From Hymenopellis radicata (Eukaryota; Basidiomycota; Agaricomycetes; Agaricales; Physalacriaceae), in contig JADNRX010000207.1 in NCBI GenBank assembly GCA_015501595.1, forward strand, positions 33,566 through 97,565: a stretch of DNA of 64,000 bases. The letters are read 5' to 3'. Shown in pieces: positions 1-64,000 of the stretch. The position numbers and the translations under genes are program-made. The notes under the pieces are model-generated. The model ran no database searches. It was not told the origin of the DNA and saw only the letters and a program-made list of their open reading frames with translations. How positions within the stretch are numbered: the stretch's first letter is position 1; every line of letters begins with the position of its first letter.

Positions 1-1020
1 AGGCAGTGCGAACCTGGGTACTGATCAGCACATGTGGAAGGCCTGATGAGTTTATCAGAAAAACAACGCATCATCCATCCTTGATTGCGGACATCTACCA
101 CCATCATCATGACTTTGTTATGCTGTTCTGCGGTTACGTTGTTATGTTGTTACGAGTTATGGGTTACGGGTTACGGGTTATGGGTCTCGTCTGCTTGTTC
201 GCCTCAGAAATGGGGATTGTTACTGGTGGTGGAATGTGAGACATTCTGAGACAATGCTGCTCAAGCATGCAAGCATCTCCAGAGTGCACGCCACGTCGAG
301 CCGAGTGTCGAGCGCCGGGAATTGGAACCCTGCGTGGAAGGTAGCGCAGGTTGTATTCGTCAGAGTGGGACGCGTGAGCCGACAACTAGTTTTGTCGCCA
401 CGAAGCGCTGTCCGCTACAGTGGCCGGCTGCCAGAGCCGGCGTGGCGGTATGCGGGGCCCGGTTGCCGTAAGAACTCTGCCGTCGGGTGTATTACCTTCC
501 TCATAACTCATAACTCATAACTCATTCAATTAAGCGCCGAAAGGTGGAAAACAAGAGTGTGCGTCTGACACAGTGCTTGTCTTACAGATGTATCTTCGGC
601 TCAAAGACCTATAGAATTATGAGAATGGCTGAGCTTTTCGGAGACTGTCATGCGCCACACAAGATTTGCACGGATGCATAATGTGTACTATCCCACACGG
701 TCTACCCGGATCAAAAACGTCTAAGACTGACATTATCGTTCGGGATTAGTAGGTGTAGTGAACTGAGTAAGGTTAGCTACCACCAGGTCGGCCCCTAATC
801 ATGACCGAGTCGTCAGCCGCAGACTCATAGCGTACTATAGCTTCAAACCGGCACAAGGAGCTGCTTCTAGGTAATAACTTGACATCGACGATTAACCCTA
901 CGCAATAGTAATTAGAGGATCCGAGGTATATACTAAGAATAACATAATTGACAGTGAGATGATTGGAAACGAAGAGCGTCCCGTAGCGGTGCTTTCGTAT
1001 GTGGCACGCCGGTGCGCACG
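1..1020. other. Gene-poor left end with inverted 7-bp repeats
   Basis: I see no supportable gene here. Positions 154-188 hold five tandem 7-mers of the form GRGTTAY/GGGTCTC, and 500-526 hold the complementary CTCATAA repeat about three and a half times, so the two arrays are inverted relative to one another around a 310-bp core. This could be a small inverted-repeat element of about 390 bp, but I found no clear target duplication. The rest (540-1020) is the region 3' of the kinase gene that ends at 1021. Confidence 0.35.
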
Positions 1021-4000
1021 TCATAGATCTAAGTGTCCTCGACGCACGGTGTCCAGACTGTGCAGAGAATCTAGAATTGTGCACGCCGTTGGTCGAGTTT
1101 TGGGTGATGGCGATATGCAGGGGGCTACAACTGCATCCCACAAATAGGGTGGAAGGATGTCGGTTGGTGGCTGCGGAGGGAGCCTCCTCAAAGCAATACG
1201 GTTCGCCACGGCGCCGTCGGTGCGCAAATCTGAATACGGCGGCTCGCCCGTGTAGATCTAAATCTCTGTCAAAGTTGCACAGGCGACTTGCGGTGTACTA
1301 ACCTCAACGATAGTGCAGCCAAATGAGTATATATCGACTTTCTTCAGAAGTGTGGGGTCAAATTCTGACTCATTTATCAGCTCCGGAGGAAGCCATCGGA
1401 TGTTTCCTCGGTTTCGTGTCGATGTACCCGGCAGCTGCGTCTCGGCGACGAGGCTTATTCCGAAATCAGCCAGACAACAACGGAAGTCCTTCCCTACAAG
1501 TATATTCGCCTGAAGAGAGCGGCGTCAGCGATCTTTCAAAGATGTAGGATGCCGGCCCCACTCACTCCGCGTATGTCTTTGTGGATCACGCAGGGGTCAA
1601 GACCGTGTAGGTATTCGATGCCAGCAGCGATATCCCAGAGCTATCCGCGAAGAACAATATTACTGTATAGTTCCCTAACTCGATAAAACTGACGTACACA
1701 TTGCCAACGGTCATGATGCGGATGGCTTTCTAAGAAGTCATTGATATTACCATGTTCCATCCACGGCGAGACGAAACAAAGGCGTCCCGGAAAGACCTCA
1801 ATGCTGACGCCATGGAAAGCTAGAATATTCCGGTGCGAGACTTGGCGCCAAATCAATGCTTCCTGACAAAAGGCCTGGACGAACATTGACATCTAGCCGG
1901 TTACAAGTGCATCGGAGACTCACTTTCATCACCCGTTCCATTCGTAACTTGCCTTGACTATGAATTCGGAGGATCTTCAGGCATACCAATTCTCCCTTGT
2001 ACCTAGCTCGACAGATATCCTGGGGAAGTGTCAGCTTCAACTGCCATTTATATAAGAGAACCTACTGAAAATGCGCCTCCAGCATGCATGACATTGTCGC
2101 GCGCGCCAAGATCACTTGCGGGTAGATATAACTGAGCTGGAAGGATATCGTATAGCGTACTCAAGGAACGTAGACACTTGATGACTCTCCGTCGATCCTC
2201 AGAGTCGCCAGACGAAATCAAGCCAAGGTTCTAAGCAACGATCAGAAGGATGAGGTAGTGTCAACAGCCTGTACATACCGACTGAAGCTTATTCATCACT
2301 TCTTGAGCCAGGGCTTGCGGTATGTACTCGATGTTCCTCCACGGAGCCTCTTGTCTCATGATCCAGTGGATAGCATCATTTAAATCGAGCCCGTTATTAG
2401 TCTGTGTGCGGGAGGACGCGGAAGAAAGGGGTATTACGACCTCCTGCAAATTCTCCTGTACCTGCGGAGGTGAAGAGCGAACATCCACAGCAAGTTCGAG
2501 CTCCATAGAATGCTCGTAAATAGTGTCCAACAGCGGAGACCACAAATGCGTGATGGTGGTGGTGGAGGGTGTGTTGATAGCAGGCAGCGAACGCGGGGCC
2601 GGCGACGAATGATGACAACACGGAGACACAGAAGCATGACCTTGGGGCGGCTGGTCCTGAGAGGGTATAGGATCATAAGGATAGGGTTGAAGGAGCCGAG
2701 GCAAGTCCTTTGCCCACACACCGAATTCAAAAGCCGAAACGCGTGCCGAATCATCATTGGCGTCTTCCAAGACGTTGAACACTCGATTTGAGAGCATTTC
2801 GGCCACAGCACTAGTCATCCCCGTGAAGCGCTGCAGGAAGAAATCCGCTGCATTCTGGCGGTATATGAGAAATGAATCACAGACGCCTTGGCGGGTATCC
2901 GTCCATGGATTCAAATGGTACAGCCTGTGCAGCGTAAACGTGAGTACATGATTGGGACCGTGTAAGGAAGCGACAACGAACATGTTGATCAGCACAATGC
3001 CAAGCGACCAGACATCTGCTGCACGAAGGCTATAGATGATATTATTTCTGTATTCTAGAAGACGAAAAGGTAAGCAATTAGCATGTCATGAGGAGATGTA
3101 ACATACCGTAACTCATGTATGGCGTGTTATCACAATCTGCTGTGAGCGAATTGTCATCACTGGCAGTCGACGACCCAAAATTAGTCAGCTTGACGATGAA
3201 GTTACGCTCCTGGCGCCCATCAGGCGTGGTCTGCCAAGCGTCGGTGACAATGAAGCTTTTGGGCTGGATATTGCGGTGGAAGACCTGCTGGTTATGACAC
3301 GATGCGACGGCCTCACACATCTGGGAGAACATGGAAGATATGAGGCGCAGACGTGTATAAGAAAGGAGCTGGGAGGGATGTAGCTTAGAGAGAAGACTGG
3401 AAGTTAATGTAGTGAGCAAAGAAGCCGAAGGATCGACGCAGGTAGGGAAGTCGCTTCCATCGTAATCACGGGCGTGTTCAAGGAAACTGAATAAATTCTC
3501 GCCAGGGACATACTCCATGACAAAGAGGATCAATGAATCTGAGGGCGTCTCAAGAAATCGATAGAGAGCAACAACATTGGTGTGTGGATCGAGAGACTGA
3601 TGAATGGTGACCTAAGATGGTGGCTCTACATTAGCGAGATTAAGGACAACAGATTACGAGGCACATACCCCGGACATCAGCGCTGATAGAACCCTCTCGT
3701 CAAGGTTTGCCTTCGACACACACTTGATCGCATACTCGCGCCCATAAACCCTGGAGGTTCCTCTCGAATGATGACTCTCCATACCTATACCCCCGGTAGC
3801 TGCAATGCGACCATCCTTCGAAGGAGGGCAGTACAAGATTTCGCGCACACGATAGACGACAGAGCAACTGCCAGCCCCAAGACATCGAATGACTTCAAAC
3901 TCCTGGATGCTCTGGTCAATTAATGTTCCAATTAGGACACCACCTGAATCAACAATGCGAATTGGAGAGACTGTTCTCGCAGGTTGCAACTTGCCATGGG

Positions 4001-4287
4001 CTTCCGGCGGTAGATGGTCGAACTCTGCCGCCAGCGAGGCCTGCCTCGTCGAAGTTTGAACAGAGGAGAATATGCGTAACGTCCCAGGGGAGAAGCTTGA
4101 GCGCTTACTGCCGTTTTCTGGACGGGACGCGCTGGAACGCTTCAAACCCGGTAACAGCATATTCACGAAGATCGGCCATTTCGGGAGTATCATTGCGCGC
4201 GCAGAAAGAAGGAGTGTAGGTCGCCAACTGGACGCTCTCTGAGCGTATTGTCGGTCTGTGCGACGAGAATTGAACAAAAATGACCAA
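1021..4287 (-). CDS. Two-kinase fusion: Ran1/Ksp1-like pseudokinase joined to a TKL-like kinase
   Basis: Hand-spliced exons (minus): 4287-4109, 4044-3669, 3611-3107, 3054-2982, 2924-2279, 2230-2066, 2019-1924, 1874-1698, 1640-1566, 1509-1303, 1257-1021. All junctions are GT-AG, phases agree and no stop interrupts 2736 nt (911 aa). The N-terminal half (about residues 110-480) resembles fungal Ran1/Ksp1-type Ser/Thr kinases: glycine loop GAGSCSVVY, AIK lysine, PYMSYEYRNN and NPWTDTRQGVCDSF. Its catalytic motifs read HRN instead of HRD and NFG instead of DFG, so it is predicted to be a pseudokinase. A Pro/Ser/Thr linker leads, inside the single exon 2924-2279, to the PWRNIEYIP module of the local kinase family. 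The second module and an intact kinase follow: VCLK, IHKDIRGANIL, ADFG, WLPPE and a normal C-lobe. Two separate genes with an unrecognised junction remain possible, but the shared exon argues for one protein. The start is uncertain (4287 or 4179). Confidence 0.72.
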
Positions 4288-4579
4288 CCCTGCGCACCTC
4301 GATGGAAATCAAGATTTTTGGAACTCCGCAAGATGGCCGAGCCTCTGCCGCGCCGTCGGGCCATGTCATAGAGACCTAGTCAATCGTCGCCTATATCGTT
4401 TGGCAAGTTCCCCGACCATAGTGAGAATAGAGACGAAGAAATTTGACTATCATAACCTTCCTCTAATCGACGACTTACGATCACAGATTCACAGGTAGTT
4501 ATCACCGCGTTCCTCGGACGCCTCGGAAAGCCTGGCGTCTCATCAGGGCTTTAGAAAACAATCATTCAATTTCTTAAAG

Positions 4580-6039
4580 TTACAGACCGACATGATTCTG
4601 AAATTGTATATATCCCGTCCCGCCCCCTGTCGCGCCTTCCGCATCAGTGAGCCAGAAATACCGCGCGGTCTGTGGCAGACTTGCTGCCACCCAATGTATC
4701 GTACCCGCACTAAAGTTTTCAAAGCTGCACGGCGGATCGATAGTCGGCCAGGGTAGATCAGTATGAAGCTCGACGCATAGGGTTCCCAGCCCACTCCCAG
4801 ACAGAGCGACGTCCAGGTCAAACCATCTCCAAAGTTGACTCTCTTCGTCTGGTTTAACACCAGGATACGTTAAATTGGTTGGCAAGAGGAATGTCATGTC
4901 TATCGTGAGCTCTTTCACTTGGTGTTGCGTGTTCCCTAGCGAGGACACAATATGGCGCCAGAGCAGATCACGGCTGTCCTCGAAGAACTGTCCAAACCTG
5001 AGGGTGATGTTGAAGCGATAGCGCGTTAAAGTTCCAAAGTCGATAAGAGGGTTGACCCGATCAAAATTGGGGGTCAGGCCATCGAGTACTGAACAGACAG
5101 GGGAAAACTCGTCAGTACTGTGGCGAGACGAAAGCGAAAACACTTACATCCAACATTCTTCAGGTTAAACTCCGATCGCGCCATGTTCATTAGAGCTTGT
5201 AGTCGTTGCAAACCGTCCGGGTCACCAAAGTTGAACTCGACGGTCACCTTCTCCGCGCCACGAAGAACACCGGATGTGCATAGGAAATCCAAGAGGTGTA
5301 CAGAACCACAGCCATGCATTCCCTTGCACAACGGGTTAAGGCCCAGCCCAGCGAATGCAAGTTCCTTCAAGAAAAGACCGGTCCTGTCGGCGGGCGGAAT
5401 GCCAAATCGCGAGCGTATAGTATCAACGCCAAAGTCGAGCGGAGTACAGTGGTCAATACTATGGCCATCTTCGTAATCTGCTACGGAAGCCCAGAGAACA
5501 TGAAGTTCCTCCACGTTCGGAACAGCTCTGAGGAGATGGAAGACGTCCGAAAGACTGAAACGGCAGAGCATGAAATGCACAACATGGAGAGAGCTGCAGG
5601 ACGCTAGCGCATCAGGCATGAGGATGGATACAAGGTCGACAGCACGAAGAGATATTCCCAAGAGGTTCGCCATGCCAAACATGATCCTCGGAAGAGCTCG
5701 AGACAAGTATCCGTCAGACGCGATATGGATCTCATCGCGCACGTCCATCGACCTGACGAAGTTTCTGATCTGAGGAGATCCTCCAAGGACGTCCATAAGC
5801 GCGTTTGTCGTCCTTTCTGGCTCGCCTAGTCGATGCTCACTCGTCCATGGCGGCAAAGTGAGGTACTGGAAGAGATGTTTCCGAATGCGATCATGGCACT
5901 CTGTTCCCCACGATGTGGTGAGCGCGAATGTCTTCAAGCTCGCGGGCTCGAGAGCTAGCTCGTCGATGATAGCAAGTTTGACGTTCAGCGGTAATTGGGG
6001 AAGCTGCACAGAGACCTTGCGTTTAGATGGGGTTTTCAA
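4580..6039 (-). CDS. F-box-like/leucine-rich protein, apparently intact
   Basis: Two exons, 6039-5148 and 5088-4580, joined by a 59-nt GT-AG intron in phase 1; the reading frame stays open (about 466 aa). The start has an F-box-like helix pattern (LPLNVKLAIIDELA, then LKTFALTTSWGTECHDRIRKH), followed by a long leucine-rich region as in agaricomycete F-box proteins. Such proteins usually act as SCF ubiquitin-ligase substrate receptors (family knowledge); the substrate is unknown. It is a paralogue of the plus-strand gene at 57252-58762: both contain a VHLLDF/LHLWDF motif followed by TSGVLR. AT-rich TATATATA lies upstream at 6120-6127. Confidence 0.7.
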
Positions 6040-6685
6040 CAGAACAAAAACGAGCTGACCTTCCTAGCCATGATTATGAGGAGAAGAATCTGAATGGGGA
6101 CTCGTTCAGTAAGGGACAATTATATATATGTCCGGGGGCTGAAGCGCTGATCCTTACAGAAAACAAGGGCGGAAGTACAATAGACTCGGCGATGCCATCC
6201 CAACGGATTGTGTACACCTAGTCGGGGATAATCAACCTTTTGTTTTAGGAAGATCCGCGCCTCACACAACAGCAATGACGGAGAATGGGCGACGGACCGT
6301 TTACTGCGTCTACATGCTGTGCGAGTGAAACGACCGATACATGTTTCCATTGGCAAAAGCATGCAGTCTTGAATTATTGAACAAGCCAGGTCCTCTTCCT
6401 TCAAGGAGTATAATGCGCGTCGATGAGCGACACAAACAGCAGAGCATCAGGGGGTTCCTTTGCTGAGCAAAGATCCTGAAAAGACATGGGCACTGCAGCT
6501 TTCTGTAGAACGTTGCTTGTATTGGCAGGCCCAAAAGCGAAGTGATTAGTTACGTCCCAGTCGCAGACCGAAGGTGGTAGAAGGATTGTCTTCTTTTTAA
6601 CAAGATGAATGTAGTAGTGACAGTAGGAAACAAGCCACGTCAATCCCAAAAAGGCAATTCGAATATCACAGTCGATCAGTTCTCC
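6040..6685. other. Intergenic stretch between F-box gene and hAT element
   Basis: Upstream region of the minus-strand F-box gene. A minus-strand open frame runs from inside the hAT element to 6401, but it crosses the transposon boundary and has no recognisable domain, so I do not call a gene. Confidence 0.3.
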
Positions 6686-7234
6686 TAGTGTTGCCGCGGT
6701 TCGGCTTCGAACCGTTAAACCGACAAACTGGACCGGAAAAAACCGGCAAAAACCGAACTTGCGGTTTCGGTTCCAATCGGTTCGGACGGGGTTCGAACCC
6801 GGTTTGGCGTCCAAAAAATGATTAAGTGCATATGAGTATTTTGGTGATTGGATCCAATTGTACAGTGAATAATACAAACCTGGGACATTATTTAGCTTCA
6901 TCTGAGATGGGGAGAAGGGCAGGAAATGCTGAAAACGAAGAGGTGTGCGGACTGATCCGGTAGGCTCGGAGAAGCCCGAGCCAAAGCCTAACTCACAACA
7001 GCTTGACAACCAGCTAATATTGCTTCTGAGTGTTTGCTATGATTGTCTGAGGTAGTTACAAGTAAATAGTACAATGTGCATCACCACTACATGCAGTTGC
7101 AGAAGTGTCAAAAATGTCAACTGGAACCAGGTTCGAACCGTAGTTTAACGGTTCGGCTTCGTTCGGCTTCAAGGGCTTACCTAAACCGGCAGAAACGGGA
7201 CCGAGTCAGACCTAGCCGAACCGCGGCAACACTA
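6686..7234. mobile_element. Non-autonomous hAT-type element with 8-bp TSD
   Basis: The element begins TAGTGTTGCCGCGGTTCGG and ends with the exact reverse complement, CCGAACCGCGGCAACACTA at 7216-7234. It is flanked by a perfect 8-bp duplication AGTTCTCC (6678-6685 and 7235-7242). An 8-bp duplication with termini beginning TAGNG is the hallmark of hAT transposons (established knowledge). The 549-bp body has GGTTCGAACC-like subterminal repeats and no transposase, so it is a MITE-like passenger. It lies between the F-box gene and the dehydrogenase gene. Confidence 0.93.
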
Positions 7235-7725
7235 AGTTCTCCTTTCAACCGTCATGTCGTTTATCCGAATGGCAGGACGCAAGAGCTTCTGCGTATCTTC
7301 AGGTCGGCTGTGCGCGGCGTGGCCATGACTACATGCTTGTAAGCCATTTGAGTTGCTTACTCATTCATACAATCCGCTTACATAGCGCTATCTTGTGTAC
7401 TGTAAGCAAAATCAAGCGAACTATCTTCGCAGTTTCCAGGAATAGCTGCTATTTCTGCTTTCTGAACTGGTGTCCTTAACCTGGGCGCGACAAGCTATCA
7501 GACGTGTCAACATTCTATTGCACCTGAGAATACTCGCATGCGGACGCACTTTCTCATGGGCGTCAGGCCCGCCACATTCTTCTGCCCTTCGGGGCCCCGG
7601 TCCGTCTAATAGGATTTTCCCCGCGGTGACATTCCAGTGACATCACGAAATTGGCAAATGCGGACCCGCGGTACGCTTATAAGAAGCTCTTCGTTTTCGT
7701 TGGGACGGTAATTGTTTCCATCATC
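7235..7725 (+). promoter_or_regulatory. Upstream region and TATA box of the dehydrogenase gene
   Basis: Non-coding stretch after the hAT element. A TATA-like CTTATAAGAAG lies at about 7676-7686, some 40-50 nt before the ATG at 7726, a plausible core promoter position for a fungal gene. No other gene is visible. Confidence 0.45.
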
Positions 7726-9237
7726 ATGTCTTTGCCCACAACAACGAAGGAGTACTATTTCCCGCAGGTCTGTGTGGTCCTCTTGCGGTCTTGATTACGC
7801 TAATCGATGTCCGATCCAGCGCGGCTCGTTCGAGAACTTGAAAGTGAAAGAGTCGCCTGTCCCAAAGGTGAAGGCAACGGAGGTGCTCGTCAAAGTACGT
7901 GCTGTGTCGTTACAGGTGCGTTCATCCTTTATCCTTCCCAATGCTACAAAACCTTGACTGACAGTGGGGCTGATAGTATCGCGATCTGATGATCTCTAAT
8001 GACTTCTATCCTGGGCTAACGTCTGTCCATCATTTCCACGGTTGTTTTTTCGGAACAACTGACGCCCTTCAGCGCACCGCCAGATCTTGTCCCGTGCTCT
8101 GACATGGCCGGAGAAATCCTGGCGGTTGGCGATGCCGTCACTGGATGGACGGCCGGCGACCGCGTCTGCCCCAACTTCACGCTGGATCATATCCACGGAG
8201 ACCTCGACGGCGACATCAAGGCGACCTCGCTTGGGGGACCTGTACACGGAGTATTGACGCAATATAGAGCTTTTCCTGCACATGTATGTCTTCCCTACGA
8301 AGTGGATATTAAAGGGTTTATGATTCGTAGTCACTCGTGCGTGTTCCGGAACACCTTTCCTACGAGGAAGCCTCGACGCTACCGTTCGTCCAACGTCACT
8401 CTGTTACGTGACTTCAACTAAGTTCGCTGTAGATGTGCGGCCTTGACTGCTTATAACGCGCTCACGGGGCAGGTCAAATTAAAGGCCGGCGACACGGTAT
8501 TGGTTCTGGGAACTGGAGGTGTCTCCATGTACGCGTTGCTTATGACTGCAGATACAACCTCATTCACACCATTCATCCGTAGCTTTGGATTACAACTCGC
8601 AGTCGCATCCGGCGCGACGGTCATCGCTACCTCATCATCAGATGACAAGCTGCAGATCGCTACAAAACTCGGTGCGAAACATGTTATCAATTACAACAAA
8701 ACGCCGGCTTGGGACGAGGAGGTGCTGAAGCTTACGGGCGGGCGCGGAGTGGATCACATCTTGGAGGTACGTCTTTGTCTTCTGTCGGGGTTATTTCCTC
8801 GCTCACTTCTCACGCAGGTTGGAGGACCTGGTACGCTAGAGAAGTCGATGAAAGCCATCAGATATGGCGGCTCGATTCATCTCATCGGTTTCCTTGCCTC
8901 AGTATGTTTCAAAATCGGACTGTCTGCAGACATATCTGATTCCCATTCTAAGACTAACCAACCTCTCGCGAACGTCGTTGGCCAGAGTGTGTTCAGAGCT
9001 TCCACGCTGCGGGGCATACTCATCGGTTCGGTCGCCCAGTAAGCTGCGTCTCGCCTCCTGTGACTTGTATGACTGAAGTATCTCGCCAGGTTCAAGGACA
9101 TGAACCGTTTACTGCAATCGAATCCCGAGACGACGCGCCCTGTTATCGACAAAGTCTTTTCATTTGACGAGGCGATCAAGGCGTACGCGTATCTGCAGTC
9201 GCAGGCCCACGTCGGGAAAGTTGTGATAAAGGTGTAG
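7726..9237 (+). CDS. Zinc-type alcohol dehydrogenase-like protein (MDR superfamily)
   Basis: Ten exons: 7726-7767, 7820-7915, 7977-8020, 8073-8283, 8331-8383, 8433-8528, 8583-8766, 8818-8901, 8953-9038, 9090-9237. Spliced length is 1044 nt (347 aa), open throughout. It has the medium-chain dehydrogenase/reductase layout: an N-terminal GroES-like fold (YRDLMISNDFYPGL, then SDMAGEILAVGDAVTGWTAGDRV), a linker ([27 protein letters not shown] in outline) and a Rossmann fold with VLGTGGVS, SGATVIATSSSDDKL and LGAKHVINY. It most resembles the fungal zinc-type alcohol dehydrogenase-like/quinone-oxidoreductase group. The structural zinc Cys cluster of classical ADH is not visible, so it may use NAD(P)H without structural zinc; the substrate is unknown. 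The gene looks intact and is the most ordinary one in the window. Confidence 0.88.
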
Positions 9238-10150
9238 AACACCGTGTGTCTAATTGTATTGTGGGCTATCGGAGAATCTATGTAAGATATACTCCAGCGA
9301 AGGCTGTTGAGTTCAGTTTGACGATTCATACTAAGAGATATAGAGCAGAGCGGATACTTATAAGTAGATGGCGTGGTGTGTCCAGCGATGCGGGACGATC
9401 AGTTCTTCGTGCTTATACTGCTTTCAGTGAGACCGGAACGCGTAACCATTTCTTTATATGGGCAGGCGTTGATTAGCTTGCTATTTTAAACCTCGTGACT
9501 TTGTTCATCTGGGCATTCTATACGGGCTGGCGCGGAACACCGAAATCGTAATTCGCTTTGGTGAATTGGCCGAAAAAAATATGCAATGGGAAGGTGTAGC
9601 CGAGCTTTTTGAGTTGCGCTAGGACGGGGATGTGAAATAACTAGGAAAGGAAATGTGGCGCTAGCGAACAGCTAACGGAGAACACTAGGCGTGGGAATTT
9701 TATCAGGTCCCGGCGGATCAGACTGTTCGAAGCGTGGCTGCTGCATTCCTTTTGGAGGCGCATTTCGGAAGGGATCTTAAAACATGGAGGTTGATGTGAT
9801 CAAGACACTAGTTGCGACTGGACAGGATTTCGATGCCATAGTACGATCTGCAATCCTAATTTTCAGTAGGGTCTCTGTTGATCCGCGAAAACTACATAAT
9901 GTTAGATCCGGTGAGATTTAAAGGCATCGTCTGCGAAGAAAGATAGTCTAATCGCGACGTTTATAACATAAGTATCAGAACAACGAAAAACGAGAACTAA
10001 ACAGAATGCCCGTGATCTATCGAAAGAGACTGTTGGAAACTGGGGGTATACTCCACCCGCACAGCTCGTAAGGATACTAATGCGGTTCTCCAAACTCATA
10101 TAGAGTCCAAATGGCCCACGTTGACGCGAATATTGCGTCGGGAAAATGGA
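9238..10150. repeat. Inverted-repeat arm (9483-9790) and local duplicate (9950-10150)
   Basis: Positions 9483-9790 read, on the minus strand, as a diverged copy of plus-strand 14900-15213; both share GATAAAATTCCCACGCCTA and CAACTCAAAAA(A/G)CTCGGCTAC. Positions about 9950-10150 recur in the same orientation at about 11020-11215, sharing GATCTATC(G/A)AAAGAGACTGT and GCGAATATTGCGTCGG. Both arms allow a short frame (AQLKKLGY(A/T)FPLH), so the repeat may derive from a gene fragment. No intact gene is visible. Confidence 0.55.
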
Positions 10151-10160
10151 GAAGGGCCGC

Positions 10161-10814
10161 CTAATGTGCTCGCATCCGCATCCTTCCACGGATGAAGGAT
10201 ATCGCCACTGGGGAAGGTGGGACATGTAAGACCCAAGAAGGAGCGCGCTCGTGGAATTGCGCCGCATCCGCCAACCTCGCGGCTTCTCTCCCCTTGTAGC
10301 TACGGAGTCGAGCTCTGAGGACACTAGCACGGGAAACTCCCCTGCGTACTCCCCAGTCGAGTCGACGGTTAAACGCCGAGACGAGTGCTTCAACCAAAGA
10401 CGCGATGAATGCATATCGTACGGGATCAGGATCCCGCGGGTCTGGAATATCCTGCAATTTCCATTCTTCATGATAGGCGAATATGTACTCCTGCTCGTGA
10501 GTTACGATGACATTCTCCTAGGCTTCATAAATGCGGTAAAGTGCTCGTAAAGGCGTGTCCCGCCTCTGCCAAATGGGGTGATTGCGCAGACGATGAGTGT
10601 GGGTCGCTACTGAGCGCTTCCAGCAAAGCTCACGATCATTGAGAGGATCTTGTAGGGAAGCGGGGGGTGGGAGGGGTAAACTCCAAGGTACGGGCCAGAA
10701 GATTGCTCGGAATGTCCGAAACCGGTCGGGCGAGCTCCAGATTACTACGTCCAGGGTGTTTCGCCACCTCGCCACCTCAACTTCATCAGGCTCCATAGTA
10801 CTTACTACTGACAA
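10161..10814 (-). pseudogene. Fragment of an unknown fungal protein with an in-frame stop
   Basis: The minus strand encodes a proline/tryptophan-rich sequence (ARWRNTLDVVIWSSPDRFR, LREPLNDRELCWKR-type text) ending at a TAG (10518-10520). The same frame then continues (YIFAYHEEWKLQDIPDP, DPVRYAFIASLVEALVSAFNRRLDWG) to about 10161. The continuous coding character on both sides of one TAG suggests a recently broken gene, or a stop lying in an unrecognised intron. I do not recognise a named domain. Confidence 0.4.
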
Positions 10815-11019
10815 AAAGATATCAGAGCAGCGCTAGTCTCGGATCTGCGGCAGCGTCCTGAGATGAAAATGGTCGTTATACGAAGAGAGACCATGCTGAG
10901 AACAGGCCCGGGGGTGGATGGAAGCTCCCTGATCGGCGAGAACTACGTGACCTACTGTAAGGCGCTCGAGAACTTTGCCCACGAACGGAGAGTCGCACCA
11001 TCCGCAATGTGTTATCGAA

Positions 11020-11215
11020 AGACAGATAGTATCCAATTGCAAAGTGAATAGCATGGGTATCCGAACAGCGAACTAGTAAAGAGAATGCCCATGATCTATC
11101 AAAAGAGACTGTCAGAAACGGAGGAGAAAGGGGGGTACTTGGACCACCATACACTCAGCTCGTAAGCTACTAATGCGATTATCCAAACTCATATCCGCGT
11201 TGAAGCGAATATTGC
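11020..11215 (+). repeat. Second copy of the 9950-10150 repeat
   Basis: Direct repeat of about 9950-10150, roughly 1.07 kb away, with clear identity in GATCTATC and CCAAACTCATAT blocks and small indels. The surrounding 10815-11266 shows no gene. Confidence 0.55.
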
Positions 11216-11266
11216 GTCGGAAAAAAAGTCGGTAGGTCGAAACGTACCGTAAGCCGAGTCTAAGTA

Positions 11267-11860
11267 CTGTAGTATTTCGACCGTAGGTTCACAGGGTGTG
11301 ACCTGTGACCTCGTGAACTTGTTTGGTGGGATATTCAAGGACCCGTGATTATGCTGCCAGAGGTCAATTTTGAAAGTCCCGACAAAATGAGCCAAATTTT
11401 CGAGGAAATTTTCGAGCAAAAGATGCAGAACGATCGGAAACGTCCAAATCTGCATCCAGAATCCGTGGGAAAGTCAATTCTCACCCGGGTCCGTGTCGGG
11501 ACTTTTGCGCCAACCTCTCACAGCATAATCACGGGTCCTGATATTCACAGCGGACATACCACTGTGACCCACTGAAAATAAGTTCACTAAATTTTTCAAT
11601 GGCAAGGTTATTTCACAGGTTTTAGGTGGAATCTCAATATAATTAGAGAAAAATGTGCTATTCTAGACCTAAAATACACCAAAAAGGAGAAAAATCCTAT
11701 AAAAACTGCTACCAAGCTCAATTTGAGAGCAAAAGTCCGATTTGTGACCAATTTAGGGCAGGTTCACAGCCAAAAAAAACTAGTGACCTGCTTATGTAAC
11801 AGGTTCATTTTTTGGGCTCGTGACCTGTGACGTGAACCTACTGTCGAAATAATACGACAG
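11267..11860. mobile_element. TA-flanked inverted-repeat element (CTGTAG ends)
   Basis: The left end CTGTAGTATTTCGACCGTAG, then GTTCAC, is mirrored by the right end GTGAACCTACTGTCG...ATACGACAG with a small indel. Both ends are flanked by TA (11265-11266, 11861-11862), suggesting a TA target duplication as for Tc1/mariner-like or related elements. It carries internal GTGACCTGTGACC/GGTTCAC motifs and no coding sequence. Its ends are related to those of the 49620-49863 element. Confidence 0.78.
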
Positions 11861-12202
11861 TACTAGGAGAGCACAACAGTAAACAAAGTACTGCGCCGTT
11901 CGAAGTACACAGGACATTTCCAGCATCTGCGCGCCGTGTGCCAAACAATAACGCGTCGAGGAGAGCGTGAGCGTCGGAAGCAAGTTGCGATCGGCGCAAA
12001 TTTCCTTTTCTGTCAGTGTGTTTCCTCAAGTGGTCCGCTGACGCCAACGCTACGTGTCAACGGTGAGATTGATTGAATAAATATCACGCGACACTTTATA
12101 TACAACGATAGTTAGTTTCTACCCATGAATGTTGTCACAACATATAGCCATTCATATACATACATACGATACTGTTACAAAGGTCCAAAGGTCCAAAAGT
12201 CT

Positions 12203-13468
12203 CTAACCCACCATCTCCACCATGGCCACCTCCAAAACACCTCTATCATTCAACTTCGACATGCCAACTTTCACCGCCTCCACACACCTTCGCTCCTCAT
12301 CTCCAACATCTTTCATATCCCTCACGGGAATCTCAAATCGAACCCTCTCGACACCCACCATTTTATCCTCGAGCCGGCGCCACTCACGCTGCGGACAATC
12401 GATAATCGCACGAGGGTGCGAGCGGACATGAAACGTCACGTCGCGCATACGCGACGTCGCCGGAGCATAGCGTTGGAAAAACAACCCCGTGAGTCCGGCT
12501 AACACGCTGTGCTCGTTAGCCACGCGATGGAAGTTGCTAAAGTAGCACTTGATGCGCGGGACGTGAGAGATATCGAGTCCGTTGGTGGCTAAAGAAAAGC
12601 CGGTTAGATGACAGATTGAAAATGCCGTACAAACACTCACAGGAAGTAAGACCATGAAAGACGACGTCCTCAAGCTCGTCGGCAGCTTCGAGGAGTCGCT
12701 GGAGTGACCGCTCTGGTCTCCATGGTCACTCCAAAACTGCAATTTCCGGAGTGCAGACAAGTCGACTGTACTGCGCAGTATATCGAGTAAACCGAGCGGG
12801 ACGTTTTGAATCGCAAGCGTCCTCAGTTTGGATCGCTTGACACCCTCGTACTCTGGAACCGGCAGCTGCATCGTGAACTGGTCGCTGATGTACACGTTCA
12901 ACAACCTTAGACTGGTGAGATCCGGGCTGTTGGATAATAGCAATGCAAAATCGCTTGGCTGGAGGAAAGACATGTAGACGAGGGTAAGGCTGCGTACGCG
13001 AGGGCGGGAAAAGCTAGCGCATAACGACGCGTTCATATCACTCGAGCCGTCCCATCGCCTGTCATAATGACGTCCGCTAAGCATCAGCTCCCGGAGGTTA
13101 GGGAGCGTGGAAAGGATGCCGGGTATGACATCGCGGTCCTGGGAAAACCAGCTGGTCCGGCCGCGCGTGAAATTGTATATGGTGAGGGAGTTTACGAGAC
13201 GTGAGATGGTGGTAGAGCCGAGAAGAGTACGGAAGGAAAGGGCGGGGTTGTGGGTGCTGCTCTCCTTGGGTTCTAGCGTGACGGCGGAGAAGAGCAGCTT
13301 CTGACAGCGGGGATAGAAGGCTCTGCAGACGAGTGAAGCACTCTTTAGAGCTTCAGCGTCAGAAGCCAGTTCGTCGAGAATGGCATCGATGAGCTCCTGT
13401 GGGAGCATGTCCATGACGACCATTGGAGGGGGACGATGGCGGTATAAGGCAAGTGTTATAAAGGCCAA
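12203..13468 (-). pseudogene. F-box/LRR gene with a probable single frameshift
   Basis: The minus-strand frame begins with a clear F-box (MLPQELIDAILDELA, ALKSASLVCRAFYPRCQKLLF). The leucine-rich part runs in the same frame to about 12715. The coding signal then moves to another frame (LQRLLEAADELEDVVFHGL), which ends at a GTGAGT donor. A 51-nt intron with TTTAG acceptor restores the first frame (TNGLDISHVPRIK ... VERVRFEIP). Splice phase agrees only with the shifted frame, so a one-base indel near 12705-12730 is the simplest reading; an assembly error is an alternative. A paralogous ruin lies at 44899-46070. Confidence 0.6.
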
Positions 13469-14480
13469 TGCGGTGTCTAAAGTCCACCTAAACCCGCGAC
13501 AGTCTAGGACGTAAAGCGTAGAGGTGAGAGAGCGGTGTTGGACGTGGGGGTAAAAGTCAGACAGACATCGCGGTCCCTATCATGATTTGGGGTGCATCAC
13601 ATCAGCGTGATTTCATGTGCACGGCATCCAATTTTATCGTTTTCAATGGGGCAACAGACAGCTGCCCCAACCACTGCCAGCGGTCTTCGCTGCGAGACGG
13701 AGCTGCAGAGGGCGTCAATGAGCAGGGCGATATACGCGGCAATAATGGGACGTACCATCCGTAATCGGCCGACTAAAACCTACACCCAGCAACGCCAGAA
13801 AAAAGAGTCCAACCGACGCTCAATCATCGCCTATCTCACCCAGGACAGCGGTGCGGTATACAGCGCAAATAATGGTCTGATCCGGACGCGTCTTGTCCGC
13901 GTCGGAGACTCGGAGTGGATAGGTGACGATACAGCGGATCTGTTCCGCCATATGCAAACATGGCCATGGTGAGAGCGAGGTTAGCTTGTTCGTGATATGT
14001 GCTGGTTGACGGTCAACGTAGTCACTGGGTCGCCGGAAACCACTCACAACTGCTCATCGCCAGCGCGGTCTTTGCGCTTGTGCGAATGTTCGCGTCCTAC
14101 GCGCTTTGGGCCTGCTCGTCGTGGACAGCGATGGGCACGATGACGGGATTCATCGCGATGATGGTGGCAAGAAAGTGGAGCGTAATACAAATTACCTGCC
14201 ACGCGTACCCACCTTCCTTCCGTCTCGGACCGTTCCTATGCTAGCTTCTTTCCCTCGCAGCGCTTCGACGAGCTCTGTTGTGGGTACATGAGAGTAAACA
14301 AGAAAGGGTCCTACTCGGAAATTGCCGCCTTGGATCGTCCTACCAGCTGAACGACAGCTCTGACTCTCATGGTGAACATATCCCGCCCACTTCATCCTTC
14401 CTGACCTTTACACCAGGCCGATTACCTTCTGAATTGGATCTCTCTGAATGTCTAAACTGTCGCACAGTTCTGGTCTGACC
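13469..14480 (-). pseudogene. Third, short copy of the TPR-gene segment
   Basis: Positions about 13820-13910 on the minus strand encode a stretch with DADKTRP, like the 5' part of the TPR pseudogenes (NAGKTRP). Positions 14090-14480 closely match 33240-33610 and 39175-39570, including TCGTCGTGGACA, TAATACAAATTACCT and GAGTAAACAAGAAAGG. It lacks the rest of the TPR gene. 13469-13800 shows no gene. Confidence 0.55.
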
Positions 14481-16267
14481 AGTTCCTCACTGAATCCTCA
14501 CGGATTTTACTACCGTGCGCCTCTGCTCTACATACTATTGGTCTTTGAGGACAAAGATAACAGGCTCGAACTCCCCCTCTCAAGGTCAAGGAACATATCA
14601 AACGCAAAGGCTAAGAACACTCGTGGCGTTTCTGACGACTCATTGCAGGAAAACGTGCATCGGACTAGAGCGGGGCTCCGACCTCATTCGGAATCTCCTA
14701 TAGCGAAAGGCTCTTCGGAAAGAAATGGAGCAGGAGCTGACCCACATTACCATCCCGGACGCACTGCAGTCACGCCTCCATTCTCTTTCCTCTGTTTCCG
14801 GCTGTCTCTTTCGATAGATCATGGGCATGATTCTCTTTAGTTCTCGTTGTTCGTTGTTCTGATACTTATGTTATAAACGTCTCAATTAGACTATGTCCTT
14901 GAATCTGAACGGCCATCTCTCCGACAAAATGCGGCTCCCAATGGAATTCAGCTTCCACGCTTCGAACGCTGCTATCCTGCCATGATAAAATTCCCACGCC
15001 TACTGCGCTTCGTTAGCTGTTCGCTTGCGCCACATTTCCTTTCCCAGTTTCTCCAGCTACCCGTCCTGGCGCAACTCAAAAAACTCGGCTACGCCTTCCC
15101 ATTGCATTTTTTTCTCGGCCAATTGACCAAAGCGATCGTGCTATTTCGGTGTTCCGCGCCAGCTCTTATAGAATGCCAAGAAGGCATGCACAAGGTCACC
15201 ACGTTTACTTAACAGGGGAATCTTATTCACGCCTACAATGCAGTTTGTTTGTGGAGCTCAGTGGGCCACCAGCAAAGCGATCTAAACCCGTGCTTACTAT
15301 CGTACCACTGCCGAATCTACGTCCCCGCGGGATAGTTCGTTCAGGGCCATGCGTCGCGTATGTGCGACGCGACGTTCCATTTCAGGTTGCAATCCGGATT
15401 ATCCACAGCGCGTGCGCCAGCTCCCCTAGTTATCCTTTTGACCATCAGCTTGGAGACGACCTCAACGGCTGCTAAACATTGTCGCCATCTATTTTCAACA
15501 CGGTCACTGTCCATTTGTCTCCTGTTTTCACTAGAAATAGCGTGTATTAATCCATTTCAGCTGTCATTCTGTGGCTCGCGCTCGCGCATATACCCCGCCG
15601 CCCTAACCCCCACTGGGATGCACCGGGGATGCACCAAACTCTCATTCGACACATTCTTCAATCGGTGCCACGCAGAATCGATGCGCTCCCCATACATAAC
15701 AAGCAGTGGTGTTTCTACATCCTACGAACTCACAAGAGAGGGCTGGGACCGTGCCAGCTGGAGATGGTTTGTGTGACAGTTGGGCTGGCCTGCGGGCTTA
15801 CGACCCGCATGGACTGGGCCAGGTGTAATTTCCGACTTTTAAGGTGGTCGCGCGCCAAGGGCACCACAAAAGTGCCGTGGCAGAGGACGTGCTACCGTGC
15901 ACGCAGCCGTAGCCGTGCAGAAGAACTTCATCCTTCCTACCCAAATAGCATACGATGTCGGGTGGCGCGGTTGAAAAAGAAGGCATGAGGGTAATCATCG
16001 TAAGCACGAAAGTTCCTATTACGCAACAACTTGAACTTCGTGTCAGGTTTACGAACTACAGTAGCATATACAGGACGAATCATACAAGACCGGGTTCTGG
16101 ATCTACCAAGACGGTGTGCTGGCCAAAGTTGGCATCGTAAGTATCACTGTTCTTAGGTTACTGTTTCGTCAACCACACGACGCAGATTGACATCTCCGTT
16201 TGTATCGAGTTTGGTCGGTAGAGTGGATCGAGCCGCCAGGATACTGGGATCATTAGTAGGCGCCAGG
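14481..16267. repeat. Gene-poor stretch with inverted-repeat arm 14900-15213
   Basis: 14900-15213 is the plus-oriented partner of 9483-9790, so the two arms bracket 5.1 kb including the TA element, the broken unknown gene and an F-box gene. I cannot support a gene in 14481-16267; the short open frames lack recognisable domains and splice structure. Confidence 0.45.
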
Positions 16268-18384
16268 TCATGTGTAGGAAAGAACGAACCCCTCTTCCGC
16301 AGTGGCGGCTATCATCGCGAGATACGCCACAAGATACGGGTCATTCAATCCCTCGAGAGTCTTGAGAATGTCGGTCGCTGACGGCCTTTCTTGTGGCGAA
16401 TGTGTCAGGCATGGGAGAACAATCGTATTCCACAGATTGGGCGGAAGAACCTGTGGTTCAGGTTGTTCCGGAAGGATCCCTTCGAAAAGATGATAAGTGA
16501 CGGCCGCATCGGGCACATCCGGATAGGGCGGCTTTTCGGTGTATATCTAACCACATTTCAGCTACCTGAAAGAGCCATAACCTTAATGGACACTGACCTC
16601 AATAACGGTACATCCAAACGAGTATATGTCCGCGAAACAGAGGAGTTGATCGTCATAATCGGGTTTCGACAACTCTGGAGCTGTCCAGCGAGCATTTCCG
16701 GCCACGCGGTCGGCTGTCGCTGGTTTCTGTGTCTCGGCGACGATACTGATGCCAAAATCCGCCAAATAGCAGCGATTTTGAGGCCCCGGACCGACTAGGA
16801 TGTTGGGCTAACGAGAATGTCACTCTCTTCGTTTGGAAGTGTCTCATATGAATTACTTACACCTCGGATATCTTTGTGTATAACGCGAGGGTCAAGCCCA
16901 TGCAAGTACTCTATGCCCGAAGCGATATCCCAGATCTGTGTACGGTTAGTCGAAACGGTTATCAGCACAACACACTCACCATTCCGATGCGATTATGGTC
17001 CGGGTGCTTTGCCAAGAAGTAACGGATGTTGCCATCCTCCATCCACGGTGAGATTAAACAAAGGCTAGGGTGGTCCATGACTTCTGTGCTTACACCGTAG
17101 AAAGGGAGAATGTTGTCGTGGCGAAGCTGGCGCCATATGAAGGCTTCTTGAGTGAACGCCTGGAGGAATATTCAGTACTTAGAAGGCAAAAGATGGAAGC
17201 TGTCCCGACTTTGATTGCATCGTTGAATTCCTTCGACGATCTCCGGATTCGTAATCGCTTCAGGCAGACACGGCAGCTACGATCCTGAATAACAATCGTA
17301 GCGCGGCTGATGTCCTACAGGCTTGATGAGTTACATGACGGAAATCGGGTTCCCGCGATGTCTCACCGAGAAAGTACCACCAGGTTGAAACTGTTCGCGA
17401 TCCTTAATTTCGGATTTACTGTAGTACAACTGCGACGGAAGGATCTCGTATTTCTTGCTGAGAGCACGAAGGCATTTCACGTATTTCTTCTGATGCTCGG
17501 GGTCCGTCGACGGGAGTTCATCTCGGACCTTCAGGAGTGCTCGAGTCAGTGCGGAGAATGTCCAAAAGAGAACGGTTCCATACTGATTGCAAGTGATCCA
17601 AAAGTTTATGCGCAATCTTGAATGGTACACCTCCAACACCTCTCCACGGCGTTGCCTGTTTCATGATATTCGGGATTTTGTCGTAATCGCATTCGGCGGT
17701 GAGCTGGGCCCAGTCTCTAGCAGTCGCGTCTACCTATGGCGCACGTTTGTTTGGTATCTCAGAGGCGAAAGCTTGTACAACGGCTTACCAGAAACGTCTC
17801 CAGTGCTTTTTTGATCGCTTGAAGAGACTTGATCAAGTCGCTCACGGCCTTGGGATCCTCCGGGAGTTCTGCAGGACATTCTCGTTCACGAGTCCCCGCC
17901 ATTTTGCCGCCGTACGATATGGGTGGGGCAGAATTATCAGTGTTTTTGAGATCATCGGTGAACTCAGCTCGAAATTGTGAACGACAGATCTCCATGATTG
18001 CAACGGCTTCACAATTCAGCGAACTAAGACATGATCAGCAACCTCGCCAATGTACAGGGGGTGAGCAGCTCCTACGCAGCCCAGGGATCGATCCATGCCT
18101 GTTCCAGCAGACAGCCGTGGATACGCAACCTTGCGGCGACATTCGATGCTAGTTCATCTATCCCACGAATCATGTTCGCCGTCGTGTCGCATTTTGCAGA
18201 ATTTCCCTGTGATCAAGTATTTCATCTCGGGCAGAAAACAAGAGCAAGAGGCTCACCTCAAATAACTTCGTTAACCTGTTGATTGCAGCGACGACTCCGA
18301 TGAAGGACGCCCAACGATCGGAGTTTTCTTGATCTTCAAGCACTCTTAAGAGCTCGGGTAAGCCTTTCAGAGAAATTCGAGTAT
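16268..18384 (-). CDS. TKL-like kinase with extended helical N-terminus, apparently intact
   Basis: Exons (minus): 18384-18257, 18206-18130, 18023-17789, 17733-17584, 17528-17367, 17314-17210, 17159-16980, 16935-16861, 16807-16598, 16546-16268; all phases agree with no internal stop. The first three exons are helix-rich (LPELLRVLEDQENSDRW, IGVVAAINRLTKLFE) and unlike other members. Exon four carries the family module (DWAQLTAECDYDK, then PWRGVGGVP), exon five the KKYVKCLRALSKKYEILPSQ module, and the rest the kinase (VCLKRLR, VIHKDIRG, LADFGISI, WTAPEL). Catalytic residues are retained. The 5' end is unresolved: an exon ending at 18448 reads best in a frame that does not match the required phase, so the first exon may be elsewhere or broken. 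Confidence 0.7.
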
Positions 18385-18399
18385 CTGCATTGGCCGGTG

Positions 18400-19801
18400 T
18401 ACACAGTAAGCAACGCCGCAATATGCACAGAAAGGTCGTGTACTTACGATGTGTGTTCGTCGAGGTTATTACACTGAAGCAGAACTTGTAACAGCGGCGA
18501 AAAAGAATCATTAGCAATAAGAGCGGCGGGAAGCCGGGCATGTTGTGAGAGGCTCTCCTTGAGTTTCTGGTGTCCATTTTCGAACGGTATATATATTGCA
18601 GTGATGAACACGGCACCAAGACCCAAATTCAGAACCTACCGTACGACATTCCGCATCCACATAGGCGCTTGTTTCAGGAGCCACATTCTACTTTGCCATC
18701 TGGAGTAGTAACCCCCGCCGCATCGAGATTTCAGGTATTACGGAGGTAATCGATAAAGTGACTCAGTCAGTAATCGGTGCTTTGTAGTACCCACAGCGCA
18801 TAGCAGACGAAGAAAGCAACCACGTCCGAGTCCAGCAAGCGAACACGAGAAGGAGTTCCGGCTTGAATACTTAGTGTGATGACCAAGTTGAGAAAGCCAG
18901 GCTCGACATTTCATGATGTGACTGTATGCGTTCAGCTGGGCTGCAAGGGTAGTGAGGCGACGCCCAGAATAAATCGCCGAAGAGGACGACTGTTCAACTA
19001 GACGAAAGGAGATGCTTTTGCGCCTCGTTCCTCGGAAGAAGTGACAGAACTCTGACCCCAAAAAGACCTAGTGGTAGCTGCGAGCAGCATGCTATCGTCG
19101 TGCCTGCAATAGAATTAGCTAAGTAGACGCCTGGTAAACGTTATGATGGCTACCGGGCTGTCCACCGCGTACACAGAAATCTTACCTGAACATTTCGTCA
19201 AGTGTACTTACGTTTGTGTTGGTGTTTCGGGAGCGAGAAGGAGTGAATTGGCGAATGGAAGAATTGCGCAAGTGGATTCAGATATATTTGTATCTGTTTT
19301 GTCGAGGTGCCGCAGGTGATTGCCGAGAAAATTCGAACGTGATGCGGCTGTGCACTAGAAGGGCGGAAAAGAAGCTCAGAGGTACAATGAGAGTGGCCAC
19401 TATAGCACAATCATTGAGAAACACGAGGATACGAGACCGGAAAAGGCAACATTTTAGGCTTTTCATTCCTACCATCATCTCAAAAGTCAATCCGCCGATG
19501 CCGACAAGAACGGCTATTTGTACTGGCCCTTGTGGTCTCTCCGGGCGCTTGCGGTTCAATATGGCTTCTTTTGTACTTCATCGCTGTTCTGACGTATACC
19601 CAGCAACAATATTCTGGAAAATTTCACTCCGGGACCATTCAAATCTATACATAGAATGACAGGTGGCACCGGGCTAGCATCATGTTATCTGTCAGGCACT
19701 TCACCTGTGTCACTCCCATCGTACGTCGAGTTTCGCTGGTCATATCAGCTCGGTGCTCAGTTTCGACGAATCCTCACTATTCCTTTGTTGCAACAGAGGA
19801 G
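18400..19801. other. Unresolved 5' region between two divergent kinase genes
   Basis: Between the minus-strand kinase and the plus-strand kinase. On the minus strand, 18626-18448 reads KLKESLSQHARLPAAL and LQVLLQCNNLDEH, protein-like and followed by a GTAAGT donor, and could be a 5' exon of the upstream gene. The rest (18650-19680) holds short open frames only. Both promoters should lie here. Confidence 0.35.
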
Positions 19802-21424
19802 ATGACTCTTTCACCTTTAGATGTGCATGCGGGCGTTTCACATGGACTAGACAATGCGGCACCCGATGCCGGGTTACTGGAACGTACCGCCTGGGCGCAG
19901 CTGGGTCCGCACGATTTGGAGGCGATTCGCAGCATTGTCAAGAATGAGACTCTATGGAGAGGCATTGAGTGTGTCCCAGAGGTTTACGCTGGTCCAGTCA
20001 TGGACGAGTTGCAAGCAGTAAAGTTACCGTTCATTCGTCCTCTGCATTCTAACTGGCTCCAAGGGCCTTGACGATATCCGTTCGGACGATGACGAATCTC
20101 GCCAAAAGTACATCAAATGCCTTCGTAGGCTCAGCAAAAAATACGGGATCGTACCATCGCAACTTTACATCCCGCGGTCCTGCATCGAGGAGTACGACGA
20201 GTTTCGGCCAGGTGGTGCATTCTCAGTAAGTACATTGTGTTGGTGAATTTAAGACGGATGCTGAGAACGAAAGCAGGATGTTAGTATGGGTCGCCTGCGA
20301 GGAGTCGCCCCTCCAGTCTGCTTGAAGCGCCTGCGAGTTTATAAGGACGTCGATAAAGTCAAAAAGGTATGACCGCTTCGCTCAATAGTCCCCGAATGAC
20401 TGGGTTCCTCTTAGGCGCTTTGCGAAGAAGCCCTCCTTTGGAGGCAACTTCGGCATGACAATGTCCTTCCTTTCTATGGCATGATTGAGGACGTTACAGA
20501 CTATCCGAGTCTGTGTTTGATCTCACCGTGGATGGAGCAAGGAAATATTAACGAATTCCTCGAGAATAACCCCCACCATGATCGCCGTGGAATGGTGAGT
20601 TGGCGCATTTGAGCGATCGTGTCGAGGATGACAGAATACAGTGCTGGGATATAACCGCTGGTTTGCAATACCTACATGGCCTAGACCCCTGCATTATACA
20701 TAAGGATATTCGGGGTGTAAGTTAACCGTTAACTTACGATCCGACTCGTGCTAAAATACTGCAGGCCAATATCCTCGTTGGTCCCGGGCCTGAGAATCGT
20801 TGCTTTCTAACGGATTTTGGCCTGAGGATCATCACTGAGACTCAGATGGTGGGCACAACCACCCGAAGTGGAGGGAGCGTTCGGTGGTTGCCGCTAGAAC
20901 TAATAGGGGCGGCGGAACTCGACAGCCGCTTTTTGTGCCATGTGGACATCTATGCACTAGGCTGTACATTTGTCGAGGTTGGTCGCAGTGCTCCCATTAT
21001 GCTGATACTGAAGATCGTACAGATTTACACTGGAAGCCCTCCGTACTCAGACTTGGAAACGGATAGCGCGGTTGTCAGCTGCATTGCACAAGGGATGTAT
21101 CCTCCGCAACCCTGTTCACAACTTTTGCCGCCCAACCTCTGGCAGACAGTTGTTATGCCCTGTCTAGCCCCGTCTCCAAAAGATCGACCGTCAGCGAAGG
21201 ATATTCTGGAACGATTCCGCACGTTATACTCAACGTATCTCAGTCAGTACCTCAAAGGCAGAGGGCATCCGGATCCGTATTTGGCGGTCGGTTTTCCGCC
21301 TCTCCTTCCCCGGGCTTGTCTGTCGTTCCCATCTCAGATTACACCGACTCGCGGTGCTATACGCAACGGTACCTTACCGGACACAGGTTCGTTTGTCCTA
21401 TTCTTGATGTCTTTCGACTACTGA
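19802..21424 (+). CDS. TKL-like kinase, complete family member
   Basis: Exons: 19802-20017, 20064-20225, 20277-20366, 20415-20594, 20642-20716, 20765-20977, 21023-21424. Every exon is a multiple of three and all introns (46-51 nt) are phase 0; the product is 445 aa. Order: module one (WAQLGPHDLEAIRSIVK, LWRGIECVPE), module two (KYIKCLRRLSKKYGIVPSQLYIP, GGAFS), kinase N-lobe (VCLKRLRV, HDNVLPFYGM), catalytic loop IIHKDIRGANIL, TDFGLRI and RWLPLELI, then C-lobe (PPNLWQTVVMPCLAPSPKDRPS). K, HKD and DFG are present, so activity is likely. The C-terminal tail is longer than in relatives. A Ser/Thr or dual-specificity TKL-type activity is inferred from motif style only. Confidence 0.82.
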
Positions 21425-21994
21425 TGTTGGATCTCTAGCCTAAAAGACATTTCCTTGGTGTACGGTCGGTCACCGGTTAGTTACTCTTTACATCTGTGTC
21501 GCATCTTTCCTGAGCCCCTCCCCGAGAAGCTTCATGGCATGTCACCTTGCAATATCTTAGGCCTTGTTCGGTAACCTAGAGAGATTCTACAGACATCCGT
21601 AAGTTAAATAGACAAAGAATGCATTTATTGCGACAGCTACGGTAGAGTACAATGCAGGTACACAATGAAATAGTAGGTGAAAGCTAAACAAAATGATTGA
21701 GAGAGGCATGCAGATGGCAACCGGGATGGACAGAAAGAAGCGCTTCGTAGGGGCCTACACATGGTCTATGTCCATCATGCTAACGTCGTCCAGGCAGACA
21801 TCCCACGTCTATCCTTGTCTGCGTCCTCGCACACATTGGTGGATTCCTTGCCTCTGGATGTTCGGTGTCTCCTCGCCCGTGTCAGCCCCCAACTATGTTG
21901 TCGTCACACCTGGTCCAGTTGACGGACGTCCCGTCGCCGTCGCCGTCGCCGTTAGCATCTTCGTTGTTCACACGCCAACAACAAGCGCCCCGGT
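21425..21994. other. Gap between convergent kinase genes
   Basis: Lies between the 3' ends of the plus-strand kinase and the truncated minus-strand kinase. GC-rich short repeats (CGTCGCCGTCGCC) occur near 21933-21950. This is where the lost C-lobe of the minus-strand gene should be, but after the nonsense codon I could not follow the family sequence. Confidence 0.3.
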
Positions 21995-23303
21995 TCAAAG
22001 ATCTGGTCGCAGGATATGCGGTGCGGGCTGCGAAGGAACCTTTCTTAATGCTAGTCGGTTGATCACCGCTGCATCGTTGCGCAAGTCCGAGTAAGGTGGC
22101 CGACCTGTGTAGATCTAGAGAGCTTCAGACGATAGAAACAATAAACATAGTAGGTGGTTACACACCTCGATGATGGCACAACAAAAGGAGTACACGTCCA
22201 CCTCTCGAAGAAGGCTCGGGTCGAATTCCGAATCGAGTACCATTTCTGGAGGAAGCCATCGGATATTTCCACGGTTACGCGACGAAGAGCCTGGCATTTG
22301 GGTTTCCTCAAGAACAAGGCTTATGCCAAAGTCGGCGAGATAGCAGTGAAGATCGTTTCCGACAAGAATATTTGCCTAGAGAGAACGCTCGTTAACGGCG
22401 ATCAACCAACTGTGCAATATAACTCGACTCACGCCTCGGATGTCTTTGTGGATTATGCACGGATCCAGACTATGCAAGTACTGCATTCCCGCAGCAACGT
22501 CCCACACCTACGGAAGTCATTAGTATCCACGATAAACAGTGAAGCGAGAGAAGCGTACACATCCTAGTCGATTATGGAGGGGGTTCTTCTCCAGAAAGGT
22601 CATGATGTTCCCGTTCTCCATCCACGGGGAGATCAAGCACAGGCGCCACGGTACGAATTGGGTCACACCCAGAAACGGGAGAATGCTGTCATGCCGGACT
22701 TGCCTCCATATTAGGGCTTCTTGACAAAACGACTAGACATCGTTGTGAGTCTCCGAATGAGCAGCATCGTTGTGCTAACCTTTATAACCCGTTCCGCACG
22801 TAGCTTTCCCTGCGTATGAGTTCGCAGAACCTTCAAACAAACTGCGCCGTATTCTCGGAGTGTGCCACGATAAATATCCTTGAATCCTCATCAACTCTGA
22901 CTCTCCCTAACAAACTGTACTCACCGAGAATGCACCGCCAGAGTAGCTCACATCGTCGTATATCACGAGAGACGACAACGGGATGTAGAACTGGGAAGGC
23001 AGAGCATCGTATCGCTTGCTTAACGCACGCAAACATTTTATGCACGTCCTCCGATATTCATGGTCTGCTGACGGCATGAGGTCCAGCTCCTACCGCGGCA
23101 TCAGAAGACAGAATAAGAATATGTGCGTAAATACGCACCGACTGCAGCTCGTCCATCACCGCATATACAAGGTTCTGCGATACGTTTTCGATGCCTCGCC
23201 ACGGAGTGGCTAGCTCTAGGATGGCTTTGATTGCTTGGGGGTCGTCAGATCTGAGCTGAGCCCATCGCTGCGAGGCGTTCATAGACGCTGGCTCTGGCAT
23301 TGA
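21995..23303 (-). pseudogene. TKL-like kinase truncated by a nonsense codon in the C-lobe
   Basis: Exons (minus): 23303-23139, 23089-22925, 22878-22780, 22732-22559, 22507-22433, 22375-22166, 22114-21995; all in phase (335 aa). Module one (RWAQLRSDDPQAIKAIL, PWRGIENVS), module two (CIKCLRALSKRYDALPSQFYIP) and the kinase motifs (VCLKVLR, IIHKDIRGANILV, LADFGISL, WLPPEMV) are intact. Where relatives read L-P-P-x-L-W the sequence reads LRPDL followed by TGA at 21997-21995, a one-base change from TGG. The C-lobe helices after the activation segment are lost. A short, inactive or regulatory product is possible; a recent pseudogene is more likely. Confidence 0.7.
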
Positions 23304-23389
23304 GAGTACGATGGAACGAATAGAAACTGATTGTATATGCCAGGCCTGCCCGCGGAATGATAGGATGATGAGAACAGCAATTGGCACGG

Positions 23390-25831
23390 TATTGGAGCGT
23401 ACGTACCGGTCTTAGTATAGATTTAATAGCAGAAGCTCAAGAAGCGCCAGACACAGCATGGCGGAAGATTGAGTGGAACCGAGCGTCTATTTGAGGTACC
23501 TCCCCACATCTCCTTGCCTCGAGTCTGGGCATATCGTCGTCAAAGGTTGTGCCGTCCTCGACTTGGATCCTGGCTGAGTACGTCCCAATGGGAACCCGCA
23601 ATTATGAGAATGAGAAGTTGTGATATCCGCCTCCGCCAAACAAGTGACTAAGGACAAAGCGCCTCGACGGACCCAATAAGGTAAAGTAATCACGGTTCTA
23701 TCTCGTCCGTTTAATCACCGCATCCCGCCTCTCTTTCTGATACAATCCGAAAATCCTTGAAGCCAGCCTTATGCTCTCGTTTGGTGGATCACGTGGTTCA
23801 TTTCCCACGACGTATAGAGCCGGCCGAACTCGGCGCAATTCGGGTTTCCGCGCTACTCGCGTGCTACTCGAGTAGATTGCCTATATGTCCCGCCATATTG
23901 TCTCAATCCATGAACAAGGTGTTGACTGTACTGTCCTCCCATGCTATAGCCCCTGTCCTGCGTCTTTTCCCCGCCCGATATCCCCACCAACATCCTCAAT
24001 CTTGTCAAACAGCCTCTTGAGCGCTTTGGCCACGCTAGGATGCACACCACTGGTCACCACGCGTGTGTCCAGTCACGCGCTGCAGAGCACCACTGCCGTT
24101 GACGGTTTGAACGCCACTTGCGAATCTCGCGCCTCGGGGTTGAAAAAGTCCAACAAACTCCACATGGCTGCTCGCGCACGGACCACTTCGATTGATGGAT
24201 CAAGTCCAGATTCCTTTATATGCTAAATCAACAGACGACGAAAAGACATTCACGAGGTTGACATGACCTTGGCGAATTTGGCGCGGCCGGCGGCAGGAAC
24301 CCAGGTGCCGTGATAGTAACGCTGGTGGGTCCATGCGTTTATTCGCTACAAAGCCGCATCTTAATCATTTCAAGAACCCTCGAGCACTTCTCACACACTT
24401 TTCGTACCGGATTGGACAAGCCTAAGCGACATTAACCGAACATATCAGCGACTAGAAGCATATCGGCACCATGACCAAACACTGCGACATGCACCATATG
24501 CTAGTATGCCTATCCGTACGGTTTCCAACTTGCTGATGCGGTCGAGCCGCATCGTGCTCGTCGAATGACATCGGCGCCTCCACAATTCATCTTTTGATCT
24601 GGTAACACGAGGGCCCGGCATCAAGAAATGTTGGTAGTAACGCTTTGTTCGCTGGTAAGCGGTCTATCCTGGTGCAGGTGTGGTTTTCGTCGTCCGTCTC
24701 AGTCATCTTCATCTTCCTCAAGTGACGAATGTTTGTGTAACGACTCAACACGTCGCAAAGAATACTCGGGATATATCTGGTTGAACCGAGCAGTTTGTTT
24801 TGCTTTTATTCGCCTTACATTCCAGTATGACGTGCACTGCATCAGGTGAGGAAGCGCGGGTTCAGGAGATTCGGCTGCCAGCTTTAACCTTCACACATGT
24901 CAACTCGTGTCTCGGTCATGGCTCGGAAGAGCTCAGGCTCCCAAGTAAGCCCCAGAACTACCTCTCTCGGAATTCCCACTGATTTGGAGGACCAAGGTAT
25001 CATGTTTGAGAGCCATCTTAGCACACGCATCCATCTGCTCCCGAGTTTCGAGATTGAGTACTCTCACTGCTCCCGTACAGATGTATTGGAACTGACAAGC
25101 AAAATGGTTAGACGATATCAATGGCAGGATAACTTAAGCGCCGCTGCTTAATCAATCATGAGGTGTTCATGTACGTGAATCTCCGCCTGTCAAGTTGGCC
25201 GCGCTCCCAGACGGTGTCTCAGAATTCAGATCGTCATTCGATATGTCATTGTACCGCAAACGTCTAATTCAGGCTCTAATTTCGCCGCCGCCACACGATG
25301 TTTTGGCCAACACTTCACTCAGCACTTCTCCACGATTCGAGGGCTTAAGCGCTGCCTATGGCATGTGAACGTCTGAGATGAACGTTTCACCCACGACGTG
25401 TCGGAATATAGGCGAATGCTCCCATGTCAAATAGGCGCTTCCAGTTTTTTCAATCAGCATTACCTGTAGGAGTTCCGAATGGTGATGAAATTGTATCCAA
25501 AGCATATCACGAACTCGAATTCGGGACGTAATGTCTCCGCCTTCCCATGTCAGCGTCTGACTGCATACAGCATGTGGAGTCGTCTTCGGTTGATATTCAA
25601 AGTGCTGGATCCTGGCGCTAACGGGTGTCGTAAGTTGCACTCTGTCACTAGGATATGTTGTTACCGAGTTTCATAACTCAAGCTTCTCGCGTTCCTCACC
25701 CGCCGGTCCCCTCGGTCAGCGAGGCGATTCAACTGTAGGCCTTATCTTTATAACATTCCGAAGTCACTCGCAGGTTTGCTTGCCTCCCACCCGTTGGCAT
25801 AGATCTCTCGTTTTTCCCCCAGCGAGCGAGC
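23390..25831. other. 2.4-kb stretch without a supportable gene
   Basis: On the minus strand two protein-like pieces occur: 25122-24933 (VRVLNLETREQMDACAKMAL, TLVLQISGNSE) and 25640-25356 (TSRIRVRDMLWIQFHHHSEL). They could be exons of a decayed gene, but I recognise no domain and could not join them. The rest shows no coding signal. Confidence 0.3.
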
Positions 25832-27370
25832 ATGGCTTCCTCTCCTCCCCCAGAATCTCCGCATGTTGCGCCTGTAGGCGCTCAAGGGTCCGGTCACAGA
25901 TGGGCTCTTATCGACACAGAGGACGCCAACTCCATCCAGGAAATCCTGTTGACGAGTGCCACACCCTGGGATGGCGTTGAACAGGTTCCAAAAGACAAGG
26001 CGCAGGCAGTGATGGATACGCTGCAAACGGTATGTTTTCCCTATCCTTGTGCGACACCCTCCGCCAATACCCTTACAGGAAGTCGACATGATCGCTCCCG
26101 GCGATTTGGAGATTCGCAAGAAATACGTAAAATGTATTCTCAAGCTGAGCAAAGGATATTCGATTGTTCCTACCCAATTCTACATTCCAAAGGCCGCTCT
26201 GCAGAATCGCGACGATGATTACACTCATTACGGGAGTTTTTCCGTGCGTACTACTACAACTGCGAGTTACAATACAAACCGAGCCTTATAGGACGTCTTC
26301 GGGGGTACAATTCACGGGCATCCCGACCGCGTGTGTTTGAAGCGCCTACGCATTGGACCGACGCCTGTCGAGCAGGACCGAACTTGAAGAAGGTTCCGCC
26401 ACGCTCTGATTGCATTGCATTTCTAAATCACTGACTCTCTGGAAGGCGTTCTGTAGAGAAGCGCTAACATGGAGACAAGTGTCTCACGAGAATGTTCTCC
26501 CTTTCTACGGTGTGAGCAATGAAATGTTCGGGACGCCGGTCAAGTCGTGGTTATGCTTCATTTCGCCTTGGATCGACAACGGTACCGTTCTTGACTTCTT
26601 GGGTACACATCCAGGTCATGATCTCCGAGGATGGGTAAGCCTCTCTATCTTCTAGAGTTTTCCTGATGACTCGGACGTAGGTCTGGGATGTGTCTGCCGG
26701 TTTGAACTATCTACACCAACTCGATCCTTGCATTGTGCACAAAGATATACGAGGCGTACGTTAATTACTTGTTCTACTAAGATCTTGCTTGAGTGATGCC
26801 TTCGTCGCAGAAGAATCTTCTTGTGGGGGAAGATCATCGGTGCTACATAGCCGATTTTGGGATCAGCATTGTTATCGAGACTATAATGCCGGGTACGAAC
26901 ACACGTGGGGCAGGCACCCTCCACTGGAAACCTTTGGAGGTGTTGACTAACTCTCCTCCGTCGGATAAGAGCCTCATGCCTAAAGTCGACATCTACTCCT
27001 TTGGATGCACCATTGTTGAGGTACTAGGTTTCCTCAAATATGGTTCCTGTCACGGCTGAACGATGTCCAGATGTTCACGGGGCAGCCACCCTATAAGGCT
27101 TTGAATGTGAAGACCGAGACCGAACTTGTGGAAAAACTAAAGGAGGAGGAACTACCTCCCCGACCGGATATTCTGCCGCCCGAATTGTGGAACACGATCG
27201 TCAAACCGGCGCTGTCTCCTTCCCCGAAAAGTCGCCCATCAGCCGCCAAGGTTATGGACGATCTGAGAGCCTTGTACGGGAATTCATCAACGACTACTTG
27301 GCTAAACGGTCCCGGCGTAGGACCTTTGAGGATCTTAGAGTGGACGGTAGTTGAAACGGCGAATTCGTAA
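25832..27370 (+). pseudogene. TKL-like kinase with a one-base frameshift in the N-lobe exon
   Basis: Exons: 25832-26029, 26079-26243, 26292-26392, 26446-26634, 26681-26755, 26811-27020, 27071-27370. All exons are multiples of three except 26292-26392 (101 nt), which also meets an in-frame TGA before its donor. Relatives have an exon divisible by three here (102 nt at 28783-28884), so one base appears missing. The rest is well kept: module one (HRWALIDTEDANSI, PWDGVEQVPKDKAQAVMD), VCLKRLRI, IVHKDIRG, ADFGISI. The usual W-x-P-P-E after the activation segment reads HWKPLEV. It is nearly identical to 29990-31400, introns included, pointing to recent duplication or gene conversion. Confidence 0.65.
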
Positions 27371-28156
27371 TCTAGATACTCGTATGTTGCAATTCATTGA
27401 TTTTTGAGAGACGGACGAGTATCGTCTTACTGTGAAGCGCAATGCCAAGTAAAGCATATGCAAGGCTGCAACATATGCTCCATTTCCGCCTCGCCATAGT
27501 CTCGTTGCCGACCGTATAAAAGAAGGCGAGCAGCGAGCTGTCGATATACGGTCTGGAGTTTCTCGTCGAGAATTTGGCAGGCAGAATACACCTGCCTAGT
27601 ATGGTATATCATCGAGAATTTACCAGGTATTTGCCGCGTTTCCGAGGCCCTGTAAGCACGCCGCGTTTTTGGAAGCAGACTCTATATACAGTACGCTTGT
27701 TCTCAAGCGTTTTGAGTCTGCCTAGGGGTGCCACGCGACGGCTCCGGTACCGTAAAATTCTGTAAAGGAAAAGGCTTGTTAAAGGTGGCAGAAAGCCTTG
27801 AATGACTGCTAGTAAATATTCTGTGCACTATGTTATGTTAAATATCTTGGATTTTGAAGCAGCAAGCCAAATCTCACGGTCCCAAATGGGTCTCAAACAC
27901 GCGAGCGACACCTGGAAATTTCTCGATCGAATACCATAATTCTCGACGAGAAAACCAGGACCATATCGTCGACTTGCACTCAGATAGGGTTCGGTTACAG
28001 GATAGATTCTAGTGACTTTAGCAGATTTCTTCCATTATGAAAACCACCATCCGAATCGAATGTTTGTCATGTGAGGGTTGCCGTGAAGCCGCCAAGAATC
28101 CTGGTTCCGACCACCATACGGTTCTCATCCCACGTCGACGACAGCACATCCACTAT
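27371..28156. mobile_element. Possible inverted-repeat element between two kinase genes
   Basis: 27551-27628 and 27905-27963 are imperfect inverted repeats: GGTCTGGAGTTTCTCGTCGA and, on the other strand, GGTCCTGGTTTTCTCGTCGA, each followed by GAATT and a TCGAGAA(A/T)TT(T/A)CCAGG block. The spacing (about 410 bp) fits a MITE-like element. A clean target duplication is not visible. No gene is seen in this interval. Confidence 0.4.
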
Positions 28157-31100
28157 ATGAACTCTCTGCCTCCTCCCGATGACCGTCTTCCTGAAAGGCC
28201 TCTTCAAGCAGCGGATATGCCTATCTGGCATTCCGCGGATATAGCAGAAACGGTAAAACTTCAGAATGCCCTTACCATCTCTTACGACTCGACTCCAGAC
28301 TCTAGATTGCGTGGTAGAGGATGCGGGAGCACCTGACATTACGCCAGGCCCGCGGCCGCAGCACAATGCTGGGCAGATGGGCAGCGAAATGGAATGGGAT
28401 CGGTTAAGAAGGAGCGACATCAGCATTGTTCGGATGATTCTGCAACGAGAAGCTCCTTGGAGAGGAATAGAGCAGGTGCCTACCAAGGAGCTCGCAATCA
28501 GTATCTTAGACGCGCTGCAGTCTGTAAGTTTTGGGCATAGACATATATTAGTAACCGCTGATGACTACAGGAACTCGACCAAATCCCACCTGAGGATCAT
28601 GACTATCGTAAGAAATGTATCAAGTGTATTCGTGCGTTGAGTAAGCGCTACGACGTCCTTCCGTCCCAACTATACATTCTGCGATCGTCGCTCGCCGAGC
28701 ACGACAACTTTCGTACTGGCGGCTCTTTCTCCGTAGGGACCACATCTATCAATGTCATCCTAAGCTAATATTATGAAAACAGGATATCTGTCGAGGTAAA
28801 CTCATAGGCCGTCGTGATCCTGTTTGTTTAAAGCGACTGCGGATGTTCGAGGGTGGATGGCTCCAGCGGGAGACGGTAAAGAAGGTAAATGCAGCATTCT
28901 TCGTTCAACGTTATCACCGTTGACTGCTGTCTAGGCCTTTTGCCAAGAGGCTCTCATATGGAGACAGCTTCGCCACAAAAATATTCTTCCATTCTACGGC
29001 GTGAGTGAGGACATATTCGCATCCGGTCTCTGTTTGATCTCGCCGTGGATGGAGAACGGTAATATCCACGACTTCTTGCAGACTCACCCGATGCATGACC
29101 GCCGTGGATGGGTAAGGTCGTAATGCATCTGAGGGTCATCAGTAAGCTGATAGTACGGGTAGGTCTGGGATGTCGCGGCAGGAATCCAGTATCTACACAA
29201 TCTTGATCCGTGTATCATTCACAAAGACATACGAGGTGTAAGTTGAACGCTTGGTATTAGGTCCTGGAGGAGATTAACGCGTTTTCCCATTAGGCAAACA
29301 TTTTGGTTGGGCCCGACTGCCAATGCCTTCTCACAGATTTCGGTATAAGTCTTATCTCTGAGACGCAGATGCCGGGTTCTACTACGCGCGGTAGAGGAAG
29401 CGTTCGATGGCTGCCTCCGGAAATGATCACTGCGTCCGAATTTGATGACAGTCTTTTTCCGCAAGTGGACATTTACTCGTTTGGATGCACAATCATAGAA
29501 GTAAGTACGATCAGATACATTTGAGTCTAGCATCTCAACGGTTAGTAGATGTACACAGGCAAACCGCCTTATGCTGAGTTGTCGGACGGGGCTGCCATCA
29601 CTCGCATCTTGCAAAACAGGGCTCCTTCGCAACCTCCTTCCGACATTCTTCCGCCCACGTTGTGGAGCATGGTTGTAACAAAATGCCTCTCCCCATCCCC
29701 TCGAGACCGGCCGTCGGCGGAGGCCATTATGAACGTTCTTTGGAAAATGGAGGGGTCATATCTCAAACAAACTGGCAGAAGACACGCAGCCGATAACGTC
29801 TCAGCCCCGCAACCATCGACAAACGGTAGTCCTATCGATCAAGACTGGGCTGAGATTAACATGGACGACGACGCCCCAGCAATCAAGAAATTTATAAACA
29901 GAGCCGCACCTTGGAGGGGAATCGAGTGCGTGCCTCTGAGCGCCGCTGTCGCTCTTGATCGAGAATGGGTTCTTATCGACACAGACGACGCCAACTCCAT
30001 CAAGGAAATCCTGAAGAGTGCCGCACCCTGGAAGGGCATTGAACAGGTTCCAAAAGACAAGGCGCAGGCGGTGATGGACAGGCTGCAGTCGGTATGTGTT
30101 TTGGGATCGTCGGCCTCATGTTACCCCTGATAACTCTCCAGGAACTTGACAAGGTCTCTGTCAACGACTTGGAGCTTCGCAAGAAATACATCAAGTGTAT
30201 TCAGAGATTGAGTAGGCGACATGACGTCCTTCCTACCCAACTCTACATCCCCAAGGCCGCTCTTCAGGAGCGTGAGGGAGATTATCGCCGTGGCGGGAGC
30301 TTTTCCGTGCTTACACCTTCAATCGCAATTCTGGACGACTAGAGCTGACTCTATGACATGCAGGACGTCTACCGAGGCAGAATCCATGGGCATTCGGATC
30401 CCGTGTGTTTGAAGCGCCTACGAATTCAACCAGGGAAACGACCCGACGGGGGGATTCGAACAAGGTGCCAGCTCTCTGACTGCATCTCTGGATCTCTGAC
30501 CATATCTGCTAGGCATTTTGTAGAGAAGCACTATCTTGGAGACAAACCTCACACGAAAACATTCTTCCGTTCTACGGTGTGAGCGATGAAATGTTTCAAA
30601 CGGGATTATGCTTCATTTCGCCTTGGATCGACAACGGTAACGTTCTTGACTTCTTGGGTACGCATCCAGGTCATGATCGCCGAGGATGGGTAAGCCTCTC
30701 TATCTTCCTAGGAGTTTTTTTGATGACTTGGACGTAGGTCTGGGATGTGTCTGCCGGTTTGAACTATCTACACCAACTCGATCCTTGCATTGTGCACAAA
30801 GACATACGAGGCGTACGTTGATTACTTGTTCTGCTAAGATCTTGCTTGAGTGATGCCTTCGTCGCAGGCAAATCTTCTTGTGGGGGAAGATGATCGGTGC
30901 TACATAGCCGATTTCGGGATCAGCATTGTTATCGAGACTGTAATGCCGGGTACGAACACACGTGGGGCAGGCACCACCCACTGGAAACCTTTGGAGGTGT
31001 TCGCTAACGCTGGTCCATTGGATAATCGGAAAGTGGACATCTACTCCTTTGGATGCACCATTGTTGAGGTAGGTCCCTTCAAATATGGTTCCTCTCACGC

Positions 31101-31400
31101 TTGAACGGTGTGCAGATGTTCACCGGGAAACCACCTTACTGTCATTTGAAGACCGAATACACACTTGTGCAAGAACTCCAGAAGAAGGAACGACCTGTCC
31201 GACCGGATATTCTGCCGCGCGAATTGTGGGACGCGATCGTCGAACCGACGCTGTCTCCTTCCCCGGAAAGTCGCCCATCAGCCGCCCAGGTTATGGACAA
31301 GCTGAGAGCCTTGTACCCGGAATACATCGAACAGTACCTGGCTGCACGGGCCCACGAAGCGCCTTTGAAGAGGATCTTAGAGTGGAAAGTGCCGGAGTAG
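28157..31400 (+). CDS. Tandem two-kinase fusion of the TKL-like family (second half frameshifted)
   Basis: First kinase exons: 28157-28252, 28299-28523, 28571-28732, 28783-28884, 28935-29111, 29163-29237, 29294-29500. Exon 29549-30091 (543 nt, open) carries the C-lobe of kinase one and then two consecutive N-terminal modules (DWAEINMDDDAPAIKKF, PWRGIECVP; EWVLIDTDDANSIKEIL, PWKGIEQVP). Second kinase exons: 30142-30306, 30364-30464, 30513-30689, 30738-30812, 30868-31068, 31116-31400. Kinase one has VCLKRLR, IIHKDIRG, TDFGISL and WLPPEMI and looks active. Kinase two has VCLK, IVHKDIRG and ADFG, but exon 30364-30464 is 101 nt instead of 102, breaking the frame; the near-identical gene at 25832 has the same length. 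So either the second domain is dead or a splice site there is unusual. The first exon is inferred. Confidence 0.68.
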
Positions 31401-31463
31401 TTAAAAACGCGGATGCCCAATACAGAAAGTATTCGTACCGTGTAATTCATTGACTTTTTTGCA

Positions 31464-33540
31464 AACGAATCCACGCAGCATGAATTCGAGGAGACTCTAC
31501 ACGACCCATGCTAGAAACTCACGCGCCATCTCAGGCACCGTTGTAAATCTAAATCGGTAGGAAGACGAACGTGTGGATCTTACATCACCTTGATGGAAGA
31601 GCCCGTTCAAAACGCGCGAACGATGAAGACGACCGCCGAGAGACAGACATTCATGGGCACGGTACAGTAAAGACTTGTGAAATGGTGGATACCGTTTTCC
31701 AGCTCAACACAAATTGAACAGCCGCGGGCCATCACCAGGTGATATGAAAAGGGAATGGCCCCCCATTGTATATCTACAAGGTATTGAGACAAGTGCATGC
31801 TTCAATGAATAGACATACGTTCATCTTATTCAATAAGTACAAGCCTTGGCGCAAGGTTCATTCTCAGGCGAACGATTCTAAGACCGTCGTCGTTGTTGGG
31901 CTCCGTATCAAGCGTAATGAAGCCAAACATGGTGGTGGGATTGAGCATTGTTCAACTCCACCACAAGAAAGCAAGCATGAAAGAGTCTGGTCCTCAGGTG
32001 ATAGTCACCGCACAGGGAGAGAGAGTAGGCTGATCTATTAACAATTAGTCTTGAGTAAGTCATGTTGGTCATTACGCCGCCGTCCCCAATCCCTTCAACG
32101 ACTCCTCAGCGGCAGTCACGCCCTCCTGCATACCGATGGCTCTTAAAACTTCCAAGCCTTTCGTATAAAACCTGCTTGCCATGCTCTTGTCGCCCGCAAT
32201 CTATCAACGCGTCAGTATCCGCTTCCCTTAGAGATCCAGGTTGAAAACCCACCTCGCGCATAAACCCGACATTAAATAGCGCCGCATACGCGACTTCGCA
32301 TAATGGTATCGGCTCGTGCAGCTTGCGCCTTTTGTAATGTGGCCAGCGCCTGCTTCGCTCATGATTCGGCTTGATTGAGTCTTTCCGGTGTGAGCTTGCC
32401 GGGGCGGTGGAGGATGAGCTCGGAGATGTTGCTCATAAGCTGCGCGCCACGACACTGGTCGATTCTTTTAGTGGGGCGGTAGGAGAATGGATATGGCTTA
32501 GAGGTAGAACGGAAGTGCGTAGCTACATGCGCGTCGGAACACGAAAAAAATAGGGTGATGAATAACTCACTTCATCTTCCCTATCCGTCTGTAAAATCTA
32601 GCGAGCGCCTCGAGCGGGGCGCCGACATCCGTCGACGACGCCCAAGGCGGTAAATCAAGTTCGGCCAGGATGAGGTTATCGACGTCTGGGTCAATCTCGC
32701 CGTCGTTCGCTTCCTTGACGAGGCGCAGGACCTCCTCGCCAGCCCACTGCAAATGCTTCTCCTCCTCGGCCTGAGGCTTATTCAGCGTCTCTGCGTGTTC
32801 CCCAATCTTGCCGGCGATGGCGATTGCGCGCAGCCGCTCGTTACCCCGTCGCCATCATTTTGAGCACCTCCCGGTATAGGTTATTCGCCTGCTTGAACAC
32901 GGCCGCCAGGGGGATAGCAACGCCGGACAATTTTATGTATGGCTCCTCCCCCAGTGTCTCAAGAGGCAGGTTCCGCACTGTCGTCCAGCCCTACAGTCGG
33001 TAAAGATAGGTCTAGTCAGAAAAGAAATGGCGCGCACCGGTGAAAGTACCGCGCACTGCGTTCGAAGTCGTTTTTCTGCTTGGCCTTTAGGGTGTCGTGG
33101 AGGTCCTGGCGCACCTCGGTCGCCACATTGTCATCCCCAAGACAACGGTGCAACGGCATACAGCGCAATCGTGGTGATCCGGACGCGTCTTGCCTGCGTT
33201 GGAGAACTCGGCGTGCAGCTCTTCTGCACGTATACGCGGCCTGCGCGCTATGGGCCTGCTCGTCGTGGACAGCGATGGGTACAACGACGGAATTCGTCAC
33301 GATGATGGTGGCAGGAAAGTGGATCGTAATACAAATTACCTGCCACGCGTACCCACCTTCCTTCCGTCTGGACCGTTCCTATCCTAGCTTCTTTCCCCAC
33401 AGCGCTTCGACGAGCTCTGTTGTGGGTACATGAGAGTAAACAAGAAAGGCTCCTACTCGGAAATTGGCGCCTCGGATCGTCTTGCCAGCTGAACGACAGC
33501 TCTGACTCTCGTGTTTATCATGATGGCGAACAGATCCTAC
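31464..33540. repeat. 2.1-kb direct repeat, copy 1
   Basis: Nearly identical to 37393-39490 (offset about 5.93 kb), differing by scattered single bases and one-base indels in homopolymers; the last 300 bp diverge more. It contains the TPR pseudogene and its 3' flank. The 3' flank (31480-32070) has open frames on both strands that are identical in the two copies but have no recognisable domain. Confidence 0.85.
32072..33300 (-). pseudogene. TPR-repeat protein pseudogene, copy 1
   Basis: Minus-strand pieces read like a fungal tetratricopeptide-repeat protein: DLHDTLKAKQKNDFERSARY, LGWTTVRNLPLETLG, APLEALARFYRRIGKMK, AKQALATLQKAQAARADTI, then after an intron IAGDKSMASRFYTKGLEVLR to the stop at 32072. 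Lesions: a TAA/frame break near 32841-32845, a TGA at 32359-32361 where the text expects Trp (AES-stop-AKQAL) and a frame change just before CEVAYAALFNVGFMRE. TPR proteins are helical adaptors; the original function is unknown. Confidence 0.65.
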
Positions 33541-33620
33541 CTGACCTTTACTTCAAAAGAAATATATCAAACTTCTGAATTGAATCTCTCTGAATTTCTA
33601 ATCTGCCGCACAGTTCTGAC

Positions 33621-33920
33621 CTAGCAAGTTCCACAGATCCTCACGCATTTCACAGTGCCCTTCTGCTCGATGTCACGGTCAGATGTACGATGCAACAAGG
33701 ACCTATCAGGCTCGAGCTCGCCATGTTTCTCTCTCTCTCTCTCAAGGACCAGTTCCCTGTCGTTCGTGTGCTTCCTGAAATCAATCATCGGATTCGCTGA
33801 CGGCGTGAGCCTGCTCGAATAGGTGTAGTAGTGCCAATGGTAAAAAGGTGACAGGTGCTCTTTCGGGATGTCCTTGAGTCGAATAAAGACCTTCGTCAGG
33901 CCAGTGACGAACTCGGGCAA
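33621..33920 (-). other. Open frame of unknown status upstream of the TPR pseudogene
   Basis: A 99-codon minus-strand frame with protein-like composition (EFVTGLTKVFIRLKDIPKEH, LSPFYHWHYYTYSSR) crossing a (CT)n run. No domain recognised and no convincing splice partner; it may be a leftover gene fragment. Confidence 0.25.
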
Positions 33921-33980
33921 GTTTAGAGCTAGCTAATACACTCGTTGTATTCCGAGGCGTCATGCTACGTTTATAAAACG

Positions 33981-35526
33981 TTATCTAGGGGTATAAGTCG
34001 GTGACGGTCCTGACTTGCATACTTCTAGATACTGCGTCAAATAATCTTCATCCAGATCCCAAAGGCAGCGGATGATCTCGTCTCCCAATGGTCGATCCTG
34101 CGGTAACGGGGACAGACAGCGAAAAACGACCGTATACCACAGTCCGGGAGGTAGCTCGTCAAAGGAAGGGTGCGGCGGACGTTCTTTTTGGGAAATCCGG
34201 TTGACTATGGCTGCGTCCGTAGGCAGGTCTGAGTATGGTGGGTGACCGCTGTAAATCTGAAAGGCAATCAATGACAAACGATGTGTTCCCAGGCAACTGA
34301 CCTCGATTACAGTGCATCCAAATGAGTAGATGTCTGCTTGTCGCAAAAGACCAACGTCGGGCTTGGCGTCGAATACTACCAACTCGGGAGGCAGCCATCT
34401 GATGTTCCCTCTGCTGCGAGTAGCCGTGCCTGGCATCTGGGTCTCGATGAGGAAACTTATACCGAAGTCCGCCAAGTAACAACGATGGTTATCCCCGACT
34501 AGTATGTTCGCCTGTGAGATGACGAGGTTAGGGGATTCTCGGGCTTAACCAGACGACTTACGCCTCGTATATCTTTGTGAATGATACAAGGATCCAGGTT
34601 ATGGAGGTACCGCATGCCGGAAGCGACATCTAGGATCTAGTGCATTGACGTGGCTGGCATTAGCCGAGGCACTTCCAAAGGCATTGTGAGAGCCGTACCC
34701 ATCCTCGACGATCATGCTGTGGATTCTTGCCCAGAAAGTGATGGATGTCACCGTGTTCCATCCAGGGCAAAACCAAGCACAAGCCTGAGGGGAAAATGTC
34801 CTCGCTCACACCATAGAACGGCAGAATGTTTTTCATGGCGAACATGTCTCCATATGAGCGCTTCTCGGCAAAACGCCTGTTGATGACCGTCAACAACTGA
34901 GAAACGTCAAGCACGCACGGCGAGAGTACCTTCACTACTCGTTCACGCTGGAATTGGCCTTCGACGTGAATTCTAAGGCGCTTCAAACAAACCCAATGAG
35001 GACACCCCGAAAGTCTCCCGCGCCAAATGTCCTAGCGCGGATACACGTGAGCCCTGCAGCCACAAATCTCAAGCCAAAGATCACCAACAGAGAAAAACCC
35101 GCCACTATGCGTCTCGACTTTCTCCAGTAGGGCCGACTTTGGTATATACAGGTCTGTGGGAAGAATATCGTAGTGCTTGCTTAAAGCATGAATACACTTT
35201 ATGCATGTCGTTCGGTGGGGATCATCTGCTTCCCGGGTTTCGTCGATCTCCTACAGGTGCGAAGGTGAGAGTTGGAATCGACGTCATCCGGACACGGCAC
35301 ATACCGACTGTAGGACGTTCATAACGACGTGCGCCAGAGACTTCGGCTCTACAGCTTCAATTCCTATCCAGCACTCCTTTAGTTTCAAAATATCCCGAAT
35401 GGTGTCCTTATTGTTCGTATCAAGGTCACTCCATTTTTGAACTGCGCTCCACGAAGCTGCCTGCTTCAGGTGGTCCTCAAGCTCTGGGCACCTAGGAGCA
35501 TGAGGGTATGTGCAGTGATTCCCCAC
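33981..35526 (-). pseudogene. TKL-like kinase with a homopolymer frameshift
   Basis: Module one (WSDLDTNNKDTIRDILK, CWIGIEAVE) is in exon 35526-35305. Module two (CIKCIHALSKHYDILPTDLYIP), the N-lobe (DTWRGRLSG-like, WVCLKRLRI), catalytic loop IIHKDIRGANILV, ADFGISF, WLPPELV and the C-lobe ending at 33981 follow with family splice sites. In the exon that starts near AFCREALIWRH, the run of five T on the plus strand (34829-34833) puts RHENILPFYG out of frame by one base; four T would restore it. This may be a real lesion or a sequencing error in the homopolymer. Otherwise the catalytic residues are complete. Confidence 0.65.
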
Positions 35527-35989
35527 CCCGACACATTGTTGCCAGTGTTTTCTGTGTTGCCCGCGAATTCAGCGTCATTGGTGCTTTCAGTGCCATCTGC
35601 ACTGAAAGCCCCCTTCACAAGGGTGAGTTTAAGCTATTCAGAGATTATTATATTGTGTGCATCGCTAGAATCCATTCAAAACCTACTGCTTCTAGATCGT
35701 TCTGAAGTACCCGGTGCAACATAATCAAGTCCGCAAGACTGTCCGATATATGGCTTTGGAAACGTCCCGGCGGTGGATGCTCTGAATCACCTCTCCTTGG
35801 CTCTCAATAGTCCTGGAACGTCAAGGTTAAAGCGGCCGCCGCGGACGATGGTGCGAAATATTCACATTGCCCACTTCTCGGTCATCTGGGAAAGACTCTC
35901 TAAGGATGCATATTTCATTACATGAGTATCCTTACCTTACTGAGATAGTAACTATCCACGCCCGAATCTAAGGCAAGTCTAGTATTGTG
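35527..35989. other. Gap upstream of the frameshifted kinase
   Basis: Minus-strand text near 35600-35510 (SADGTESTNDAEFAGN) is protein-like and might be an upstream exon of the kinase at 33981-35526, but its junction is unclear. No other gene is seen. Confidence 0.25.
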
Positions 35990-37220
35990 CCATCCCGATC
36001 TTCGAAGTATTGGTTGGTCGAAGGGGTCCAAGCTTCAGATCTATGCCAATGAAACGACATCAGCATTGACCATGGATTAATTAGTATTAATGCTTCACGC
36101 AAACTTATCCGATAGGGAGACTGTAGAGTCGGGCCTCGGATGTAGTTGAAGGTTTGCCTGTCGAACATCTAGGTTACGCTTAAGGAAGAAAGAATGTGTT
36201 TTACTGTTTGTGCAACTGCAAGAATGTGCGGCAGGCCAAGATCATGCAGGTACTTAAGACCAGCTGCAGCTTGCCAGAGCTAGATCCGCAATATGTCAGT
36301 GCGCATACTGCAAAAGAAGTCGAGTATGGCAAGTACCAGCTGGGAACGACCAGACAGTTGAGCACTCATTAGAACGGTCCTAAAGTCATCGCGCCACCAC
36401 AAGGGCGTTGAAGGATTCCAACGTGGGACTCTATTTGTCAGTGTAGAGACACGAAAGAGATTTCGACGCGAAATTTTTCTCCCGAGGGTGTAAGCCTGTA
36501 TACACACAAAAATGAGTAGGATAGCAAGGCCTGTATCGCCTCGTATTCAACACTACCCACCGAGAGCATGAGATCCTCAGGCTTGTCAAAACGAGATCGT
36601 GCATCGAGCGCCTAAGAAGCATTGATGAGCAGGGGAAGGCACAATAATGGGAAGATGCGTACCGCTGGCGACTTCCTAACGACCAACAGAACCCTCCCAG
36701 TTCCTCGAAGTGTACGTTGGATAAGGCCAACCAGCAGCGCGCCTTCCAATCGAAGATGTCTATACCCGCGGGCAGATCTAACTTCTTCGTTCGGATCCGC
36801 TTCGAACAGATCATCTGTGACCGGATGTCGTGGAAATTCGAGTAAAGAATATCGTGTCACAGTTCCTTCATTAGCAGCATCGATGTTCTGGGAACTCGGG
36901 GACAAGACAGGGCTCTGGAAAGGTTTAGATTCCACATTTCCGGCAAATGCACGCGAGGGCTGCAGTCCCGTATCGCGGGCGCTGGATCCAGTCAACGCGT
37001 CCAGTGAGGCCCCGTCAAGGTCCTGACTAGGTATCAGCAACAACGCGGAAATGGGACGAGGTCATCAGCAGCGTACCAATTGAACCACGGCCTGAACTAA
37101 ATCCTTCCGCAAGTCTGTCCATGGCTCTTCCTGTTCGAGTAAATCTCGAATGGTGTCCGGGCCTGTTCGAACGACGCCGGCATCGTGATCGTCGACATCT
37201 TGTTCAGAGGAACTCATCAA
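35990..37220 (-). pseudogene. Heavily decayed kinase of the same family
   Basis: On the minus strand 37208-37105 reads DVDDHDAGVVRTGPDTIRDL then EQEEPWTDLRKDLVQAVVQL, a diverged version of the family N-terminal module, ending at a plausible donor. A long open frame (37043-36612) follows without a clear kinase N-lobe. Near 36285-36235 the text LWQAAAGLKYLHDLGLPHI matches the helix before the catalytic loop. HKD and DFG motifs could not be found. It lies directly upstream of the second TPR-repeat copy. Confidence 0.45.
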
Positions 37221-37392
37221 GCTATGTGTATCGTTCCGTGATGTAGAGCACAGGCGTGGGCTGAACTGTCAGATCGTGGTGAGAGAAGAAGGGCGCGCTT
37301 CCAAATCCGGCGTCATCTGTGGGAACACATCACTGTCACTCCACCTCCGCACAAACCCCATAACACACGCTGCAGAAACAATGGTAACCAGA

Positions 37393-39490
37393 CGAATCCA
37401 CGCAGCATGAAATGCGGGGAGACTCTACACGACCCATGCTAGAAACTCACGCGCCATCTCGGGCACCGTTGTAAATCTAAATCGGTAGGAAGACGAACGC
37501 GTGGATCTTACATCACCTTTATAATTAGGGAAGAGCCCGTTTCAAAACGCGCGAACGATGAAGACGACCGCCGAGAGACAGACATTCATGGGCACGGTAC
37601 AGTAAAGACTTGTGAAATGGTGGATACCATTTTCCAGCTCAACACAAATTGAACAGCCGCGGGCCATCACCAGGTGATATGAAAAGGGAATGGCCCCCCA
37701 TTGTATATCTACAAGGTATTGAGACAAGTGCATGCTTCAATGAATAGACATACGTTCATCTTATTCAATAAGTACAAGCCTTGGCGCAAGGTTCATTCTC
37801 AGGCGAACGATTCTAAGACCGTCGTCGTTGTTGGGCTCCGTATCAAGCGTAATGAAGCCAAACATGGTGGTGGGATTGAGCATTGTTCAACTCCACCACA
37901 AGAAAGCAAGCATGAAAGAGTCTGGTCCTCAGGTGATAGTCACCGCACAGGGAGAGAGAGTAGGCTGATCTATTAACAATTAGTCTTGAGTAAGTCATGT
38001 TGGTCATTACGCCGCCGTCCCAATCCCTTCAACGACTCCTCAGCGGCAGTCACGCCCTCCTGCATACCGATGGCTCTTAAAACTTCCAAGCCTTTCGTAT
38101 AAAACCTGCTTGCCATGCTCTTGTCGCCCGCAATCTATCAACGCGTCAGTATCCGCTTCCCTTAGAGATCCAGGTTGAAAACCCACCTCGCGCATAAACC
38201 CGACATTAAATAGCGCCGCATACGCGACTTCGCATAATGGTATCGGCTCGTGCAGCTTGCGCCTTTTGTAATGTGGCCAGCGCCTGCTTCGCTCATGATT
38301 CGGCTTGATTGAGTCTTTCCGGTGTGAGCTTGCCGGGGCGGTGGAGGATGAGCTCGGAGATGTTGCTCATAAGCTGCGCGCCACGACACTGGTCGATTCT
38401 TTTAGTGGGGGCGGTAGGAGAATGGATATGGCTTAGAGGTAGAACGGAAGTGCGTAGCTACATGCGCGTCGGAACACGAAAAAAATAGGGTGATGAATAA
38501 CTCACTTCATCTTCCCTATCCGTCTGTAAAATCTAGCGAGCGCCTCGAGCGGGGCGCCGACATCCGTCGACGACGCCCAAGGCGGTAAATCAAGTTCGGC
38601 CAGGATGAGGTTATCGACGTCTGGGTCAATCTCGCCGTCGTTCGCTTCCTTGACGAGGCGCAGGACCTCCTCGCCAGCCACTGCAAATGCTTCTCCTCCT
38701 CGGCCTGAGGCTTATTCAGCGTCTCTGCGTGTTCCCCAATCTTGCCGGCGATGGCGATTGCGCGCAGCCGCTCGTTACCCCGTCGCCATCATTTTGAGCA
38801 CCTCCCGGTATAGGTTATTCGCCTGCTTGAACACGGCCGCCAGGGGGATAGCAACGCCGGACAATTTTATGTATGGCTCCTCCCCCAGTGTCTCAAGAGG
38901 CAGGTTCCGCACTGTCGTCCAGCCCTACAGTCGGTAAAGATAGGTCTAGTCAGAAAAGAAATGGCGCGCACCGGTGAAAGTACCGCGCACTGCGTTCGAA
39001 GTCGTTTTTCTGCTTGGCCTTTAGGGTGTCGTGGAGGTCCTGGCGCACCTCGGTCGGCACATTGTCATCCCCAAGACAACGGTGCAACGGCATACAGCGC
39101 AATCGTGGTGATCCGGACGCGTCTTGCCTGCGTTGGAGAACTCGGCGTGCAGCTCTTCTGCACGTATACGCGGCCTGTGGCTCGTCGTGGACAACGATGG
39201 CTACGATGGCGGGATTCCGTCGCGATGATGGTGGCAGGAAATGGAGCGTAATACAAATTACCTACCACGCGTACCCACCTTCCTTCCGTCTCGGACCGTT
39301 CCTATGTTAGCTTCTTTCCCTCAGAGCGCTTCGACGAGCTTTCTTGTGGGTACATGACAGTAAACAAGAAAGGGTCCTACTCGGAAATTACGCCTTGGAT
39401 CGTCTCGCCAGCTGAACAAAAGCTTGGCTCTAACTCTCATGTTTAAATTTATCATGATGGTGAACATATGATCCCGCCCACTTCATCCTT
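37393..39490. repeat. 2.1-kb direct repeat, copy 2
   Basis: Partner of 31464-33540, with the same gene content in the same order. Differences include an 8-bp insertion-like TATAATTA near 37520 and single-base indels (for example CCCACTGC versus CCACTGC). Such high identity, non-coding flank included, implies a recent segmental duplication or gene conversion. Confidence 0.85.
38007..39251 (-). pseudogene. TPR-repeat protein pseudogene, copy 2
   Basis: Carries the same inactivating lesions as copy 1 (Trp codon changed to TGA, frame break before CEVAYAALF), plus a one-base loss near the 3' end that changes the last residues (GLGTAA-stop becomes GLGRRR). The shared lesions show that the gene was already dead when it was duplicated. 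Confidence 0.65.
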
Positions 39491-39499
39491 CCTACCTGA

Positions 39500-39997
39500 C
39501 CTTTGGACCAGGCTGATTTTAATATGAACCTCCTGAATTGGATCTCTCTGAATCTCTAAACTGCCGCACATTGAAAAGATGACACGGTCTTACAGGATGA
39601 AATGGTGTAACTGGAATCGCGTATTGAAAGAGAGGAGAATGCAGGAACAGCGACTAACATTTTCTGCAGCGCGTTGGCGCGTATATGCACTCATATTAGA
39701 GCGAATGACTCCGTCCTCGTTGAGTTTAATCGCCAGGATCCGTAGTGGAACAATGAGCACTACCGCGGTCCGCCATGTAGATCGATTCTCCCTTCCTCAC
39801 CCGTGCGCATCGTAGCAGAAGAGACAGGGACGTCTACGTCGATTGTGAAAGATACAGGCCCCTTTTTGTCTACTCATGAAGAATGAACTTGTATATTTGT
39901 ATGCGATTCGGCCAGCTGGAATACTGAATTTCGTTCTATCACGTCTCACTCCCAAACCCCTTCTGGTTCTGGCGTTCGCCCAAGCCAAATCTGATAA
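39500..39997. other. Gap between repeat copy 2 and an F-box gene
   Basis: No supportable gene; short open frames only. It is the 3' region of the minus-strand F-box gene at 39998. Confidence 0.3.
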
Positions 39998-41535
39998 TCA
40001 TACATCGCCGTTTCTGCGTTTCAAATCAGTAACATGCAAGGCAAGCGAGCCATGATACGAACCGATAACTTCTATCAAGACATTGATCTGACCGCGATAT
40101 TCGCCTGTCAGGGTTTGCCATCTGGTGTCGTCCTCAACCTTCGAAAATCGATGGTAGCGCCCTTGAACCCCGTTGCGAACATCTTTTGTCTTTGTTGTGG
40201 GCCGATAGATTCGTGCGTGAGTCCATACACGAGCAGCGGCCGAGTCTGGCCGAGCCCGCAAAGCCAGCATTACGGAGAGACTTGGGAAGATCCTGAAGAC
40301 GTCGTCCGGGTCGAGTGACGAGTCGACATGGGTCAGAAGGGTTACATTCTCAAGTAAGGAGAAGGGAGAGTCGGTGGTGGGCGTTCTAGTGAGGAAGGAG
40401 AATACGCCCATGGATACATCGAAGCGAACACGACGACTCGGCGGAACATAGACTATGGCGTCGTCTCTCAGGTCCTGTTCAAACCGAAAAGATACAAGTT
40501 GAGGAAAGTGGTCGGCTATATGTCGAAGACCATCCAAGGTCCTGGAGGCGATGGTGACGTTGGATATAGTCAAAGAAATGATGTTACATTTAGCTCGCGC
40601 AACCAGTGATTGAATCAAATGGGGGGATGGTACTGGATCGTCTCTCGAATCAGGTTGAGATTCAAACACCCGCAGCTTGGAGAGCGACGGCAGGACCAAC
40701 CAATGTCCAAGCTGAGATGACGCGAAAAGTGTTATCTTCTCCAGACGAGGAAGCTCCACGATGATCGGTTGATCGAGGACTGGCACATCGAAGTATCCAT
40801 AGGATTCTTGACACACTAGAGTTTTCAGTTGGTCTGCTTTCTGCAACCGACCAGAACGTGGTGCACCATCAGAGCCTTGTCTCCTCCTCCATCGACAGTG
40901 AAATCCGCGTCGAGGAGACGCGACCATGGCAATTCTACCAGCATCGTGTTCTTTGGTGTTATGAATGCTTTTGTAAGCTTGGGTGCGTCGCGAAAGGCGG
41001 TACAACGAGTGGGCGGGAAGCCGTAACATTTGAAGACTATAACGGTGAGCGTCTCCAAAGAGTCTAGTCTGCCATGAAGCGGGTCGAGGAAGGACAAATC
41101 CCCGGTATCGTGGAATACAAGACACAGTGACCTCCACCGAGGCGCCGTGTGAAAAAACGCGGAAAGGATGTCTTGGATTTCCTCATCGGTCCTCCACCGC
41201 GACATGCCTGAGAACGTCAAAGAGATGCGCAGGGGAAAGTTTTGGGCGAGTACGAGAAACTGGTTCAGTGCAGAACGCCACCGCCATGAGGAAGCCGGGT
41301 GTCCGTTGGCATAGTCCTCAGTCTGGCCCCAGCTGAAGTCGCTGGACGAGACATCGACCTCGAGCCGCGACCAAAGGACGCTTGTGCCAAGGGCAGCGGC
41401 GCGCCATGCGCGCGAAACATGGGCTAGTCGAAGCGGGGGATGCTTAGCACCTGGGCGCAATTGGAAGCCTTTGGCATACGACTCGGCGTCAAGAACAAAG
41501 ATATGTTGCAGGATTTGGTGAATTGGAGGCGCCAA
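39998..41535 (-). pseudogene. F-box-type protein gene with a probable frameshift
   Basis: Minus-strand frame one (41535-40825) reads HQILQHIFVLDAESYA, then PLRLAHVSRAWRAAALGTSVLWSRLEVD, the typical agaricomycete F-box opening, and a leucine-rich region to HHVLVGCR. The signal continues in another frame from KADQLKTLVCQESYG to a stop at 39998 (ISLTISNVTIASRTLDGL and similar). No splice sites explain the change, so a one-base deletion near 40840 is likely. The first exon is unclear: the frame upstream of 41535 has a stop, so it may start from an unseen exon near 41650. Confidence 0.55.
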
Positions 41536-42059
41536 GGCGAGTCGTCAGAGACTGATCCAGTAGATCTGTAGAAAAAAGAAATCAACTTGAAGTTATATGG
41601 CGGATAAGAGCAGAATCGAACAGACCTGGTCCGGGAAGATCCTGGAGCGATATGGGCTCCCGTTTTCACTTAGCATCATGCCTGGAAATTTTTTTGAGGA
41701 CGAGGACACTAGCAGGATAACGTATGAGACGTACTGCAATCGTGATGATGGGAGTACTAAGTAAAAGAGCTGGGGATGATCGTACGTTACGTAGCATGAA
41801 TCTCCACCTTCTCATTATTAATCGAGCTGTCATCTCGCGTTCTAGCCGATTTGATACAAGGCAAAGGACCGTAATAAAAAAGAGCATCGTGATTGCAAGA
41901 TGAAGATACATAACTATGAGCTACACTACTAAATATATCCTACAACAGTTGGCGCGCTGAATGAGAGTGGGTGGGGCTGGTGTAACTGTTTGACCAACGA
42001 AAATGAAGACTGAAATGTACAAGAGAGAATCATCTGCTGGTACTACATGGGCGACACGC
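41536..42059. other. Intergenic gap with a dispersed repeat
   Basis: 41745-41850 resembles 51105-51190 (AGTAAAAGAG(C/T)TGGG, GATGATCGTAC(G/A)TTACGTA). No gene seen. Confidence 0.35.
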
Positions 42060-42881
42060 TCATGCCTCCATCATGATTGTCTTCTCAGCCTCCGTCGTCC
42101 AGCGCGTCTGCCGCACAGGGATACTAGCCGATGGCCCAGCGGCAGCGGATTTCTGGCTAGTCTGGGGGCGCGGATTTGACTTTGATGCAGCTGTCGGAGT
42201 GGATTTTCGCGAAGCTGGCTTGGGAGGGGCCTTCCGAGAAACTGGTTTGGGAGTAGCTCGTTTCGCTGGGCCAGCAGAAGGCGTAGTGGTCTTTCTGGTC
42301 CTGCAACGACTCGGAGACTTGTCAACTTTCTGCTTCTTGTTCGTCTCTTCGACGACTGGCTCTGTATCCGCGTCCGACATTTCCACATCCTCATCGGCGT
42401 TGCGCTTATGAGCTCGGCAGCAGATATCGTCGTATCCTTCGACTCCAAAGGCTGCTCCGGAATTAACGACAAACCTCTCGTCCACGTTGCCGGACGGCCT
42501 TTGGGACATGAAGAGGATGTCAGCATCCCATTGGATGGATGCAGGGCGCGCCGCTTCGCCGAGTGTGCCCAGCTTGTGAGGATGACCCATGCCTTTGGCG
42601 AGTGTCATAAACTTAACAGGTGGGAGTGAGCGCTTGAGGCCTCGAGTGGAACATCCGGGTCTGTGACAGGCGCTGTAAACCGGTAACCCCATAGTGGGAC
42701 CTCTGGATCTATGTTTAGTTGCTGGGCGCTGGAGTACGCGGGGGTCTGGGGTGATAGACGGTGTCGTCGTGGTACGTAGGAGGCGCAGCGACGGCGGCTT
42801 CCAGGTCGTCGAGAAGCTCGTCGAGGCTGGGGAGCCAGAGCGAGAGTAGGACGTGGTGGAGGAAGTCTTCGAGGCAGACAT
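42060..42881 (-). CDS. Hypothetical basic, Ser/Thr/Pro-rich protein, probably nuclear
   Basis: Single-exon frame of 273 aa with an ATG at 42881. The first 70 residues are Ser/Thr-rich, the middle (LPVYSACHRPGCSTRGLKRS, MTLAKGMGHPHKLGTLG) is more folded-looking, and the last 90 residues are a Lys/Pro/Ala tail (RATPKPVSRKAPPKPASRKS) preceded by KKQK, like a nuclear localisation signal or histone-H1-like tail. No named domain recognised. A TATAAAGG on the minus strand at about 43002-43009 lies some 125 nt upstream of the ATG, supporting a real promoter. Confidence 0.55.
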   Translation of the reverse strand: MSASKTSSTTSYSRSGSPASTSFSTTWKPPSLRLLRTTTTPSITPDPRVLQRPATKHRSRGPTMGLPVYSACHRPGCSTRGLKRSLPPVKFMTLAKGMGHPHKLGTLGEAARPASIQWDADILFMSQRPSGNVDERFVVNSGAAFGVEGYDDICCRAHKRNADEDVEMSDADTEPVVEETNKKQKVDKSPSRCRTRKTTTPSAGPAKRATPKPVSRKAPPKPASRKSTPTAASKSNPRPQTSQKSAAAGPSASIPVRQTRWTTEAEKTIMMEA

Positions 42882-44898
42882 TATGTGATTGGATTAGAAA
42901 GTAAACGGAGAGATCATCAGAATGTGCAGAGAATGGCCTCGACTAGGAGGATTATCGTCGGGATATGTGTTTCTTGCAGAAACGAACGCGTTGTCCGTCG
43001 CGCCTTTATACCGTCCAGAGTCGCGCACACCATTCAACATGGCGGACAATGGTATGAGAGATCGTCCACAGGGCAAACAATGCAGACAGGCGCAAGAGGA
43101 AATTATTTGGCTCAGTCCACAAGGGTTGTTCAGGTATTGCCTTTAGGGACGACAAATACCCGTGGCCAAAGACCAGTAGTCGTCGCGAAAGAGGCGAACA
43201 AACGTTGCCCACGGATCATTGTTATGAAATCACAGTATAGAGGCTGGGAAGATTCACGGGGAAGTCTCTCAGGGTGGGGAAGCCTCCGTAATGAACCTAC
43301 TCAGGAGAGACAAAGTCTATGTGGCGCAATAATTACTATTCCTAGACAGAATGAGCAAGATGGCAGGGCTGAACGGATGTATATTAGCCACATTTATCTA
43401 GCGCGTATTCGTTTCCAGCTTGTTTGATGTGGAAAGCTGACGATCTTCCAGTCCGAGTTGCTAGTAACCATGATCCGCGAGGAATAAGAGTTCGAAACAA
43501 GCTCTTCAATCGGGCTTAGAAATCAAGTCGTCAAGTGGGATGATTTCCTGCGTCGGTCTGATGCAAAAACCAACAGCACTAATCAGCCGGCGCCTCGAAT
43601 GGAGACCAGTCAACTTGCGGAGACTTAGCATAAGTATGACGGTCAGAGGTCAAAGTCTGAAGCATCCGATGTTCATGCATAAGTCAAAGGTAGTCGTGAC
43701 GGTGAACATCCGTACCAGTTCGGGGTCTCGTTCTTACCGCCCATGATGGCGGAATGAAAGAGGCAAACGCAGCACGTGATCGTTTTACTCTTCCTTTTCG
43801 CCATCATCCGGGTCGTCTGCGTACTCATTTTCCTGATTATCACGACGGCGACTACGCTATACTCCACGGAAGGACGTATCCCTCAGCGTTTACCCATCAT
43901 GTAACTTGGAAAGGGCTATCCATCGAGGAACCTGCGAGCGAAAAGGAGGACGGTGTTGCTGGAGGGGCGGTGTCGGGCCCGAATAGTGCCGCACTCAGCG
44001 CAGATATCGAGCCGTCATTGCAGGCCTCCGAGTGTATCGTCAGAGGGCCTCGGCGCGACGAGCATGACCTGCACTTTGATATTGGATTAGTCAGAATCTC
44101 CTTGGACTTGGTGTACCTACCTTGGTGACTCGACTAGCTCAATGGCGAAGATAGAATAGTGCGGCTTTCTTTTCAAGTCCTTTCCTTTCCTGACGGCGAC
44201 TGCAGGCGCCATATTTGTTTCGGCAAAGTAGCCTCTTCGCTCTGCAACTCCGGCAAACACGACCGCCTACTTGCCCAACGTTTCTGAATGTTACCGCCGA
44301 CACCTACCCCTGGATTTCAGACTATTCACCATTCACCAATTCGCGGAAGACAGTGCCTGACGGAGTATTTTAGTGTTCTGATCCGGTAAGCATGGCGTTC
44401 TTGCAGTATTTCTGGTCCTGACATTGGGTGCGCCTCTAGCCTTGCGTAGATCTGCAAACTAGCTGGGCACAATAGTAGTAGCTGTGAGGCTAAACTGGTG
44501 CTGGTGCATTTCATCCATTCGTATGCCTTTCTCAAGTCATGTTCATGCCCTCGTAGACCGAACCTTTCTATACCTGATAGACGCGCGCTATTGGTCTGGC
44601 CAGCATACCGAGATCTGCAACAAGCCGGCCGGCTGCTCATATCACTCTCTATTCTACATACGACCGGCGTCTGGTCAGGACGATGTATGGTCGGTTACGT
44701 CGTAGGACTGCAACGTGGGTGCGAATGTCAGCCACGATCGATTCTATTTCGCTCACAACAATTAGGTTATCGCTTATACCTCATTACTTGGATCCATTCA
44801 CTATGTTCGTTTTATGCTCATTCCACATCGTACACGTTGGCCAGTCATACTAAAACAGCCGCCATGTGTCGGGGCGCCCCCGCTAGCCGGTCAATAAG
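42882..44898. other. Promoter and repeat-rich intergenic stretch
   Basis: After the promoter of the 42881 gene, 43770-44280 is a diverged copy of 51170-51620: both contain a GTGATCGT block, GCGCAGAT(A/T)TCGAGC, a (G/C)ATATTGGATTAG/GATATAGGATTAG block and TTTCCTTT...GA(C/T)TGCAGG. A shorter copy lies at 56795-56880. I see no gene. Confidence 0.4.
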
Positions 44899-46070
44899 TT
44901 GGCAGCGAACTTTGGGTACTTCAACAGCACCCACATCCATCCTCTTTCTGTCCTTTCTCATACGTCAACATCGCACGCGTCGCCTCTCATCATCTGCAAC
45001 TTTCACTTTGCTCTCACTACCATCACGGCTGTCACCCCCAACGTCGTCGCGCTCAGTCAAGCAGGAGGAGACGGCTCTAGCGACATGAATATGCTAGCGG
45101 CTAACGTCTCTGGGCCCCGCGTGCGCGGCTTCTACGGTCCCTCTCCAGCCGTATGTGCAGTTTATCGCAGGATACAACGACCCAAATTGAAGATAAGCAC
45201 AATCCTTGTCGGTATCGTGCGTAGCCCAAGTGGATTGGTAGTGCCGTTCCAGGGAGAGCATGTGGCTCAGAGCGATACCACTGGTGGGCACTCGACGCCG
45301 AAGACGTGCTGCGATGGGCTGGCTTTCGCCCTGGAGAGTATGAACTTGAGCTCCACGCTCGTCTGGATCATTACCTGCCTTCCGAAGCTGCACTTCTCCT
45401 CCGTCCGTCAATCTGGAGCCCAAGCAGACTCGGAGCAGCCCCCCACTATCCCGGCTATCCTTGCCGTCCATCACTCTATCACCATCGCACGCCTCATCTC
45501 CCTCACCATCTATAATTTCACACGCGGTCGCACTAACTGGTTTTCCCAGGACCGCGATGCTAAACCCGATGTTTGTCGTGCTCCCGAACGTCGTCAACCT
45601 AACACTCCGTACGATCGTGGATGGGACGGCTTGAGCGATATCAACTTGCTGCGCGCTACCTCCCCCACCCCCGCGTTGTCTACGTCCTTCCCTCGAGTTG
45701 ACATCACTCGCCCCTCAATCTCATCGTGTTAAAACTGTTGGACGGTGAGCGCAGTGACGAGTTCATAGAGAGCATGAGCCCGTCGAGAATCATTGCTATC
45801 AAGACAGTCCCCACGATGTCTGGCACAGCACGATTGCGTCATGGAAACTACAGCGTTCTGTAGTGATGGGTGGAAAACGTGCAGTGCGTCGGCGGCTGTT
45901 CTTCGAGCCCATGCGCGTGCGCATACGCGTCAATGATTGTTGAAGTCAAGCGTTGATGGCACTGGCTAGCGGATTGGGTGGTGCACATTGAGAAGGTTTG
46001 GTTTGAGGTTTTGATTAGCGCTGTGCCAGGTGTTGCGGAAGGTCGACGTGTCGAGATTGAGGCTAGGTGT
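44899..46070 (+). pseudogene. Decayed F-box/LRR paralogue
   Basis: Scattered pieces match the F-box gene at 12203-13468: DGSSDMNMLAANVSGPRVRG, ISLTIYNFTRGRTNWFSQDRD (in two parts of the same motif), DRGWDGLSDINLLRA and VHIEKVWFEVLISAV. Order is disturbed and frames change repeatedly, so it is a pseudogene. It has no F-box start. Confidence 0.55.
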
Positions 46071-46357
46071 CTTGAACATTCTTTTTGTAGAGATGACCGA
46101 CTCGTACATTCGAATAGGATTGGACGTGTAACTACTACTTACCATCGATTTAGACTATACTGGGACTCGTTCGCAGAACTGCTGTGTACTCTTGAATATA
46201 GGTAGTTAGATAGATAACCGTCACGGGTCCCATTGCAGAATGACTGGTGCAGGTGCTCTTATACAGGAAGGTACGTATGACTCCTTAAAGTGTTTGTTGT
46301 CCGTACGCTATTCCTCCATGTCTTCATCTACAGTATCTAATGCACTACACAGGGTCG

Positions 46358-47440
46358 TTAGCGCGCAGAAGAAGGAGCGCAGAAACAAACGAACCTCTCG
46401 CGAATGGTCGGTCCAAGTTTTATGATTTCGAGATACTGTTTAAGAGATGGCGAATCTAGCTTCAAGAGAGCGTCGAGAATGTCAGCCGCAGAGGGCCGCT
46501 CCGTTGGCGAACGTGACAGGCACGGCCTAACAATTGTAGTCCACAGTTCGGGGGAAAGGACATCCGGCGGTTGCAGAACAAGGGCATCCGAATGCGCACC
46601 GTTTATGATGTCAGCTTCGCTTCTATCTGCATATGGAGATCTTCCAGTGTATATCTAATGACCTTTCAAGCATTTGAAAGAAAAGGGACACTGCATCCTG
46701 ACCTCAATGATGGTACATCCGAACGAGTAAATATCCGTTCGCCAGAGGAGATCATGCTGGTAGTCAGATGGGGCTGTCATCATTTCCGGAGCAATCCAGG
46801 GAATCGGCGAAGCGTGTAGTAGGATTTCGGGTTCTTTAACTTTGGGATGGGCAACCAAGCTGTTGCTAAAATGAGTGATACAACAGCGATAATGAGGCTC
46901 CGGCCCGACTAGGATGTTGGCCTAACATGGGTGGTATCACTGTTTCGAGAGCTGTTAACATGAGACGTACAGCTCGGATCCCGTTGTGTACGATGCAAGG
47001 GGAGAACTTGTGCAGGTATTTTATCCCTGAAGCGATGTCCCATACCTGTATATTGTCAATCAGTGAAGATACGGTGATAAGTATAAAACACGTACGATTC
47101 TGAGGCGATCATGGCTCGGGTACGTTTCTAAGAATTGAACGAGGTTTCCGCCAGCCATCCACGGCGAAATCAGACAAAAGCTATAGCTAGGCATAACCTC
47201 TTCCATTACACCATAAAAAGGGAGAATATTTTCATGGTCAAGCTTGCCCCACATGAAAGCCTCTCGAATAAACTTCTAGGGAACCTTCAGTGAGCCGAGA
47301 ATAGAGCGATGGAAGATGAGGCTACTAACTTCCTTCACTTCAAGTTCCTCGGATGTTTTTAAAGATGGATGGACTCGGAGCCGTTTTAAACAAACAGAGC
47401 GCACGCGACCCTCAATAATCATGGTAGCACGGCTGATATC
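46358..47440 (-). CDS. Family pseudokinase (HNG and HFS instead of HKD and DFG), open frame
   Basis: Starts abruptly at the N-lobe exon 47440-47330 (DISRATMIIEGRVRSVCLKRL) after a CTTCAG acceptor, with no N-terminal modules of its own. Further exons keep the family phase-0 introns: KFIREAFMWGKLDHENILPF; IASGIKYLHKFSPCIVHNGI; NILVGPEPHYRCCITHFSNS with WIAPEMM and DIYSFGCT; C-lobe with SPELWTTIVRPCLSRSPTER. The stop is at 46358-46360. The nucleotide-binding Lys is kept, but the catalytic Asp (HNG) and metal-binding Asp (HFS) are gone, while the frame is intact, so a pseudokinase under selection is plausible. A donor in the upstream kinase (47562-47561, phase 0) would splice it in frame to this exon, making a three-kinase protein. 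Confidence 0.6.
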
Positions 47441-47475
47441 CTGAAGGTTATTGATGATGAGTTCCATGCCGTTTC

Positions 47476-50400
47476 CTATGTCGCGAAGGCACCCACAGCG
47501 AAAGGTCCGCTAGAACAAAACATCCCAAGCTCTATGATAGCGGCTCTGGTATGGTATCGTACTGATGCAGCACGCCATTTTGGAGAGAGGTATCTGTTGA
47601 TGAAGGAATCTTCCACCGACTCCAGGATGTCAAGAATGTCGTCGGCAGATGGCCGATCATATGGTTCCCAGGAGAGACAGGGGGCTACGACTGACCGCCA
47701 TAATGAAGTTGGGAGGACGTGCGGAGGCGGTTGTGGATGAGGTTTCTTTTGAGAGATATGTTTGACGACAGCACCGTCTGTCCTCAACTCCGCGTACGGG
47801 TTTTCCCGCGTGTACATCTGGTGGGTTTTCAGTACCGACGAGGAAAAGCCTTAGCAGCACAGACCTCAATTATAGTGCATCCGAACGAGTAGATGTCCCA
47901 CTTTTCCATATTCTTGTTATCACTTGGCACCGTGTCGATCAGCTCTGGAGGGAGCCAGCGGACATTACCTGCCCTTCGGGCACTTGTTCCCGGGCAGTGC
48001 GTTTCGACAACGAGACTGATTCCAAAATCCGACAGATACGCCCGAAGATCGTCGTCTAAAAGGATATTCGCCTGTGCATGACCGTGTCAGAAGCTTGAAT
48101 CAAATGATAGATAGACCTCTTACACCCCGTATATCCTTATGGATAATGCGAGGAGCGAGGCTGTGCAAGTACTGCATAGCAGCAGCAACATTCCAAACCT
48201 ATTTCCGAATCATCAGTTATGAGTACACCAGGCAGTTTCGACACGTCGTACCCATTCACGACAATCATGCTCTGGATGAGCATGCAAGTACTCTCTCACG
48301 TTCCCATGCTTCATCCACGGCGAGATGAAGCATAGACCATCCGGGACGATGTCATCGCTGACACCGTAGAAGGGAAGAATGTTCTCATGAGCAGCTTGTC
48401 GCCAGATAAGAGCCTCATGGCAGAGAGCCTGCGGGGAGCAGTGAGAAGAATCAGATGGAGCATCGGCAAGCGGCCTTACCTTCTTCATGTGCTCCACCGA
48501 GTGTCCCCCGGTTTGGTGAACTCTCAAACTTTTCACGCACACAAGTTCACCCTCGATACTTGCTTGATAAATATCCTGTATACATCAATGGCGTCTGTAC
48601 GCCGGTTATCCGTGAGAATTGAGGTATACCCACCGAAAATCCACCGCCACCGAGTCGAGTCGTGTTGAACGGCGGTCCAAATGAAGCTTTGCGAATGTAC
48701 AGCTGCGATGGAAGAATATCGTGTTTCTGGCTCAAAACGCGAAGACACTTTACACATTTCTGTTGATGTTCGGAGTCTTCGGCGGTGACCTTGTCGAGTT
48801 CCTGAACGAGTGTTAGAAGATTACTGCAGTAGAACTTGGACCTACCTGCTGCAGCTGATCTATCACCGATTGTACAGGAAGTCGGTGATCATGTATCATC
48901 CTTTCAATGCCATTCCAAGGCTCGGCTTCGTCAAATCTCTCACGAAGTGCCGCAGAGGCTGTACCATCCAGAATGGGATGTCGGCAATTTGTCGCTATCC
49001 AATCGGGGCCTGGGAGTTCTTTCGGTGCTGAGGTTGGCATACAGTATTCGGCTAGTGTTTGGCGAGCCTGTATTATGTCATGAGCTTGTATTGCCGCAGA
49101 GTTCCTAGCCTCATAACGCATGAGATATCCTCTATCAATGTCGTACAAAGCCTCAACAATGATGCGCGCTTCGGGGCGATCAGATTCTGGGCCGACACAT
49201 AAGTTAACGACTTTGTGCAGAGCGACTGGAACATGTCTGCGAAGCTGGGCGATATGCTGTCCAGTCTGTGCAGGCTCATTGAGATCCTCTCGCCCTGCTG
49301 CATACATCTATAACCATACAATCATAATCAAGGTGATTCACATTTATTTGAAGTCGAGCGCACCTCTATGACAGCGTGTCCAAACAGCAAGATGTCCCTG
49401 GCCCGCTTAGACCCTGCAGTTTCGGAGAGCAGGGACCCTTGCCAAAAACCTGAAAGATAACAGCGAAGATCGTCACGAACAAGGATATTGTTCTATCAGA
49501 TATGTAAGTCTCAGTCATGTTGCACGAGGAAATACTCTTACACAACTTAAAGCTTCATGTGTAATGCAAGGATCAAGATTATGTAGGTACTTAATAGCAA
49601 CGGCTACATCCCGCACCTACTGTAGCGTTTCGACCGTAACTTCACAGCCTGTGACCCGTTATGGTCTGAAGTTACAGCGAACAGCTTCACAGACCCTTAA
49701 ATTGCCTTATTTGGATAGTCTCACCTATGGTGGGACCTGAAATTTCCTTATTTGGAGGCTCGTGCCTGGCCAAAGTGGTCCGTGACCCGTTATGTTGTAT
49801 GTATAGCTTCACTTCAAAGACCTCCGTGACCCGTTATGTGAATTTGCGGTCGAAACGCTACAGTATTATCATGCTCAGGTCAGTTGTGAAACAGTACTCA
49901 GAGATGGACGAACCCATCCAAGACGCTCATGACTTGGGTTCTTATATAAGAAGTCGAAGACGTTACCCCGGCTCATCCAGGGCGTGATAAAGCAACACTC
50001 TTCACGAAAGATTGTGCTGAAAGCGTACAGAGGGAGAATGTTCTCGTGTTGAAGTTGGCTCCATATCAACGCCGCCGGCCTGAGGTTCACAGAGCTGAAT
50101 GTCTCCGGAACCCGCCGCGTCACGCAAATAGGGAGAGGATGGCCTGGGATCGAACCGCGATAATGCTCCTACATGGGTAATCAGAATTGGAATACAGCTA
50201 CTCCGAAAGAAATGTCACATCGAGGCTTTCGCCGAAGCGGGAATGTCGTTTAACGACAGCAGTCCCTGGACGGTACACGAGATCAAAGGCATTATAGCTT
50301 TTTATAAGTCTTGAAGGAAGGATTTTAAGCCTGTTCGCAAACTCAAGGAGGCATTTTTTACACCTCGCTTGATAGTTGGTATCTTCAGCTGAGGTATTGT

Positions 50401-50694
50401 CGAGCACCTGTAGGGCATGATGAGAAATCACATATAGCATCGTAATTCGCGTACCGACTGCAGCGTATCCACTATGCCCTGAGATAAAGGCGAGGCTGAG
50501 ACCGCTACGTCCTCGATCCTCCTCCACGGCTCTGGCTGTTGAAGTATACGCCGAATGGCGTCGGCATCGGATGTGTCGAGGTTCCTCCATTGTCGCTGCT
50601 TGGACTCATGGATGATATCCTCGGCTGTTTTGTCGGCCCAGGGGGCCGGAGTATCGTACCATTCATCGCCATTCACATCCCTGTAGGAGCTCAT
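47476..50694 (-). CDS. Pseudokinase-kinase fusion of the TKL-like family
   Basis: Exons (minus): 50694-50455, 50407-50219, 50168-49914, 49616-49542, 49492-49364, 49307-48846, 48801-48634, 48575-48480, 48428-48252, 48198-48124, 48071-47865, 47817-47476. Every exon is a multiple of three, with no stop (804 aa). The first half has the N-terminal module (WRNLDTSDADAIRRIL, PWRRIEDV) and a pseudokinase: VCLK is ICVT, HKDIRG is HEALSC, DFG is GFW, and the activation segment is much shortened. Exon 49307-48846 joins its C-lobe to the next module (DWIATNCRHPILD, PWNGIERM). The second kinase is complete: VCVKSLR, IIHKDIRGANILL, SDFGISL, WLPPELI, CLSWEPYDRPS. The layout resembles the pseudokinase-kinase tandem of JAKs (analogy only). 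One intron carries a 244-bp transposable element. Confidence 0.72.
49620..49863. mobile_element. TA-flanked MITE inserted in a kinase intron at the splice acceptor
   Basis: Ends are CTGTAGCGTTTCGACCG and its exact complement CGGTCGAAACGCTACAG, flanked by TA (49618-49619 and 49864-49865). The 244-bp body has repeated CCGTGACCCGTTATG motifs and no coding sequence. Ends are related to the 11267-11860 element. On the minus strand the host intron (49913-49617) is 297 nt instead of about 50, and the acceptor reads CTACAG-TAG with TA from the target duplication. Confidence 0.88.
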
Positions 50695-50799
50695 CGAGCG
50701 TATCGTGCAACAGTGTGAAGTAGAGACGTGATTTGGGCGATCCGATGGTGGTGGTGGTTGTTCAACGTTTGGGAAGGGTCGAGTCATCCGATGACAGGG

Positions 50800-52417
50800 C
50801 TATGAATTGAATGCGGTCTTGTGTACCTTTCCAAACCCCATGGCGTAGAAACAATCTCAGCCCACATGGAGAATTAAATGCTGTATGCAGTCCCTAATAC
50901 GCTGTGCCGGTACCCGTAAGAATGCTTGCGCGCCATCTCGCGCACCGTTACACATTTAAATAGTAGAATTTCGACGGAAAACGACGGCCTACTCTGTCGA
51001 GCGACCTCACGGCGATCGACAGCTATCTGCGCCTCCGAACGACAGCTGACTCTTAAGGCTGGCCCTGCTATGGGAACCCATATCTTGTTACGGAAGGTCT
51101 GTACTAGATGATGGGAGTAAGTAAAAGAGTTGGGATGATCGTACATTACGTACCTGAGCATGCTCTCCATCTCGTGATCGTATTCTCTATTCTCCTTGCT
51201 TTTGCCCGCATCATCCCAGGTTCAGGTCTTTGGCATACTCCTTCTCCTCACTATCTACGACGCCCAGCGGGCCACGAAATTTGCGGAAAGGACACCGCGC
51301 CCGACAATGCAACCGGAAAAAGCCTGTCCCTCTTGACAAATGCTTATCAAAACGGACTCGAGTGTCGCTAGCTCCAAACGTCCCCACAAATGGCGCGGCA
51401 CCAGCGCAGATTTCGAGCGGCTGTCAGAGAGGCGCACAGTCCATCGGCATCGAATAGCATGACCTCTGCATTGTGATATAGGATTAGTTGGAATGTTCCT
51501 CGACGTGCCGGGATATGGAGGGATAGTTTTTAGGGCGTCTTGCGGTGGCGAATACCAACGGTGCGTCTTTCATTTTATGCTTTCCTTTTTTAACGAAGAT
51601 TGCAGGTACATCATTCGCTAATTGTCGATGGATTCAACAACAGGCGCTGCTCTTTTCCGCTTCAAAGCCGTTCATGTATACATCTTCATGCTCGCTAAAC
51701 CTGGGTTTGCCGCTCCATAGCCAACGTCCCCCATCCTCGCGACTCAAAGGCGCGTCTTTCCACCAACGCGCTGTTCTCGCGCAAAACCCAAAAGCAGCGC
51801 GCATGGACAGCGAGTAGCGTTCACCGATCAAGGTCGAGCTGATCATGACGGAAAGGCCCAGAAACTATAGGAGTCTTGGGCTCGGGATCGGGGTCTCGCT
51901 GTTACCAGTTCTTCGTATGTCTTTTTGTTCGCGTTGCCGCTTCATGTCTGACTGGTACTAGTGGTCTAGCTGCCTCTCAAATGCATTGCCCGTTCTCCTT
52001 CGTCGGCTTATCAGCGTACTGTATGAGCCTGATGGCCTCGCCTCTCCTTCGCACTCCATCACATTGGTAGTCTTCTTTGGTCTGTCGCGCTCCCTCCAGG
52101 ATGCCCGTGCAGATCAAGCCGCTGAACATACAAACAAACGTGAATTGGCGAATGTCCCACAGGTACGTCGCTTTTTTCGATTAGCTACTTTCAAGTGCTC
52201 AATACCGATAGGTTGATTGCGCGTTTCGAGGTCGTTCTTAGAGTCCTTGTCGCGCTGATTACTGTGTTTGCCTTTTGTAAGCCCATTGAATGTTACTTTT
52301 ACTCTCAAACATCGACTGTGGGATAAGGGTTGCAAGCATCATCATATCATTACAGCGCATATATCTTGATGAAGTCGAACGACATGAGGACCGACCAGCG
52401 GCGCTCAGGCTGACCAA
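50800..52417. repeat. Gene-poor stretch with dispersed repeat copy 51105-51620
   Basis: 51105-51620 is a diverged copy of sequence at 43770-44280, with a shorter match at 41745-41850.  No gene is supported in 50800-52417; open frames lack recognisable domains. Confidence 0.4.
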
Positions 52418-52744
52418 CTAATTCGCATGCGGGACGCACACCAAGTTCTGGCACGTGTTGAGCTGGCAGGCTGTCAAGGGTTCCATTAGTATCCTTTCAG
52501 CGGTGAAGAGCAAAAGTATTCCTCACTTCCTTGGGAGTCGCCGAAGGCGCAGCTGTGGCCGACGTCGTCATGATTAGAGCCATTGCATGCGTCGACTATC
52601 TTGAGAGTAAGTGCTTTGACCACAATATTGTTTAGGAAACTCACTATCGTTATCAGCGGTCCTCTTGTGAACCGCCGCGGTGGCGCCGCTGGTCAGTACA
52701 ACGACGGCGAACAGGAGGTTGACAGGGAATTTGAGCATGAACAT
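52418..52744 (-). CDS. Small secreted cysteine-rich protein (minus member of a divergent pair)
   Basis: Exons: 52744-52645, 52595-52527, 52470-52418; about 73 aa. A hydrophobic signal peptide (MLKFPVNLLFAVVVLTSGAT) is followed by a dibasic HKR site suited to Kex2 processing, then a mature part with DACNGSNHDDVGHSCAFG and TCQLNTCQNLVCVPHAN, with five cysteines. No named family recognised. It shares the DACNGSNHxDVGHxCAFG core and exon layout with the plus-strand gene at 53890, about 1.1 kb away. Effector, toxin-like or signalling roles are all possible; none is shown by the sequence. Confidence 0.68.
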
Positions 52745-53889
52745 GGTTGTTGAAATAGAACGATGAGAGTCGTTGGTTCTTTTGTCGAAGTGAGGATTGG
52801 TATGAGTTTCTTCCTTCAGGTCTCTGCTCTTAAGTACAGTCAGACTGACCTCGGTGTTGCCCTCATTCTCAGATACCGTCTCCTAGGATTGGCATGGCCT
52901 CTAGAGAGTCGTCACTCGAACTCGCCACATCACTACGACCCGGACCAAATTAACTTGTCGGTAAGAAAGGACCTCAACCAGCAAAGTGACACCCGAATTG
53001 ACTTTGTCTACAGGTCGAATGTTTCGGCGCTGGTTGTGGCAGGAACTGCTTCGGTCTCGAACCCGCTCGTGGTGCACGAAGGAGAGGATAGATTCCTACG
53101 CACGCTCACAGGACGAAGTTGACCTATCGCCAAGGGAAAACAGGGAAGGAACAGCCAAAGCTATTTCCTCTGCTTGGATGCTGCTCCGACGCTCGTTGTG
53201 GCGGAAACTGCTTCGGTCTCACACCCGCTCGTGGAGCAGAAATAGAGGACAGATTGTCACGCCACATCACTATGACAGGAATCGACTTACCGTCAGGAGA
53301 GGACTTCGGTTGTTACTTCCTCGTTGACGTTAACGCTCATCTCCAGTCCGAAGACTGCTCCCGCGATGGCTGCAGTTATGCCTCAAGGCTGTTCGAAGAA
53401 ATAGAGACTGATGACATCTGGTGAGATCGCTATCATCTCAATTTACTTCCTTGCTCTTGAACTTACACTGTCGACAGAGCTTCTTGGACTGGCGATGATC
53501 AGCGCGAAACTGCCCAGTGCTTCTAGGTTGGATTATCTTACACGAATAGCGCGTCATCAAGTTTCACGAGGAGGTGCACCGCAGGTCAAGGTATTTCCCG
53601 CGTCGTACTGTGATCAGCCCGCATGTCTTCTCAATTCAATTCTATGATGACTTGGTGCGTAGTACAGCCAGAGAAGTGTATGATATCCATCGTACACGTG
53701 CTGGGGAGACGACAATGTTCTTCGTCACTAATACGGTCACGGTGCGTAGGCAACAGTCTGGACATGCTGCTAAACCTGTACTTACGAGCAAGCGATAAAA
53801 GGCTCACGTCGATGATGTATGTTCTTCATCCAACAGGTCTTCAATTTAACCAACACCAAATACCACTCCCGTACTTCCATTCCACCAAG
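52745..53889. repeat. Divergent intergenic region with imperfect tandem repeats
   Basis: Two units share GAACTGCTTCGGTCTC, CCCGCTCGTGG and CGCCACATCACTA: about 52924-53110 and 53195-53290. The region separates the two divergent secreted-protein genes and probably holds both promoters; GATAAAAGG at about 53795-53803 is a TATA-like site some 90 nt before the 53890 start. No gene seen. Confidence 0.45.
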
Positions 53890-54198
53890 ATGTTGTTCAA
53901 GTTCTCCACTATCCTCTTCGTAGCCGCGTTCTTGTTTGCTGGTCAAACGAACGCCGTTGCGGACAACGCTGGTTAGTGTCTATCCTTCCTTCGCTACGTG
54001 ATAACTCACTCTTTACACCAGTCGACGCGTGTAACGGCTCTAACCACTACGACGTCGGTCATGACTGTGCTTTCGGACAGTCCAAGGAAGTGCGTGTTTA
54101 TAGCTTTCCCATCGGGAATCGGTTCTCACACGGCGCGTATGATAGCTTGTCTGCTTAATGGCTGCCAGGTTCTGGTTTGTATTCCAAAGGACAACTAG
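53890..54198 (+). CDS. Small secreted cysteine-rich protein (plus member of the pair)
   Basis: Exon one 53890-53971 encodes a signal peptide (FSTILFVAAFLFAGQTNA). Exon two starts at 54022 (VDACNGSNHYDVGHDCAFGQ). Exon three starts after a TAG acceptor near 54150 and encodes CLLNGCQVLVCIPKDN to the stop at 54196-54198. The best donor for exon two (GTGCGT at 54090) leaves the frame one base short; the next GT (at 54094) restores it, so the junction is uncertain or a small lesion exists. It has no dibasic site like its partner. The hAT element at 54215 begins only 16 bp after the stop codon. Confidence 0.6.
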
Positions 54199-54214
54199 GA
54201 CGTTGTACTCCACG

Positions 54215-55493
54215 TAGAGCAAGGCACGAGTGGTAGGTACTTGCAAGTATCTGCAAGTATTGACGTCACCCGGGTGGTGCCGCACCCGGCACCTGCACAC
54301 CCGGCACTTGCCACCACCCGGGTGGTGCACGGGTGGCAAGTATGGGTTGGCGACACAAGTATTTGGGGCAAGTACTTGCCTAATACTTGTATGTAGGTAC
54401 ATATGTATTTTACAGGATTTATTGAATTTTATTTGGGCTCAAACGAGCCCAATATCGTCGAGAAACGACGTCGCGGACGAATTTCTCTGATCGCCGAGGT
54501 CGCCGAACGTCTCGGCAATTGCCGGATAACGATCGATTCGGTCTGATCAGACCTCTTGGCCTCCTACCACCACAGCACGACTTTAATGTCGTGCTTGTCG
54601 GCCCCAGAACTCATTCTGGGGCTTGTTCTACTTGTTTCCTTCCTTTTCTGATGCGGTTTGGCTTCGCGCCGACCGCTGCGCCCTCGGATACATTCCGGGG
54701 CGATTCTTCGTGTCTGTCTGCGTGACGACGCCACCTGGACGACGGAATCTCGCCGGCGTAAGCCCTCAGGACGAGGCCGCCCTACTGCGGAATGCGCGCA
54801 CTCGTCTACACGACGGCGCTACTCTCACGGTACACGTTTACACGACGGCGCGTTTTTAACGAGGACACACGGCGCCCAAGCCCTCAGGACGAGGCATAAA
54901 TACTACTGGAAAGCGTGGGCGGGTCGGGCCGCCGCATTAGCCCCCCGCTTCGTGTAGACACTGGGGCTGGAAGGCGTCGCGGACGCTTCCAGCCCAAGAC
55001 TGTACGTTTCTACTCAATATATTGTCTTGAGTGTGTCCCTCAACCCGTTTGACCCGTCTCTCTGCAACGGTCTCTTCTTTCTGCTCTTCCGCCGAGCAAT
55101 TCACGACAGATGTACGGCAGCTTTTCGCGCTCGTCTCTGTGACGATGGTGTCGTGGACGCGTCGTCGACCCCATCCCCTACTACACTTCGTTTGGCTGCG
55201 GTTCTTGCTCATGCAAGTAACCGGGGCTTCAGACAAGTGTATCGTGCACGTCGATAGCCCCCGCGCAATTGCTCGGGGGTCGTCGGCGGCACGAAAGATG
55301 CTTTAAATTATGCAGGTACTTAGGCAAGTACTTGCCCACTTGCGAGGCAAGTACTTGCCAAGTACTTGACCCGCGGGTCAAGTACTTGCGGGTACACAGG
55401 TGTGCTGCCGGGTGGCAAGTCTGGCTTTCCGGCAGCAAGTATTTGCCGGGCGGGTGTCGGGTGCACCCGGGTAGACACTCGTGCCTTGCTCTA
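54215..55493. mobile_element. Non-autonomous hAT-type element with 8-bp TSD
   Basis: Ends are TAGAGCAAGGCACGAGTG and the exact complement CACTCGTGCCTTGCTCTA, flanked by the perfect 8-bp duplication ACTCCACG (54207-54214, 55494-55501). Both subterminal zones (54235-54410, 55312-55480) are packed with CAAGTACTTGC-type palindromic repeats and CCCGGGTG motifs, likely transposase-binding sites as in other hAT elements. The core (54420-55300) has a chain of short hairpins and several open frames but no recognisable transposase. Confidence 0.93.
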
Positions 55494-55590
55494 ACTCCAC
55501 GTTTGTACTATCAAAATCCAATTGTTCATGCTCTTTTAAAACACCGATGGTGTACAGGATATTGAGGCGGTGCATTCGGTATGACGAGTA

Positions 55591-56597
55591 TAGAGACCTC
55601 AACGAGTCAGATCCGGGTCTGACTCGCGATCCGTGAGGCGAGTACTCGAGGCCAAGAGCCTCGATCCGTGATCCGCGTTTGACTCGACCCGCGTTGACTC
55701 GCGAGTCAAACGAGTCGAGTACTCGCGAGGTTTGCGAGTACTCGCATACGATCCGGGTTATCGACGGATCTCGCGGATCAACCCCGCCAAACACCCAAAG
55801 TTCATTCATGCTCGGCGAGCATCCCCGGGCAATGGCACGGGGACACTCAGCCGTGCATGAGCACAGACTGAGGGTGGTGGTGGTGGTGGGAGAAGTGGTG
55901 ATGGTGGTGGTGGGAGCCGTAGTGGTGGTGGTGGGAGTGCCGATGGTCGTTGTCGGCGTCGTCAATGCATCACTGTCCGTAGAACCTCCTCCTCCTCCTC
56001 CTCCTCCTCCTCCTCCTCCTCCTCTCCTCCTTGACGCGTCATCCACCTCAGTGTCGTTGTCCTCGACGCGTGTCCTTGTTGTCGTTGTCGTCCCGGTGGT
56101 CGTCGTCGTCCCCTGCTGCTGTCACAGAGACAGCAGCAGTGGGCTCGGCACACAGCCAAGCCCATATCCGCACCCCACAGGCTGCCTGACATTCGTCAGA
56201 GCAGCAGGGGCGACAATCGTCGCTCCCTGGACAGTGGTGGTGGTGGTAGATAGCAAGTCGAACCATCCGATCACACGCTTACGCGTCCTTTCGGATGTCG
56301 GCCCGGTATGCCGGATTAGGCGAAAATGTTGCACATACTTGTTTTGGGGCCCGCAAGGCCCCGTTCAACTTGCAAAAAATTTCTAAATTAAGTTTAAATA
56401 TAAAGCTATATATTTGCGAGTCAGACCGAGTACTCGTGACGAGTACTCGTGCCTCCAAGGCCGTACTCGCGATCCTTATATGATCCGACTCGTTATTGAT
56501 CCGCGGATCAAACGAGTCGAGTAGCCCGGAGCCGAGACCCCCGGCCGGATCGAGTACCCGAGTATCCGCGTGACCCGCGAACTCGTTGAGGTCTCTA
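55591..56597. mobile_element. Third non-autonomous hAT-type element with 8-bp TSD
   Basis: Ends are TAGAGACCTCAACGAGT and the complement ACTCGTTGAGGTCTCTA, flanked by the perfect 8-bp duplication GACGAGTA (55583-55590, 56598-56605). Subterminal zones carry many GAGTACTCG and GATCCG repeats. The middle holds a GGTGGT-rich stretch (55870-55960) and a (CCT)n run (55984-56030) giving long low-complexity open frames on both strands that I do not call genes. It starts 97 bp after the neighbouring hAT element. Confidence 0.93.
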
Positions 56598-56605
56598 GAC
56601 GAGTA

Positions 56606-57251
56606 GGTCCTGTGGGTAGTCGAAAGATGCTTTTTCCCGCCATGGCGATACCAAAAGTGGTGAATCGGACTTACAACAATCAGTATCGATTCAGTGCAGG
56701 CCTGCATAATCTAAATTAGGGCTGCAAGCATTTGTAGTCGGTGGCTTCGAAGGCGCTTCTATTTCCTTTGTGGCAGCAGCAGGAAAGGCAGATGAGTACC
56801 ACGTGATCGTACTCTCTTCCCTTTTCGCCATCATCTAGGTCGTCGACGTACTCGTTCTCCTTGCTACGGCCACCAGACCATCGCTATCGCTAGAGGACCA
56901 GCGCTGCGGGGCAACACATGCCCAGACTACAGTGGCAGTAATCATCTGAGGGCGCCGGACCGTGGTCCGCATGGCCGTCGAGTGGGCACGTAGTAACTGG
57001 TTAAGTTTTGTTTTCAGCATGAAGACATTTCCCTGATGTTCGAGACTGCTTCAGGAGGCGCTTCTCTAATTGTTCTCTAGCGCGAACAATACAACCTGCG
57101 GCCTATTGTTCTGCTACTGTTTTAGACCGAGCATCGCTTCTGGTACTATTGTCCTATTGTTTATACTCGTCCTAGATCATGCGCCTCAATTCTATCAGGC
57201 ATGATATAAAGTACTCGCATTCCTCTGCTCTGGTGTGTATCTCCATCTCCC
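56606..57251. other. Intergenic region upstream of the F-box gene
   Basis: Contains a short copy (56795-56880) of the dispersed CACGTGATCGT repeat with TTTTCGCCATCATC. Upstream of the plus-strand F-box gene; no gene seen. Confidence 0.35.
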
Positions 57252-58762
57252 ATGTGTTTAACCCACGTAAGGTTCCCCATTGCATTTGAAGTGTCTTCAC
57301 TGATACGCTTTCGCTTCTAGCCTATCCACGATTTACCACTCGAGCTCAAACTCGTAATCATCGACTGTGTATCCCTCCACTTCCCCAGTCTGAAAGCCCT
57401 TTTCCAATCTAGATTGTGGCATCGAGACTGTGGCGTTTATATCCAGAAGCAGGTCTTCAGAAACATCACCCTGGCGATAAACCAAACACGGGATCGCAAA
57501 CAAGCGATCCCTACAGCGCTACTCTTCAAACGGGCAATCCCTAATATCCCTACGGAAGCTGTACTTGCGTCTCTCGAGAAGACACAACGTCTCCGGACTT
57601 ACGTCCGGACGATGAGCGTTCAAGAAGATATCTGGAGCGACGGTGATACGAGGAACGTCTCCCGCCTCGCCGCGATAATAACCGACATGTCGCGCCTGGA
57701 ATGGGTCTCCTTAAACCACTGCATCCGGCCTTCACACTCTGTTATAAATGCCTTAACGTCTTCTCCATCTCTCCGCGTCGTTGTCTTCAAAGCTTGTTCA
57801 TTCAGCCTGCAGGACATCGTCAACCTTCTCTACAGCGTCCCTTGCCTGGCAGTTCTGCATTTTGAAGATATGGTCTCCGTGAACGGGCTTGCCGAAGTCC
57901 ATGACGAATCTGTCATATGTCCTTTGATTGATTTCGGTGATGCTAATACACGGCTTCAAAACGGAGTCTCTCTGGAAAATCGTGAGCAGGGTGTATCCTT
58001 GGAGGAACTCCGTTTCACTCGACTAGAGATTGACGGAATAGGCGAATGTTTCCGCTTTGCACCTTTGGGACTTCCTGGCCACGTCGGGCGTTTTACGCGA
58101 AGTCGGCACGCTGGACGTAACCGCATTTGATCTCTACCCAGTTACCCCCGACCGTCTTCAGACGATGGTCAATCTCACGAGAAGGCTATTCGCCATTCAT
58201 GGCACGGATTGTAGGATGTATTTTCTCTGCGTCATGAAGGGAAATTGATTTCTGTCTGAATTCTAGTTCGCGGAGATGATAGGCAGGGGCTCAAGGACAA
58301 GGAGCCGATACACCCTGTCCTACAGCTAAACAACATCAGCAGCTATCAATTTAACATCTCCATCGACATCCATCGACCTCACTACGACACAGCGGCATAC
58401 GTACTCGACGAGAAGCTACTGCTGTGGAATATCCAGGCGCTGAACACGTCACATCAGCTGGAAACGCTCGTCATAGAGTTTTCCCTGGACAGCCTTTACC
58501 GACCTACGAATTCTAATGAGGCCAGACTTGGTCGAGGTCGACAAAGCGGTGTCAACCACGGCGCGAGAACTGCGGTTCTCCTGCTAGTTTTTCTTGCCAG
58601 CGACCGCCTTGAAGATGTGCAAAAGTGGATGACAGCGTGGATTTTACAGCGTCTTCCTCGCACGACAACTAAATTTGGGTTGTCGGAGGAGCTTGGATGG
58701 CATTGGAACAAAGGAAGCGGGATGCTTGAAGTTCTTGCTCAGGTAGCGATAGCAACGTTTTG
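57252..58762 (+). pseudogene. F-box-like gene, paralogue of 4580-6039, with a frameshift
   Basis: A short first exon (57252-57266, MCLTH) and a 54-nt intron lead to an F-box-like start (PIHDLPLELKLVIIDCV, SLKALFQSRLWHRDCG). The frame stays open to about 58045 (EELRFTRLEIDGIGE). The text then continues in another frame (LHLWDFLATSGVLREVGTLD), to a GTAGGA donor near 58210, and a last exon starting near 58268 (KEPIHPVLQLNNISSYQF) runs to the TGA at 58760-58762. No splice pair explains the change near 58045, so a one-base indel is likely. Apart from that the gene is complete. Confidence 0.6.
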
Positions 58763-58864
58763 ATATAAACTGACTATCTGTCGTAGGAGTCTATGAAAGA
58801 AGAAGAATGTTCGATTCCTGCATTACGCAGTTACTGGCGACTTGGCGCGCCGAATAAGGAGAGA

Positions 58865-60560
58865 GCTAAAAGGTCAACTTGAAGGAATCGAATTCGAATT
58901 CGAAATGGTTTCAAAATTCGGTTGATAAGCAATTAGGAATAGATACAAGGAGTGAACACAGTAAGTGTACGATACCAAAAATTAGAACGAGTGAAGGTCC
59001 ATGGCAAGGAGGAATTCCATGGCGTATGTTAACGCTCCTTAAACATGTCTTCCGACATTGTCCCTTCACAGTTCATCAGAAACATTTCAGCAATCGCAAT
59101 GGAGAACGCAAGACTAACCCGAATTGACCCGCATAGTTTCTGGAGGGAATAGCGGCATACGACGTACTGGCTGGCGTCCGACCGAAGATCGTTCCGGCAG
59201 CGCATTGGCCTACAGCGCATGCGACAGAGTGGTACTCTTCCAGACCACCTACGAGCGAAACCATGAACATACGGCATTGGATTGTGAATGGAACGGGCTT
59301 ACCTGCGTGAAGTGACCTGTGGCTGAGGAGAATACGGGTTGTTGTCTAGGTTGTCGTTCAGGACAGTGCAGAAGGTGTACGTTAGGAATACGTACAGTCA
59401 TATTGCGCTAGTTGTACAAGAGGTTGAGAAAATAGAATGAGAAGGACAATACGAAAACGTACAAGCTTCGGACATCCAGGAGTCCACTGCCCTTTGATCT
59501 GGTCTCCGCCTTGCGCCGTTGTAGCATACTACGTAGCGTTAGAGTAGTCTGTAAAATGAAGACGCGATATGCGAACCAAGTTCTCGCCGTAGTTACCGCC
59601 GCTGATGATCCGTTAATAGGTACGTCGGAAGTAGTACCAGAAGGAAGACATACCTATGCTGAAATTGGCATGCATTCGCCCAGCTGAGGTCGCAGCATAC
59701 AAATCCTCGTTCTAGGTCAAAGCGTTGGCACCGTAGTCAGCACGGGCGGCATTGTGGTCGGCGAGAACAGCTGCCTTGAGGTCATCTTTCGCATCGCGTG
59801 CGACAAGATCACCCTGGGGACGCTGAGTGCGGAGGCGGCTACGGCGAACGAGATGGCGACGAAGGACTTGGTGAACAGCATGGTGGGTTGTGAGTAGGAG
59901 GATGCGCGAGGCTGTTTTTATACGTATTGCGGACCAGGCTATGCGTTTCAGAAAACGCCGACAAGCGAGAATAAGACCGTCTGAGGACGAGTCTAGTGGA
60001 GCATCGGGTGAGTTAACGACATTATCGGGACCAGAAGTTTGAGGTTACTCCGATTGGGTGGACCACAAGACGATTTGTCAAAAAAGGCTTGTAACCACGC
60101 GTTCTACGACGGGGATGCCAAGCCGAGGCTCCCTTTGACAAACTCCGAAGTGCTTCAGGTAACCCATCTAAAACTCTGAGGCTCTTTTACAGGCGGTTCG
60201 GACTGTGCGTGATGGCGGTCGTATGGAGAGGAGCGGATGATCGGTCCGAGATAATCGGTGCGTTTTTAACGTATTGCAAGCCACCAGCGCCACTTTTAAA
60301 TGGACCACGAAAAGCCACGAAATTCGCCAACCTGGAACGCACGATGCGTAACACTGAATAGCACCGAATGTCTTCTCTCTCGGTTGCCCGGAGGAGAAAG
60401 TCAGGTGTAGCACGTGATCGTTTCATCTTCTTTTCCTCCCCTCATCCTAAGCGAAGCTGCTGTTGCGGAATTGGCATTTTGCGCTGTTCGTCCGCATTAA
60501 AGTCAAGAGCGTCAAGTCGAGGAATCCTGGAAGTCTCCTTGCCGACATACTGCAGCCGTC
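58865..60560. repeat. Tandem duplication, copy 1 (CAP pseudogene and promoter)
   Basis: Matches 62361-64000 in order: GGTCAACTTGAAGGAATCGA at the left edge, the CAP gene body and a conserved upstream region (TATGCGTTTCAGAAAACGCC, GAGAATAAGACCGTCTGA, TTAACGACATTATCGGGA). The offset is about 3.5 kb, suggesting tandem duplication of a unit of that length. Confidence 0.75.
59029..59881 (-). pseudogene. CAP/PR-1-like gene copy, inactivated
   Basis: ATG at 59881 and a signal peptide (LFTKSFVAISFAVAASALS) are kept. The frame then breaks within GGTGATC, so the homologous text (VARDAKDDLKAAVLADHNAA) lies out of frame. LTWNEDLYA has become LT-stop-NEDLYA, and a base is missing before the SWAN motif. 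Further downstream ATTAQGGDQIKGQW and VVWKSTTLSHA are recognisable but shifted. TATAAAAAC lies at about 59913-59921. Compare the intact copy at 62472-63392. Confidence 0.8.
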
Positions 60561-62360
60561 TCCTACGCCAGCAGCTGAATTAGAGAGCTGGAAAGAAAAG
60601 GAAAAAAGAGAAAGAGAGCATCTCGTACGATTGTGTTTTTCCTTTCCATCTAAGCTATGTAACTGTTGTACTCAGCAGTCGACAGATGCTGATCACACTG
60701 AGACTGCTAAAAGCATGGCTGTCTAAGGAGATGCTGCGATGATCGTCTGAAGCAGTAATGTTCCGCGACTACTTATTGTTCCGAATCCCCATCCCGCATG
60801 GACGACTGTTCTGCTCCACCTTCGCATCATTGGCATCTAGTACAAATCCAGTAACTTTGACAAACTGCATCCGCGTGGACACTGAAACTAGTAACGAAGT
60901 CCATACAAATGGATGTGCCCCATGGTAATACAAAAGTTCTAGCTCGCAATTAGCTCGTGCCGCTTGTATTTACCATGTTTCATGTACGTCTACCAGGCTT
61001 GTCGTGTTGTTTTTACGCTCGTTCTAATTCCTGACAAGTCCCATGTTTAGCAAGTATGATCATCACCATGTGTTCGAGCCAGCCCCCATGACTTGAAGGA
61101 CCTCTTCAGTCAGCAGGCCACCCGCGCACTGAGCCAGCCTAGCTGTTCGTGGTTAGCCAAATGACCTAATCCATATCTTTTCTTTCAGCCATGGACGACA
61201 ATAGGCGAGCGGACGCGCATGCACCACCCAGCGCTTTTGGATTCCCACTAACGTGGATGGATGCGTTAGGGAAAGAATGTTTGGCCCGCTATGGTCGCAA
61301 GAACGAGGGTCTGCTCTCATGGACGACATCGATGTCGACGACGATAAGCGCAGCGAATATATTGTAACCAATAGTCTGGTTCGGCGGACGCAGGACGGCG
61401 TTCCCATCCACAGAGAGCTGTGGTCCATACAAGGATCCGACGCTAGGTACCCAGGCTTCTGGAAACGCCATAGACGCGGACGATTCCCACTGCGAACTGC
61501 CGATCCCACGCGTCAAGGGAGCTGTTCATATATCTTCGCCGCGGCGTCGGCGAGATGGTGTCAATGTGTTTGGTGCGATGCCAGAGCGAAAGGATGATAT
61601 AGAGGTACGTGTTCATTCTGCTTTGTGACAGCGGGCTGAGTATTTGGACAGACTACATACGACCCACCATTCCCGCCTTGGCCTCGCTCTGGTTCCCATC
61701 TCTTCGTACTCTCTAGTAAGTCTACCCCATACAGATCCCTCCATTGAGCCACGTCATATGGTGCCAGACAAGCAACTTGTACATTCACAGGGCGAGCGTG
61801 AAATGTGTGGCGAGACATCTGTACTTGTCTGTCTAGCGGGTACGACTCTCCAGCTCGAACATAGTCTTCACCGCCTTCTTATCCTTACCACTTTTCATCG
61901 GCGAATTGGACCGCCAGTATTCTCCTCCATTGGGGCTGTGGCTGATTGTCGTCTTAGCGCCCCGTCTTGACCGGACTCCCTTTCCGAAGGGCTCCATTGG
62001 CGCGGGGCCATCGCCTATATGGGAGCTCCTCTTGTGCGAGCATGCTTCCGTTGTGGGCGCGCACCACCTCCTCCTCGTGGTGTTGGGGCTGTTCGTTCTT
62101 CACCTGTCGTTCGGAGCTCTCTTCTTCGTGGGGACGTCTCGTCCTCTTTGTTGTGTAGAGGGGGCGTTCCTCTTCGTAGGCCGTCTCCCGTGTGCATTGT
62201 GGGTGGGAGTGAGGACCAGAGGGTTTGTAGAAATATGACACGGCAGCGAAAGGTACCAGTTGGTTTTGGTCCAGGATATACGTGAGAAACGTGGTAGGAG
62301 GCTATCTGGTCGTCGTCGGCAACAAGCCTCAGACTTGAAATGAGCAGGGATTCGGCGCCG
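60561..62360. other. 1.8-kb stretch without a confident gene
   Basis: At 61188 a CTTTCAG acceptor-like site precedes MDDNRRADAHAPPSAFGFPL; the frame then stops at about 61363, and an overlapping frame (61253-61597) reads DDKRSEYIVTNSLVRRTQDG, VPIHRELWSIQGSDARYPGF, which looks protein-like. It could be a frameshifted gene fragment; I recognise no domain. 61950-62240 has GC-rich overlapping frames only. Confidence 0.3.
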
Positions 62361-62471
62361 TAGAGAGCTGGAAGGTCAACTTGAAGGAATCGACCAGAAG
62401 GAAAAGTTCGATTGTTAAGCAATCAAGAAACTCAGATGACATGAATACAAGGAGTGAATGCAGTAAGTGTA

Positions 62472-63392
62472 TCAAAAATCAGAACAAATTCGAGATCCAG
62501 GACAAGGAGGAACATTCCATGGCGTACGCGCTCCCTTAAACATGTTTTCCAACATTTCGGCTTCAAAGCTCGTCAGAAATCTTTCAGCAGTAGCAATGGA
62601 GTAACGGAAGACTGACGGGAATTGACCCTTGTAGTTGCCTGGAGGGGAATAGCGGCACACGACGTAGTAACTGGCGGCCTTATCAAAGATCGTTCCGGCA
62701 GCGCATTGGCCTACAGCGCATGCGACAGAGGTGGTACTCTTCCAGACCACCTACGAACGAAATCATGAATATGGGGCATCAGATCCGAGATGTGATGTGG
62801 CTTACCTGCGTGAAGTGGCCTGTGGCTGAGGAGAATCCGGGGTTGTCGTCTAAGACGTGATCTAGTAGTAGGACAGAGTTGTACATAGCGAATACATACA
62901 ATCATATTTCGCTAGTTGGATGAGATGGTAAGAATGTACCATGAACAGGAGAACAGGGGAACATACAAGCTTCACGCATCCAAGAGTCCACTGCCGCCTT
63001 GATCTGGTCTCCGCCTTTCGCCGTCGTAGCATACTACGCAGCATCAGAGCATTCTGAAAGAGGAAGACGTGTTCTACGAACCAAGTTCTCCCCGTATTTA
63101 CTGCCACTGATGATCCCGTTAATAGGTATCTCGGGACTAGGGTGGACAGTAGGACATACCTAATACTATGCTGGAACTTGCATGTGTTCGCCCAGCTGAG
63201 GGTCCCCGCATACAAATCCTCGTTCCAGGTCAAATCGTTGGCACCGTAGTCAGCACGGGCGACATTGTGTTCGGCGAGAACAGCTGCCTTGAGGTCATTC
63301 GCATCGCGTGCGACAACATCACCATTGGCGATGCTGAGTGCGGAGGCGGCTACGGCGAGAGAGATGGCAATGATGGACTTTATGAAGAGCAT
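62472..63392 (-). CDS. Secreted CAP-superfamily (PR-1/SCP-like) protein
   Basis: Exons: 63392-63160, 63106-63082, 63033-62967, a 12-nt microexon 62911-62900, 62849-62806, and 62750-62472; phases agree. Signal peptide LFIKSIIAISLAVAASALS, then the CAP fold: LAEHNVARADYGANDLTWNE, SWANTCKFQHS, KYGENL, YATTAKGGDQIKAAVDSWM, the CAP1 motif GHFTQVVW (with NPGFSSAT before it) and the CAP2 motif YYVVCRYSPPGNY. CAP proteins are secreted, disulfide-stabilised and bind sterols or other lipids in fungi (family knowledge). TATAAAAG at 63427-63434 lies about 40 nt upstream of the ATG. The last exon runs past the usual family end (after NYKGQF) by some 45 residues, so an unrecognised final intron is possible. 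Confidence 0.82.
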
Positions 63393-64000
63393 GGTGGGTT
63401 GTGAGTAGGAGGATACGTGAGGTTGCTTTTATAGGTATTGCTGGCTAGGCTATGCGTTTCAGAAAACGCCGAGAAGCGAGAATAAGACCGTCTGAAGATG
63501 AGTCTAGTGGAGAAGCGGGTGGGTTAACGACATTATCGGGACTAGAGGCACCGCGAGACGATTCGTCAAGGAAGGCCGTAATCACGCGTTCGACGAGGTG
63601 GATGCCAAGCTGGGGGTCTTTTGACAAACCCCAAGCTGCTTCTTGTAACGCATCTCGAACTCTGGGGCTCTATTACAGGCATTTCTGACTCTTGATGGCG
63701 GTCGTACGAAGAGGAGAGGCTGATCGTCATCGGTCCGAAATAATCGGTGCGTTTTCAACGGTAGATGAGGTATCGGCTCACTTGTAAAATGGACCACGAA
63801 TTTCGTGGACCTAAAACCACCCTACATAGCACCGACTATCTTCTCTCCGGTTGTCCCGAGCAAGTTTGGAGGGAGGAAGTCAGGTGACGCACGTGGTCGT
63901 TTCATACCATCTACTACTTATAGCAAAACTGCTGGTGCAGAAATGGCATGCTGCTGTTCATCCGCATTACAATCAAGCCAAGTCGGGAATCATGGAGGTC
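63393..64000 (-). promoter_or_regulatory. Upstream region of the CAP gene (duplicated)
   Basis: TATA box TATAAAAG on the minus strand at 63427-63434. The whole upstream 480 bp is conserved with 59920-60440, including ATAATCGGTGCGTTTT and the ACGTG(A/G)TCGTTTCAT block, so both CAP copies were duplicated with their promoter. No gene seen. Confidence 0.55.

Follow-up and report, generated by a model that had tools for sequence, protein, structure and literature searches.

In the Janus kinases both kinase domains are of the tyrosine-kinase type and are carried together with FERM-SH2 parts, and in Gcn2, a eukaryotic protein that occurs in fungi too, a pseudokinase lies N-terminal to the active kinase. 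Fusions across kinase groups have precedents as well, RSK/MSK combining an AGC with a CAMK kinase. The JH2 domain of the Janus kinases is described as dampening JH1 (PMC8141879), and contact of the Gcn2 pseudokinase with the kinase domain was reported to stimulate phosphorylation of eIF2alpha (PMC4014428). Wheat tandem kinases such as Lr9/WTK6-vWA likewise combine a kinase with a suspected pseudokinase in a single chain, and their second kinase has been proposed to be a decoy (PMC10260399). Kinases of the Ran1/Ksp1 type are classed as Other/RAN (PMC3591445), and the FslK kinases of Agaricomycetes are TKL-like and multi-copy (PMC3937382, PMC2838846), with exact functions that were termed undetermined in PMC3937382; the words 'Ran1' and 'fusion' each occur 0 times in the main text of that paper. 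No fusion of a Ran1-type kinase with a TKL kinase was found among the titles and abstract openings listed for open-licence papers.

We analysed a window of 64,000 nucleotides from Hymenopellis radicata (C527:33566-97565), whose assembly spans 75.5 Mb over 1405 contigs. A JGI assembly of the species, annotated with the use of RNA-seq, is described in PMC8480192, and we infer it to be the assembly analysed here. On the minus strand of the window, a Ran1/Ksp1-type pseudokinase was found joined in frame to a TKL-type kinase, as a sequence-only reading of the stretch had proposed. Contig C437 carries a second haplotype or close copy of the locus (96% identical over 7.4 kb including the flanks), annotated as two proteins, P0216 and P0001, and contig C618 carries the intact Ran1-type gene P0003. 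The features of the fused gene are given below in window positions; residues are numbered along a 958-codon model from an ATG at 4364, in which residue 58 is the Met at 4193.

1021-4193, minus strand: whole coding region, 10 exons, 901 codons plus stop; start taken from P0216 and from a stop upstream in the other haplotype
4193-3669, 3611-3107, 3054-2982, 2924-2279, 2230-2066, 2019-1924, 1874-1698, 1640-1566, 1509-1303 and 1257-1021, minus strand: coding exons
2654-3914, minus strand: Ran1/Ksp1-type pseudokinase domain, residues 151-515 (Pfam PF00069, E 7.9e-27; conserved columns; codons)
2387-2653, minus strand: linker, residues 516-604 (loose alignment to the tail of the intact Ran1-type gene, 50% identical bases)
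2066-2386, minus strand: helical module of the TKL family, residues 605-695 (common to relatives; four helices predicted in the P0001 model)
1021-2019, minus strand: complete TKL-type kinase domain, residues 696-958 (PF07714, E 1.3e-37)
3055-3106, minus strand: intron 2; in the C437 haplotype one extra base just upstream puts the dead half out of frame
2925-2981, minus strand: intron 3 (GTTCGT..CACAG), phase 2, matching intron 3 of the intact gene

The start was placed at 4193 because P0216 begins at the equivalent Met, which in that haplotype is preceded by an in-frame stop; with the ATG at 4364, which shares the frame, the gene would reach the 958 codons of the numbering model. The eleven exons and 911 codons counted earlier were replaced by ten coding exons and 901 codons, and the start proposed at 4287 had to be given up, this position being neither an ATG nor in frame with exon 1. 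All nine introns are GT..AG and 45-57 bases long, and the ten exons splice in phase. Intron 3, placed at 2981-2925, closes the frame of the fusion in agreement with the intact Ran1-type gene, and the frame survives either its splicing or its retention. Exon 2924-2279 had been read as running without a stop from the Ran1-type C-lobe into the N-terminal module of the TKL family, and it was found open with homology on each side of the junction; a chance open frame was rejected on account of this homology. The fusion point lies at about 2398-2387, the Ran1 homology ending at about residue 601, where canonical proteins read NKRRKRG, and the TKL module follows. The KRRKRG stretch in the tail of 11 aligned relatives is absent from the fusion, and the TKL kinase stands in its place. 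In the annotated P0001 of C437, the junctions of introns 4-8 match our model by eye and intron 9 is read through, hence its different end.

Set beside the described systems, the gene resembles the Janus kinases in carrying a dead domain in tandem ahead of a live one, but its halves come from distant kinase groups and the regulation of one by the other is a proposal. It does not belong with the Janus kinases, the first domain being Ran1-type and Pfam giving only the two kinase families for either half. The likeness to Gcn2 lies in a pseudokinase beside an active kinase in what is predicted to be one chain; Gcn2, however, is an eIF2alpha kinase with a tRNA-binding part, and neither half of the fusion falls in that family by Pfam or in the trees. 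The wheat tandem kinases differ in belonging to plant families, in their domain order and in the kinase groups involved. The second domain is TKL-like and comes from a multi-copy family, as the FslK kinases of Agaricomycetes do. From the Ran1/Ksp1-type kinases, the parent of its first domain, the fusion differs in having lost five of seven core residues and in having the basic tail replaced by a TKL kinase.

In the first domain the VAIK Lys214 is kept, and the alpha-C Glu (Gly at 232), the HRD Asp (Asn at 346), the catalytic-loop Lys (Gln at 348) and Asn (Ser at 351) and the DFG Asp (Asn at 376) are lost, the set of seven being K, alpha-C E, HRD D, K, N and the D and G of DFG. The motifs HRN and NFG, noted by the sequence-only reading as a change of both Asp to Asn, are thus present (codon 346, AAT at 3272-3270; codon 376, AAT at 3182-3180), but the loss was not limited to these two residues; Glu350 and residues of the activation segment are lost too, and all five catalytic-motif losses occur in both haplotypes. 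Among 156 aligned relatives (those of 221 matches that covered more than 340 query residues), D346, K348 and N351 were invariant in every row with a letter, and D376 in all except two, P0253 and P0267. Of 126 conserved columns chosen with P0003 excluded, 26 were changed in the fused copy and none (0/126) in P0003. When P0003, P0267, P0299, P0262 and P0253 were all excluded, losses fell on 14 of 36 functional columns versus 13 of 109 other conserved columns (p = 0.0007), the functional set having been named after the alignment had been seen; six of the 13 lost non-functional columns are hydrophobic-for-hydrophobic swaps and the remainder are less mild. RNA editing that would restore catalysis was considered and rejected: the AAT codons are recodable in principle, but Gln348 (CAG) and Gly232 (GGG) cannot regain Lys and Glu (for the limits of A-to-I recoding, see PMC7306014).

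The fused copy was the sister of P0003 with support of 100/97 and 100/99 in trees of 41 and 24 hand-picked Ran1-type rows, respectively (the TKL tree was built from 38 such rows), and in the 41-row tree its end branch measured 0.62 against 0.014 for P0003. Introns 1-3 fall at the aligned positions of those of P0003 and share their phases (0, 1, 2), so the first half is a genomic duplicate and not a retrocopy. Ran1-type matches on C527 were found solely at the gene under study. Some relatives carry the names 'Negative regulator of sexual conjugation and meiosis' and 'CAMK/CAMK-unique protein kinase'. In Mycena pura we saw another two diverged copies of the Ran1 type, P0253 and P0254; P0253 reads NFG, and in its annotation the kinase is preceded by a long N-terminal stretch that does not match it.

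The second kinase had been called complete, and this held, with Lys710, Glu732, HKD at 806-808 and DFG at 826-828 all present. It belongs to the TKL group: its nearest solved sequences are CTR1, TNNI3K, B-Raf and Roco4, and a fold comparison of the P0001 model placed B-Raf, CTR1 and RIPK2 on top. In that model, where the dead domain is represented by its C-lobe only, the four-helix module (P0001 residues 181-240) reached a pLDDT of 89-97 per block, and module plus TKL kinase up to about residue 400 gave block means of 86-97, lower beyond; residues 1-172, the C-lobe and linker, lay nearly all below 50, and no interface was readable. The family has many copies on C527. Among the matches listed, at least about ten further TKL-family loci, grouped by hand, lie at 16343-50075 of the window on both strands. 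P0002 (46311-50787, minus strand; 1122 residues, 18 exons) strings three TKL-type kinases together, of which by eye the first has HEA/GFW and the third HNG/HFS instead of HRD/DFG, the middle one being intact; it is possibly a dead-live-dead triple and could be a merged gene model.

Towards the end of exon 2, the C437 copy contains a single additional base that shifts the frame of the dead half; P0216 ends at this insertion and P0001 begins after it. C437 also has HHN where C527 has HRN. As Illumina and PacBio reads were used in the project, the insertion may be a sequencing error in a T run. P0001 itself joins the Ran1 C-lobe, the linker and the TKL kinase. Since C437 offers no ATG ahead of the second codon of P0001, the first codon has to be assembled across a splice junction, and this suggests, without proving, that the model was built on a transcript. 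No protein equal to the C527 fusion occurred among the matches listed (the best 120 of 370 and the best 120 of 138); P0216 represents two sequences. About 444 bases at 78-521, adjoining the gene, are absent from C437, and the two matches around them overlap by seven bases, like a short target-site duplication.

Between the haplotypes, dN/dS was 0.40 in the dead domain (13.5 silent and 18.5 changing differences), 0.078 in the TKL kinase domain (15 silent, 4 changing), 0.74 in the linker, 1.47 in the TKL module (1 silent, 5 changing) and 2.4 in the N-terminal extension (1 silent, 7 changing), the counts behind all these ratios being small. Amino-acid changes in the dead domain were fewer than expected under neutrality (one-sided Fisher test on rounded counts, p = 0.007; p = 0.028 for residues 58-604), and the domain was less constrained than the TKL kinase (N:S difference, p = 0.02). 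Against P0003, the fused copy showed a dS of about 1.2 and a dN of 0.20, a ratio of 0.17 over 362 codons. Indels relative to P0003, counted from residue 154 with the N-terminal extension excluded as too diverged, were multiples of three in 5 of 5 cases in the kinase domain and in 9 of 9 when the weakly aligned linker was included. In a neutral walk with 0.2 changes per site, the domain stayed stop-free in a fraction of 0.001 of 1000 runs.

A younger, unfused Ran1 fragment on C1329 resembles P0003 more closely than the fused copy does (blastn, 83% of columns; MAFFT, 88% of paired bases). It contains a stop, and 10 of its 15 gaps break the frame by blastn, or 6 of 10 when the fused copy's aligner is applied. 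By the blastn counts, the indels of the fused copy differed from those of this fragment with p = 0.03 without the linker and p = 0.002 with it (Fisher test); the gaps lie mostly N-terminal, and in the kinase part only one of the two breaks the frame, which keeps the comparison from being wholly like for like. C741 has a further Ran1 fragment, which contains a stop, and C485 has two. The fragment matches at L045 3016 (C1329) and at L047 2703 and L048 2693 (C485) end at one point of the intact gene (L044 5061), and the fragments on C1329 and C485 thus give the impression that a single captured piece was copied to several places. Taken together, the sequence comparisons favour, without proving, the view that the fold of the dead domain was maintained for most of its history.

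Homologues of the fusion were seen in two other genera. Mucidula mucida P0121 is the TKL ortholog (81% identity over 82%; three-row clade with support of 100/99 in the 38-row tree). In a comparison of three sequences, its residues 14-29 aligned with exon 3 of the Ran1 part of the fused copy at 87.5% over 16 residues (E 2.9e-12). Since P0121 starts with Ran1 exon-3 sequence, the arrangement is probably older than the split of Hymenopellis and Mucidula. Most of the dead domain is missing from the P0121 gene model, as is the DFG stretch of its TKL kinase, and no Mucidula protein was present among the best 120 of 138 matches to the dead half. The 709-residue protein P0267 of Roridomyces roridus is co-linear with the fusion and has a Ran1-type domain, a linker, the TKL module and the TKL N-lobe, after which it ends; its Ran1-type domain keeps HRD and the alpha-C Glu but has NFG. 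The objection that the two halves might always be separate genes in homologues is answered by these two proteins, both of which are gene predictions.

At least two separate kinase-like stretches were present in 3 of 317 matching proteins (the two C437 proteins excluded), and Ran1 plus TKL in P0267 only. A common clade of the Roridomyces and Hymenopellis fusions was rejected for each half, the two-row kinase clade with p-AU 0.018 and the four-row TKL clade with p-AU 0.0027, but a clade of the fusion, P0003 and P0267 was not rejected (p-AU 0.354). The Roridomyces fusion thus appears to be independent, with the caveats that P0267 has a long branch and may be a merged gene model. We put forward only tentatively, and at somewhat less than even confidence, that mushrooms may at least twice independently have joined a Ran1/Ksp1-type kinase to a TKL kinase with DFG turned to NFG each time, as a convergent cross-group switch or bait linking a conserved kinase of yeast type with a mushroom-expanded family.

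The explanation that we favour, with a probability of about one half, is that the dead half serves as a non-catalytic regulatory or aiming part in cis for the TKL kinase; the single protein, the folding of the dead half and the regulation are all supposed in it. The 5' part of a Ran1/Ksp1-type gene, introns included, would have landed in frame before a TKL-type gene, a step which tree and introns support, and this joining probably preceded the parting of Hymenopellis and Mucidula. The result would be one gene and, presumably, one two-kinase protein. The first domain would then have lost its catalytic residues and kept an open frame, in one haplotype, its selective keeping being supported by the substitution and indel comparisons. 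The dead half may set when or where the TKL kinase acts, either by contacting it or by holding partners or substrates of the Ran1 pathway.

Against this explanation stand the C437 frameshift, the annotation as two proteins, the weaker constraint relative to the TKL kinase (0.40 versus 0.078) and the thinness of the fragment control. Several of these points would also fit a dead half that is a slowly decaying passenger, the Ran1 copy having given a promoter or 5' end to the TKL gene and the C527 allele being open by chance. The frameshift and the weak constraint (0.40, with 0.74 in the linker and 2.4 on 8 changes in the N-terminal extension) are what decay would leave, and the truncated Mucidula model, the Ran1 fragments scattered through the H. 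radicata genome and the kinase part of the C1329 fragment, with just one of two gaps frame-breaking, point in the same direction. Decay agrees poorly, however, with indels that are all multiples of three despite a dS of about 1.2, with losses that focus on catalytic sites and with amino-acid changes below the neutral level (p = 0.007), and we regard a passenger as unlikely, though deserving serious weight. That the locus makes two separate transcripts, one from a broken Ran1 copy and one from a TKL gene beginning within exon 4, seems very improbable to us: exon 4 does contain in-frame ATGs and C437 is annotated as two proteins, but the sequence up to the junction aligns with the Ran1 tail, so that the TKL gene shows no 5' end of its own there, and P0001 joins Ran1 C-lobe, linker and TKL kinase in an annotation that used RNA-seq (PMC8480192).

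The dead Ran1-type domain could, alternatively, be an integrated bait that mimics its parent kinase, so that binding by something aimed at the parent triggers the TKL kinase. A fast-evolving dead copy of a conserved kinase, carried by a member of a locally clustered family, is what a bait might look like, and the apparently independent Ran1-TKL fusion in Roridomyces speaks for it as well. To our knowledge, however, no partner, trigger or immune role has been described for these TKL kinases, and the present data fit a bait and an allosteric part alike. Even with the decoy proposal for the second kinase of WTK6-vWA as a parallel (PMC10260399), we consider a bait improbable.

If the dead half does act in cis on the TKL kinase, as we favour, the fusion would offer a functional handle on the mushroom TKL family. 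Pseudokinase-kinase tandems such as those of the Janus kinases and Gcn2 are old, and their origin is therefore hard to watch. Here the intact parent can be set directly beside its fused dead copy, the two haplotypes, the unfused fragments and a second fusion that appears to be independent, and through these comparisons the order of events, namely fusion, loss of catalysis and new constraint, becomes testable.
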